This document shows, piece after piece, positions 1 through 64,000 of a stretch of DNA of 64,000 nt. The position numbers were made by a program, and so were the translations under genes. This DNA comes from Mytilus galloprovincialis (taxonomy: Eukaryota > Mollusca > Bivalvia > Mytilida > Mytilidae): the NCBI RefSeq assembly GCF_965363235.1, contig NC_134846.1, forward strand, positions 31,010,218 through 31,074,217, in the 5' to 3' direction. Within the stretch, counting starts at the first letter, position 1. Every line of letters starts with the position of its first letter. The notes under the pieces are model-generated. The model ran no database searches, was not told the DNA's origin, and saw nothing but the letters and a program-made list of their open reading frames with translations.

Positions 1-43
1 ATACTTTAAAAAAAATAAAAGTTTTTGAAAGTTTGGATCTATT

Positions 44-205
44 TGGTATGATTACCAATGAGACAGTTATCCACGAAAGTTCAGATGAGGTGAATGCGAG
101 CAATTACAGGCAACCATACGACCTTCAACATTATAAGAAACAGTCATACCGTTTATTCATCTATAAACGGCCCCGACATAAAAAAAATATGAAACAATTC
201 AATTG
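44..205 (+). repeat. SINE-like family R1, diverged partial copy
   Basis: The stretch begins GGTATGATTACCAATGAGAC and continues with the order of motifs seen in the fuller R1 copy at 52503-52865 (accaatgagac, ccatacgaccttcaaca, ctataaacggccccgac). It is diverged. It lacks coding sequence. Confidence 0.6.
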
Positions 206-349
206 AAAAAGATAACGGTCTATATAGTACATCTTATGTAATCATCGTTAGTGTTAAGCCTTAAACTGACCAAATCACAAACATCGACCTGTAAACTAAC
301 TATGTGCATTTATTGCTTTGTTGAATATAACTGTGTAAACCTAATTTTG

Positions 350-439
350 TGACTGAATTCAGTTATTCTATTTTTTACTTTTGCAGAATTGGTCTTTTCA
401 ACAAATATTTACTGAATTTGTGTTGACTGAATTCAGTCA
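350..439. repeat. Two copies of a 16-bp palindrome, left side
   Basis: TGACTGAATTCAGTCA occurs perfectly at 424-439, and with one mismatch at 350-365. The same palindrome recurs at 3320-3335 and 3545-3560, on the other side of the LINE and tandem array. The surrounding sequence is AT-rich without coding potential. Confidence 0.8.
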
Positions 440-485
440 TCTGTTTTATAGATGTTAATACTATGTAATCTCACTTGGTGTAAAA

Positions 486-548
486 CGTAAAATCACAAAA
501 ATACTGAACTCAGAGGAAAATCAATTCGGAAAGTCCATAATCACATGG
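486..548 (+). repeat. Short dispersed repeat shared with 12296-12358
   Basis: About 60 bases around CTGAACTCAGAGGAAAATCA occur again in reverse complement at 12296-12358, inside the nested TTAA element. The near identity suggests a recently active small element, or capture of this sequence by the TTAA element. Confidence 0.7.
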
Positions 549-816
549 CAAAATCAAATAACATAAAATACATAATAGGTAAAAATGTCAAAAATAGGAG
601 TACAGCAGTCAACATTGTGTTATCATCTTAATCACTATAAAAACAACAAATGTAACGAAGAAGCACTGTCACACATCAAATTAACATCCTCATTTTGATT
701 ATATTATACGATTTTATTTGTCTATGTAAAATGCACCCATCAAGGAAGGAGGGTTTTGAGTACTGGTGAAAATTGCGCGTTTGAAATTCGCACAGGTAGA
801 CATGAAATAATTTTGT

Positions 817-840
817 CTTCTTCTTCTTCTTCTTCTTCTG
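817..840. repeat. (CTT)n microsatellite, LINE tail
   Basis: Eight CTT units lie at the 3' end of the minus-strand LINE, a position where non-LTR elements of several clades carry simple-repeat tails. Confidence 0.75.
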
Positions 841-2896
841 GAAGTCCACCCTATCTGCAGGGTCACCGCATTTAAAAATTTTGTTTATTTTCAAAATTGC
901 GTTATTTAAAATTCTATCTACTGGTTAAAATTTAAAATAATATTAACAGTTAGAATAGGATAAACTAAAAATTAGTTAAAACAGGAACTTGTATGTACAC
1001 TATACATTTAAAATTATAAAATGGATAAAAGTAATCTTATCAGTTGTTTATATTCTCCTAGCAACGGAAAATGAAAGGAACTACTAATCTGTACTAGTAA
1101 TTGGTTAAATTTATGGACTAGTATGGTTTCTTAATAAGTTTAAATATATGTAATTAAAAGATAAAATGGTAAGGGATACGAATAAAACAAGAAACTTGTA
1201 AAAATTAGTTTTAAGTAAAACAGTAGAGTTTGTCAATAGAATTTGGGTCTATAAGATTATTTACAGGGGTAATTAATACATATGCTCTAGTTATGGTTTA
1301 ACTATGAATTACTTAGTATTAATTACGTATATAGACAAAGTAGTATAATACTTGTTATATGTTACATTCCCACGACTGACAGCCACTTGTAGTTTAAGCT
1401 CAGAACTCAACTGATTGTTCATTTGTTTTCCAAAAGTTGGGTTCTTATAGCATGCAATGCATAGATCCAGTCTTTACAGATTCGTTCTAAGTCTCTCTGC
1501 TGAGGCACAGTTATAAGGTCGTTCCTAGAACAGTCAACCAACAATTCTAGAAGATCCTCATCAGAATCAATTATACTGCAATAGTGGATATGATTATCCT
1601 CTAGTAGGGATTTTAGTCTATCTTGAGGAATTTTTCTCACACAATTCAGACTTTCACAGTTGATTAGAAAATGTTTATAATCCTCAGGTCCTACCATGCA
1701 CAATTTGCATTCTGCAGATTTTGTTCCGTCAAATCGGTTAGTAATACTTTGGGTTTTGTAAGTTCCTGTAATTATCCTGGATTTTATTATCCCTTTGCTA
1801 ACATCTCTTTTATTATCTCTGACACTGCTCCAACAGAAGTTTGGTTTTTTAAAGTTCCAGTTGTTTACTTCCATATATTTGAGTGTTGATTTGCTTCTAG
1901 CAGATTCGGTCCATCTGTTTTTCCAGGTTTTGTCTATAACTTCATGAGTCAATCGTTTCCAATTTTTCTCAGGATTTAGTATAATCTCATGTGCGGATGG
2001 AAGATCATAAGATTTGAGAGTTCTGTCCACATTTATATACCAACTATTTGATTTATCATCTTTTGTAGCTAGCAGTCTAATTCCAATTTTACACTCAATT
2101 GAGTTGGGATCTTTTGATATTCTTAGAAATAGGGAAATGACAGCTTTATGTACGAGTTGCTCAATAGATTCGGCTCCGAGTAAGATATAGATAGCAGCAT
2201 CTGCAGTTCTTTGTGGTAAGGATAGAATTTGTTTAAAAGTTTTTTTCTGAAAAGCTTCTAATTTTTGTATATCAGTTTTAGTAATGTTGAGAATTTCAAT
2301 TCCATAGAGCATTCTTGGTATAACATAAGTCCGCCATAGTTTATACGATAATAGTGGATTTATACCATTTATTCCATGTAATCCAGCTCCTAATAGGGAA
2401 TACATTGTAGCTCTTGCAACAGAAATTCTATTCTCTACATTTGGATTATTTTTCTCTTGTCTTTCAATTCCTAAATGTTTAATGTTTTGCTTTTCGTCTA
2501 TTTTTTCATTAAAAAGTTGAAGATTTATATCTTTATTCTTCTTGTTAATCATTAGAATTTCAGTCTTTTTGCTGTTTATCTTTACCCGATCGTTTTTGGT
2601 ACAGTTTTCAATGATGCGTAGTTGGGTTGAGGCATCATGTTCTGAGCCAGCACATAGCATTATGTCATCTGCGCACGTTGGGCAACCCACATAATTGGTT
2701 CCAATTTTAATTCCTATGTTTGTGGATTCAAGAGTTATCAAGGATATTCTTATTATAGGCCTTGTAAAAATTGGCAGAGAGAATTCCACCTTGTTTGACT
2801 CCCTGCTCATTTACAAATGTTTCCGAGATATATCCTTGAGATTTAACTTGTGTAGTTGTTTTGTTATATAGTTCCTTAATTAGTAACCATGTATGT
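818..2896 (-). mobile_element. 5'-truncated non-LTR retrotransposon (LINE)
   Basis: The main ORF (2810-1419) encodes the end of a reverse transcriptase with PTCADDIMLCAGS, a variant of the catalytic FADD/YADD box. A long thumb/connector follows, then a Zn-knuckle-like C-x2-C-x8-H-x4-C (CKLCMVGPEDYKHFLINC). Upstream at about 2877-2740 another frame still reads GYISETFVNEQGVKQGGILS, the RT motif before the catalytic box, so there is one frameshift and the 5' end is lost near the tandem array. The 3' side ends in (GAA)n, seen as CTT repeats at 817-840 on the + strand. The element has lost most of ORF2 and cannot move itself. Confidence 0.82.
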
Positions 2897-3255
2897 CGTT
2901 CAAAGTATGACGGGATGCATAAATACAGTCACGCAAAATAGATATAACAAAAACTGGCTCAACAGTTAAAGTAATAATAATAAATAAAATAATAGTGCGG
3001 TTCAAAGTATGACGGGATACATAAGTACAGAGGCACGTCAAATGTATATCACAAAAACAGTGGGTTAACAGTAAAAGTAATATTAATAAATAAAATAATT
3101 TTGTCATTCAAGGTATGACAAGATACATAGTTACAGAGTCACATCATGAAATAATTTTGTCGTTCAAAGTATGATGGGATACATCAGCACAGAGTTACGT
3201 CAAAAGGATATCTAAAAAAACAGACTTAACAGTAAAAGTTATATTAATAAAGACA
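2897..3255. repeat. Tandem repeat of about 107 bp
   Basis: Units begin GTTCAAAGTATGACGGGATA at about 2897, 2999, 3106 and 3162. The third is internally shortened. Unit junctions read AATAATTTTGTC|GTTCAAAG, and the sequence left of the LINE also ends CATGAAATAATTTTGTC. The LINE therefore seems to have landed between units. Confidence 0.75.
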
Positions 3256-4419
3256 AATTTAAGTCTTATGAAACACTCTTATTTAGTTCAATTTCTTGTA
3301 GCTTCTTTCAAATGTTGTGTGACTGAATTCAGTCAACATTTTGTGAAAATAATGAACAGGATACAGAGTTAATTTCATTTAGCTGTTATTCTGTTATATG
3401 TTGTTTGTATTTAATCTGTAATCCGAATTCTGTTTTATCTGAATTTACAGTTTGGGTTTTATTTAAGAAGCAACAAGTACAAATAAGAGTTATGTTACTT
3501 TCTAATATACTGATTGAATTCTTTGATATAAAGATGAAACCGAGTGACTGAATTCAGTCACTCAAATAATAATAACAATACAATGGTTTTTTTTCTTCAT
3601 ATTTTGTATGTTGATAATACTAACAAAGTATTTATGAAAATATTTCTTTGCCACGGTTGACGTTTTAATCCGTTTTAAATAAAATGGAAATGAAATTATG
3701 CACATTGCATACAATGTTGAATGTTAAATGGTATAATATAATGAATAAGATATCTACTAAGTTCAACCCTTGAGATTTGACAAATCAGAAAATTGACAAG
3801 TTGAACCAGACAGTGTTGTATATGGTCTTATTCCGTCGTTACTTGGTGGACTTCTAAGTGGTTCCTTCAATCTTTTTTCATTCATTGGCAAGAAGTGAAG
3901 GAATTATGACTGAATTATAATTGTTAACATTGATACTTGGAAAATGATAAAATAAACAATTGTTAGATATTTTGAAAAGTAGTCGTTATTCTAAGATTTT
4001 TTAGTTTACAAAAACGTTCAAATTTAACGAGTAATTAAGCTTACTAAGTCGTTAGCATAAACGACAATTTTGTACAACCAGCCTGTCAACAGGCATATGA
4101 ATATGTGACAGAATTAAACTAGTTATTCTAGCACTCAATCTTTTTTTCCGTCTTGTTCAGTGGATGAAAGAATGGTTAACAAATGAAAAAACAATGACAA
4201 TTAGTGCAGGAATGTCACTTATCACTTATAATCAGTATGTGTGGTGTTTCTTGTTCGTTAGTTAATTACCAAAAAAGGAACTTTAACAGCTGTAACAGAT
4301 ATACGTATACAAAAATTTAAAGGAGGACCTTTTATTAAATAAAACGATTTGATAAGATTGTTTGATTGTGTGGTATGATAGACGAGAATTTTTCTATTTC
4401 TACGTCAATTTATCCCTTT
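3256..4419. other. Intergenic, no gene seen
   Basis: This AT-rich stretch has only short chance ORFs. It contains two perfect TGACTGAATTCAGTCA palindromes (3320 and 3545). I see no splice-framed exon or RNA gene. Confidence 0.6.
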
Positions 4420-4830
4420 CTGCCCCCATTGTATAAAAATAAATAGTCAACGTATAGTTCGTATGATCTCAGTACTTAATTGATTTAAGTCCGATTATGA
4501 CGTCGAATTTTCTTACTTTCCTCTGAATTATTTACTGTTATGAAAAAAGGCGACCATACCTGATGACGTCACATAGAAAGATCACATTTTTTTTAGATCA
4601 TTCGAAAAGAAGGGATAAGTTTGCCTGCATATTGTTTGAAAATCACAAGAGAAACAGATTCCACCACCAAATCTCGTGTAACACAATATAACACAATATT
4701 AATCCCCTCTCGACAGTTAAATTTTAAATACATTTTTATTTGCGAGCCTCGCGTTTTAAATTTTAAAATTTAACTGTCTAGAGTGGATATATATCGTATC
4801 ACACTCGATGCATTTGTAGAATCTATATTT
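4420..4830 (+). repeat. Dispersed repeat R6 with internal inverted repeat
   Basis: Blocks such as GGCGACCATACCTGATGACG and CAGATTCCACCACCAAATC match 58990-59410 in the same orientation. Near its end, GACAGTTAAATTTTAAA (4709) and TTTTAAAATTTAACTGTC (4761) form an inverted repeat. Copies lie in intergenic DNA here and in gene 2 intron 5. Confidence 0.7.
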
Positions 4831-5611
4831 ATAATTGCTAAAGATTTATAACAGGTATGATGCCCAATATATCGTAGGTTGAAAAAAAAAATATAATTTG
4901 TCATTCAAATGAAAGGACTATTTTTCTTTTTCTTTTTTCACTTGTAAGTAAGTCATAATCTTTTAATTACATTGTTTAACAAGCGTTAGAAAGATACTTG
5001 CGATATATAAATTCAATTATTCTAGCTTGAACGGTCACCGTTTCGGGCTGACATGATTTTTTTGCACTTATCCAAACAGAATATTAATATTCCTATGACT
5101 ATCCTACAAATACTTAACTTGATGTTGTATTGGCCAAATTTACTGGAATATGTTTTCTTTAATTTGTAAATTTAGGAACTCGTAATAGTTTAAATTAATT
5201 ATTAAAATTTTCATTTGAATCAGGAAGTAGCTAGCGAACCATCGAAACAGTAGTTTTTAATTGAAATTTAATGTTGTAATGTAAAGGAAAGTCATTAGTT
5301 TATAGGTTTGATTTGAAAACGCATCGCTTCATTCCTTGTAAAAAAAAGGTGGAATAACCCTTAGGGATAATTAAATTTCATTTCAATTACATGTACTTGT
5401 AACATATTAAGCAAGCAAATGATTGAATATTCATATTTTATTTCTGTTTCCTAATTAATATTCCTTTTAATTGAACAAGCATGAGTAATAGCTTATCAGT
5501 TATGTTAGAACTTTTTAATGAAAACAGTCTACTAGAGTACAAGAAAGCATAACTGTAGCAAAAAAGAGCAAGAAACATTTTCGTCTTTCTCGGTTTGTCT
5601 ATTGCAACAAA
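4831..5611. other. Region upstream of gene 1
   Basis: This should hold the promoter and 5' untranslated sequence of gene 1. No TATA box is evident within 150 bp of the ATG, and no known repeat was recognised. The ATG is preceded by GCAACAAA, a favourable A at -3. Confidence 0.45.
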
Positions 5612-5905
5612 ATGATCCGTGTAATCTTTTTATTAAATTTTGTTTTTGTTTGGACTTTATGTGAAATAGTCATAATAGAAAAACATGAAGACAAATATCT
5701 TAGAAATTATGTAATTTTTGAAGTATCTATGCCGATGTGGTCATTATGTGCCCAGTTTTGCTCTAGAGTGAAAATATGCAAATCTATCAACTTTATTGCA
5801 TCAAATAAAACTTGTCAGATAAACTATGCTGAACCCGGTGAATATTACGGTGAACTTGTTGAGAGTTTAGGAAATAGCTTTGCTGCCGCCTCGAATTTTC
5901 CAAAG
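5612..5905 (+). CDS. Gene 1 exon 1 (signal peptide and PAN-like segment)
   Basis: The ATG at 5612 is followed by a strongly hydrophobic leader and then a Cys-rich stretch (SLCAQFCSRVKICKSINF), the core of a PAN/apple-like fold. The exon ends in frame (phase 0) at AAG|GTAAAT. It covers 98 codons. Without splicing the frame runs only eight more codons to a stop, which supports the donor at 5906. Confidence 0.75.
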
Positions 5906-8900
5906 GTAAATATGATAAAAATATAAAATGTTTTAAAAACTATCTCAAATTATCTGTAAAATTGAATTGCATGACAAGGTCTAAAATTTATAATTAAGAG
6001 ACAGAGGCAAGAAAAGCTCGGCGCAATATACATAACTTTGCATTTGTACTCGCTATCACATTTTGAGGTTCTCTTTTCAACACATATGATCGATGGATTG
6101 ATAGTTGGTGTGAAACACTGTTAGTGTTTCTGTTGTTTCGTTGTTTTCATCTTAAAAGTGATGTGTTTACCTCAGTTTTATTTTGTAATCCAGATTTGTT
6201 TTCTCTCAATCGATTTATGACTTTTAAACAGAGGTATACTACTGTTGCCTTTATTAATGTAGTCGAACGTAGTACTTTTATTATAATATGATAGATCACA
6301 ATTTTTGGAAAATGAATCATCATGCATACCATGATAAAATGTTGTACGCCAGACGTGTGGTTCGTACATGAAAGAATCATCAGTGACGCTCATATCAAAA
6401 TATTTATAAAGCCAAACAAGTACATAGTTGGAGAGCATTGAGGATCCAAAAGTTCTAAAAATGTGTGCCAAATACGGCTAAGGTAATCTAATCCTGGGAT
6501 AAGAAAATCCTTATTTATAAAAATTACTACATAATTGATATTCATTTCAACACCGAAATGCTGACTACTGGACCTAGTACCATTAAAGTACGAAGTTGAA
6601 AAACAATATCCTAAATTTCGAAAGGTTGGTGACATATAGCTAAATCCTCCTGAATTGACTTTATATACAGTATTACTGACAGTCAATCAACCCTTGTCTT
6701 GATCATGTTAATTTTGATACCTATATATTTAACGAGAGGCAGAATTATTTACGATACAAAAGATGATGTTTTATATCTTATTGTAAGTTGTCCGTTTTAA
6801 GTTGGTGACGCCTGAAGCTGATTTCTGTTTTTTTGAAAAGTACCCAATTTCCATTCTCAATTTTAAGGTTATTTAATTTAATTTTGGATGTAACACGTCT
6901 TCTTATTGGCTTATGTTGTTTTGTTTATCAGCTCATAGATGTAATTAAGTCATGTGAACGTGACGTCGTCAACGTTTTTTCATGGTTTTCTCTGGTTTAA
7001 AATGGAATTTAGAATTAAATTATAAGAAATAATTGTAATATTTTTTCTGTCTATTCGAAATAACATCAAAAATGTGGTGCACACTTTAAAATAACCCGCT
7101 ACGCTACGCGGGTTATTTAGTGTGCACCACATTTTTTATGTTATTGCTTCATAGACAGAAAAATATTACAGTCATTCCTCTAACATATATAGAGTTCAGA
7201 TAAAATTGAACAAAACACTTATGATTTATGGGGCATCTTTATAGATATTAACATGTTGTCCTCATGAAGGTTTTTCTTCGCATCAAGTTTTGTAAAGTAT
7301 TTAGTTTTAAGCTGAACGATTTTTCATCGAGAAGAATTTAAACGATCATGTCCAATTAGACTGCATATAGTTATACAGTGAAACCTTGCGAAACAGAATC
7401 CAGTATAAAACGAAAACCTGTATAAAACAGACATGTTCTTAAGCACCGTCATATCAATTTGTATGCGTTGTGAACGTGATAAAACCGAACAAAATATTTA
7501 GTCCCGAAGAGGTTTGGTTTAAAAGGTTTTACTGTATCTACTTATTTGTTTACCTGTCACTTTTTAGGAACTAGCTGGTGCATGTCAAGGCCACGACTGT
7601 AAGCTCAATGAAGTTTGCATGCCAAACGGGACAACCTACTATTGCTTTCCATGGACTCAACCGTTTGCCAAACGTAGTAAGTTTACTGTATTATAAAAAT
7701 CGTGTATGCATAAAAAAAGAAATTGTGTATCAAAACATCAAACAAAACATAAAATAAATGAGGAGGTCCAGTTAGACCCCTTTTTGGCCCCAAAATATAG
7801 GTGTTTTACAAAATTGTTTGAATGTAATCTTTTAGTTAATTTTTGGAAAATATAACGCTTCTGCTACATAGATATGGGCTGTGTTTGACAATACAATGCA
7901 CATGTATCGGGTACTAGCATCATTCAGTCATGCTAAATTACTGAAATCTTCACAATTTTAGCATTTTAGTTAAATTCAAGACGGTTTCCGTCTTAAATGA
8001 AAGTGCGTTCCTTCTTAATATTGGACTGTAAGTTGTATTTGATGGTAGTACATAATATATATATAGGTTGAGGATGATGCGGCCACTTTCATTTTTGACA
8101 AAAAAATGCTAAAAGAAAGAACTTGTGTATCAAAACATCAAACAAAACATAAAATAAATGAGGAGGTCCAGTTAGACCCGTTTTTGGCCCCAAAATATAG
8201 GTGTTTTACAAAATTGTTTAAATGTAATATTTTAGTTATTTATTGCAAAATAGAACGCTTCTGCTATATAGATATGGGCTGTGTTTGACAAGTGGCCGCA
8301 TGTGCGTTCCTTCTTAATATTGGACTGTAAGTTGTATTTGATGGTAATACATAATATATATATATATATATAAAGGTTGAGGATGAACACGGATTCGGCC
8401 ACTTTCATTTTTGACAAAAACTATCTGAAAAGCGACATTGTAAGGCATATTTGATAGATTTTTCATATTTAAGCTTGAATCGGAGCGTTTTTAATGACCA
8501 AATCAGTTAAAATCTTTCAAATAAACTCATTGAATCAACTGAAATAGACACTTAAGTGTTTAAAAAGTGTCCAAAATCTTTCGTCAGATGAAACCTGAAA
8601 TTTGAGGCCAAAACTGGCCCTTAACGGACCTACTCCTTTAAATCACCAAGTTTCCATATATAGTGGAGCGGCGGAGCAGACAATTTCAGAAATTTAAATT
8701 ACCTAAATACCTCATGGACTTTTAATAGCTCGTTGGAAAGCTGAAATCGTGTACTTTTTGAAAATAGGTGTCGTCAATATGAAAGCTGGTACCATTATGC
8801 CGAAAATCAAGGTCAAAGGTCATCACTTAAAAAATCCTATTTTCATCTCGAGAAACAATACCATTGATATTTTTCAAAATTAATAATCTATTCAATAAAT

Positions 8901-11900
8901 TAAATGAGTATTACTATGTATCAATGTCTTAGTTCATACAACTTTGTTTTTTTATTTGGACTTGACGTCAAAAGAACGTTATATTTAACTTTTTTGAAGG
9001 TAGTCCGTGGTATACAAATTTTAAAGCCTAATAAAAACCAGTAGCAAAATAACCTTGATATTTCACCTCGACAAATAGCATTTCTTAAATACTTCAGGAA
9101 AAAAGTGTTTAAAAGAGTATCCGAAATGCATAGTTTATAAATAAAACAATAAAAATGTGCAGCCGTGCTAAATTTCCTTTCAGTTTTGAAGGATAAGACA
9201 TGTCACTGAGTTTTCCTTAAATGAACTTTCTCAATACAAGATACCTTTTGATATAATATAGATATTGGAGTGGTAAACTACACAATGAGAGCAAGCATTT
9301 TGTAGAAATTATTCAAACATTAAGACGTGAACGTTAATTTTGGTACTAGTATCTATGATGAGTTTAATTTCATAAAATTGAAACGTGGGACAAAAAACCC
9401 ATAATAAACCAAAATAAAACTATCAAATATTGTAACAAAAACTATTTTCATGATATTTCATCTGTGTCATCAGCTATGTCAGCGGATACTGACTGCACAT
9501 AAATCAGTGCAGGGAAGACCCTGCTCCTTGAAAACACATGCTTCCTGGCATGCTTTTTTCCCCTTTCACGAACAAATAAGATCTTGTAGAAAGTCTGATG
9601 ACATTTGTCCTTCAAAGAAAACTGGCTCTAACTTGTCATTTTGTGCAGTTTTCAAACCAAAAGCACATGGGGAGCCATTATTTAGGTTGGCCAAATTTGC
9701 CGACACCCAAACTTTGCTTTGCCAGATTGCACGCAGTACGTGTTGTTTTAAACGGATTCACATGGCGGAAGCTTTATAAGACTTTTATCTTTATTGATAG
9801 CCAACTGATGTCTCAGCAAATTTAAATCGTTGTGACATTTCTTAAATTTGTACTTTGAGTCGTATAAAGCAGCAACAAACCCCTAGCAGCAACTACCGCA
9901 CTATCAACATCATCTTGTGTTAAGGCTACAAGATTACTGAAACGGCTTGGTTTTAATCTCAGGAGGTTGAATACTGACTTTTTACCGATTCCAAAAAAAC
10001 TTGAAGTGGAATCACACCCACTCAGAACATGAACGACCGGCAGAATACCGGTGACAACTGGGTCAATAGATGAAACAATGTCGTGAACTGGTATAAAACG
10101 TCTATTATCCTTCAAGCTACCTATTGAACCAGTTTGAACCCATAATTCTTTTGTATTTTTAAGCATTGGGTAGAAATGTTCTAGTTGGCAACATTGCTTC
10201 TGACATTTCCAATGATGCTTCGTCATTTGCAGGATAATAATCTCCAGAAATGTATACATTTTCCATTTTTTTTGTCTTAATATTGAGGCGGCTGCATAGA
10301 GTACATGCATATCGGTTTGTTCATTGGTTTTGGTGGAGCTACATGTACTCAAGTCGGCTTTTATCTCAAGCAATTCTAATTCTGCTTTGATGCTATTAGC
10401 TGCCTTAACAGCGTCGCCAATGGAAGTGTCGCTAGCAAATACAATACTAGATTTACCTTGTCCTTGTTGAGCAAAAAATACAATTGCATCCTTGTAGTGC
10501 TTCTCAAGTTTAGCCTTAAGCTTGGAGGAATTACAGTAGGTCTTACTTATTTTATCAGGTAAAAAAGACTGGTACATTGTCAAGAGTGATGACAATAGAA
10601 GAGACTTTTTGTTACAAATGAGGTCTCTGTCTATTATTCCAACCACTCTTTCAAATGCCAAATCATACGCTGATTTATCATTTGAATTTGGTCTATATGC
10701 CAAGTATGTAGTCAGACATGCTGCATGATACACTGCTTTATTGAGCAAATTCTCTTTCTCTATTCGATCAATCATTTCAGCGTCGCATGCTCTAATAGCA
10801 GCATCTTTAAGATTGGCTAACCGTTCAGCGGATGAAATGGTATGTAATGTTTTCACCCTTTTATGTGACATTTTTCGGCAAATAATACACTTTGATGTAT
10901 CGAGAGGGTGATCATAATTTCCAGGCACCAAAGAATTAGAGAAATCGTAATTTATATCTGGTGTTTCCTTTTCAGCTGAAGAACATGCTACTGCTTTTAA
11001 ATTATGTTTACTTGTGTAGCTTTTAAAACATGATCTATGGTACCTAAATACGGGTAATTTACTAGATATTTCATTGCAGAACTCATCAAAAAAACTGAAC
11101 AAATCATCACGTCTCTTTGCTGCAGCATTTATCAGGCTTTTTCTTCCAAATTCCGTTGATGTTATCAAATTTTCATCATCAACAGAATTGCAGATAATGC
11201 AATTGTCAACACCAACTTCCACTCTCCTTTTTTTGGCATTCGGAGGGACTAGTTTTAATGAGACTGATAAATTGTCCATTTGATGAACTAAGAAACAAAT
11301 CAAACACACCTGAAAACCAAACAAACCCTACAATGATATTCACTTTTCCCGTTGAAATCAACAAAATCTAATACACAACAATACCAAACAATATAAATTA
11401 ATCACAAAGCTTCGGAAATTACAAAATGAACAAGAAATATGCTTGAAAACGACTACAATCAACCTTCGAAAAATTGCTGAATGTTGGACTATAAATAGAA
11501 ACCACAACAATGTCGGTAAATTTGTGACAAATATTCGGACTTCAAATCTCAATAAAAAGCCGATATTTAGCCAAATATTTATCTTATAAAGAATTTACTG
11601 CAAAAAGTAAATCGAGTCGATTGAAGAATTATACGACGGCTTTATTGTTGTGACTTTAAAGTACAACTATACTGCAAGTGCAAATAATGCTAGGTGAAAA
11701 ACGATGATTTTTCACTGTTATTTTCAACCATTTTCAGATGCATTGTGCTCTCCATATAGGACTTTTTAAAAATGCTCTTAAATTGTATGCAGTTCAAGAA
11801 TAACTATATTTACCAATTTCGTTCACAAATTATTTTTTAGAACGTGTTTGATATGAAATATGAGTACCGAATCAGCAGTGGGGTATACGATGCAAGTTGG

Positions 11901-14900
11901 GTAACGTCGGGCTTAAATTAAAATATTGTTTGTTTGCAGTTTACCGACCGACCCTTGAAAATCCTCCCGACTGTGAAAATTTTATTGCTTTATATTTGAA
12001 GATTTTTTTTTAATACTTCTATTGACGCGATCCAGAACTTTGGGTCCTTTCCAGAAATGATTTAAAGTCTGGGTCAATTACGCATTTCAATTTCGGTTTT
12101 TCTTAGCTTCGCGTCAAGCGTTCATGTAACAATTTAACGATAAAGCACATGGAAATTGTTTACAGGTATCCATGAAGTCACGGAGGAGTACTTTATTACA
12201 TAATAATAACACAAAGACACACATTATTGAACAAAGAATGCTCGCAGGTACTGAAAGCTAGTTCAAAGCCGCATTTTCAACTAATAGATAAGCCATGTGA
12301 TTATGGACTTTCCGAATTGATTTTCCTCTGAGTTCAGTATTTTTGTGATTTTACTTTTTACGTTGTCGTCTCGTGTCAATTTTAAGACAGATAACAAACA
12401 AAAAAGTTTATTAGTAAACTGTTTATACAGATTCAGGCACATGTAATGATGTGTGATGATATCATTGACATTGATGCAGCGGATATTCATAACTGACACG
12501 ATAACCATTCTGTCTCAAACAAATCGGGTACAGAATCTGTGGAGCCTGACTTTATGGAACCAATTTCAGTGGTTATATAATTCGACAGCAGCTTGAAGTA
12601 TGGCATATTTTCTACAAATCGTTGTGAAGACGACAAAGATGAAACCACTCCTCCGCGACTTAAATCTTCATGGATATCTGTAAACACGCCTGTACGGAGG
12701 AAGCACAGGCACTTGTTTCTATCCATTGGAAGACCCACTATCAACGTATATTTACGAGAAAGTACCCAACTACTTTTTTTCACCTCTCCGCTTAAAACCC
12801 TTATTTCTCTGTCAATTCAGTCTCAAATTTTTTGTTCCATACACCATTCGATTCATGAAAAGTTTTTCTTTCAAGTGATATGCATTGTATTTTCCCTTAG
12901 AGTACCCCCTCGTAAATATACGTTGATAGTGGGTCTTCCAATGGATAGAAACAAGTGCCTGTGGGAGGAAGGGCTCATTTGAAATGTTAATGGATATAGA
13001 TCATGCCAAATCAATAAGAAGCAACCCTAACTACACAAAGATGTAGAGAAAATGAATGATTAGCTTGAAAAATAAATATACTCTCTCTATATTAAATCTA
13101 TCTTCGATTGCAATGAGTATGCTCCTTTAGGATAAGGGGGGCTGCCCCACTCATTGCAATTATTCTCTTTCTTACAATATTAAATATACCCAAACTGTGT
13201 GGCCTGTGTGAATTCAATTAAAACATGTCCTTAGGAGCTATGCTGCCAATTTTTTTTATGCATTAAAAACATTTCAGTACAGACCATTTACTTTTAATGG
13301 GGTGCTATGGATTTCACCCCAAACTTTAGATTTCTTTGGTTTTCTTTAAAGCCTGGCAAAAATATAACCTTATCACATATAATTAAATATTGTTAGAAAT
13401 ATGAAAACAGTCGAATGTCTTAATACTTTTTTTTCAAGTTGCCTTTTTTTCAATTGAGGAAGATTCAATGGTTATTTTTTTTTTTTATTAAAAATACACT
13501 CTTTAATACATTGTCTTGTAAATCTTTAATATCTACATTTTTCTGATGAAAATACTCTACTCATGAAAACATTCTAGTCAAGAAGCATACATGTCTGAAT
13601 ATATTTCTTTAAAACAGTTCTAGTCATAATGACATTCCTTGTTTATAAGTGTTCCAGTATTTAATAATTATACCATATTTTATGTCATAAATTGGATAAT
13701 GACACTATGTTAAAGTTTCAGTTTTGGTTAAAAAAAAATTTATCTGAAAATGCCTGTTCATTTGATGTTGGTTTTCAGCATGTCCAGTGTTTGTTGTTTT
13801 AAAATGTTTTTTTTTTTTCTTCACAAGAAACTTGGTTTAGTGTAACTGTTTGTTTAAACTGTATTTTGGCTGATAAAATAAAATATTTTTCCTACCTACC
13901 GACCCTTCAGTCTGAAGGTACAGTCGGAAAACTGCAAACAAACATATTTTTAAGGTTGACCTCAGTTAAGACTATTTTTAACGTCATTTGTACCACATTT
14001 TATTTTGACGACAAACATTTTTCAGAAGTTGAATAATCGATAGACATTTTAAGCTATTAAAATCCCATGAGGTATTTAGGTAATTTAAACTCGTTAACTA
14101 AGCGACTTTTTTAACTTTCGCCGCTCCACTAATATAAGCTCATTGTAGAAAATATATTAATTTTATACTGTACAAGCTTTAGAAACAACTTTTGCGGTGA
14201 CTTACTTAATCATTTTTCTTATAGACTTGACACTTGTTTTGGACTTTTTAATACTTTGAGAGTCACACAGAGACCAAAAGCAATTTCTATTAAATTATTC
14301 AAAGATGTGATGTCAACGTTTACAGTGATCTATAATAAAATGCACCATAGAAGCTCCACTAAATGCATGGTCCAGGAGAAACAAGTCCGGCTAGAATTGT
14401 ATTTTTTAGAATAAGAAACTGTAATTAGTTTAGACGATTGCTATTTGGTTTGCTGGTATACAATTATCATGATTATATAACTTTCCTTTATATTGTCAAA
14501 AGAGGCAGATGATATAAAGAAAATACTCAAAACTTAAAAGTCGATACGAAACCTTACGCGGAAACGGCACAAACAAAGTTATGAGGAGACACTCCGTAAA
14601 TTGTATGGACACCATCACGAATTGTGTCTCTGTCTTAACTAGCTAATGACATTTTTACCACGTCTTAGATTTTTGTTTGCCATTAACGTCGTCTGGTCTT
14701 TTTAGTACTGTTATACCACTGTCCCAGGTTAGGGGGAAGGTTGGGATCCCGCTAACATGTTTAACCCCGCCACATTATTTATGTATGTGCCTGTCCTTAG
14801 TCAGGAGCCTGTAATTCAGTGGTTGTCGTTCGTTTATGTGTTACATATTTGTTTTTCGTTCATTTTTTTGCATAAATAAGGCCGTTAGTTTTCTCGTTTG

Positions 14901-17900
14901 AATTGTTTTACATTGTCTTATCGGGGCCTATTATAGCTGACTATGCGGTATGAGCTTTGCTCATTGTTGAAGGTCGTACGGTGACCTATAGGTGTTAATG
15001 GCTGTGTCATTTTGGTCTTTTGTGGATAGTTGTCTCATTGGCAATCATACCACATCTTCTTTTTTATACTATCCCCGAATTTGCGAGTTTTGCTGAGTGT
15101 GATTTCGCTTTACTATAAGACGTGTCAGTGTTCTTTGCTATCCAGAATTAATTTATTTCGTTATGATGTTTTATTTGTAATTCTGATCGGATATTGTTAA
15201 ATCTGTTATCGTTTGCAATTGTAATTCTTAGTTTTAATATTCTATCCGTATGTAAAAGCGAAGATAATTAATCACCCAGTTCAATTATAACATTTTAGTC
15301 TGGGGCAACTTGACGTATTCGATTTTTTTTTATAGTTTCATTTAGAAGAAATATCGATATAGCTTGGTAATACGATTAATTATCTAATTACTAACACAAT
15401 TCTACTTTAAATAAATTCTAATTGTTATAGTATATAACTAATACCATAATTACAAACCTGATTTTTATACGCCCGTCGTCTTTTAGACGGGACGTATTAT
15501 GGTATACCGTTGTCCTTCTATCCGTCCGTCCGTCTGTCCGTCCGTCCGTCCGTCGTCCACACTTCGGACAATAACTCAAAAACGCTTTCACCATTTTCCA
15601 TGAAACTTTAGTGAATTGTTTATATCTATTGACGTAAGCTCCCTTTCGTTTTTTTTTAATTTCAGATTTTAAGTTTTGGATTTATGGGGCTTTATTCATA
15701 AAAAAGGGGGGATTTTCCACACTTCGGACAATAACTCAAAAAGGCTTTCACCAATGTCCATGAAACTTTGGTGAATTGTTTATATCTATTGGTGTAAGCT
15801 CCCTTTCAATTTTTATAAATTTCAGATTTTAAGTTTTGGATTTATGGGGCTTTATTCATAAAAAAGGGGGATTTTCAACACTTCGGACAATAACTCAAAA
15901 AGGCTTTCACCAATGTCCATGAAACTTTGGTGAATTGTTTATATCTATTGATGTAAGCTCCCTTTCAATTTTGATAAATTTCAGATTTTAAGTTTTGGAT
16001 TTATGGGGGCTTTATTCATAAAAAAGGGGGATTTTCAACACTTCGGACAATAACTCAAAAAGGCTTTCACCAATGTCCATGAAACTTTGGTGAATTGTTT
16101 ATATCTATTGATGTAAGCTCCCTTTCAATTGTTATAAATTTCAGATTTTACATTTCCGTGTTATGAATTTTTATGCTTAAAAAAGGGGGGATTTTCCAAT
16201 TTTGGGACAATAACTAACACTTTCACAAAATTTTATGCAACTTTGATAAATTGTTTATATCTATTGACATAAGCTCCCTTTCCATTTTTATAAATTTTAG
16301 ATTTTACGTTTTTTTATATAATGAATTTTTATACTGAAAAAAGGGGAATTTTATGAAACTTTGGTGAATATATTAATGTAACATCCCTTTTGATTTGTAT
16401 ATATTTCTAGTTGATCATATAAATTCATTTAAAGCATAAAAGACAAGTTAAAAGAGCAACGGGCGTATCATGCGCTAAAGCGCAGCCCTTTATTAACTAT
16501 ATCATACTTTGAGAAAATTTACCTGTGATGTCATTTTGTAGCGTTATTCAGTTGGTGACATTTTATGGTTCTTTTGTGCGGTTTTATGTGCTGTCCTACT
16601 TTTTGTTTTTTGTTTTAATGTTTGGTTTTATTATGTGGTTAGTCACTACTTTGGTGTTGACATGAACATCAGTAATATGGTCATTTTTATAAATTTACTG
16701 TTTGCAAAAGTATGAATTTTATTCTAAATACTAAGGATTTTTTTTTAATTCAAGGCATAGATATCCTTTGCCTTATTTAGCACAACTGTTTAGAATTTTT
16801 GGTCATCAATGCTCTTCAACTTTGTACTTGTTTGGCTTTCTTTGCTATTTTTGATCTGAGCGTCACTAGTGAGTCTTATGTAGACAAAACGCACGTATGG
16901 TGTATTAGATTATAAGTCTGGTACCGATGATAACTATTAACATGTCGAAATGTCCTATTGTAATGTTTATTTGTGTATTTCTCTGTTCTGAATGTTTTTG
17001 CATTTGTTTGTGCTGTAATCCTATCATGTAATGTTGTCATTTTGGTGTCATATTTGACATTGCCATTAAAGCGAGAGGTTTGGCTAGCCATAAAACCAGG
17101 TTCAATCCACCATGTTTTCTTAAATGTCCTGTACCAAGGCAGGAAAATGTCAGTTGTTATTTCATAGTTCTTTTCTGTGTGCGTTGCATTGTTGTTTTGT
17201 TTTTTTGTTGCACTTCAGTGTTTCTGTTGTTTCGTTGTTTTCCTCATATGGTTGATTATTTTACCTCAGTTTTAGTTTGTAACCCGGATTTGTTTTCTCT
17301 CAATCGATTTATGACTTTCAAACAGCGGTACACTACTGTTGTCTTTATTTGCCACTCCATGAAAAAAACCTAACGAAACGCACGAATAGACAAACAATAT
17401 TACAAAACTATTACATGTACATAGAAAACCGAAGACCGAGCAACAAGAATACTTCCGAAATTCGGTTGTAATTGTTGGTGCTCCGGATTGGTATAAAGGC
17501 TTTTTTATATGTGTAAATAATCAAAAATAGTTTAATATGCAACATGTCTACCTTGCCGCGTTTTTTTACTTGTCTTGTCCCTTGTCAAGTTGTTATGTCT
17601 AATTATTTTTGTTTAAATTAACCTTCTAGACAAAAAAAAAAGATAATTAATAAATAATAGAAAACAAAATATCTCAGGCATGTACCGAAAATTGAATCCG
17701 CGAAATGTTTTAAGCAATCACGTTTTGAATGATTATAGAAACTAAGAATGTCACTTTGGAGTCTTTCGCCTCTCTGTTGCAACCTCTCTAATGAATTCAT
17801 TAATATTGGTTTTAAAAGTACTGTTTAACTAAATACATTTATTGCATAATGCAACGTGAATGTTGAAGTGTGGGTGTAAGTCTTTTCCGGATAATAAATC

Positions 17901-20900
17901 TGAAAGCAGAATTATTCAACCAATGAAAAAGAAATATATTTTTGTTTAAAGATAAAACATGTATTTGTGAAATACTTTTTGTATTTAATCATAGACAACG
18001 GGGATATTCGATTGTGTTCCCTAGTTTTAATTATTATTCAAATTAAAAATTGAAAAAAAACTTACCTTCCCTTAGTGTAAAAAAAAACAATTAGTAGTAT
18101 GAATATGATGTAGTTAAAATCAATTTTTTTAATTACACTTTATCCTGCAATCAGTCAACTATTGTACAGATAAAAATGTAACATGTACTAAAATGTACAT
18201 TTTGGATTTATTTGTACTTTAACAAATAAAGTCTGCTGTTTTTAGCTTCCATGTTGATAAAGCGAATATTTCTGTTTGCGTAACAGTTCTTTAAGGTGTT
18301 CTCTTCGCTGTCCGTGTTGAAAGTATTTTTTGATTTGTATTTTAACAACTTAAGTGTTAAGTGCCACGTGAAAATTACAGGTTAACATCAATATAAGTAT
18401 ATTGCGGAAATATAAAATATGTTTGTGCTCGCTACGGAACAGGAGAAAAGCTCGTCGATCCTCGCTGTTCGTCCTGTTTCTAAAGAACGAACAATGTATT
18501 TTCTCTTTCTGACAATATTCATATATTGTTTATGTATTTGCCAGTGTTGTTTGATTAAGAATATATTTCTTTTTATTATTACATTAAGGTTCCACTAAAG
18601 TTAAAATATAGGACACTTCATAAACATCTAAACTTTGCCTGTATTTTTCAACCTATAATGAATAAAGTCATAAACTATGAGAACATATGTTCATTTAAAC
18701 ATACTTTACATATAAACACTGTGTAAATTGTAGATAAACTTGAAATTGTTATGTTGTGGCCAGACCGGTTCTTGGGGTGAACACTAAATTTTCAAAAAAA
18801 TCTGGAGACCTGCGAGACGACTTTATTTGCTTAAAATTGGTATGGACGAATACTGTTACATGTAATGCAGGGCAAGCTCATGTTGATTTGTCACATACAT
18901 ATGTTTTAATGGCATATTTGTCCAATTTCTGTATTGTACCTTCGATATTCGTTCACTTAGATACATGAAATTAACTGAAACTCGAAAATCAATACATTTT
19001 ATGAAAATACAGGCAAAGTTTAGATGTTTATGAAGTGTCCTATATTTTGACTTTAGTGGAACCTTAACCATTGGCTTATTAATGAAAATAAAGTAAACAA
19101 TGCTAGTTACTTTATGATATATTCCCGACCATTCCCAATTCGCTTTGGCAATGTCTTGACACCATCCATTGTTGGGTGACGTCTGATTAGTAAGTCTTTT
19201 TCGGTTTGTGAATCTGCAGCATTTTACAAAGCAAAATCATTCAATCAATGACAACGTAATATATTTTTTCAAAAGATAAAACAAACATTGCAACTATCGT
19301 GTGTATCAAATCACAGAAAAAAAAGGTCAGATCAAACCTATCTTATCTACTTGACCTCCGAAGACCTCTAATGGTAATTTAAGCGATATAAACATAAATA
19401 TAGATATAAATAGATACGAACTCGTGCAATTTGATGTTTCTATGTTTGTCAAATTTCATTTCATAGATTAAAAGGATATGTTAATCGTTGTGTTTCCCTG
19501 TATAAGGATGGTTTTTTTTGTAGATCGAATCAGTCAATCAAATGATTTGCCTTTGTTTCCCTTTCAATGTTTACATCTTCTTTTCCTTTAAATAACTCAA
19601 CTCGCACAATTTATGCGTTATCCATCTCTAGCCAAGGGGTTAAATTGAAATTCATATACATACGGATTCGATGTGGTCGTTTCACTTGTAGGTGAATAAT
19701 TCATCAATGTTTCAAAAGCTTATTTTGACAAAGTTGGACCATACTGTCTAAAACATCGAATTATTATTTCACTATTTCACGTTCATCAATGATTGAACAA
19801 AACACATCATATGTGAGATTTGTTTTATATATCTCGTATTTATAGCCCCTTTTAAAATAAATGCTAAAAATAACTAAAATACCATTTATCAGTTTTATTT
19901 GAACACGAATATCATTTTTATATATTTTATTTTTTTTTCAAATATAATTATGGAATGCAAAATGAATATGACAAAGTAAATATCCATTGAAAAAGTAGAG
20001 ATGTTTGAACGTTGAAGTGTGTTTGTAAGCCTTTGTCTGTTAATAAATCGTAGGACAGCATGTTAAGAAGCAAATACAACCAATGGATGAAAACTAACTT
20101 AAAAAAAAAAATAAACAATAAATGCAGTTACTGTTTGTATTTAATTACAGAAAAAAGGAGATAAAAAATGTTTTATTTTCAGGGAATGAATGATGATTGA
20201 TTCAGGCTATGGCCATGGAAAATGTTTTTATGGGCGCAGGACATTTGAGTGAAAATAATTAAACTACTAGGGGACATTTTAGCGCCGATATAAGAGCCAA
20301 TTTTAGCGCCGGATTAATCTGTTCACCTGTATATTTCATAGCCCTTACTTGGTTGAATAATACTCACCTTACTATAACCATTCCCATTATGGTGAACAAT
20401 TTAATAGTTGTCACTCAGCTATTTGCGATTTCCTTGATACTATTATCAAATTGCAAACAACCACATATTATATAAAATACAAAGTTCAGACGAGATAAAG
20501 AGAAAGAACAGTTACTAACGCAATACTGTGAACAGTATTGTACAGGGTATATCCAGATCCAATTACGGTCTCAAGGATATAAATTCCAGGCTAGAACGAA
20601 TTTAACATTTCATTTAACCTTTTAGGGCTGTATTTTATCTAGGATATATATTCCAGATTAGAACGGACTTTTAACATTTAATTTAATCTTTTAGACTTTT
20701 AGTGCTGTATATTTTAATGGACATGATATGTTTTATATTGTGCTGTCTTGAGTCAATTAATATTTCGTTTTATTAATTTATCATTATATTATTTATTATA
20801 AATTTGTTAGCAATATTTCACTAAAATGGGTACTGACAATTTTAATTTTCGCTAAAATGGCGCTTAAATGGGTTGTACTTTGGCGCTAAAACGTCAGATT

Positions 20901-23900
20901 AGTTTTCGCTAAAATGTCCTATCAATGTGCTTACTTGTCCTCCGCCGGTTTTTATATTCTTTTTTTTTCTTGTTTCACGTTTTCGTCAATTAATTATTTG
21001 ATAATTGAATACACACCCTTTGGTATATAGCGCTTAACAAAAAGAAGACCAACATAACAATTAATCATAAACATGCAGATTTAAATCAAATGAATTTTAG
21101 TAATCATCTTTTTTTTCAAGTTTTAAACTTCAGTGATTTTTTAGTCACGAATATATTCTTTTTTTTTTGCATAGTTGAATTTTTCGGTTTTTTTTATAAA
21201 GCTATATAATATTACATTTTCTATATCCATGGGTTATTGAAGAAAATAAAGCATAAAATGTAAGTAACTATATATTTCCATTCATTCTCAATTCGTTTTA
21301 ATGCAATGAATTTGACAATGTCTTGATAACATCCATATACAGTAAAACCTGTTTAAACCGAACCTCGTCGGGACTAATACTTTTGTTCGGTATTGGCTGA
21401 TGACATACATTTTCTTCCCTTTAGTTTGAAGAGTACACATGGCACTTTCCTCCTTTAAATGTTTATGAAGAAATCACTGGTAGATATTTTTCAATATTGG
21501 TAACGTTTTTCATTTTTAAATGTTTTTTTTTTTTGGCGGGAATGAAATAAATAATGTTTTAAAAGATCAAAACAATAAGATTATAAAACTCTTGAACCTG
21601 TATTTGATAGACACAAATATACTGTTTAACGTGAAACAAGAATGGTTTGATATAAAGGGAACTTTTGAGAGTTTAGATAAAAAGCAAATATCAAGTTAAT
21701 ATTCGGGAAAATCCGAAACTGAGGTTGCTATAGTTACAAAACTAAGTCGTTGACCCCATTTTTGTCCACCATATTTTGTTCCTCAAATCATGAAATACTT
21801 TCACACAAAATTTTAACGAAAAATCACTGGTAGAACTGAATAGGCAGTTTGGTCTTTAAGAACATTTTTGGTTTATGCAGATTTTCGGTTTATACATGCA
21901 TGAACTGGTTTAGCCAGGTTTCACTGTATTTGACAATGTCTTGATAATACATCCATATACTGTTATAACACGTCATAGAAGTGAAAGTATCGGATTTATT
22001 TTACTGGGAAGTCACGTTATTTCATTGCATGTAATGGCATAATACATTTTGATAGAGGCTTACGGAAGAAATAACAATTATCTCCCTTTCTACATTTTCT
22101 ATAGATTTTACACAGATATTTGTGGCATGCCCTGGAAATCAACAGTCAATATTGACCACTTGGAAAAACCCAAGCACGGGAATGAACTATGACATTGAAA
22201 ACATTAAAAACCCGTGTACCAACATGAATAATCAACACATTAGGAGTACAATGATTGACAAATGGGGTGTGTTACCTATTGACCAGGTAAACTATTATAT
22301 AACTTATAGATAATTTTACTTCCTAACAGGTATAAATTCAATCTAGTCATTCCTTAATCGAATGGATTTTGTTTATTCGAGAGCGTACCTGACGAGTCAG
22401 ACGTCTTATTACATGTCTATCCTGTTACACATGTATTATCATTAATATGGTTATATTTATAAATGAAGTGTTAACTTTACCATTTTTTTTTTCGAAATAT
22501 TAAGGATTTTTTTATCCCAGAAATAAATTAACGTAGCTGTATTTGACAAAACTTTTAGGTCTTTCTACCTTTCAACTTCGTACATTCTTTAGGCTTTTTT
22601 TCTTTTCATATTTGAACATCGCTGGCGAGTCTTTCGTAGACGAAACCCGAGTCTACCTCATAAAATTTCTATCCAGGTATCTATAATGATTACATTCAAA
22701 ATGGATTACGGTAGAACTCCTCTCGACTTATGCATTTATGTTTTGTAATATGTAATATACTACAAAGATTTGCGATGTTTTAAGCATTGCACATAAAACA
22801 GGGCTACATTTTCTGAAGATACACATCATTGTTTGTGTATTAATCATATCTTTCAACTCATAAAAGCATGTGTAATACCCTTGCGTATTTACTTTAAGAC
22901 TCAATACTGCATTGAAATACATCTGAATTCAAAGTTATATTTTCATTTCAGGTCAAAGTTGAGCTATTTAAAAATGGAGAACTAACTGTACAGATTTACT
23001 TTGATGGTCATGGTTCAACAAATTCTGATTGGTTTTCAAAAGATCGACTTCGTTCTAATTCGTTCAACGACTTGACTCAGTCGTCTATCACCAATTTGTT
23101 TTCAATGGACGGGTAATAATAGTCAAAGAGAGAGAGATTTATTGCTATTTTACATATGTTCCAGCCTTAAAAAGATGTTCTTATATCATCGGCAACCTAA
23201 GACCTTGCGTTTCTCTCCATATTGTGACTTTGTTGCTCTATATCCATCGCAGGTGCACTGATTGGCATATTAGTTATTTAGAACAGGGTTTATTGATTGG
23301 GTGTGATTGGACTTTTTTTTAGTACAGCGACTACATTTAGATCGCATTCGTTGATTGGTTAATATGTTAATAAAGAATAATAAAAAAGTATAAAAAAGAT
23401 ACCGACCTCCGAGTCAAATTCAAAAATAAAGCGTCTACAAAAACTGACAAAAGCAAGCGCTATCATTCAGACAGTCGGTTTTTCTTAAATTTTTAATCGT
23501 TTCAAAATATATACTTTATAACCTCCACAATGTTATGCTAATAAACAGTATGGTTTTTGACCATTGATTCGCATTGTTGTCTCATTTGCAATCATATTAC
23601 ATTTCGTTGTTTATTAATAACTAAATAATAGATACAGCGATAATAAAAATCTACATAATGACTCTGTCTCTGTTTATTTTTACAACAAGTATAATAATGT
23701 ATCTCCTTATTTTTGTAAACAGGCATCCAAATTATGGCCGCCATTTATTCATCAGTAAAAGATCCGGAGGTTGTAATGCAGACTATGGTTGGTTGGTAGT
23801 GATCGACATCTCTGATGCCACTAGCCGTTATTGTAACTTTGATAGGCTACCAGGAAAGGCTTATCCATATATTTTGTATGGCGCTGATCATCATGTGGCA

Positions 23901-26371
23901 CGATTTAATTATGGTAGGTCAGGCTCGTTGGTTCATGGTTAAATACTATATTACGTCGAATATACATTTACTGTAAATTCAGAAATTATTGCGAGGTTTT
24001 TATTATTGCAAAAAATGCGACAGAGTTGTAAACGCCATAATTCAAACTCTCATTTTGAAATATTTTATATGAATTAGACAGGACTTTTCACAATATCGTA
24101 AAAAAATTAAATCGCATTTAAGGTGGAATCCAACACCTTGACTAAAATTAATTTGGCTCGTTTAATTTTCATTAAATTTTGACAAAATATTTGCTGAACC
24201 TTTGAAAAAATTATAAAATTTCAAAAACAAACAATCACTTTCTCGGAAAAAAAATGGTTGCACAAACACTCCTTTCAATCATTGAGAAGCTTGATATTTC
24301 CGTAACAATACATTGTGATTAAAACTTTTAACTGATTTTACAGAGTTATCTCCCTGTAGTGTCAGGTACCACAGTAGGTCTAAAATTACAAAATCGCAAT
24401 AATAAATGTTCGCAATAATTTCTGAATTTACAGTATAATAATTCCTTATTATTTTCAAAATGACCTAACACTTTGATTTGTGCTTTGTGCAGCTGTTTTT
24501 AACTGTATTTAAATTGTAATTGATGAAGTAATGAGTAAGGTATCTTAACTTTTAGCAAAAATCGTATTAACATCAAGATATACATATTGATGACTCAGAT
24601 GTGTACCTTTCCTTAAATTCTTCGATTGCTCATGCAGTTCTCGCTATATTTATTTTTCTTCAATTTTACTCGATCGTTTCATAATTTGAAGTGTACCTGC
24701 TGATACGAGTACCACGGACTTTTGTCTTAGGTAAATATTTGACTTATTGGAGACCATATGACAAGTCTCTTATAATAATTATACAGTTTACAAACTTGTT
24801 ATATTATAATGTTCGAATGTAAATAATGAAATGCTGTAGGTCCTTGACTCAAAATTCATATAACCACAACACCAATAGCAAAATCAAAGTGTGTTTATAA
24901 CTGTTCTTCATATCATAGACATATCTATGTTTTCGTAACGCAGGAGAATCTTACACTAATGTACATTCTAATGCAACAACGTTTTTAACGTTCATTTCGA
25001 TTGGATAACGTCACTTATTTACATGGCATCAATTGACAATTGATGTTATGGGACGTACGCGCAAGCGCAGACGGCATATGACAAATTTTAAATACATGTT
25101 TTAACGTTGTTTTCTGTCAGTTTCATTAGAATGTAGATAACTATATTTTATTTTAAGCTCCGATGGCATCAATTGGGGATTTGATGGTCGCAAATACCTG
25201 TTTACTGTCTCCGCTAACACGTCGCCAGTAAACTTAATTTGCGACCATCAAATCCCCAATTGATGCTGCCACAGCTTAAAATACCATACAGTTATCTCCT
25301 AAATGTCTGTCAGTAGTGCCTGCTTAGGTAATGACGTACATGGTTTGGCTACGATGATGGTTATGCGATTCTCCCAAAGTCAGCAGATTTGGGTTGCGTC
25401 AAAACAAAATGGATAAACGTACAGCAGTGATACACGTATTGCCTTTAACGGTTAATGGCACCGTTGAGTGGTTTTATAGAGTAAAGGTCGACATTGCTAC
25501 TTTACGACTACATTTCAAAACGAGGCTGCATTGTTAAGTATTTAAGCAATATAACACTTCTCGTGATAGATTAATATTTAAGTGCGTAAATCAAGTGAAG
25601 GGTGCAAAAGATGTGTAACCTACATTTTGTTCAATTCTAAAAGCCTTGATAAAAGGGTTGATGAATAAGAGTTTCAGACACCTTAGGGAGTGTCAATTGT
25701 AGACGGTTCTGAAAATCACTAAAGGATTTTGATCTAAGCGTCACTGATTACGAAACGCGAGTCTGGCGTATTAAATTATAATCCTGAATACCTTTGATAA
25801 CTATTTCTAGTATATACATGTAGCTATTAACACATCAAACATGGTATCGGATGTGGTCTGAATATAAATTGACCTGCACATTATAAAATAATTAAATGCA
25901 CAGAGTATCTTATATGGCTTTTTCAATATCAATCCGTATCAATCCGAGACAGGAATATAATCCAAAAATCTCCCAACCGTGACTGATATCGAAACCATCA
26001 CGAATAGTTACAAATAAACTCATCATAGATTCCAGGATAACATTTTATATTTACGCCAGACGTGCGTTTCGTAAACAAAAGACTCATCAGTGACGCTCGA
26101 ATCCAAAAAAGTTAAAAAGACCAATTAAAATACGAAGTTGAAGTGTATTGAGGACCAACAGTACGAATACCGTTGATCGTACACTTACAACATATATATT
26201 TGTGTGTGTATTTTCCACAAAAACAAAATTTATTCTATTTGAAAATATAACAAAAACTGTATTACTAGAATTCCCTACCATAATTATTCGCTTTAATACT
26301 TGTTCTTTTATTTTTCAGACTATGAAGTAGACTTAGCTGACAAGATGATTATTTCAATCTCAATGGTTTGA
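5612..26371 (+). CDS. Gene 1: secreted PAN/EGF-like protein with molluscan C-terminal domain
   Basis: Six exons join without breaking frame: 5612-5905, 7568-7676, 22105-22286, 22952-23112, 23723-23913 and 26319-26371. They total 990 bases, or 329 residues plus TGA. All introns are GT-AG, with phases 0, 1, 0, 2 and 1. Residues 1-17 form a hydrophobic signal peptide (MIRVIFLLNFVFVWTLC). Residues 40-70 carry a PAN/apple-like pattern C-x3-C-x5-C-x10-C. Residues 103-125 resemble half an EGF domain (C-x4-C-x5-C-x8-C). Residues 135-329 form one domain with motifs such as LTVQIYFDG, WFSKDRL, GRHLFISKRSGGC and YGWLVVID, which I recognise only from uncharacterised secreted molluscan proteins. No transmembrane segment or GPI signal is visible, so the product is probably soluble and extracellular. 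A recognition or adhesion role is inferred only from PAN/EGF company. No TATA box is obvious upstream. The exon chain is well supported by phase; the function is not. Confidence 0.78.
6090..6256 (-). repeat. Dispersed repeat R4
   Basis: Its GTTTCTGTTGTTTCGTTG and TCTCAATCGATTTATGACTT blocks match 17170-17350. They match 32698-33003 and 60838-61025 in reverse complement. It is noncoding and in intron 1 of gene 1. Confidence 0.7.
6338..6600 (+). repeat. Dispersed repeat R5
   Basis: It starts TACGCCAGACGTGTGGTTCG and contains TCATCAGTGACGCTC and GAGCATTGAGGA. The same order of motifs is found at 26040-26160 and 47165-47420, and in reverse at 16640-16935, 22435-22690 and 25735-25810. It behaves like a SINE or MITE of about 300 bp. 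Confidence 0.7.
6885..7165 (-). mobile_element. Hairpin-ended dispersed element R7
   Basis: An inverted repeat (AAATGTGGTGCACACT about 7070, AGTGTGCACCACATTT about 7120) surrounds AACCCGC..GCGGGTT. The adjoining 180 bp match 33370-33540 in reverse complement, so both are copies of one element about 0.3 kb long. A third fragment lies at 30685-30735. Confidence 0.7.
7376..7534. mobile_element. Tc1/mariner-like MITE (159 bp)
   Basis: The ends CAGTGAAACC and GGTTTTACTG are inverted, with TA on both outer sides (7374-7375 and 7535-7536). It is too small to encode a transposase. The ends match the larger element at 21340-21926. It sits 33 bp upstream of gene 1 exon 2, inside intron 1. Confidence 0.72.
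7568..7676 (+). CDS. Gene 1 exon 2 (EGF-like segment)
   Basis: The exon has acceptor TTTTTAG| and donor |GTAAGT and is 109 bases long, ending in phase 1. It encodes ELAGACQGHDCKLNEVC and then YYCFPW, a four-cysteine EGF-like half-domain of the type that often follows PAN modules in molluscan secreted proteins. It is too short to stand out as an ORF; the clean donor and the phase match to both neighbours support it. Confidence 0.7.
7714..8435. repeat. Direct duplication of a 310-390 bp unit
   Basis: The segment from about 7725 to 8110 is repeated at 8113-8435, both starting TTGTGTATCAAAACATCAAA and ending in GGCCACTTTCATTTTTGACA. The first copy has an extra 110 bp and the second a longer TA run. 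It lies just after gene 1 exon 2. Confidence 0.85.
9450..11324 (-). pseudogene. FEN1/PIN-like zinc-finger protein of a mobile family, interrupted
   Basis: The open part runs from 11324 (more likely start ATG at 11279, MDNLSVSLKL) to 9822. The N-terminal half has two similar Zn-binding-type modules: CIICNS with FRYHRSCFKSYTS, then CIICRKM with VYHAACLTTY. Near residue 430 is HVLSGCDSTSSFFGIGKKS, resembling the GCDY..GIG motif of FEN1/XPG nucleases. Downstream, in other frames, remain pieces like CQEACVFKEQGLPCTDLC, the Cys-rich tail I associate with this large uncharacterised invertebrate family. Compared with relatives a central stretch appears missing, and about two further breaks lie towards the 3' end. 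The ORF lies within the TIR element 8661-14131. Nuclease activity is not established. Confidence 0.68.
11922..13949. mobile_element. TTAA-flanked DNA element, nested
   Basis: The ends AATATTGTTTGTTTGCAG and, inverted, AAATATGTTTGTTTGCAG are flanked by TTAA (11918-11921, 13950-13953), as in piggyBac/Kolobok-type insertions. It is about 2.03 kb, with no transposase ORF seen. It holds an inverted repeat at 12703-12969 and a fragment shared with 486-548. It lies inside the FEN1-like element. Confidence 0.65.
12703..12969. repeat. Inverted repeat with 60-bp arms
   Basis: The arms at about 12703-12764 and 12902-12969 share CAGGCACTTGTTTCTATCCA and continue through the reverse complement of CCACTATCAACGTATATTTA, nearly perfectly. 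The loop is about 140 bp. Transcribed RNA could fold into a long hairpin. Confidence 0.85.
14713..15067 (-). repeat. SINE-like family R1, near-complete copy
   Basis: In reverse complement it runs from AGATGTGGTATGATTGCCAA through ACCGTACGACCTTCAACAAT to GGGATCCCAACCTTCCCCCT, the full order seen at 52503-52865. This is a very common mussel repeat, often in introns and UTRs. Confidence 0.8.
15469..16490 (+). mobile_element. pearl-like (Helitron-related) element with 160-bp core repeats
   Basis: The 5' end ACGCCCGTC pairs with GACGGGACGT 15 bases on. A GTCC-type microsatellite follows (15530-15555), then about four and a half core units of 160 bp starting CACTTCGGACAATAACTC (15557, 15718, 15877, 16038 and 16200). 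The 3' end has the hairpin TGCGCTAAAGCGCA shortly before the terminus. Microsatellite plus 160-bp core plus 3' hairpin is the build of bivalve pearl elements, thought to be nonautonomous relatives of Helentrons. Confidence 0.82.
16635..16935 (-). repeat. Dispersed repeat R5
   Basis: It carries GAGCGTCACTAGTGAGTC, CATCAATGCTCTTCAACTTT and AATATGGTCATTTTTATAAA, matching R5 copies in reverse complement. It lies in gene 1 intron 2. Confidence 0.72.
17170..17350 (-). repeat. Dispersed repeat R4
   Basis: It contains GTGTTTCTGTTGTTTCGTTG and CTCTCAATCGATTTATGAC, as at 6090-6256. No coding content. Confidence 0.72.
18588..19063. mobile_element. 476-bp TTAA-flanked MITE with long TIRs
   Basis: Inverted repeats of about 60 bp start GGTTCCACTAAAGT at both ends and extend through TAGGACACTTCATAAACATC. 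They differ at only one or two positions. TTAA lies outside each end (18584-18587, 19064-19067). The high arm identity suggests a young insertion. It is noncoding and in gene 1 intron 2. Confidence 0.85.
19130..20160. repeat. Degenerate intron repeats
   Basis: Segments near 17850-18020, 19140-19320, 19990-20160 and 21280-21340 share phrases such as GCAATGTCTTGA, TTGAAGTGT.GTGTAAG and TAATAAATC. They look like old tandem copies of a 1 kb unit, separated by later insertions. I see no exon in them. Confidence 0.45.
20220..20955. repeat. AGGACAT-ended repeat and 80-bp tandem pair
   Basis: Motifs GACATTTTAGCGCC on the left and CGCTAAAATGTCC on the right face each other, suggesting a diverged inverted-repeat element. 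Inside, 20566-20635 and 20636-20715 are tandem copies (AGGATATA.ATTCCAG, then GGGCTGTAT). Confidence 0.5.
21340..21926. mobile_element. Tc1/mariner-like MITE (587 bp)
   Basis: The ends CAGTAAAACCTGTTTAAACC and, inverted, CAGTGAAACCTGGCTAAACC are flanked by TA (21338-21339, 21927-21928). They match the 159-bp element at 7376. The 30 bp outside each end (TTTGACAATGTCTTGATAA, then CATCCATATAC) are also repeated, more than a TA target duplication explains. Confidence 0.7.
22105..22286 (+). CDS. Gene 1 exon 3 (start of molluscan C-terminal domain)
   Basis: After TTTCTATAG the two leading bases complete the phase-1 codon left by exon 2, 14.4 kb upstream. The frame then reads FTQIFVACPGNQQSILTTW and on to GVLPIDQ, where a GTAAAC donor follows in phase 0. 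The 182 bases fit the chain exactly. The intron before it has grown through mobile-element insertions. Confidence 0.75.
22435..22690 (-). repeat. Dispersed repeat R5, diverged
   Basis: It contains ATCGCTGGCGAGTCTTTCGT and CTTTCAACTTCGTACATTCT, in R5 order, in reverse complement. It sits between gene 1 exons 3 and 4. Confidence 0.6.
22952..23112 (+). CDS. Gene 1 exon 4
   Basis: Acceptor TTTCATTTCAG opens a phase-0 exon reading VKVELFKNGELTVQIYFDG, then SDWFSKDRLRSNSF and NLFSMD. It ends in phase 2 (GG|GTAATA). The next exon starts with G, completing a Gly codon. The alternating hydrophobic pattern suggests beta strands. Confidence 0.78.
23723..23913 (+). CDS. Gene 1 exon 5
   Basis: Acceptor TTTTTGTAAACAG is followed by HPNYGRHLFISKRSGGC, ADYGWLVVIDISD and YPYILYGADHHVARFNY, the most conserved-looking part of the domain. 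It holds two cysteines, GGC and RYC, that could pair. The donor is ATG|GTAGGT, phase 1. The MITE at 23971-24433 begins only 57 bp after the donor. Confidence 0.78.
23971..24433. mobile_element. TA-flanked MITE with CTGTAAATTC ends
   Basis: The inverted ends CTGTAAATTCAGAAATTATT and GCAATAATTTCTGAATTTAC are flanked by TA (23969-23970, 24434-24435). This end sequence is widespread in bivalve DNA. At 463 bp it is nonautonomous. It begins 57 bp after the gene 1 exon 5 donor. Confidence 0.82.
24960..25135. mobile_element. Inverted-repeat element next to palindromic MITE
   Basis: TACATTCTAATG (24960) and CATTAGAATGTA (25124) face each other, with CAACGTTTTTAAC and GTTTTAACGTTG inside. The arms differ by a 10-15 bp gap. 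It abuts the MITE at 25135-25300. Confidence 0.5.
25135..25300. mobile_element. Palindromic MITE, copy 1
   Basis: Arms of about 65 bp run from AGATAAC through GGCATCAATTGGGGATTTGA to TGGTCGCAAAT, and return inverted. The central spacer of about 30 bp is ACCTGTTTACTGTCTCCGCT followed by AACACGTCGC. A second copy with the spacer reversed starts at 63862. Confidence 0.85.
25728..25810 (-). repeat. Dispersed repeat R5, fragment
   Basis: It contains GATCTAAGCGTCACTGATTA and ACGCGAGTCTGGCGTATTAA, the R5 start in reverse complement. Confidence 0.6.
26025..26160 (+). repeat. Dispersed repeat R5, 5' part
   Basis: It contains TACGCCAGACGTGCGTTTCG, GACTCATCAGTGACGCTCGA and ATTGAGGACCAACAG, close to the copy at 47165. 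It ends about 160 bp before the last exon of gene 1. Confidence 0.75.
26319..26371 (+). CDS. Gene 1 terminal exon
   Basis: A pyrimidine tract ending TTTTTCAG precedes AC, which completes an Asp codon from exon 5. The frame then reads YEVDLADKMIISISMV and TGA at 26369-26371. An ending of the type ADxM plus hydrophobic residues is what I expect at the C-terminus of this domain. No clear AATAAA lies close by. Confidence 0.68.
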
Positions 26372-28900
26372 AATTCAAAATAATATATTCTACTTGAAGT
26401 TATAAAGACAGGAACATAGTAATTTGTATATATTCTCCAATAATTACTAACAATATAGGTCCATAATAAGACGTTTAATCCTTTGGATTTAGTCTGTGTT
26501 TAATTAACTGGGCTGAAGAACGTCCATAATCTATTTTTTTTTTTTCATTTTCAAACTTCAATTATATATTTATTATAAACTATTACATTATTCTTTTCTT
26601 AATTTTGAAAAAAGAAACTATAGAATGGACCGTCACTGTTTTTTAGCGCGGTGTATATGTAATCTTAAACTGACCCAGATTACTCATTACTCATAAATAC
26701 ATTTTTTTTTAAATATCTTAATGGATTTGTTTGCTATACGATACACACAATTGATAATGGAAACGGAGAATGCCCGACCAAAGAGCGGAAAACAGCCGAC
26801 GGTCCCAATGGTTAACAACACAGTAAAGACCATTCTACACCCGGAGTCGGGCGTCAGCCCATTTAAAAAATCACACTTATTAACTTCGAAACATTTAAAT
26901 GAACCAAAATGTAAAAAACAAAAAACAACAAGATAGATAAGGACTAGAGGTTCCTCTCTTGGGACAGACACAAACAACGCAGAGGTGTTTACACAAATAT
27001 TATTAAGGCACTACTAGTAGCAACGTACTAACATACAAGCTCGAGATCTCAATTAAACTGATTGAAATATTATGTCTTCTTCACATGAAAATCAAGCACA
27101 AATTCCTCCCGTACGGAGGTTTAGTATCCTACCATCATAAAACATGCTTTAATATATTGTCTTTTAAAAGTCAGCCCTTGATTTATCCACATCCTCATGA
27201 AATATAGAACTGTTACAATAGGGGTAAAACCTGCTAAACCCCTCCGCGTTGTGTGTTTATACTTTTATAATGATTAAGATAATAACAAAATGTTGACTAC
27301 TGTACCCCTCTTTTTGACAAACCCTCTAGTGTTGGTTAATACAATGTCAAGTATAAAATATGACATTATAACGGTTCTCTAGATATAGAGCAAACACAAT
27401 GTGTAACAGTCGGACCGACGGACGGTCAAGAGCAAATTCAAAGCTTGATTTGGACTAACCAATAGATAATCTAATGCTCTAACATAGGGCGTTCCTGATG
27501 AAGGCAATTCAAGAAAAGTGATTTGGACGCATGATATTATTAACGTGTTGTTTTCGTTATATATTATTACATGAACATTGAAACCAAGGAGAAATATCTT
27601 GAATTTTGTGCTTCAAATCCACCAAAACATTCAAGATATAAATAGTAAAAAACACAAATACCGAACTCTTGAGGATAATCCAAAACAGAAATCCTGAAAC
27701 AAATGACAAAATCAAAAGCTCAAACACATCAAACAAATGGCTATCAACTGTCATATTCCTGACTTTGTAAGTTATTTTCTTGGTGAATTAAACCTTGCCA
27801 TAGCTAGCTAAGCCTATCACTTCTATGGCAATCGCATAGAAATTCCATTATATTGACAACTATGTGGGAAAAACAAACTGTCTGTTGTAGTTCTGTCTTT
27901 CAAAGGGGAAGTAATTCAATTTGTTTCTGTAAGACAAGAATACAAAAAGGTATCATTAGTTTATATCTATTCATAATGAACTCTGATAGAAGTTCATATG
28001 TTGCATATATGTTGCGTTCGGAGGAATCAATCTGATGAGTGAATAATTCTTTTCCGCTGAATTTGTAGTGGGTTCTATATTAAAGGAAAGTGGGGAATAT
28101 GTCAATGAGAAAACAACCCGACCAAATAGCAGATAACAGCCGAAGGCCACCAATGGGTCTCCTATGACTATGATACATAAATTAACAAAGGACTACTAGC
28201 AGTAGTACTCTTCCACCGCTGTCAACGGTAAGTGAACGGTTTCGGACACCATCCATCCTTACTAATTAGATAAATACGTTTTATTTACACAGATATCCAG
28301 TTTTGATTACTTGTAATGTGTTTGGTGTCAAATTCTGCATGTGTCTATATCAAGTCATGAGCTTTTAATCAGTGGTTGTTGTTATGTATCATATATTTTT
28401 TCGTTCATATTTGTCATCTCGGGGCATTATGTAGCTAAAAATGCGGTATTGGTTATGTCATTGTTGAAGGACGTACTGATATATAGTTTCCACCTCATTT
28501 TTCTTATATTTTTATGAATTCTCCGACTGGTACATGTATATACGACATTTCTGAATTTGATTTTCCCAACAACTTTTTGTCTATGTTTAAACTTAGATTG
28601 GTTTATCATGTTCATTTCTGTGAAAGAAATTTAGAAATTTCATAATCAGATTCTATATCCTTGACCTTATTGTTTTTAGACTTTCTTGTTAGTGTAAATA
28701 TACTCTTATTTGAAGTTCGTAAAACGTATTTTTACAGAAAATCCGTATTTGTTCAAAATATTGATATTCAAAGAGTTATTTTCCATATTACAAGTGACTA
28801 AGAGATTATTAAGACGTCCAAAATCAGTAATAAACCTCAAAAATTACTTTAACTTTACTTTGTTTTCGTTTGTTGCAAAATTGTGTTGTTATATTCAGCC
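26372..28900. other. Intergenic region after gene 1
   Basis: No gene was recognised. Reverse-complement fragments of repeat R3 lie at 26735-26955 and 28055-28180, and an R1 fragment at 28330-28475. The first few hundred bases should contain the gene 1 3' UTR. Open frames here are short and lack family motifs or splice support. Confidence 0.5.
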
Positions 28901-28904
28901 ATTT

Positions 28905-30620
28905 AATTATCTTTTTTCAAGTATTTGATATAAATATACTACATGATATGGGAAAACTGATTGATTAACGAATGACAAACGTCAAGCAGCAAATATTTGA
29001 CATATATTTTTTGGATGGTTACATAATTATAGAATGCATTTTTATCACAATGAAAATAGGCAGTCTTGTTTAAAGGTATTGAATTGTGAAACAAAAGTTA
29101 ATTTCTACTGTTAAGCAATTTCTTCACGATTTTTTCCTCTAAGCAAATCAAACTTGGAAACACTTCGTTGGCTGTTTCTCAATACCTCACCAATATTGTG
29201 TAAGTTTGAAAGATTTGGAACTTTCAGAGCTGGTGAAACTCGTCCAGACTTTACACTTTTATTCCAAGAATGCACACCTGACTGCTCTTCATCATTCAAA
29301 AACCAATTGCATACGTCAGGATTTTCTTCTTTCCTGCATAATAATTCAGTAAGTATTTTGTGACAAGCTACTTCTTACTCCGGGCAATTCATATGTTAAG
29401 AAATATAGAACTTGCCGATACCAATTACAGTTTTGCGAACGTCAGCATTGCAATCCTGTCCTTCACAAAGATAGTCACCAATCGTCGACACACACTCGCC
29501 AACCAATGTTTCCATATCTTTATCATCGTCATGGTATTGACGACGGGCGCACTTGACAATTGTCTCGTCTACCTTTTCCATGTTTTCCCGCCTATCCATG
29601 CAATGGTGCCAATTAAGTCAGAGGCTGGACTGGCGTTGGCATTGGCACACCACAAAATTGCGATGACAAGAGAAACTAGTTTCGACTTCATTCTGAAATT
29701 TGAATATTTTCATTAGAATAACAATAAGTTGTTTATGTAACATGCAGAGTGTTTATTTGGTCACTGATAGTTTGACAGAGAAAAGAGGACTTACACAACA
29801 GTGTGTTTATTGGTTTTCTTTTTTTGTGGGGAAAAATAGGAAGGATACATTTAGTTAGGATATTTTTAAATATTTATTAAGATAATATTTAAACGTACAC
29901 AAATGTAGGTATGTACAATTGTGTTGCGATTAAAAACAAACAATACAGATACGGGTAGCACTTTGTCAAGAAAGCTGATACACAAACCACGCCTCTTTTG
30001 GATAGATATTTGATATTCATTGATATATGATATATATATGTTTTGTTTACATACTGGTTCCCAGATACGATCTTTATGTGTCATATCATAGAGACACAGT
30101 AACATGAGTAAGGACATTTATCAGTAAACAACTGTTGGATAGCTGACAAAATAATTTTAAATATCGTGATGACTCATTGAAGTTCGGGGTGTAGTATAGA
30201 ATTTTAAAAGAAACTTAGAAGTGTAAGGCGTATAATTATTGAAAACATGTCGCACAAACCTAGGTTTGAAACTTTGCGAAAAGTGATACTGCATATGATT
30301 TAAACAGAACTTTCCATCCCAGGCTATGAGGTTTTACAAAACTTCAGCGTAAACGTGGCTCAGTTGTAGCCGTAAAAGTAGTCTCTATGGCAAATGGTAT
30401 TGTTTATATTGTCAGTAGTGCAACCTTATTAATAACACTTTAGTGTAGGCATTTTGAGGCATACACATATGTACATGTATGATACGTTGTAGGTAGAGAA
30501 ACCAAATAAACTAGCATTGCAGATAATGAAATGTAACTGATACTTTCGAACACGAATCTAATGTAAATTGTTTGCTTCTTTGACATACTTGATTTTTCCT
30601 TTCCATAAACGAGATACATA
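28905..30620. repeat. Segmental duplication, copy 1
   Basis: Similarity to 34025-35690 extends beyond the coding relic on both sides: TATTTGATATAA and AGCAAATATTTGA before it, and TTTGCTTCTTTGA-type sequence after it. It is a DNA duplication rather than a retrocopy. The second copy has gained an R2 repeat and lost several stretches. Confidence 0.65.
29111..29691 (-). pseudogene. Small secreted cysteine-containing protein, relic copy 1
   Basis: Reading from the ATG at 29691, MKSKLVSLVIAILWCANANA is a clear signal peptide, followed by SPASDLIGTIAWI. Further on, in the other frame, come KCARRQYHDDDKDMETLVGE, CVSTIGDYLCEGQDC and EENPDVCNWFLND, then a Ser/Asn-rich tail. About eight cysteines lie in the mature part. 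I do not recognise the family. The copy carries about three breaks. A paralogue at 34806-35266 retains the same C-terminal half more intact. No introns are seen. A working relative elsewhere in the genome is likely. Confidence 0.62.
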
Positions 30621-30957
30621 ACGTTTGCATGTACATGTATTGTTAAAAATATAGCAGTAATGTCTTATTATTTAATTCTAAATTCAATTTTAAGCCGGAG
30701 TAAATCATGAAAATAACGTTGACGCAACATGTGCTTTTGGACTAAGGGAACGACACTGAACTTCAAAAAAGGGGTCGGGTACTGTTTTTTCCTAAAAAAA
30801 ATATTCTGATTCCCACATTTATAAAAAAAAATCTTTTCAAATAGACCGCAAATAAAAATATTCTGTATTCATATATTATATCTTATAGTTCTAAATTTTG
30901 AACAAATAAATTGATTGATAGCGTTGAAAAACTAAATAAAACTGTTTGCACTGATCG

Positions 30958-31055
30958 ATTAAAAAAACCCTAAATATCTGACTCAATAAAAAAACCTAAA
31001 TATCTAACTCAATAAAAAAACCTAAATATCTGACTCAATAAAAAAAACCCATAAA
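30958..31055. repeat. 26-bp tandem repeat, about 3.5 units
   Basis: Units of the form AAAAAAACCTAAATATCTGA followed by CTCAAT repeat with one or two substitutions. Confidence 0.9.
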
Positions 31056-31129
31056 TCCCCTCCTTGCGATTAATTGGTTGCTTCCTAAGACATCAATTAT
31101 TCAATCTATACGGTGTGCGTTTTGCTTAA

Positions 31130-31235
31130 TTTTTTAAGGACGTAAGGTGACCTTAATTCAAGATGTACTTTTCCTTATTTTCAGGTGTTTGTGGGTAGTT
31201 GTATGTCTCATTGGCACTAATGCCACATCTCCTTA
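31130..31235 (-). repeat. SINE-like family R1, fragment
   Basis: It ends GTATGTCTCATTGGCACTAA and TGCCACATCTCCTT, the reverse complement of the R1 start. Confidence 0.65.
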
Positions 31236-32038
31236 AATTTGAATAATGAATTAAACATTTTACAAGCAAATAAAAGCTTACCTTTAAAATGTGGCTTTAT
31301 TGAAAAGACCGTAAATGCAAGAACTACCCCAAAATCTACGTCTCAAGACTTTTTATTACAATAATTTCTCAATTTTTCCAATGAAAACACGATAAAAAAT
31401 CCACCAAAATATTACGGATTAAACAAGTACTGTTTTCCGCCTATGTTCTCTCAATACAATGATTGGAGTATATTCCGCTCTATCATAATGTATAGTTATG
31501 CATTTCATAAGACGTGTAATTTATTATATAATACCGTTTATTCTGCTTTAAAATAATAATTTATAACAACAAATATCAACAAATTCTGTTTGATCTGTTG
31601 ATTTAATGCGCCATATTGTATTTACATGTTCTGTACTTCCTTTTCGTCATATTTACATAACAGTGCATTTATTATGGTTTTAAAAGACGTAAAAAGTACA
31701 AGAGTATTCAAGTAGGAGATCAATTGAAATCAGGGGCGTAGCTAGAAGAAAATAATGTGCAAGCAAGTACCGCCGAGCGGAGCGAGGCGAAAAAAATTTG
31801 GGACCCTTTAATGCAGAAAAATGTTTTTTTTTCGGTTTTCGGTCATAGGACGGTTTAAAGAGGAGCTACATGTAGATCAGGACTTATTTAACAATTTATG
31901 AACGTAAAACTATTAATACTTGAATCTTCCGAATAGAGTAAATCATGGTTAATTTAATACATAAACAACACATTTTTGAATTACAGAATTTACTCAACAT
32001 TGACCAAAATCTGCTCTTTGGGTCTAAGCAGAAACGAA

Positions 32039-32257
32039 CTACTCTATTACTTTGTCAACATTCACACTGAAATCCCGATCAATATTCAGTAATGCTAGCG
32101 ATGATAACCTGTCGTTGTTCATTGTTGATCGTACATTTGTTTTCAACAGACTTAATACCCTGATAGATCTGCATGGTAGCACTCGCGAGATGTTATAAAC
32201 CAGCGTACGTGTTCTCCATCGAGCGACCTCCCGATTGAAATTGTCCGCCAAATACAT
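32039..32257 (-). pseudogene. hAT transposase C-terminal dimerisation domain
   Basis: The 72-residue frame contains RSTMNNDRLSSLALLNIDRD, the signature (R.sM...RL..LALL.I..d) found at the end of hAT transposases and their domesticated relatives. The catalytic RNase H-like part is not present in frame upstream. It lies 300 bp from the 3' terminal repeat, as in intact elements. Confidence 0.75.
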
Positions 32258-32697
32258 GTCAGATCATTTTGTATGTCTCAGACAATGTTTAGAATTATTC
32301 GTTGGTTATATTTCCTACAACACGAGGAAGAAGCAGATACGACACAAAGAAGCTATTTTCTGATAATACCAGACACCCTCTACTCTCCAATTTCATTATC
32401 ATAATGGTCTACGTGTGTGAACGCAAAATATAATCAATGAGACTTTCAAATGCTGTTTTGGCGTGTTTTCATGGTGATTGGCTCTGGTAGTCTGTCGAAT
32501 ACACCGCCTCGGCGTATCATAGTTTCCATTATATCAAAGGGTTTCGATAAATCTAATGGTCGATTGGTACATCGCATCGCAAACAGATAAGCCGTACTCT
32601 GTAAAATGTGCTCCGAAACTACACGTCTTAGACTGAGTATAATAAATTCAAATCTGGTAAAAGATACTGTCCGATTTTTACATGAAATCCAATAAAT

Positions 32698-33003
32698 AAA
32701 GGCAACAGTAGTATACCGCTGTTCAAAACTCATAAATCCATTGACAAAAAACAAAATCGGGGTAACAAACTAAAAGTGAGGGAAACGCATTAAATATAAG
32801 AGGAGAACAACGACACACCATTAAAATGTAACACACACAGAAACGGACTAAGCATTAGACATCAAAACCAATACATGAATTTGGGATAGATAAGTACCGT
32901 GACACGTCTTATAGTAATGTGAATTCACACTCAAAAATAAGAGAAAACAAACGACACAACGGAAACACAACGTTAAAATGTAACACACACAGAAACGAAC
33001 TAT
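32698..33003 (+). repeat. Dispersed repeat R4, with internal duplication
   Basis: The run GGCAACAGTAGTATACCGCT, AAACTCATAAATCCATTGAC and GAGGAGAACAACGACACACC matches 60838-61025. TAAAATGTAACACACACAGA appears twice (about 32824 and 32974). Confidence 0.75.
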
Positions 33004-33282
33004 AATATAAACGTTTATTTTGAAATGCCGTTATTTAATGACAGTTCATCAATTAAAAAAGTGACAACATATGTGTTTCCTTTAACCATAATTAATTTAT
33101 AAATTTTTATTTTGGCAATTTTTTTTTTTTTTTTGCTTGCCGAATCGATGTGCACGCAACTGCGTGTTAGCGTATAGGGAGCTACGCGCCTGGAAATAAA
33201 AGTCAACCAATCTACTCAAGTTATAAATTTCACTTGTTTCGGAAATAACTGTAATTTTTTTTTCTGGCAATGATGAAATAAC

Positions 33283-33540
33283 ATAAAAATGTGGTGCACA
33301 CTGAATAACCCGCGTAGCGAGTTATTTTAAAGTGTGCATCTTATTTTTTATGTTATTTCAAATAGACAAAAAAGGAATAACAGTTTAATTTATAATTCAA
33401 TTTTAAGCCGGAGTAAATCATGAAAAAACGTTGATGGCGTCACGGTCTCATGACAAAATAATGTATCTGAGCTTATAGAAGAAACACTGTCAGACAATCA
33501 GAAGCTGCGTTACATCCAATATTAAATCATTGGTGCATAT
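33283..33540 (+). mobile_element. Hairpin-ended element R7, copy 2
   Basis: AACATAAAAAATGTGGTGCAC-type arms flank AACCCGCGTAGCGAGTTATT. The adjoining TTTTAAGCCGGAGTAAATCA continues as in reverse complement at 6885-7020. Confidence 0.7.
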
Positions 33541-34159
33541 ATCAAAGTTTTGAAAGTTGTCAACTGATTTACTGCCTATATTTACAACAGCAAAAAAAAA
33601 CCAGATAAACTGATGGTATATCAGATATAGAACAGATCGAAATAAAAAAAAAAACAACTTTTATAATAAAGACATTTCAGTGACCTTTACATAATTCGTT
33701 TGTTGTGCTTGTAGGTTGTACATGATGTGTTGATAAAAAGGGGCATAATTTATACCAAATAGATAATCAAATCTAGACACAAAAAAATGGTGGCAATAAA
33801 CAAAAAGTGTTAGAAAATATTTCATAGAAAAATAGGGATATTAGAGTAACATGAACTCCACCAGGGGTAATGTCGGGTGATCCGAAAATTTATATCACTC
33901 ATATGATGCTTTGATATTATAGCACGAAATTACTAAACTGTTATGCCATTAAAACTCAGAATCAATAAGTAAATACATTTTTGTCTGATTAATGTTAAGT
34001 GGCTCATATTTTATAAAGACTATATTGTTTTCAAATATTTGATATAACTACATGTACTTTGAAAAACTGAATGATTAGCGAACCCATAACAATAAACAGC
34101 AAATATTTGAATATATTGGATAATCCTTTGAACAAATGCATGGCTTTATAAAGTAGATA

Positions 34160-34400
34160 TAAGAAGATGAGGTATGAATGCCAATGAGACAACGCTCCAT
34201 CCAAGTCACAATTTGCAAAAGTAAACCATTATACTATTATATCAAAGTATGGCCTGCGACAGAGAGCCTTGGATCACAGCTAACTGCAAGCTATAAAGGG
34301 TTCGACAAATGACTAAGTGTAAAACAATTCAAACAGGAAAACCAACGATATAGTCTATAAAAAAACGAAAACGATAAACACATTTGAACCATATCAACAA
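34160..34400 (+). repeat. SINE-like family R2
   Basis: The elements GAATGCCAATGAGACAACGC, TCCATCCAAGTCACAATTTG and AAGCTATAAAGGGTTCGACA match copies at 35690, 43935 and 57017. Confidence 0.8.
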
Positions 34401-34805
34401 ACGACATCTACATGTATGGACTTACAATGTAGTATCAACCACTTTTGGACTAATTCTTAATTTTTGAGAGACGAACAGAAACGTATCAAATTCCAATTTT
34501 TTAGTCCTTAGTTTGATCCGACCAAGGAGGTTATATGACCTCCTTGATCCGACTGAGGATCAAAACCTCTACTTCCAATATTCAATGGTGTCAACTTTGC
34601 CACCAGACGTGGCCCTGTGGGTATTAATAATTCACAACATGCGATTAAGTATGTGCATAATAAGTAGTGAAATATTTTTGATTCTGAATTAACTAATTGA
34701 TCAATATTCGAATGCACTAATTGAATGTATTTTTAATGATAATGGGTAGTCCTGTTTTAAGTATATTGTTCGTCGCGGTCAGCAGTCGGTAAATTTCGAA
34801 CAAAG

Positions 34806-35266
34806 TTAATTTCTACTGTTGAGCATTTTTTTCAAAAAGCCTTTTTCCCTTATGAAATCAATCTTGGAAGCACTGTTTTGGCTGGTTCTCCTTTCCCCAC
34901 CATTTTTGGGAAGGTTTGGAAGATTTGGAACTTTTGGAGCTGTTGAAATTGATCCTGATTCCCCGCGTTTATTCCAAGATTGCTCTCCTGGATGATCTGC
35001 ATCATTCAAATACCACTTGCATACGTCAGGGTTTTCTTCTTTCATGCGAGCTAAATCGGTAAGAGTTTTGCGACAAGATTTTTCCATAACAGGGCAATGC
35101 ATATGTAAGTACGCATAGAACTTGCCTATGTCAATCAAAGCTTTGGCCAATTTCTTCGTCTACCCTCTCCATGCTTTTCCCGCCTATCCATGCAATAGTA
35201 CCAACAAAGTCAGAGGCAGGACTAGCGTAAAATGGCGATGACGAGAGAAGCGAGTTCCAATTCCAT
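34806..35266 (-). pseudogene. Small secreted cysteine-containing protein, relic copy 2
   Basis: From ATG 35266 it reads MELELASLVIAIL, matching the leader of copy 1 but missing its end. After a further internal loss, a 114-residue open part (35150-34806) reads IDIGKFYAYLHMHCPVMEKS, then KEENPDVCKWYLND, a Pro/Asn-rich tail and MLNSRN. Two deletions relative to copy 1 remove the signal cleavage region and the first cysteine cluster. The family is unknown to me. It may be a decayed paralogue of an active secreted protein gene. Confidence 0.6.
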
Positions 35267-35689
35267 TCTTAAAAATAAACAAACTACGTAACATGAGAAT
35301 TTGTATGTGACGGTCCCTCAGGTCACATGACATTGACCTCAATAGATCATTATGATGCCTAACAATAACTTGAGTGTATTGTTTTTGTAAAACGAGAAAA
35401 AAACAATTTCGTGTTTAGGGGTTTCCTTTTAAAAAAAAATAGGCAAAGAAACTAGACCTTTTTTTTTTTTTTGCTCCATTATTTTATCTTGAGTAGTATG
35501 GGAACCACATGCAATTTATTTTGATTAACAACCAATTCGCCCATTTACCTTTAGGGTAGACCTGTTGAGGCAAGCACATATGACAGTCGAGAAACCCAAT
35601 TCAATGTGCCGTATTCAAATAATAAATGATAGATTCATTGATTGTAGTTGTATGCTTCTTTGATTGTACCCTTCCAAAAATGTTTAATA

Positions 35690-35850
35690 TATATAAGATG
35701 TGGTATGAGACAACTCACAATTTATTAAAGTAAACTATTATAGGTCAAAACACGGTCTGCCACACGGAGCCTTGGCTCACACTAAACAGCAAGGTATAAA
35801 GGGTCCCCAAAAATACTAATGTAAAACCATTCAAAATTACTAAAAATGAA
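35690..35850 (+). repeat. SINE-like family R2, partial
   Basis: It contains AAGATGTGGTATGAGACAAC, ATAGGTCAAAACACGGTCTG and GCAAGGTATAAAGGG, in R2 order. Confidence 0.75.
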
Positions 35851-36299
35851 ATACATAATTTTTGACAAAACTGTTTGAGGTCGACTAGACTCAACATCGG
35901 CTTGTGTGCTAAGGTGGCGTATTACAACCACCGATCAATAAATCCACAATCCGTTTAGTCCATGATTGATTGATTTTTCGTGTTCTAAATGTTCAGCGGC
36001 AAATATTTCAGGTATATTCAGGACTTTTTCCGGTGATTTTTGTTTACTATTTACTACACATTATGTTTATCAGAATATGTTTGTCAACATTATTTGACAA
36101 ATTAAGACGTTCCGGAACCTTTTATACCTTTTTATACGTTAAATGTTTTGCTCATTTTTGAAGGCCGTTAGCCTAAGTGGCCTGAAGATGTTCTGTTTCT
36201 AGTCTTGTTCTTGTGTTCTTAAGTCAGTATATAGTTTTCAAATATAAGTTTTTCATATTATCGACTTTTGGTTATATATGTTTTGACAGGTTACACAGT

Positions 36300-38500
36300 C
36301 ACAGACAATTCCGGCACACGGTTAGAAAGGACCAACAAAAAATAGTAAAATCAAACAAAAATTAGTTGCAATTTGGGGGCACTTACGGTATTCTAATTTC
36401 CGATGATTTTCTCGCCTAAAACAAACATGAAACAATTAATCCCCCCCCCCCCCAAAAAAAAATAATAACATATATTATACAAATTGAAATAAGAATGATC
36501 ATGACAATATTGTATTATTGTAGTGTGGTTTTCCATAAATAAAAAATTGTAGCAAGGATATAGTCAAAATGCAAAAGGTGGTGTTAAACACCTAGAATCA
36601 AACATCAATAAATTAATGTTTGGATTTTTTTCTTCTATTTTTAGCTTTATTCGATTGGTTTCATTTCTGCAGTCTTCGTGCATTATTCCTATAGTGTAAA
36701 CCCAGAGTAGACGTGGCCGGGTACTTATATATCCAAACAGCAAAAAGACAACAAGTACAGATCTGAGAGGACTCTCAGTTATACTGACAGCTAGTTCAAA
36801 GTTGATTCCTTTTTTTTTTAAATTTTTTTTTTAGAAATTCTATCTTTTTGAATTATCTACAGGTGTATATGACGTACTTGGTTTGTTTGCGACTCATTTA
36901 ATCAACAACAGGACGAGAAAAAAGAGAGTATGCATTTATTGAATTATGCCAATGTAAAAATTTAAAATAATATAATATACAAAGCGCGTTCTACATTTTG
37001 GTTTCTGTTGAAAATAGAAATCAAAATGTAGAACGCGCTTTGTATATTATTTTATTTCATAATATTCACCGCTACCTGTACTTCTGACATATATCGAGTC
37101 GATATTAGAATTGAACGATGGACAATAAGTGCGTGAATTTTTCTTGCTACCTGATTGGAAGATATTACGAGACGTGAATAATCAAAGTTTATTGATTGGT
37201 TAGGACAATCCAAACCTAGTAAATGTCCTTCAATCCCGTAGAGTATCGGATTTGTCCTCTCTATTTTAGCAATTAGATTTTGCCTGGCCATTAACAACGT
37301 TAAACGATATATACTACTTCATAACGTGGGACCTCACTTGTGTGGTAAAATTTGTTGATTGATGCACGTGGTTATTCTTGTAAATGAATTAATCTACAAA
37401 GCGAGAGCACTTTCCATTTTCATCAGCTAAGAGTCGACTAGCCCTTTTTGAAAGGCTAATGCTTGTAAGACATACAAATCAAAAATTAGTGAGCGTAAAC
37501 GGCAGAAAAAATGTCAGCAAAACATTTTTGGTTTGTTTTGTATAATATATTCGCCAGGTTAACAACTGAATCGGTTGCCAAGTCAATTTTGAAGTTAAAT
37601 GTTGGTTTTCATTAAATTGTTAACTTTAGAACGATGTTTTTCCGAAACCAACACAGTTCTCTTACTTCACAGACCTGAGTTTAAATTCGCTTCACATGTA
37701 CAAATGTATGTCTCTGTCCGAAGTCATGAATGAGCCTTTGATTCAGTGGTTCAGTAAAAAGAATAGTGGCAAAATGAAACAAAGTGTGAGTCTGACCCAT
37801 GAATGATTGCAAGACCTGAAAAGTTTAAACAACGGGGGTTCAGACTAAATTTACAAATGAAAGAAAATCTTTCCTGATGATTGTTTTTCGGTTGTTCAAG
37901 CTATGCAATTTTACCAGGGTGTGTTTCTTGTTCACACATGTAGAATGCTCCTTCAAAACGTGAGTAGTGTCACCGTATTACACTGTCGCAACAAGTAGGT
38001 TGGGTAAATCGGAATATCTCAATACACAACAACCACGCTAGAACATTTGTAGGTAATTATTAACAATTGGATTAGAAAACATCAACGTCGATTCTTTTAC
38101 ATGTTTTATTTGTTTCTTTATTATTTATTATAATAAATGCTAAACACCTCCAGCTTTGCTTTGGGTAAACTTCCATATCGTCCCATAATCCCGGTTGAGG
38201 TCATTTTTACATAGCTTCATGCATGTATCTTGCATTGATTGGTTTGAATCAATAATTCTTCCTACACATATGCATAAACTACAAAATGTATTTACCACTG
38301 GACGTTGCGCAAGCAACAATCAATCGATCATTCAAGATGCTTTAATGAAAAGGAATGAATATCATAATCAAGAACGAGATATGTTTGTTCGTTTATTGCA
38401 TACATTTTTGTAATCTTCAAGGTAAAAATACCCTGTTATTGACATAATGCAAAATAATCTAATTCAACATAAAACATGTATTGAAAAGAAGAATTTCGAA
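36300..38500. other. Intergenic, no gene seen
   Basis: Apart from the hairpin at 36964-37053, a C11 run at 36440 and a fragment at 36710-36800 (GACGTGGCCGGGTACTTATA) shared with 52885-52965, I recognise nothing here. Frames up to 81 codons show no family motif. Confidence 0.5.
36964..37053. repeat. Long near-perfect hairpin
   Basis: The arms AATATACAAAGCGCGTTCTA and CATTTTG return inverted after a short loop. Including the inner TTTCT/AGAAA pairing the stem reaches about 37 bp with only two mismatches and a loop of about 10 bases. Confidence 0.9.
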
Positions 38501-39464
38501 ATACTAGTAAAATTGAAAATATTACCTATAGTTTCCGAACTTTTAACTTTGCAAAAGTTTAAATGGAGAATTATGAATACGTTGAATTAGTAAAAATCAA
38601 CACACTCTTAATGATAAAGTAATTTTATATAAACCACCGTCGATAAGGTACACAAGCTGATACTTTTGATTAACTATAATTATGTATAAAATAAGCCTGT
38701 CAGGTTTACGTGTACAATTTAATCTAGTAATTATTTCTATCTTTTTTTTTTTGATGAAACGAAGAAATAGAAATGAGAAAAACAAAAAACAACCAAGATA
38801 GAGAAAGTTATTCTTTTATTCCTTCACAAAAACACACTTTGAAAGTTCACATCATCTATTTGTTATCGTTTCCTGGACATGATTGAGAGTAACAAAGATA
38901 TAGGAAGTTTTTATAAATTCTTTCAAGATATTTAGTATGTAAACTCTTTAGAACTTGAATTGAACCTTCAACAATGAAATACTATGCAAATAACTGATAC
39001 ATTTGTGACATGGGTTAGTATCATTTTGAAAACTAAATTTTGACAATGTAGTATAATATATGATTTGCGAGAGGTCACACTTTGGTCAACCGAATGTAAA
39101 AAATAAAAAATGGATATTTCTGGATCTCCGCTAGTTTGGATATACCACACAGCCTATTATATATATTTGGTTGGTAATTTGGTGTTTACTTAACATCTAG
39201 TAGCAAACATTTCACACATATTCTCGAAGAGAATATTTTTCTGCGGTATTTATTGACTGGAATGAGGAGACGAAAGTTAGGAATATCACTGTAAATAGTA
39301 ATCATGTTAGTTAGCAGCGGACGTTTTACCTGGCAAAAAGGAATCCTTCTCTCGCAAATATTACACATTATTATTCATTTACCAGCAGTCAGTCACTCCA
39401 AAAGTACATATAATTATTTATCGTCGATGGCAATACATTGCTATTTTTAAGGGATCATTTTTAT

Positions 39465-39542
39465 ACGCCCGTCAAAATTTTGACGGGACGTATTATGGTA
39501 TACAAATGTCCGGTGTCCGTCCGTCTGTCTGTATGTCTGTCC

Positions 39543-39585
<43 letters not shown>

Positions 39586-39586
39586 G

Positions 39587-39617
<31 letters not shown>

Positions 39618-40063
39618 CGGCGTAAACATGTCGCACCGTAACTTGTTATTGAGTATTTTGTAAAAAAAGGGGGAGGGTTTTTTTACATGTCGTGCCGTAT
39701 CTCAAAATCGATTGATGATTATTGCTTAAAACTTTACACACTTCTTTGTTATATTAATCTAAAGATCTGTATACTTTTTGGTGATGACTCAAAATTTTAT
39801 TTTTGAGTTATTGAGTATTTTGTAAAAAAGGGGAGTTTTTTTTAACATGTCCCTACGTATCTCAAAAACAATTTATGATTATTGCTTGAAACTGTACACA
39901 CTTCTTTGTTATATTAATCTAAAGATCTGTATACTCTTCGGTTTGATTCAAAATTTAATTTTAGTGATATTTAGTTTTTTGTAAAAAAAAACAGGGTACT
40001 AGGGGTGTTTCACATGTCCCGCCGTGTCTCAAAAACAATAAATGGTTATTGCTTAAAACTGTC
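39465..40063 (+). mobile_element. pearl-like element, copy A (3' end missing)
   Basis: The start ACGCCCGTCAAAATTTTGAC plus GGGACGT forms a perfect 20-bp palindrome. A long CTGT/CCGT microsatellite follows (39520-39616), then core units of about 160 bp beginning ACATGTC.C.CCGT (39626, 39686, 39845, 40011). It stops within a core unit at AGAAACT, where duplicated flanking DNA begins. Confidence 0.82.
39520..39616. repeat. CTGT/CCGT microsatellite
   Basis: About 24 four-base units, mainly CTGT, sit at the fixed position after the pearl 5' end. The apparent Ser-Val-Cys-Leu open frames across it are artefacts of the repeat. Confidence 0.92.
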
Positions 40064-40299
40064 TTAGAAACTATTACCTATAGTTTTTTGCAAAAGTTTA
40101 AATGGAGAATTATGAATACGTTGAATTAGTAAAAATCAACATGGTTAGCAGTGGACGTTTTACCTGGCAAAAAGGAATCCTTCTCTCGCAAATATTACAC
40201 ATTATTATTCATTTACCTGCAGTCAGTCACTCCAAAAGTACATATAATTATTTATCGTCGATGGCAATACATTGCTATTTTTAAGGGATCATTTTTTAT
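40064..40299 (+). repeat. Duplicated flank of the pearl-like element
   Basis: Its first part matches 38521-38612 (TGGAGAATTATGAATACGTT, GAATTAGTAAAAATCAACA) and its second part 39303-39464 (GACGTTTTACCTGGCAAAAA). The 690 bp that separate them upstream are absent here. Confidence 0.88.
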
Positions 40300-41107
40300 A
40301 CGCCCGTCAAAATTTGGACGGGAAGTATTATGGTATACAAATGTCCGGTGTCCGTCCGTCTGTCTGTCCGGTGTCCGTCCGTCTGTCCGTCTGTCTGTCT
40401 GTCCGTCTGTCTGTCCGGCGTAAACATGTCGCACCGTAACTTGTTATTGAGTATTTTGTAAAAAAGGGGGAGGGTTTTTTTACATGTCGCGCTGTATCTC
40501 AAAAACAATTCATGATTATTGCTCAAAACTTTACACACTTCTTTGTTATATTAATCTTAAGATCTGTATACTTTTTGGTGATGATTCAAAATTTCATTTT
40601 TGAGTTATTGAGTATTTTGTAAAAAAAGGGGGAGGGGGTTTTTACATGTCGTGCCGTATTTCAAAATCGATTTATGATTATTGCTTAAAACTTTACACAC
40701 TCCTTTGTTATATTAATCTAAAGATCTGTATACTTTTTGGTGATGACTCAAAATTTTATTTTTGAGTTATTGAGTTTTTTGTAAAAAAGGGGATTTTTTT
40801 TTTTTTTACATGTCCCTACGTATCTCAAAAACAATGTATGATTATTGCTTGAAACTGTACACACTTCTTTGTTATATTAATCTAAAGATCTGTATACTCT
40901 TCGGTTTGATTCAAAATTTAATTTTAGTGATATTTAGTTTTTTGTAAAAAAAAAACAGGGTACTAGGGGTGTTTCACATGTCCTGCCGTGTCTCAAAAAC
41001 AATAAATGTTTATTGCTTAAAACTGTCTCAGAAACTTTTTATGGTTATTGCATAAAACTTCCACAGGAGACGTCGAGCGTATCATGCGCTCGTGGCGCAG
41101 CTGTTTA
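40300..41107 (+). mobile_element. pearl-like element, copy B (complete)
   Basis: It has the same start, microsatellite and core repeats as copy A. It is complete at its 3' end, with GAGCGTATCATGCGCTCGTG and GCGCAGC, whose TGCG/CGCA hairpin matches the 15469-16490 element. Confidence 0.85.
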
Positions 41108-41224
41108 TTTTTAATAAATTGTTTTAAATATCCTTAATTTCTTAAAAACAAAAAGTTTTAGATGGGCAGCGGTTTTTTTTAGTACATTTCCATTAAAAAT
41201 TACTGCAAAAAAAATATTTAGTGT

Positions 41225-41480
41225 TGAACGCTTTTTTCACTCACCGCTACTAGATGTTGGAGCCTGTTTTTATAGGTGAAGAAACTTAAGTCGGTATGCT
41301 CTGAGAGAACCTCCGCTCTATGGTTGGAAATCTTCCAATCATGCCACGGACAAGATTTGAACTCCCGACCTTGATGTTGACAGTCTAGACTTACATGTAG
41401 GGATACAGCAGTTGGATCAGTCAGACAACTCGAAAAGGCCCCTCTCTCCCCCCCTCCTCCCCCCCCCACACACACACACA
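41225..41480 (-). repeat. Possible tRNA-derived SINE fragment
   Basis: In reverse complement GGGAGTTCAAATCTTGTCCG resembles a pol III B box followed by a mussel repeat with GGTTCTCTCAGAGCATACC. The A box is not convincing. Poly-C and CA tracts follow at 41440-41480. Confidence 0.4.
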
Positions 41481-41980
41481 AGATATTGGTTGGTACCATA
41501 GCAATATCAAGTCAATGTAAACTGGCTTTTTTTCAAATTTCAAATGGTCTCCAAAGGAAATAAGGAACACACTTTCATTATCATTATTAGTATCATTATA
41601 AGTTGGTTGTCTTAATTAGAAATAAATGTCATACACACGGTAAAGGAGATGTTCTTGATTGACATACCATTTTATTTACATACCATTTTCTTTAAGTTCA
41701 GAGGTCATATTTTTGTAGCATTTTCTCGTTACATGTAGTTAAGATATACATATGTAGTAGATGTAAATGTGACGACACTAGCGCAGTATTTATGGGGTCT
41801 ATGCTGTAGAGTTACACTTACATGTCACTAAGTTTGCTCTTAGATACTCGTGTTTTAGGAATTTAAAAAAAATCGAACTAACAAAATAACATAAAGCTCT
41901 CTGTAACAATATATATACGACATACATCTCCATCACGCAATATTGATATTAATAAACATCTGTCACAAACAAACGTACCA

Positions 41981-41988
41981 TATAAAAG
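41981..41988 (+). promoter_or_regulatory. TATA box of gene 2
   Basis: TATAAAAG lies 71 bp upstream of the gene 2 start codon. A start of transcription about 30 bp downstream would give a short 5' leader of about 40 bases. The strong box suits an inducible, highly expressed secreted protein, but that is inference. Confidence 0.6.
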
Positions 41989-42051
41989 TACTGACACTTG
42001 AGCGGTTATTTTCAGTAATTGTTTTCGATCATTGCAAAGTAGGAAATTATA

Positions 42052-42160
42052 ATGTTTTTTACTGCAGCACTGTTCGTGCTTTGTCTTCTGGGAACTGCCA
42101 GGCTTCACAAAGCTTCAATTTTATATGATCGACGAAATGTTGTGTCGACGTCACAGACAG
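42052..42160 (+). CDS. Gene 2 exon 1 (signal peptide)
   Basis: The ATG at 42052 opens MFFTAALFVLCLLGTARLHK, a textbook signal peptide, and continues to TSQT. It ends with one spare G at |GTAAGG (phase 1). The spare base plus GC of exon 2 makes Gly. A TATA box lies 71 bp upstream. The next exon is 13.6 kb away, so the link rests on phase, the signal peptide and the absence of another leader nearer the FReD exons. Confidence 0.72.
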
Positions 42161-42589
42161 GTAAGGAAGCAACCATTTGATTTTTAGGGGGAAAAGGGTA
42201 AGGGGTAGGGATACGAGGTGCTGGCATGGATGAAAAGTTCTGCATTTTTTAGTTGTCATCTCTGTCCTGTCTTTTTATATTTCACCGTATCCTGCATTTA
42301 AAAAAACGTTTATCCTGACTTTTTAAACATAAATTGTCATCCTGCCTTTTTACCAATTGTTCATCTTGCCTTTTTATTTAACTCCAAACTCTTGTCCTGC
42401 CCTTTTTTTTATTTGCTCCTAAACCTCCCCCTTAAAACTCAAATGGTCCATGTAGCTCCTTTAGAGTAATTTTATGTCCTTTAAATTTGTTGCTATCAAT
42501 CCATTTTGGGGTACAAACAAAAATGTAAATGATTTGATAGTTTACAATTTAACAATTATATCATTATAATATAATAATATAATAACAGA

Positions 42590-43085
42590 TTTTATTGCAT
42601 AGCAATATGATATTTCCCACAGAAAGTAACCAAAAGTTAGCGTGCAATAAATTCTAATATTGCACTAGTGCAATAATTTTTCAAAATTCATGACGTCATC
42701 AACGACAAAATCTTAGTTTAAACCAATTTTTACTTTCAGATATTATATTGGTATACAATAAAAGGGTTTTTGCATGAATATTGGAGAATATTGTCAATCG
42801 TAGAACATATATTGCACTCACACGCTCGTGCAATATAAAATTCTACTCGGGATAATATCCCCCAAATATTCATGCAATAACCCTATATTATTTCATAGCA
42901 ATATAATATTTCCCACAGAAAGTAACCAAAAGTTAGCGTGCAATAAATTCTAATATTGCACTAGTGCTATAAACCTTCAAAATTCACGACGTCATCAACG
43001 ACAAAATCTAAGTTAAGCTCGTGCAATATAAAATTCTACTCGGGACAATATTCCCCAATATTCATGCAATAACCCTATAGTATGA
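42590..43085. repeat. Directly duplicated AT-rich element
   Basis: The block from GATATTTCCCACAGAAAGTA to GACGTCATCAACGACAAAAT appears at 42607-42710 and 42908-43010. CTCGTGCAATATAAAATTCT appears at 42824 and 43019. Inverted GCAATA/TATTGC words recur, and both copies end GCAATAACCCTATA. It lies at the start of gene 2 intron 1. Confidence 0.78.
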
Positions 43086-43721
43086 GTAAGATTATAGAAA
43101 TAAATAAGCAAAAAAAAATAAAATCGATTGTTTTGTAATTTGTATGGCATTCAAGATTTTAATATAAAAAAAAAGAAGCAATAATACCAGGCTGCTAAAA
43201 GTGATGGAGGACGCTCTCTGTGGATAAATACAGAATTATTATCACTTAGTAACACAATTTAATTCACTGTAAAGCCCCAGTCTCACTAGACCACGATCGC
43301 ACCACGCTCACCGCGATCTAAAATAAATTCAGATCGTGGTGAGGTCGCAGTATGAGCGGCATGAAAATGTAAATTTCCATCGCTTTTACGATGCTACTAC
43401 GTCCTCATTACGCTTCTACAACGATCCCGCTACGATTATACGACGTTCTCACCGCGCTTATTCTGCGACCTCACTACGCTTATCAAGATCTTTCTACGCT
43501 CATCATGTTCTCACTACGACCATACCACGAGTTATCCGATTGCAACACGATCTTACCACGCTTCTACTGCGCTTATAGCACGTTCTTACCACGATTATAC
43601 TACGTTCATACCACGATCTTACTACGTTCTCAACACAAACGTCCACATCGTGTTCCATATCAATACAGTTCCATTCTTTCTATTTCTGATAAATACGTAG
43701 ATTTTTCTGAAACAATACAGT

Positions 43722-43915
43722 CATGCCACCAAAATCTACTAGAACACGTGGGCGTGGTGGTAGGGGTTGATGTAGAGGCAAAGGGAGTTCTGATAGTAAC
43801 GAATCCTGATCCAGCAGAGATGACGGACCGACCCCAATGCAACCTAAATTACAACCTATTGCTGGTTCATCAAGCTCAAATGACGATATTTTAGTGAACG
43901 ATAGCAGAGATGACA
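43722..43915 (+). pseudogene. Interrupted coding start of unknown protein
   Basis: An ATG at about 43722 opens MPPKSTRTRGRGGRG, and further on the same frame reads QPKLQPIAGSSSSNDDILV, a composition typical of a basic, disordered N-terminus. It is interrupted about twice and ends at the R2 insertion. It may be what is left of the protein once carried by the surrounding element, or a captured exon. The family is not recognised. Confidence 0.35.
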
Positions 43916-43934
43916 CACATGTGTCAATATTAGT

Positions 43935-44145
43935 AGATATAGGAAGATGTGGTATGAGTCAATGAGACAACTCTCCATCCAAGTAACAATTTATAAAAGT
44001 AAACCATTCTAGGTCAAGGTACGGCCTTCAACACGGAACATTGGCTCACATCGAACAGCAAACTATAAAGGGACCCAAAATTACTAGTGTAAAACCATTC
44101 AAACGAGAAACCCAACGGTCTAATCTATATAAAAACGAGAAGCAT
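43935..44145 (+). repeat. SINE-like family R2
   Basis: It contains AGGAAGATGTGGTATGAGTC, CAAGTAACAATTTATAAAAG and CGAACAGCAAACTATAAAGG, in R2 order. It is inserted into the quasi-periodic element. Confidence 0.82.
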
Positions 44146-44797
44146 GGTTCGGAAAATGGACAAGAAGTCCTTATTACAAACAGACAAACAAAACCTTGAG
44201 AGATTTCATATATTTTATGTGAAAATGACAATAAGAATGAAAGTCGTAGTATGAACGTAGTGAGGTCGTAAGAAGAGCGTGATGAGGACGGAAAGGGCGT
44301 GCTAGAATCGTACTGTGGTCTTGAACAGCGTGGTGTAAACGTGGTATGGTCGTAGTGGAAGCGTAGTTGGGTCGCGTTGAGAACGTGATGGTCGTAGTGA
44401 GGTCGCAATAACGTCGCTGTGAGATCGTAGCGCAGTCTCTCCGAATAGAATCACGCTTTCGCTACGCTCTCGCTACGATGGCACAGCGACCTTTGCGATC
44501 TTTCCACGACCTAAGTGCGCTCTCACTACGCTTCTACTACGACCTGTTTTCATCACGACCGCACCACGATTGTTTTGAACATGTTCAAAGTTGGCCACGC
44601 TCACCACAATCTTGAAGACCTCACCACGACCGTGCTACGACCTTACTGCGATATACACGATCGTTCTACGATCATCAAAATTTGCATTTTTTTCGCAGAT
44701 CGTAGTGCGATCGTGGCCTAGTGGGACTAGGGTATAATTGATTTTTTTGTCGAATGATGACATTCAACTGAAGATTCAGTTCTAGTCACAATGGAAT

Positions 44798-45687
44798 GTA
44801 TTTATTTGTTTACAAGATTGATCGTTTATATAAATATACAGTGTTTAATAATTTCTATTGTTTAACAATGCAAGCGTACATTTTAGATAAATACAGTGAA
44901 TGAAAACTACGGTTCCTTATTTGTGCATTGTGATTTAAAATTCGTATGTTTTGTTTACAACTCTTTCTTGTATTGTTCTGGTCGTACTATTGCAAATATT
45001 CAATTTCATGACTGTATTATGTGTTTCCATAAGTTTACCATAGTACTATCACATGGTTAGGTTAGAAATTAATGGTAAACCATGTGTTTAGTGTTATAAT
45101 CAATGTCTAATCTTACCGTTTTAATTCATTGACATAACTGAACGACTCGATTATCAATTAACAGTATTAGATAATCGTTGCAAAGAATCCACTTCAAACT
45201 TTTGTGAATGACGGTTTTAACTTTGCAGTGTTCCGAGAGTTTATGTTCTATGTTGAAGGCAAATGTAGTGACCTGCAATACAAGTACCGTTCAATTGTGT
45301 TTAGTCATATGTCTTGTGTTTCTGTCTCTGACCTATGTTTTCTGTATTTGGCATGTGTAGTGCATCATGACACAAGACATTGTTGCGTGAACCATTATGA
45401 ACTTTCGTGCAGGACTGCAGTGTGTATTTTTGACATGGAATTCGAACTCTTGACGAGACTATGACTTTTTGACTCTTGACCTATGCACGTTGGGTGTGTC
45501 ATCTTGATACAGTGTGTTCCTTGGTATATTACCTTGACCTCAAAATACAATTTTCAATTGACCTTGCTTCTGAATATGTGGTATGTAGATGTATTGTCAT
45601 AAGATGGTGAGTCTAGTGGCACGAGGAACTTCATGTGAGCTTGACCTTTGCCCTCAATAGACAACTTGTATATTTTGTTTGAATTAA
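44798..45687 (+). repeat. Intron 1 duplication, copy 1
   Basis: Roughly 85-90% similar, by eye, to 54908-55716 in the same orientation, including ATAATCGTTGCAAAGAATCC, GACCTGCAATACAAGTACCG and GTGAGCTTGACCTTTGCCCT. A partial third piece (GACTTTTTGACTCTTGACCT) lies at 45805-45890. Confidence 0.88.
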
Positions 45688-45889
45688 ATGAAGAATTGTC
45701 TGATTGGCACTCATACCACATCTATATTAGATTTAGAGCTATGTTTGTTAGTTTTGGTTACCACGATGTCCCTTTCCTGAAAATCTGCTTGGTGTTTTTT
45801 TTGACAAGGAACTCTTGACCAGGCTATGACTTTTTGACTCTTGACCTATGCATATGGGTTGTGTCTCTTGGTATGATTACCTTGACGTC

Positions 45890-46130
45890 AAGTCAGGAGT
45901 CTCTGGTTGTGTTAGTCTTGTATGTTTTTTATTGTAAGTTCATTTTTATGTTTTGGAGTTTGAACTAGTACACATTTTGTTGAGAGGCCATCTGAAACCC
46001 GCCTCCGGTTGAGGGATTTTCTCGCTTTATTGAAGACCCATTGGTGGCCTTTGACTGCTTTCTGTTCTTTTGTCATGTTACTGTCTCTTTCACACATTCC
46101 ACATTTTCATTCTCAATTTTAAAGAATGTT
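45890..46130 (+). repeat. Dispersed repeat R3
   Basis: The order GTGTTAGTCTTGTATGTTTT, TGAACTAGTACACATTTTGT, GAAGACCCATTGGTGGCCTT and CATTCTCAATTTTA is shared with 53880-54125 and 56630-56940. Confidence 0.8.
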
Positions 46131-47159
46131 TGATTCAAATGAAAACTAAATCCTTTAATTTCCGCGAAAAATAAGAGAGAACATTTACTGCTTCAGTAGC
46201 AGCATGTGCTGCCAGTTGACTTGTGATAGATAATGCTAAATATTTCAATCATTTTACCTTAAATTTTATTTCATCGACATGTAGGTATGGATAGTCTGTT
46301 TTTACATCTTAAAAATTCACACAGAAGGTATACGAATAAACTGAACTCAATGCAAAGAACCTTTAAAGTACACTTAGACAGAGAGCTCAATCTAGTGAAA
46401 CTCTTTGTTATGCTGGTCACATGTAACGTGAAATTTCACTGTCTGTTACCAAACTGAACAGAAACCCTAAAAAAAATATGCAAGTTAATTCTATTAGAAG
46501 TAGAATTCAATGGAAGTAAATAACCTGTTTACTGAAATAAATGTATAGAATATGTCTATTGGCCACAGATGCCTCTGCTTGTGAAAAACACAATGAATAA
46601 AATTCTACATATTATACATGTAGACGCAGGATTCACGGGATTCACGTAATTTTGACCGTTTTGTGACCATAAGCATTGTGTATAAGTTTCAAAACATTTA
46701 GTTGAGACAAACTAACGTTAAAGAACTGAAACAACAAATTTAGCATTTTTCCTATTTTAAGGATCAGTGTTGTCATTTGTATCATTGGTACTCGTACCAC
46801 ATTTTCTTACATCTAATAACTCATGAACAGTGACGCCACCCAATATCGAACTTGATAGATCTGTGTTATGGGGTAATAAGTATTGCGTATAAGGTATATA
46901 ACATTTGATTGAGTCAAACTTTTTTAAGAGAACGGAAACGAAAAATTCGGCATTGTCTATGTTTTTAAAGGGACACGATAACTCATGAACGGTTAAAGTG
47001 ACGCTACCAAATTTCAAATTTGATTTTGTGTTGTGTGGTAATAAGCATTGTCCCAGATTAGGGTGGTGGGGGTCCCGCTAACATGTTCAACCCCGCCTTC
47101 TTCGGTATGTATGTGAATAAATAAAATCATCATATATACATGTACCAGGACTAAATTTA

Positions 47160-47420
47160 GTATATACGCCAGAAGCGCGTTTCGTCTACAAAAGACTCAT
47201 CAGTGACGCTCGAATCCAAAAAAGTTAAAAAGGTCAAATAAAGTACGAAGTTGAAGAGCATTGAGGACCAAAATTCCTAAAAAGTTTTGCCAAATACAGC
47301 TAAGGTAATCTATGCCTGAGGTAGAAAAGCCTTAGTATTTCAAAAATTTAAAGTTTTGTATTAAAACAGTAAATTTATAAATATAACCATATCAATGACA
47401 ATTCATGTCAGCACAAAAAA
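47160..47420 (+). repeat. Dispersed repeat R5, best copy
   Basis: It contains TATACGCCAGAAGCGCGTTT, GACTCATCAGTGACGCTCGA, AAAAAGTTTTGCCAAATACA and TTTATAAATATAACCATATC, close to a full-length form of this family. Confidence 0.8.
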
Positions 47421-47561
47421 GTGCTGACTACTGGGCTTGTGATACCCTCGGGGAAATAAATCTCCACAGTGGCAGTGGCATCGACCCAGTGGTTGTAAAT
47501 AAACTAATCATAGATACCAGGACTAAATTTAGTATATACGCCAGACGCCACACTGTCGCAG

Positions 47562-47945
47562 GTCAGGAGCCTGTAATTCAGTGGAGAGTTCTCAATGACA
47601 CTCATACCACATTTGGTGGAGGGCGGGGATCCCGCTAACATGTTTAACCCGGCCTTATTCGGTATGTATGTGCCTGTCCCAAGTCAGGAGCCTTTAATTC
47701 AGTGATTGATGTTTGTTTGTGTGTTACATATTTGTTTTTTCGTGCATTTTTTGTAAATAAATTAGGCCGTTAGTTTTCTCTTTTGAATTGTTTTACATTT
47801 TCATGTCGGTGCCTTTTATAGCTGACTATACGCGGTATGGACTTTGCTCATTGTTGAAGGTTGTATGGTGACCTATAGTTGTTAATTTCTGTGTCATTTG
47901 GTCTCTTGTGGAGTGTTCTCATTGGCACTTATGCCACATCTTCTT
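47562..47945 (-). repeat. SINE-like family R1
   Basis: It reads, in reverse, from AAGAAGATGTGGCATAAGTG through the shared middle to the GGCGGGGATCCCGCTAACAT region. A second fragment with the same end lies at 47046-47110. Confidence 0.8.
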
Positions 47946-48714
47946 TTTTATATTGTGTATAAGTTTTGTAGTATTTGGTTGAGGCAAACTAAAGTTAGGA
48001 TAACGGAACTCATTTTTGGGGACGTTCGGGACGAACTTTATGCCACTCCAATATGGCGCCAATACAGAAGTTCTGGCTATTGTGCTGGTATACTCATCCA
48101 CTAGCACTGTTGTAACACACACACAATTTTATTATTATTTTATTATAAAAATATTCAATCTTAACTTTGATTTCTTTATTTTAGGCCGAATGATTATATG
48201 CATGCCCTTCACAAAGAGTATCACATTTGACAAATTAATTGTACATATACATTTTTGTAATATTTTGCAGCTTATTTTTCAACTAAATAAAGCTTACAAA
48301 CTTAAATTGATCATCTTTTTCTTTTTATATGTTTTTTACCATTCTGTTTCGATCAAAACGATTTGTTAAATATACCATTCCCGTATGCAGGGGGCGTGAG
48401 TCCAAATACCCTCCCCCCCTTTGGAAATTCTTGGCTACGGGGCCTGTATACTTCACATGTATTTCTATCAAATCTGACATTATTACAAAGCCAATTAAAT
48501 AAAGTTACGTCGAACTTGAAAATAAATGAGCAATCAAATATATATGCAAGTCGTCAACTGGTCAAGTATCACTACACACATCCTTGGCTAGATGCACATA
48601 TCGTTGGCCAATTGAACGACATGTCGTAATTGGGGGTGTTGCTAAACGGCGGAAACGGAAAACGGAACGGAATACGGAACGGAAACAGTAAACGGAAACA
48701 GAAAGAATTAACAT

Positions 48715-50540
48715 AGTAAGTAAGTAAGTAAGTAAATTTTATTTAGAGTCGGCATATATATACATAATAACAGAGAAAACATGAGCTCTGGTGAGCTCTT
48801 TAACCGACTATCACATAAAAAACATGCAGCATCATGCAAATACTACCAAATAAAACTAAAAAAACATGCAATATAATGAAAGCAACTCTATTTGATTTGT
48901 GAGCCTCCAGAGTCAAAGTTCATGTGGCAAGTGCCTCTATGTGCATTGAAACGGGGGAATCAGCAAATCACTTGGGATCATAAAATATAACAGACTAAAA
49001 GCATAAAAACAATAATAAATAAATATAAGCACTAGCATTTAATGGCAGATATATTACAAAAAAATGCATAAAAAGCAGAGCAAAAGGCCATTATAAAAAG
49101 AAAGAAAGAAATTTCAGCTTTGAGACAGCACTGGGTGGAAACGACATGAACTGCAGTAACATTTTTGACCCCCACACCAGGAATTTATATAATTCCTAAA
49201 CTGGTCAAAAGAAGTCATGAGTCTAGCCTCATTAGGAAGTGAGTTCCATACTTGTGCTGCCTCAAATCTAAAGGATCTTTTACCATAACTGGAGGTTCTA
49301 GGTCTAGGTACCTCAGCAGTGTTTACATACCTGAAATTATATGAACTGTTTTTTATTACAACTAAATCTTGAATAAATAAAGGACATTTTTTATTAATTA
49401 TTTTAAAGGTCTCCAAGGCAATTGAGCGCATTCTACGAGTTTTTAATGATGGAAGGTTCGAAATCTGCAGGAGTGTTTCGTATGAGCTCTGATGGTCTTC
49501 ATAAATAAATCGAAGCGCTCTTTCTTGTATTTTTTCTATTTTCCTGGTATTTTGTTCCCCACAGAAATGCCAAGTCAAAGGGCAATAACTAAAGTTAGAC
49601 ATGATAAAAGAGTAGTAAATTGTAAGCTTACTCAGTTTGTTTAGATGTTTCCCAATTCTTTTCAAAACATTTAATTGCCTTGCAGCCTTTTTACAAATAT
49701 TTGAAATGTGTAAATTAAAGTTTAATTTAAAATCAATCGTAACTCCAAGTAGTTTAACCTCATCCTCACATGATATAGAAATACCATTCAAATCAAACAC
49801 AATCTTTTTATCATGTGTTTTTTGCCAAGAGAGATAGCTTGAAATTTCTCTGGGTTGGCCTGCATTTTATTGGAAGAAAACCACTGTATTAAAAAATTGC
49901 TGTCTTCCTCAAGAGCAGAAATTACATCTTGTAAGGAATTTCCAGACTTTGACAAAGTATTGTCATCAGCATAATTATATAAAGAACAATTTTTTACAAA
50001 AAAGAACAATCATTAATAAAAATATTAAATAGGATAGGTCCAAGGATAGAACCTTGTGGTACCCCTTTAAATATGTCAAGCATACCACTTAAATTTTGGT
50101 TTACTTTCACACACTGTTTTCTTTTTGTTAAATAACTATATAACATATCAAGTGAGGATTTGGATAGACCATAAGCTTTTAGTTTCAGTAGCAGTAAGTC
50201 ATGGGGGAGACAGTCAAATGCTTTTGACAAGCCCATAAGGATAGCTGCAAGGTATTTATTTTGATCTAAGGCTAATTTCCAATCTTCAATTACTCTTAAT
50301 AAAGTTGACTGACATCCAAAACCAGATCTAAAAGCTGCCAAAAAAGGACTGAAGATTTTATCAAAGTACTGCACTAATTGTACTTCTATGGCATTTTCAA
50401 AAATTTTAGAAACTTACTGGTCTATAATTTCCCTTTTCTAAAACACTATACTTTTTGTGAATAGGTGCAACTTGAGCTTCCTTAAGACGGTCAGGGAAGG
50501 TCGATGATGATAAGGACAAATTAACAATATCTTTTCTTTT
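48715..50540 (-). mobile_element. CR1/jockey-like LINE, 5'-truncated
   Basis: Minus-strand frames read FPDRLKEAQVAPIHKKYSV, GNYRPVS, FRSGFGCQSTLLRVIEDWKL, FKGVPQGSILGPILFNIFIN and YNYADDNTLS, the reverse transcriptase motifs in order. The ORF2 C-terminal region follows (LLGVTIDFKLNFNLHISNIC, EKIQERALRFIYEDH, VWNSLPNEARLMTSFDQFR). Several frameshifts and a small loss after NYRPVS split it into pieces at 50374-49994, 50009-49788 and 49800-49114. The 3' UTR ends in a (TTAC)n tail at 48717-48737. The 5' half of ORF2 with the endonuclease is missing. It is inserted 83 bp inside the left TIR of the surrounding element. Confidence 0.85.
48717..48737. repeat. (TAAG)n tail of the LINE
   Basis: Five TAAG units lie at the LINE 3' end (TTAC on the element's own strand), the kind of short tail found in CR1/L2-like elements. 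Confidence 0.85.
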
Positions 50541-51589
50541 TGTTAATTTTATCTACATAGGCATGTTTTATATAGTATTTCACATGTTCACAAGAAAAAA
50601 AACACCAGATGAATGAATTTAAAATAAAAGATTTCAAAGCATAAAGTATTGAAATAATTACCAGGAGATGATGAGACTATTTTTTTGAAATATTTGATAA
50701 AGTCATGTGTACGTAGTTCATGCGATTCAGGATAGTCTGTTCGACTTTTCTTTTCTTTTTAAAATTTTGATCAATGTCAATAAGATAGCAACCCAACAAC
50801 ACGAAACAAATCTCTATGGGCCTATAAAAGATTGACATCGGCCTTGATTCTATAAATCGAATGTGAGGTAATAAACTTGGGGGAAATCCTTTGCATCAGT
50901 TTTCTTCTTTGTTTTTTTTAATTGCCTTGAAACAAAATTAGTGATGTGGTGTATCTTGTTGCGTTGTTCTGCATTGGTGATTTTCGTTGTATCTTTTCTT
51001 GTATAATGGAAAGAAAACCTAAAAGAAACCTAATAGGACAATGGTGTATGGACAAAATCCGATATGGAAACTATAATAGAAACTTGTATATACTTTAGTT
51101 TTATGAAGAAAAAAATGACAAAATCTCTCACTATACAAAGCCTGTCTAAACATTTACAATACTCAAGGATTTGTATAGTAAATCCTTGCAATACTGATGT
51201 ATGTTCAGTGTTTGGTATTTACATAGGAAAAGCATTATATCTCCTAGAATTTAAATCAATTAATACGAATTGATGTGCAAAATGTGGCGAACAATTCGTA
51301 GCCTACATGGATATATACTATTTGCACAGTGCCCTCACGAAGATTTTCGTAGTCATGTCCCAAGTTTTTCAAAAACAAATTGTTCACGTTACTTTTTAAA
51401 TATCTTGGTTAATTCTTCTCTGAAAATTCAATATCTCTCAAGTAGCCGTGAATTTTGTTTCATAATATTATATTAAGTGAAAATAGTGTCACTAATTCAG
51501 TATTCTGTTTTACTATATTTATAGAAGAAACAAGTGAAACTGCGAGCTACTGCTCACTGATGATACCCCCGCCGCAAGTGGATAATATT

Positions 51590-51805
51590 AATAGTGTAAA
51601 AATATGCAAGTGTTCGGTAAACAGGAAGTTGTCGAGTGATGAATTTTAAAAACGAATCACACGGTATAGCTGACTTATATAAATCCTGAAACCAAATTTC
51701 AGAAATCCTTGTATTGTAGTTCCTGAGAAAAATGTGACGAAAATTTTCAACTTGGCTATCATGTGTAAAATCATACAAGTGTTCGGTAAACAGGAAGTTG
51801 TCAAA
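51590..51805. repeat. Direct repeat, 169 bp apart
   Basis: CAAGTGTTCGGTAAACAGGA continued by AGTTGTC occurs at 51608 and 51777. The sequence between, with CCTTGTATTGTAGTTCCTGA, is a common mussel repeat core. An AAAGACAAACAGACAAACAG run follows. Confidence 0.75.
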
Positions 51806-52502
51806 AAAAGAAAAAAAAAGGCCAAAAAGACCAAAAGACAAACAGACAAACAGACAAACAATTGTACACAAAACACAACATATAAACTAAAGGCTGAGCA
51901 ACACGAACCCTACCAAAAACTTGGGGTGATCTCAGCTGCTCCGGAAGGGTAAATTGATTCAGCTGCACATGTTACACCCGTTAACATAGACATATTCATT
52001 CACACAAGAGGAATATTGAAATTTGAAAGTTACTTTTAATTTTGGTAGTTTTTAATGATTTTGGTGTTATGTCAAGACAACTGAAAACTCATTCTGCTCT
52101 GTTCTTTTTTATGACGGAAATGATATTTTATTTCACACTACGCATCTGATCATTTTGATGTTTCTATTGGCCATACACCCAATTTTTTCAAGATATCACT
52201 GATATCATTTACTTAATAACACCTGACCAGAACAGTTCCTTGAGATACCCCAGAATCAACGGTCTGTTGGACCTGTTTGATGCTGTTCAATTTACCACGA
52301 CTCTTTGCTTGCAGAAGCATAGGAATGAGTAAATCCAACATTGCATGTGTTTTACCTGGTTTCCTGTAGCTGTTTAATTTTGATTTAATAGTTTATATGG
52401 GGCGTTTTCAAAATATGAAATAAATATATCTGTAAGGTGTTCACTAACGATTTTTTTGGCGCAATACATTTAATTGTAACTGCGACATTAACGTAAATAT
52501 AT

Positions 52503-52865
52503 AAAAAGAAGATGTGGTATGATTGCCAATGAGACAACTCTCCACAAGAGATTAAAATGACACAGAAATTAACAACTATAAGTCACCGTACGGCCTTCAA
52601 CAATGAGCAAAGCCCATACCGCATAGTCAGCTATAAATGGCCTCGAAATGAAAATGTAAAACAATTCAAACGAGAAAACTAACGGCCTTATTTATGTACA
52701 AAAAATGAACGAAAAACAAATATGTAACACATAAACAAACAACAACCACTGAATTACAGGCTCCTGACTTTGGACAGGCACATACATACAGAATGTGGTG
52801 GGGTTAAACGTGTAGTAGGATCACAACCCTCCCCTTAATCTGGGACAGTGGTATAACATTACAAC
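52503..52865 (+). repeat. SINE-like family R1, near-complete copy
   Basis: It starts AAGAAGATGTGGTATGATTG and ends near AATCTGGGACAGTGGTATAA. It is used here as the reference for R1. There is no coding capacity and no clear pol III boxes, so SINE is a working label only. Confidence 0.82.
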
Positions 52866-53519
52866 ACAAGATTAACTTGAAGTGGACGTGGCCGGGTACT
52901 TGTACATCCCAACAGCAAAAAGACACTAGGTATAGTACTTGCAGTTAACTGACAGCTAGTTCAAAGCCACTAACAACCAACAAAAATTCATGCATCTAAG
53001 ACGTAACCATTGATGGTACTATAATAATCTAGTCTAAGACGATAACGCATTATGTTGGAGCATACTATATGTTGCAGCATCCTTCAGTGAATGCATGTTT
53101 GAGATACTTCATACTTGAATAGCGGAAATGCACAAATGTCTCCTGTTGTCCATTCATCACGTATCATGCTGGAATCGATGATTGTTGAAAAAATGGTGAA
53201 TAATAATATGATAGCTGCTAATTCATTTTATATTTTTTTTAACATTCTATAACCTATTTCGTCTGGCCCTCATACTTTTTAGGTATTGAATCAATATTCT
53301 TATTTTGTTTTCGTCCATACTTAAGTTATTATGTCTTTCCAATTTGGATGTAACGGTTTATTTAGTGGTACATATTTAGTTGATGTCTTCTTAGTTGATA
53401 CAATTATAGTGATATATTCAATCAATATTTTTGCTCTGTCATGGTCGTTTTCTGCTAGTACTAAGACCTGCTTTAGTCTTTAGTGGTATACTTTGAGAGT
53501 TCTTTTTTTAACTGACCTG

Positions 53520-53740
53520 GGTCCAGCTAAGTGAGCTTTTCTCATCACTTGGCGTCTGTCGTCCGATTTTCGTCTTTGTTAACTTTTACAAAATGTTCGG
53601 GCTCAGTCTCTGAAACTACTGGGCCAAATGTTATTGAACATATGGCTTTTAAGGAGTCGCCCGATAGTTTTGGTTAAACTTTGCAACAATTATCATCGGT
53701 GTATCTAGTTTAAAAACTGTGTGAAAAACATGTCTAATCT
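53520..53740 (+). repeat. Bivalve repeat beginning AGCTAAGTGAGCTTTTCTCA
   Basis: The block with CATCACTTGGCGTCTGTCGT and AACTACTGGGCCAAATGTTA is one I recognise as a frequent bivalve repeat. It is partial here. Confidence 0.6.
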
Positions 53741-53744
53741 GTCA

Positions 53745-54125
53745 TCGGACTCGGACTTCTTTTAAAATTAGGTTTACTGTGTATTGCTTCATATGTGTTT
53801 CTTAATTCTACATTGGCTAGAGGTATAGGGGCAGGGTTGGGCTCTCACAAAATATGTTTACCCCCCCCCCCTTTCCGCATTTTTTCGCCTGTCCCAATTT
53901 CAGGAATCTCTGACCTTTGTTAGTCTAGTTTATATGTTTTGGAGTTTAGTGTGACGCCCATTTTCACTGAACTAGTACACAATTTTATTTAGGGGCCAGC
54001 TGATACCACCTCCGGGTGCGAGATTTTCTCGCTGCGTTGAAGACCAATTGGTGGCCTTCTGATGTTGTCTGGTCTTTCATCGGGTTGTTGCTTCTTTGAC
54101 TTTTTTTTATTCTCAATTTTATTAG
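53745..54125 (+). repeat. Dispersed repeat R3
   Basis: It contains GAACTAGTACACAATTTTAT, GGGGCCAGCTGATACCACCT and TGAAGACCAATTGGTGGCCT, with a C-rich run at 53860. Confidence 0.8.
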
Positions 54126-54907
54126 AATCTTGAGCTCTACCTTATGTCCATTCACGTCAAAACGGTCAAATGACTAGGAGTTATCGACCTTATTTGACGA
54201 ATTTTCTCACTTACATGTTCGCCTGTTATATTGAAATATATGATAGATAGAAACTTTTAATAGCAAAAATTATCAGCAAGATCTATTGATGTTCATAGTT
54301 CTTTTTTCCCTCCCCTTAAATTCCGTCTATATAAAAATTTCTTTCCGTTTCCGTTTCCGTTCCGTTTTCCGTTTCCGCCGTTTAGCAACACCCCCTAATT
54401 GGATGGTTTTAAAACTTCTAGAAATATTAACGGAAATAAGAGATGAGAAAAGGAAAATAAATGAAAACAGAACAACTGGATTAAATAAAAGGATGTTCGA
54501 TATACTGTATATTTCGGTTTATATTTAAAATATATACGATGCTTTCTTTCATCTAATTTCCTAATCAAAATAATTAAAATGAGAAGATAAATACCTTACA
54601 GCTTCCTTTACCGTCGATGCTGCGGAATGTTTAATGTTATAAAACAATTTTAGCGTCTTTGACCTAGTTTATCTTTTTATTCGGATACTTGCGGTTAACT
54701 TCTCCAAGTTCAACGGGAACATTAGAATGATCTAGAATAGAACCCAGATGGAACCAAGAAGTTGGGTTGCTATAACCAAGGTTCAGAACCAAAAAAAAAA
54801 AAAACAACAGATGGAACCAAGGTTTAGAACCAGAATGCCCGGATAGAACCTATAATTGCATTCGGAATTCTCATGACTTTTTATACCTTCCACGAATTTT
54901 CCAAATC

Positions 54908-55716
54908 ATTTATTTATTTAGTATACAAGATTAATCGTTGATATAAATATACAGTGTTAATTTCCAAGCGTACATTTTAGATGAATAAATACGGTTCCTT
55001 ATTTGTGCATTGTGGTTAAAAATTCGTATGTTTTGTTTACAACTCTAATTGTATAATTTGTTCTGGTCGTACTATTTCAGATATTCAATTTCATGACTGT
55101 ATCATGTGTTTCCATCAGTTTACCATAGTACTATCACATGGTTAGGTTATAAATTAATGGTAAACCCTAGTTTTTAATGTTTTAATGTCTAAAATTACCG
55201 TTTTAATTTATTGACCTACATGTAACTGCACGACTCGATTCTCAATTAACATTAAGATAATCGTTGCAAAGAATCCTGCTCAAACTTTTGTGAAAGACGG
55301 TTTTAACTTTGCAGTGTTGCGAGAGTTTAATGTTCTATGTTGAAGGCAATTGTAGTGACCTGCAATACAAGTACCGTTCAATTGAGTTTAGTTATATTTC
55401 TTAGGTTTCTGTCTCTGACCTAGGTTTTCTGTATTTGGCATGTGTACACATCATGACACAAGACATTGTTACGTGTACCATGATGAACTTTCGTGCAGGA
55501 ATGCTGTGTGTATTATTAACATGGAACTCTTGACCAGACTATGACTTTTTGACTCTTGACAAATGCACGTTGTGTGTGCCATCATGATACAGTGCGTTCC
55601 TTGGTATATTACCTTGACCTCAAAATATAATTTTCAATTTACCTTGCTTCTGAATATGCGGCATGTGAGCTTGACCTTTGCCCTCAATGTACAACTTGTA
55701 TATTTTGTTTGATTTG
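54908..55716 (+). repeat. Intron 1 duplication, copy 2
   Basis: It matches 44798-45687 in the same orientation and ends 35 bp before gene 2 exon 2. Shared blocks include ATGGTTAGGTTATAAATTAA and CAGTGTTGCGAGAGTTTAAT. A few short deletions distinguish it from copy 1. Confidence 0.88.
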
Positions 55717-55751
55717 GTATATTTCTATATAATTTATATATAACTAAACAG

Positions 55752-55832
55752 GCGTGTGTCTTTATGGAGAAGCTGCTGAAAGAATACTCAGTCTGGCGTT
55801 GGCAATGAAAGATTCAAATCCAAAATGTCATA
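55752..55832 (+). CDS. Gene 2 exon 2 (linker)
   Basis: This 81-base exon follows TATAACTAAACAG and ends CAT A|GTAAGA. Only one frame is open: VCLYGEAAERILSLALAMKD and then SNPKCH. Both ends are phase 1, so the exon is symmetric. It resembles the short helical or Cys-containing linker that precedes the fibrinogen domain in molluscan FReD proteins. Confidence 0.75.
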
Positions 55833-56124
55833 GTAAGAAATTTACATTAGATATTATCAGAAACGTTTTCGACTCGTATATCGCAAAAATATTATTATAA
55901 CTAACTGGAAATTGGCAATGTAAGAAATACAATGTTTTCAACTATCTAACAGAACGAGTTTAACACGATTTTTGTATATACTCATGATCAGTAGCATTAT
56001 GTTTATTGTACGCTCTTTCGTAAAGGGAAAATTTGAAGCTTATAGCACGTACACAATGTACTCGAAGTTTAATATACAGTAGATAGGTTTGAAATGGGTT
56101 TTTTTCCATGCCTGTTCGTTTTTA

Positions 56125-56315
56125 TTTATACTGTTTTACGTAATAACGTAACTGTCATGTCGGGGCCTTTCTTGGCTTACGATCAGTTTTGCTGTCTAAA
56201 GACCGTACAGTGATCTGATATATCATTTCTCACATCTAAGCCATTTGTTCTTTGGTAGATACATCTAGTTGTCTCAATGTCAGACAGTCATATCACATCT
56301 TCTTGGTTTTATATT
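56125..56315 (-). repeat. SINE-like family R1, diverged
   Basis: It contains TCATGTCGGGGCCTTTCTTG and TATCACATCTTCTTGG, in R1 order in reverse. It ends just before gene 2 exon 3 (56343) and may contribute to its branch-point region. Confidence 0.6.
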
Positions 56316-56342
56316 ATAAGTTAAGTATTTTATATTTTATAG

Positions 56343-56470
56343 GAAGACGACCACGCGATTGTAATGATATTCCAGAATTGTGTCCAAGTGACGTATACAC
56401 AGTTTATCCAAGATACTCAACTGGATTTGACGTCTATTGTGAAATGAAAATAGACGGTGGACATTGGACT
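56343..56470 (+). CDS. Gene 2 exon 3 (fibrinogen domain, N-terminal part)
   Basis: It reads RRPRDCNDIPELCPSDVYTV, then GFDVYCEMKIDGGHWT, and ends in phase 0 at ACT|GTAAGT. The two cysteines CND..ELC and the VYCEM motif mark the first disulfide region of a fibrinogen C-terminal domain. Confidence 0.92.
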
Positions 56471-56539
56471 GTAAGTTATAGAAGTGAGGAAAGATAAATG
56501 ATATTGTCATTTTGTTTAGTTTCTGTTGTTACCTATTCT

Positions 56540-56940
56540 GACATCGGACTCGGACTTCGCTTAAACTGTGTTTTACTGTGCGTATTGTTGTGTGTTTGTT
56601 TTTCTGCATTGGCTAGAGGTATAGGGGAGGGTTGTGAATTCAAAAACATGATTAACCCCTCCGCATTTTTGCGCCTGTCCAAAGTCGGGAGCCATTGGCC
56701 TTTGTTAGTCTTGTATGATTTTTAATTTTAGTTTCTTGTGTATAATTTGGAGTTTAGTATGACGACCATTCTCACTGAACTAGTATACATATTTGTTAAG
56801 GGTCAGCTGAAGGACTCTGCCGGGTGTGGGAGTTTCTCGCTAATTGAAGACCCATTGGTGGCCTTCGGCTGTTGTCTGCTCTATGGTCGGTTTATTGTCT
56901 CTTTGACGCATTCCCCATATCCGTTCTCAATTGTATAATT
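56540..56940 (+). repeat. Dispersed repeat R3, long copy
   Basis: It starts about ACATCGGACTCGGACTTCGC and ends CCATATCCGTTCTCAATTGT. It includes GAAGACCCATTGGTGGCCTT. It lies in gene 2 intron 3, 70 bp after exon 3. Confidence 0.82.
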
Positions 56941-57016
56941 GTTTTATTAGCCATTGTATTATTTTCATCAATCATAATTGGCGAACACAAATGTGTTTTT
57001 CCCTCTTACATTTGTA

Positions 57017-57205
57017 GATATAGGAAGATGTGGTATGAGTGTCAATGAGACAGCTCTCTATCAAAGTAACAATTTATAAAAGCACACCAATATACATTTT
57101 GTAGGTCAAGGTACGGTCTTCAACACGGAGCCTGGGCTCACACCGAACAGCAAGCTATAAAGCGCCACAAAAATTACTATTGTGGAACCATTCAAATGGG
57201 AGCAT
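57017..57205 (+). repeat. SINE-like family R2
   Basis: It contains TATAGGAAGATGTGGTATGA, CAAGGTACGGTCTTCAACAC and GCAAGCTATAAAGCG, in R2 order, in gene 2 intron 3. Confidence 0.82.
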
Positions 57206-57562
57206 TCTCTTCTTGGAGGTGGTCATTAGTTAATATCTTACATATATACCCTGTAGACTGCAACACCTTCAAAGACAGCTGCCATTTTTATCGAGTTACG
57301 TAAGATGAGATGTGATTTTTTTGCTTAAGATTTTTCTTAATGTGTATTTTTATAAGGGTTGTCTTTCAATGATGCTACGTCATGATAAACATAAAAAAAA
57401 GGTCAAATTTTAATCGAAAACTGGTTATAGGATTGTCTTAGAATTTTGATACTCAGTTATACGGGTAAATGTGGAAATTTCCTAGAGAAAACTGCTGGTA
57501 ACTGGTATATTTCTAAATCATTTCAAATGGAAGTTAAAAAATCTCAAATCATTTTATTCAAG

Positions 57563-57659
57563 GTTTTTCAAAGACGAGAGAATGGAGCTGTTGATTTCTT
57601 TCGAGGTTGGGATGACTACAAACATGGATTTGGAGACATCGAGCATGAATTCTGGCTCG
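57563..57659 (+). CDS. Gene 2 exon 4 (fibrinogen domain)
   Basis: It reads [20 protein letters not shown] and then [11 protein letters not shown], with donor CTCG|GTAAGC. This is the highly conserved block of fibrinogen-like domains (QRR..G.vdF.r.W.dYk.GFG....EfWLGN). Confidence 0.93.
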
Positions 57660-57692
57660 GTAAGCTATATATTTAAAGTTGTCTACATTTTT

Positions 57693-57995
57693 TATGCCCC
57701 ATTTATGAGCATTATGTTTTCTGGTCTGAGTGTCCGTCCGTTCGTTCGTTCGTACGTCCGTCTGTCCAGCTTCAGGTTAAAGTTTTTTGTCGAGGTAATG
57801 TTAGAGGTTTTGGTCGAGGTAGTTTTTGATGAAGTTGAATCCAATCAACTTGAAACTTAGTACACATGTTCCCTATGACATTATCTTCCTAATTTTAAAG
57901 CCAAATTAGAGGTTTTACCACATTTTCAAGGTCCACTAAATTTAGAAAATGATGGTGCGGATGGGGCATCCGTGTACTTGAGACACATTCTTGTT
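57693..57995 (+). mobile_element. Short pearl-like element (ATGCCCC/GGGGCAT ends)
   Basis: The 5' end TTTTATGCCCCATTTATGAG is followed by a CCGT/TCGT microsatellite (57730-57760), a single core with TTGAAACTTAGTACACATGT, and the end GATGGGGCATCCGTGTACTT. It has the same layout as the ACGCCCGTC elements but different ends. It lies 34 bp after gene 2 exon 4. Confidence 0.7.
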
Positions 57996-58280
57996 TGTTT
58001 ATCGGTTGTTGTGACCATTCAACCTCCAAAAACTGAAGTAATCTATATTTGACCAATATGAAACAGTCCTAAAAGAGTACTTATTTATATATTATCAATC
58101 TAGACCTGTTTATAGGTACATCAGTTTGCTCTTTATTTTATCGACAGTTTCAACGTTTTTCAAGTAGTTGTTTCCATTTGATTCAATTTTCTGTCTTTAA
58201 AAGCCCAAATAAATTCAGGTTTTATACGCTTGGACACATACATGTACTTCAGTTGAATGAATGATGATTTATTTCTACAG

Positions 58281-58445
58281 GGAACAAGCAGATGCATTCA
58301 CTTACAGCACAAGGAAGGTACGAAATGAGGATAGATCTGTCTGACTTTGATGGGAACCATGCATTTGCAAAATACAAAGATTTCAAAATAGGAGATGCAA
58401 GTTCAAAGTTCAAACTTACGGCAACTGGATACAACGGCACTGCAG
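58281..58445 (+). CDS. Gene 2 exon 5 (fibrinogen domain)
   Basis: After TTTCTACAG the exon reads GNKQMHSLTAQGRYEMRIDL, then AFAKYKDFKIGD and KLTATGYNGTA, with donor GCAG|GTAAAA. It corresponds to the central strands of the fibrinogen fold. It is intact. Confidence 0.93.
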
Positions 58446-58739
58446 GTAAAAGAATGTAACTTAACGTATCCTACAAACTGACCACTTTTAATTAAATTAT
58501 TAAGTTTGTCTGAATTGAATATAATTGCGATGGATTTAAAACGTAAGGTTCATTACATTTATGTACCAATATTCCGTAAAATGGATAAAACAGGATTGTG
58601 TTTCAAAAAGAGGATATTAAATTTACTCCATTAAAAAGAAATAACTTGATTTATAAAAAAAAAAAAGATCAGCAACTTAAATGAAGTAAAAATTGACATC
58701 AAGCACATTGTCAAGATATATTTTTCTCCCTAATTCTAT

Positions 58740-59410
58740 GGAAATTAACCCCTTTCCGAACCCATTGTATAAAAGAATTAATCAACGTGTGGTTGCTGGT
58801 GATCTCAAAAGATCATTGGATGATTTTAAGGGTCATGACCTTTTTAGCTAACTGGATGAATCAAAATAATTTTTTATGCTAACAGGTGTTAATGAAATTG
58901 ACAACTTCGTGCAATGTGAAAGGCACTCGAAGGGGATTTACAGTTAACAAAAAAAGAAAATGTATTTTTTAATCATTAGAGAAACAGATTCTTACATAGT
59001 TACTCGTGGATTATCGGATTTATCCAATCTCGAAAGTTAAATTATAAATTTTAACTATCTCGATATATCCCTTTCCTGACATGTATCATTATTTTTATTT
59101 AATCAACGTGTGGATCGTTTGATCTCAGTTCTTCATTGTTCAAAATTCGAATTTTCTTGCTTTCTTCTGAATTTCCTATTGGGACGGCACGAAAAAAGGC
59201 GACCATGCCTGATGACGTCACATAGAAAGAACACATCTTTTTGCAGATCATTTGAAATTGTCTGCATATTGTTTAAAAATCATTAGAGAAACAGATTCCA
59301 CCACCAAATCTTGTGTAATACGATATTTATCCACTCTCGACAGCTGAATTTTAAATATTTAAATGTCTGGAGTGGATACATATCGCATCACATTAGATGC
59401 AGTGGTAAAA
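58740..59410 (+). repeat. Dispersed repeat R6, one and a half copies
   Basis: 59070-59410 matches 4430-4820 (GGCGACCATGCCTGATGACG, CAGATTCCACCACCAAATC, CTGGAGTGGATACATATCG). A partial copy (CCCATTGTATAAAAGAATTA) lies at 58745-58830. It lies in gene 2 intron 5. Confidence 0.72.
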
Positions 59411-60254
59411 TCTTTATTTATCGCTATTTTGTGCATTTTCCCTTTGATCTTTTTTTGTGATCATTTTTCATATCATGCTACTGGCTTGAGATGGAAAATT
59501 ATCGCTAGAAACTAAGGACGCATTTGGCGTTGCTAATGAAATTGACATGAAATTAAAAACGTCGTCATAGGTAAAATAGTGATAAACAGATTATCATTGG
59601 TCAAGCGAGAAAATCAATCTCGTTGAGATGATCAACGATAATCTATAACTACATGTACATGTACGTAAAAAATAAGGCTAGTTTCCCCGTTTTTTTTTTC
59701 CTGTTTTGCTATGATACCCGTATGTTGTAAGGGAGAGAACCAGCCTAGCAGATATTAAATACAAATGTTAATACCCTACATGGAACAAATTGAGCCTCCA
59801 ATGAGAACTCTTGTTATACATGTATGTGGGATAAATAATTTGTTATGTCTTATATTATTAATCAAATATTTTTTAATGATTTGTGGTTCGTTAAAACTCG
59901 ATCACATATAAATTTGTATTTACTACGTGCTGTGGGGTCTAGCATTTCGCAGGTCAAGTCAGCATATTGGACAGGTCATACATCATGCTACTAAAATACA
60001 TTCTAGTTTTACATTATGCATGCAATATATGTTGATTAATACTATGACAGTTGTAGCCTTTGGTTGAGGTCAACACGATCTTATATCGACCTATTGAAGC
60101 ATATCGACCTCAGACTTGATCCCCGGTCTGTATTCTTCTCTTACATGTATATAGATAAAATTCGTACCGACCTCACACAAGGGCTATAATTGCATAATAT
60201 CAGCTTCAAATATTCATTTTAAACAAGTAATTATTTTTCAATAACATTTTATAG

Positions 60255-60500
60255 GAAACAGCTTGGCACACCATAATGGCAACGCCTTTTCAACCAAAGA
60301 CATGGATAATGATAATTCCAAATTGTGCTACTTTTTACACTGGCGCTTGGTGGTTTAACAGTTGTACTACGTCTGACTTGAATGGAGTATACTTCAATAA
60401 GACACCAGACCAGAAACACGATGGTGTCTACTGGCGAACATGGAGAGGAAATAACTACTCACTAAAGCATTCATTGATGATGATGCGGAGGATAAATTAA
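60255..60500 (+). CDS. Gene 2 exon 6 (fibrinogen domain C-terminal part, two frames)
   Basis: The exon starts NSLAHHNGNAFSTKDMDND in the frame set by exon 5. The remainder (NCATFYTGAWWFNSC, then DGVYWRTWRGNNYSLKHS) is encoded in another frame down to TAA at 60498-60500. Relatives usually have a few more residues between DND and NCA, so a small deletion is likelier than an insertion. No intron signals separate the two parts. Confidence 0.85.
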   Translation, partial: ETAWHTIMATPFQPKTWIMIIPNCATFYTGAWWFNSCTTSDLNGVYFNKTPDQKHDGVYWRTWRGNNYSLKHSLMMMRRIN

Positions 60501-63500
60501 TTCGATTAAACCATATACTATTAGACCAGTCTTGTTATTGTCTTAAAAAACGAATACTGGAAGAATTCACAAATATGCATTTGTTATCGTTTGATCAAAT
60601 CAAACTGAAACGGCCTAGCATGAAAAAAAAAGAAGATCAACGGTAATTATTACCAAATGTTGCACACTCTTTAAACTATTGCTACATGTAATTAGAAGTA
60701 AAGTTTAGAAAAAAGTGCAATTGATCTAGATCTGTTTACAATGTTACGACTATGTAAATGATTTGTTAGAGCTGTTCTTTCAAGTTCAATTGATATTTGC
60801 AGAGGTTGATTTACAACTGATAAAATTTCTAAATTGCTATATAAAGGCAATAGCAGTATACCGTTGTTCGAAACTCATAAATCGATAGAAAAAAAAACAA
60901 ATCCGGGTTACATGTACAAACTTAAACTGAGGGAAACGCATTAAATATAAGAGGAGAACAACGACACAACATTCAAACTGTAACACACAGAAACTAACTA
61001 GTAAGCATTAGACAAAATCCGATGATAATAACAAATATATAAGGAATCGATACTTTAAAAGATTTACTGACAAATTAAAACAAAAGTGCGTAGATTTTGC
61101 GAAAACTTTATTAAATTCTTACAAAGGTTTCAACATTTGGTTTTGAATTCTGACTCTTCATTGTTGTTGTTATTGGTTTTGGTAGGCGGCTTACTTATAT
61201 AGTAATTGCGCCTTGAATTCATATAACATAAATATTATGTATGTATACTTTCAGTCCTTAATTTATTTTAGTATTATACGTTTTGGCGAGTAATGATATT
61301 AAACTTTGAGGAACATGGTTCACTGAATTACTAAGAAATATATATGTTGAGAGACAAAAAAAAAACTCGCACATAACAGAAGGTTTGACTCTTCATGTGC
61401 CTATACTTATGTATAGGAATTTTACAACAAATGTGATATCAAAAAGATGTAACAGTTGTTAAAAGGGCTGGTGTATCATGATACAATCCATGATATCCTT
61501 TTGGTCCTTTGAAAAAAAGTTGTCAACGTTTAAATTTTGTACATTGTTATAAAATCTTTGAAAATTGTCTTTATCTGTACTCACAATTATTTTCATGTAA
61601 AAACAAAAAAATAATATACGTGCATTGTTATTCAGTAATTTTAAATAAACCAGTTATGATAAGGCACCCAGACAGTAGTTATATTTTGGCGTTGTATATA
61701 AGAGTAGTACTTTTTTTTTACTGCTAATAACTTCTTTGTACCAACTCATTGTAAGTGTGCTGATTGATATGTTCTCAGGAAACACATGATATTTATTAGT
61801 TTGAATGGCCTCCATAAATATGAGCACTCGTATATCTGAACTTACATGTAAGGTCATTGGTTTTATGCTCTACTACCGATAAAGTCAGCTTCACTTAACT
61901 GGATGTGGTCATTCGTATAAATTATATAAGTTTTCGCATTTGTCACATTTATCATTTGACAGAATAGGGGAAAAAAGACAAACAACAGTACACAAAACAC
62001 AACTAAAGACTCAAATATTGTAAAAACAATCTCAATAAAACGTGCAATGTAAACATCAATGACACAGCAACATAAAAAAAAAAACTATTACAGAATAGTC
62101 ATCTGTTTTCCTGTCAGTTTTCAACACAGTAAATAGCTATTTATTATTATCGACCTTTTAAAATGGATGGTCGCACGACAACGCCGATACTCTACTCAAA
62201 TATCATTATTCTAATATAAATCTATATATATAATAAATAATTAAAACATCTTTTACGTATCAACAAAAACGCCTACACAGCTGTCATGGTAAAATGTTCC
62301 TTATGACATTTTGGTAATAACGGCGTCGGGCTGAATGATTACATGGAAAATAAAAAAGAACACAAAAAAAAACACGAGACAATAATGTTGAAGCGGTAAA
62401 TCCTAACGCCCTCTATGGTACATGTGGCGAAAGCACAACGGATAAATTATATTATTATAATCACTGATAATTAAACTAATGAAATGACAATTATTCACTT
62501 ACTGATGTCACGTATGGTCAGAACGTTGAGGTTAAATCCGATATCGCGTGTAGATAGTGTCTCATTCTCTGCAAGAAACTCTTGTGACTCTATGAAGAGT
62601 CTAAAGGTGGCCTGTTGCAAGGCAAAGTTTATGTTCACATCCAATTTTCCCTCCTTTGCAAGTGACGGTCTTCGTTCCCACCACCTTCATCCCTGACAGC
62701 CTCTATTACAGGACCTACATGTACCAGTTGTATATCTTGTTAATTTGATCTCGTCCTGAATATGCTTGAAATATTTGGCTATGACGTTAAGCAACCAACA
62801 ATCAACCCATCAATCTAACTGCTTTGTGTAACTCATCAATGTTCTTATAATGTTGAATGACAGGCATGGGTTTCGTTATAGCTATAATCAAAACACAACC
62901 GATTTCAAAGCTTAAGAGGAATTAAAAAATCATCACAAAACTGTCAAATCTTGCTATGAGAATTTATACTTATATGTTAAGGAATGCTCCTAGAAATTGA
63001 TGCATCTGTTTGTCAATCTTTCTTACCTTTTTATTGTTTTCTTTTCTTGTACCATTTTGAAAAGTGCAAGACTACATTTTAAGTGTTAATTTACACGGAT
63101 ATGTGCTCTAATTAAAATCGAAAATTATGAAATAAAAAAGGGGGGAAGTTATTTCTTCGTGTTTTATAAGTTATAACGCATCATATCAAATCCTATCCTC
63201 ATGGAGAATTCGACATATCTGCTTAGTGCAAATGCATGCAGTTTTTGTGCAAACAAAAATAGAAACTGATATAAAATTGAAATGTAAATATAAATCAACA
63301 GGTCAACGTGAATTAGAAAAAAGATTACTCATACCATATTTCCAAAAATAGAAATGGGCTTATGTAATGTTACCAATACTTGTCATAAATAACGACCTTA
63401 TTACGTATACAGATCAAATGTCAGTACATATCTACAAGGCATGATCTTCATGTTTATGCGTGTCGGAAGAATACATATCATATATGTATCTGTGTTTTAA

Positions 63501-63861
63501 TGTGCTCGTGTCGAAACAGTCTATTATGTTAGTATTCTTAGCTAAAGAGAAGTGAGGATGAGAAGAAAAACAAATGACTTTTACTCCGCCACAGATTCAT
63601 GTGTCTGCTTCTAGTCAGTAGTAATATTTATCTTATCTTGAACTTATAGCCGAATTTGCGCATTAATACACGAGCAACATGACGGGTATCATATGTGGAG
63701 TCGAATTGCTTACTATTCAGGAGCTTTTTAGAGCGGATACCCAGTTGTATTTTTTTTATGTTTTATAGACTGTTGTTTGTCTTTTTGTCGTAAATTGTTC
63801 TATTGCCGTTTGTTTTTCGACTTTTTGAGTTTTCACATCTGTTTGTGTTGACTTGAGTTAG
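60501..63861. other. Region after gene 2, no gene seen
   Basis: The gene 2 3' UTR should lie at its start. An R4 repeat occupies 60838-61025. Later ORFs of 60-72 codons (for example 62484-62696) have no recognised motif, signal peptide or splice context. Sequence is otherwise AT-rich. Confidence 0.5.
60838..61025 (+). repeat. Dispersed repeat R4
   Basis: It contains GGCAATAGCAGTATACCGTT, GAAACGCATTAAATATAAGA and GAGGAGAACAACGACACAAC, matching 32698-33003. Confidence 0.78.
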
Positions 63862-64000
63862 GAGATAACTGTATTGTATTTTAAGCTCCGACGGCATCAA
63901 TTGGGGATTTGATGGTCGCAAATTAAGTTAACTGGCGACGCGTTAGCGGAGACAGTATACGGGTATTTGCGACCATCAAATCCCCAATTGATGCCGTCGG
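63862..64000. mobile_element. Palindromic MITE, copy 2 (cut by window end)
   Basis: From GGAGATAACTGTATTGTATT the arm runs through GGCATCAATTGGGGATTTGA, then a spacer with GGCGACGCGTTAGCGGAGAC, then the inverted arm up to the last base. The spacer is reversed relative to 25135-25300. Confidence 0.85.

Follow-up and report, generated by a model that had tools for sequence, protein, structure and literature searches.

The window, a stretch of 64,000 nucleotides of DNA from Mytilus galloprovincialis, contains an element that starts at position 8661 with the 13-mer TAGTGGAGCGGCG and ends at position 14131 with the reverse complement of the same 13-mer. The features recognised in and around this element are as follows (positions are those of the window):

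8658..8660, no strand: left copy of the target-site duplication, ATA (flank comparison)
8661..8673, plus strand: left terminal inverted repeat (TIR), TAGTGGAGCGGCG (exact 13-nt match, genome counts)
8693..8730, plus strand: left subterminal inverted block, 38 nt (paired with 14052-14089)
9497..9598, minus strand: DNA of the Cys-rich tail, in another frame than the ORF and with a stop inside (comparison with longer relatives)
9822..11324, minus strand: remnant ORF, 500 aa from a TTG (ORF reading, comparison with longer copies)
10179..10181, no strand: deletion junction, where about 3 kb is lost and a T is added at 10180 (shared with four other copies)
11909..13958, no strand: nested insertion of 2.05 kb (the full-length and short relatives compared lack it at this position)
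14052..14089, minus strand: right subterminal inverted block (paired with 8693-8730)
14119..14131, minus strand: right TIR (reverse complement of TAGTGGAGCGGCG, genome counts)
14132..14134, no strand: right copy of the target-site duplication, ATA (flank comparison)

An earlier note on this DNA had placed inverted ends at 8661..14131; these coordinates are exact and both ends belong to one element. The subterminal inverted block that the note described as 40 bp long is also present, but its two copies are 38 nt long and 95% complementary. The ends of the window family are of the TAGTGGAG type. The genome that contains the window (1.38 Gb, 331 contigs) has the TAGTGGAGCGGCG 13-mer at 161 places (85 forward, 76 reverse), against a single place (0 forward, 1 reverse) for a control with the reversed pattern. 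Of these 161 places 100 were listed, and among them 34 of 37 convergent neighbours are less than 16 kb apart, as against none of the 54 neighbours in other orientations. The 34 end pairs found among these 100 places span 117 bp to 15.5 kb, with 13 pairs of 3.1-3.7 kb and three of 6.37-6.42 kb. A match to the window ORF lies inside 25 of the 34, in agreement with the proposal that the family travels as a DNA element; among the matches listed, none falls within the other nine.

The earlier note gave ATATA as the flank of the element on both sides. The duplicated flank is real, but it is best read as a 3-bp ATA in TA-rich sequence, because a 3-bp duplication fits all of the pairs compared and a 5-bp duplication fits the window alone. 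Twenty elements were examined in this way and the 17 with both exact ends were kept (L042, L044 and L045 were dropped); the flanks fit a duplication of 3 bp in 17/17, of 5 bp in 1/17 (the window) and of 2, 4 or 6 bp in 0/17. Sites lacking the insert, which the earlier note had proposed to look for, were found in related form for one insertion. The flanks of L048, which lie in a repeat, were joined and searched. Of the 40 rows, 23 cross the junction with no element there, at 70-95% identity; 15 of the remaining 17 match no further than the first 74 bases, and two are the flanks of L048 itself. With the joined flanks of the window element, one of 40 rows crosses the junction, and by 18 nt only.

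A second family carries a related protein between similar ends. L058 encodes a protein that shares 38% identity with residues 17-338 of the window ORF. Its one end, TAGTGGAGTGACA, is found at 879, and the reversed counterpart, TAGTACGGTGACA, with 10 of 13 positions the same, ends at 7659. In this copy, the one read at both ends, TAA on both sides forms a 3-bp duplication, and the subterminal inverted block, a perfect one of 27 nt, has AAATACCTCA in common with the window block. For two related loci one end each was read, that of L056 being TAGTGGAGTGACA and that of L057 differing from it at one base; the other ends of L056 and L057 were not found. The TAGTGGAGTGACA 13-mer occurs at 184 places in the genome and its control at 30, so it is less specific than the 13-mer of the window. 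Of these 184 places 100 were listed, and among them 7 of 24 convergent neighbours are closer than 16 kb, as are 2 of 69 other neighbours, both within one tandem array; a match to the nuclease region lies in all seven of the close convergent pairs. The link between protein and mobility, which had been put forward from the window alone, is supported by the ORF matches inside 25 of 34 end pairs, by a second family with similar ends and a 3-bp duplication, and by the related empty sites for one insertion. A protein family that the earlier note called large, uncharacterised and of invertebrates is in this way tied to a transposon whose ends are defined and whose duplication is of 3 bp, and its members in gene sets may therefore belong to transposons and not to the host.

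The copy in the window is not intact. In blastn alignments the 6.4-kb copies L039-L041 match it collinearly at 8661-10179 and at 10181-11908; compared with them, the window copy lacks about 3 kb between the two blocks and has 11909-13958 in addition. The extra segment has inverted ends of its own (11918-11956 and 13915-13953) and is a second element, unrelated to its host. The deletion junction, including the extra T, is identical in L047-L050 over 161 aligned bases, the sole difference, in L048, being away from the junction. Hence one deletion is common to five copies at different sites and, as each of these has its own 3-bp duplication, the short deletion subfamily has probably been moved in trans. 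The deletion probably also accounts for the lack of an evident transposase in the window copy. The earlier note had described a FEN1/PIN-like protein encoded in place of an evident DDE transposase, a description that is not supported, because the longer copies keep the 3 kb that the window copy has lost.

In the ORF, two C-x2-C...H-x3-C modules and HVLSGCDSTSSFFGIGKKS are present as first described, but the Cys-rich tail lies outside, its DNA being the interrupted segment listed above. The ORF runs from an N-terminal part with the modules through a frame-shifted stretch to the last part of the FEN1/XPG-like region (GCD...GIGKK). In the longer copies its residues 1-344 and 369-472 match as two separate pieces; at six loci these are 1.8-3.0 kb apart, and at a seventh 8.2 kb. 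Right before the junction, the ORF reads in a shifted frame through sequence that the longer copies also have, and at its terminus the frame again differs from theirs. The frame-shifted stretch and the end in another frame mark the 500-aa ORF as a by-product of damage and not as a compact protein.

The longer relatives have coding sequence for about 1,600 aa. In the 6.4-kb copies of the window family that were read (L039, L040, L041 and L043) the coding is split over two to three frames, the longest being of 1,303 aa; L042, itself shortened, has 1,197 aa, and the open frames of relatives from other families comprise 1,625 aa (L058), 1,634 aa (L059) and 1,573 aa (L060). Seven proteins were aligned, of which P0001 is without part of the middle and several are without the N-terminus. 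In the alignment, C-x2-C...H-x3-C modules at the N-terminus are followed by a conserved middle, then by a nuclease-like part and last by a Cys-rich tail. The middle has motifs such as TIDGK, DQQLYA, LGGFH and SDM..EK and many invariant acidic (D/E) residues. It also has a weak similarity to DUF6589, which in the protein of L058 covers residues 599-914; E was 0.051 with the whole protein and, with a slice, 0.0095 for one of six members, below the curated cut-off. In the lists compared by eye, each a lower bound, no DUF6589 place of this genome was seen inside an element of the window-type family, and DUF6589 was not found in the literature searched. Nothing above the cut-off or convincing was returned by Pfam (window ORF, three longer ORFs, slices A2 and A3), by NCBIfam and PHROGs or by PDB sequence searches with P0003, A1, A2 and A3. 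Sequence searches with the middle gave no match to a DDE family or structure, the Pfam scan of the three longer ORFs detected no helicase family, and no relatives were found in viral contigs (A2, A3) or prokaryote genomes (A1).

The resemblance to FEN1/XPG nucleases, suspected from the window alone, is supported by ordered motifs in the longer relatives and by a weak, partial profile match. The acidic motifs IRDGM, VFDRYD, EEADTR, DTD and GCD.TS..FG.GKK are invariant in 6/6 proteins (P0001 left out) and follow the order of those in the FEN1 members fetched. The latter came from a pattern scan that gave at least 120 stretches; 80 loci were listed, 65 of them with a motif-bearing ORF, and the 45 ORFs that passed two further motif filters constitute our motif-defined FEN1 set (44 from archaea-titled records and one from Chloroflexi). 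Aligned to this set with hhalign, slice A2 gave an E of 0.0068 and a score of 28.4; the alignment spans the GCD/helix region and leaves out the remaining acidic motifs. One of 150 column shuffles scored as high or higher (29.3). The score was 14.2 for the reversed alignment and at most 22.5 for segments of the same protein that lack the GCD/helix region. In global mode only 22 columns were aligned, with a chance score. Pfam XPG did not match the nuclease-like slice, and a single-sequence fold model of the C-terminal part of the window ORF, that is, the last part of the nuclease-like region, had a mean pLDDT of 30. The profile match, which is weak and confined to the last part of the region, lends modest support to a possible link to FEN1.

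We conclude, with a probability of about 0.8, that the element at 8661-14131 is an Academ (AcademX) transposon copy with an internal deletion, non-autonomous and carrying an unrelated second element. By far the best filing of the window element is AcademX, since both the protein architecture and the 3-bp duplication fit. The nuclease of Academ is of the XPG type, although no statement to this effect was found in the literature searched. In the window family, a nuclease of this type is suggested by the motifs. Kapitonov and Jurka 2010 and Kojima 2020 are said to be the references for the Academ superfamily and the AcademX lineage.

Among other readings, the one that retains most weight, while still unlikely, is that the FEN1/XPG-like flap nuclease itself cuts the ends, or is the obligate partner of the enzyme that does so, in a protein without a conventional DDE core, the middle being structural or DNA-binding. 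The invariance of the nuclease-like motifs in 6/6 and a middle without a DDE match agree with this reading, which, if true, would describe a transposon mobilised by structure-specific cleavage. Against it, the many invariant acidic residues of the middle are as expected of a catalytic domain, and fixed short duplications are usual for DDE integration. Moreover, Academ is listed among the superfamilies of DDD/E-transposase elements (PMC9587614).

Returning to the reading as a deleted AcademX copy, we infer that a DDE domain was the content of the lost middle. The full-length protein would bind the ends through its zinc-finger-like modules, the Cys-rich tail or both. The middle, with its invariant D/E residues and its weak similarity to DUF6589, may form a DDE/D core of the RNase H-like kind that does the cutting and joining, and the FEN1/XPG-like region could trim flaps, or else the opposite strand, at the element ends or at the target. 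Deleted copies that keep the ends and the subterminal blocks would then be mobilised in trans by the full-length protein. We know of no test of how the transposition steps are divided between the putatively catalytic middle and nuclease-like regions; the short subfamily, apparently moved in trans, offers natural substrates for assigning them.

It is very unlikely that the 500-aa protein is a functional product, for example a repressor of the deletion subfamily. The subfamily has been amplified, to judge from the five copies with the same junction, and the frame of the window is open across that junction, as such a role would have it; however, L049 and L050 change frame from one side of the junction to the other, and in the window the frame stays open only via frame-shifted sequence and stops early in another frame, so we rejected the 500 aa as a true gene product. 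Less probable again is a CACTA/EnSpm element, to which the 3-bp duplication and a right end reading ...CCACTA might point. CACTA elements begin with CACTA and end with TAGTG. The window element has the opposite orientation (5' TAGTG ... CACTA 3'), by which, given the boundaries that the duplications indicate in 17/17 pairs, this candidate was ruled out, and the three longer ORFs had no such match in Pfam. Finally, that the two ends stem from two unrelated insertions around an ordinary gene, the outcome by which the earlier note would have been refuted, can be dismissed: nothing was found in its favour, and the interval, apart from the deletion and the insert, is collinear with several copies elsewhere, each bounded by this pair of ends and by a 3-bp duplication of its own.

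The window element is thus very probably a deleted AcademX copy; its family is new, and the nuclease-bearing AcademX type is already described. According to PMC10045372, AcademX has duplications of 3-4 bp and AcademH of 9-10 bp, a division related to the encoded nuclease and helicase; the type is therefore not a novelty. PMC10294476 reports Academ as common in bivalves, with a bivalve-specific amplification and 100 curated elements of mean length 5,565 bp. The likeness of the window element to AcademX, drawn by description, comprises TIRs, a 3-bp duplication where AcademX has 3 or 4 bp (found in 17/17 pairs), a length of several kb and presence in bivalves; inverted ends bounding a coding region are found in the window family and in the second family alike. 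AcademH belongs to the same superfamily, but its helicase and its duplications of 9-10 bp are unlike what is seen here, where the duplication is of 3 bp and the three longer ORFs gave no helicase family in Pfam. A RecQ helicase is mentioned in Academ in PMC3627910, and fits AcademH rather than the window element. As to the FEN1/XPG nucleases, the element protein shares with them the order of the acidic motifs and the G-x-D...G-I/V-G-x-K helix motif, and differs in spacing: VFD and EEAD are separated by 104-107 residues, against a FEN1 median of 72, and EEAD and GCD by 95, against 84 (39 of the 45 FEN1s measured). Moreover, unlike in these nucleases, the region sits within a far larger transposon protein.

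The window element, an internally deleted transposon copy, contains a further insertion:

11909-13958, nested insert of 2.05 kb that carries inverted ends of its own

The 20-nt end motif of this insertion, TTTGTTTGCAGTTTWCCGAC, occurs 493 times genome-wide, against 0 for the control, and many of its places (among 100 listed of the 493) are convergent pairs about 1.5 kb apart. An inverted repeat of 62 nt, 95% complementary, also lies within the nested insertion (window 12704-12765 and 12902-12963).

The left flank of the window element is itself a dispersed repeat at window 8481-8640. In a genome search with the joined flanks of the element, 37 of the 40 matches listed begin at query positions 1-4 and end at 159-173, with 91-95% identity; one of the other three spans query 3-198 at 88%, and two are the locus itself. 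The left flank also holds a direct repeat of 63 nt, 98% identical (window 8003-8065 and 8302-8364).

Elsewhere in the same genome (G000), two inverted 13-nt ends of the window family stand 117 bp apart at G000:C3:108635979-108636095, possibly a minimal fold-back copy. The end motif of the second family, TAGTGGAGTGACA, is found three times in direct orientation, with 61-bp spacing, at G000:C1:89542553-89542687, where it forms a small tandem array.

Pfam DUF6589, to which the middle region of the second family's protein is weakly similar, was not seen inside elements of the window family among the matches listed, the lists being compared by reading. Its matches in the mussel's own genome number at least 110, some of them within open frames of more than 2,100 aa, and may represent another large transposon group.
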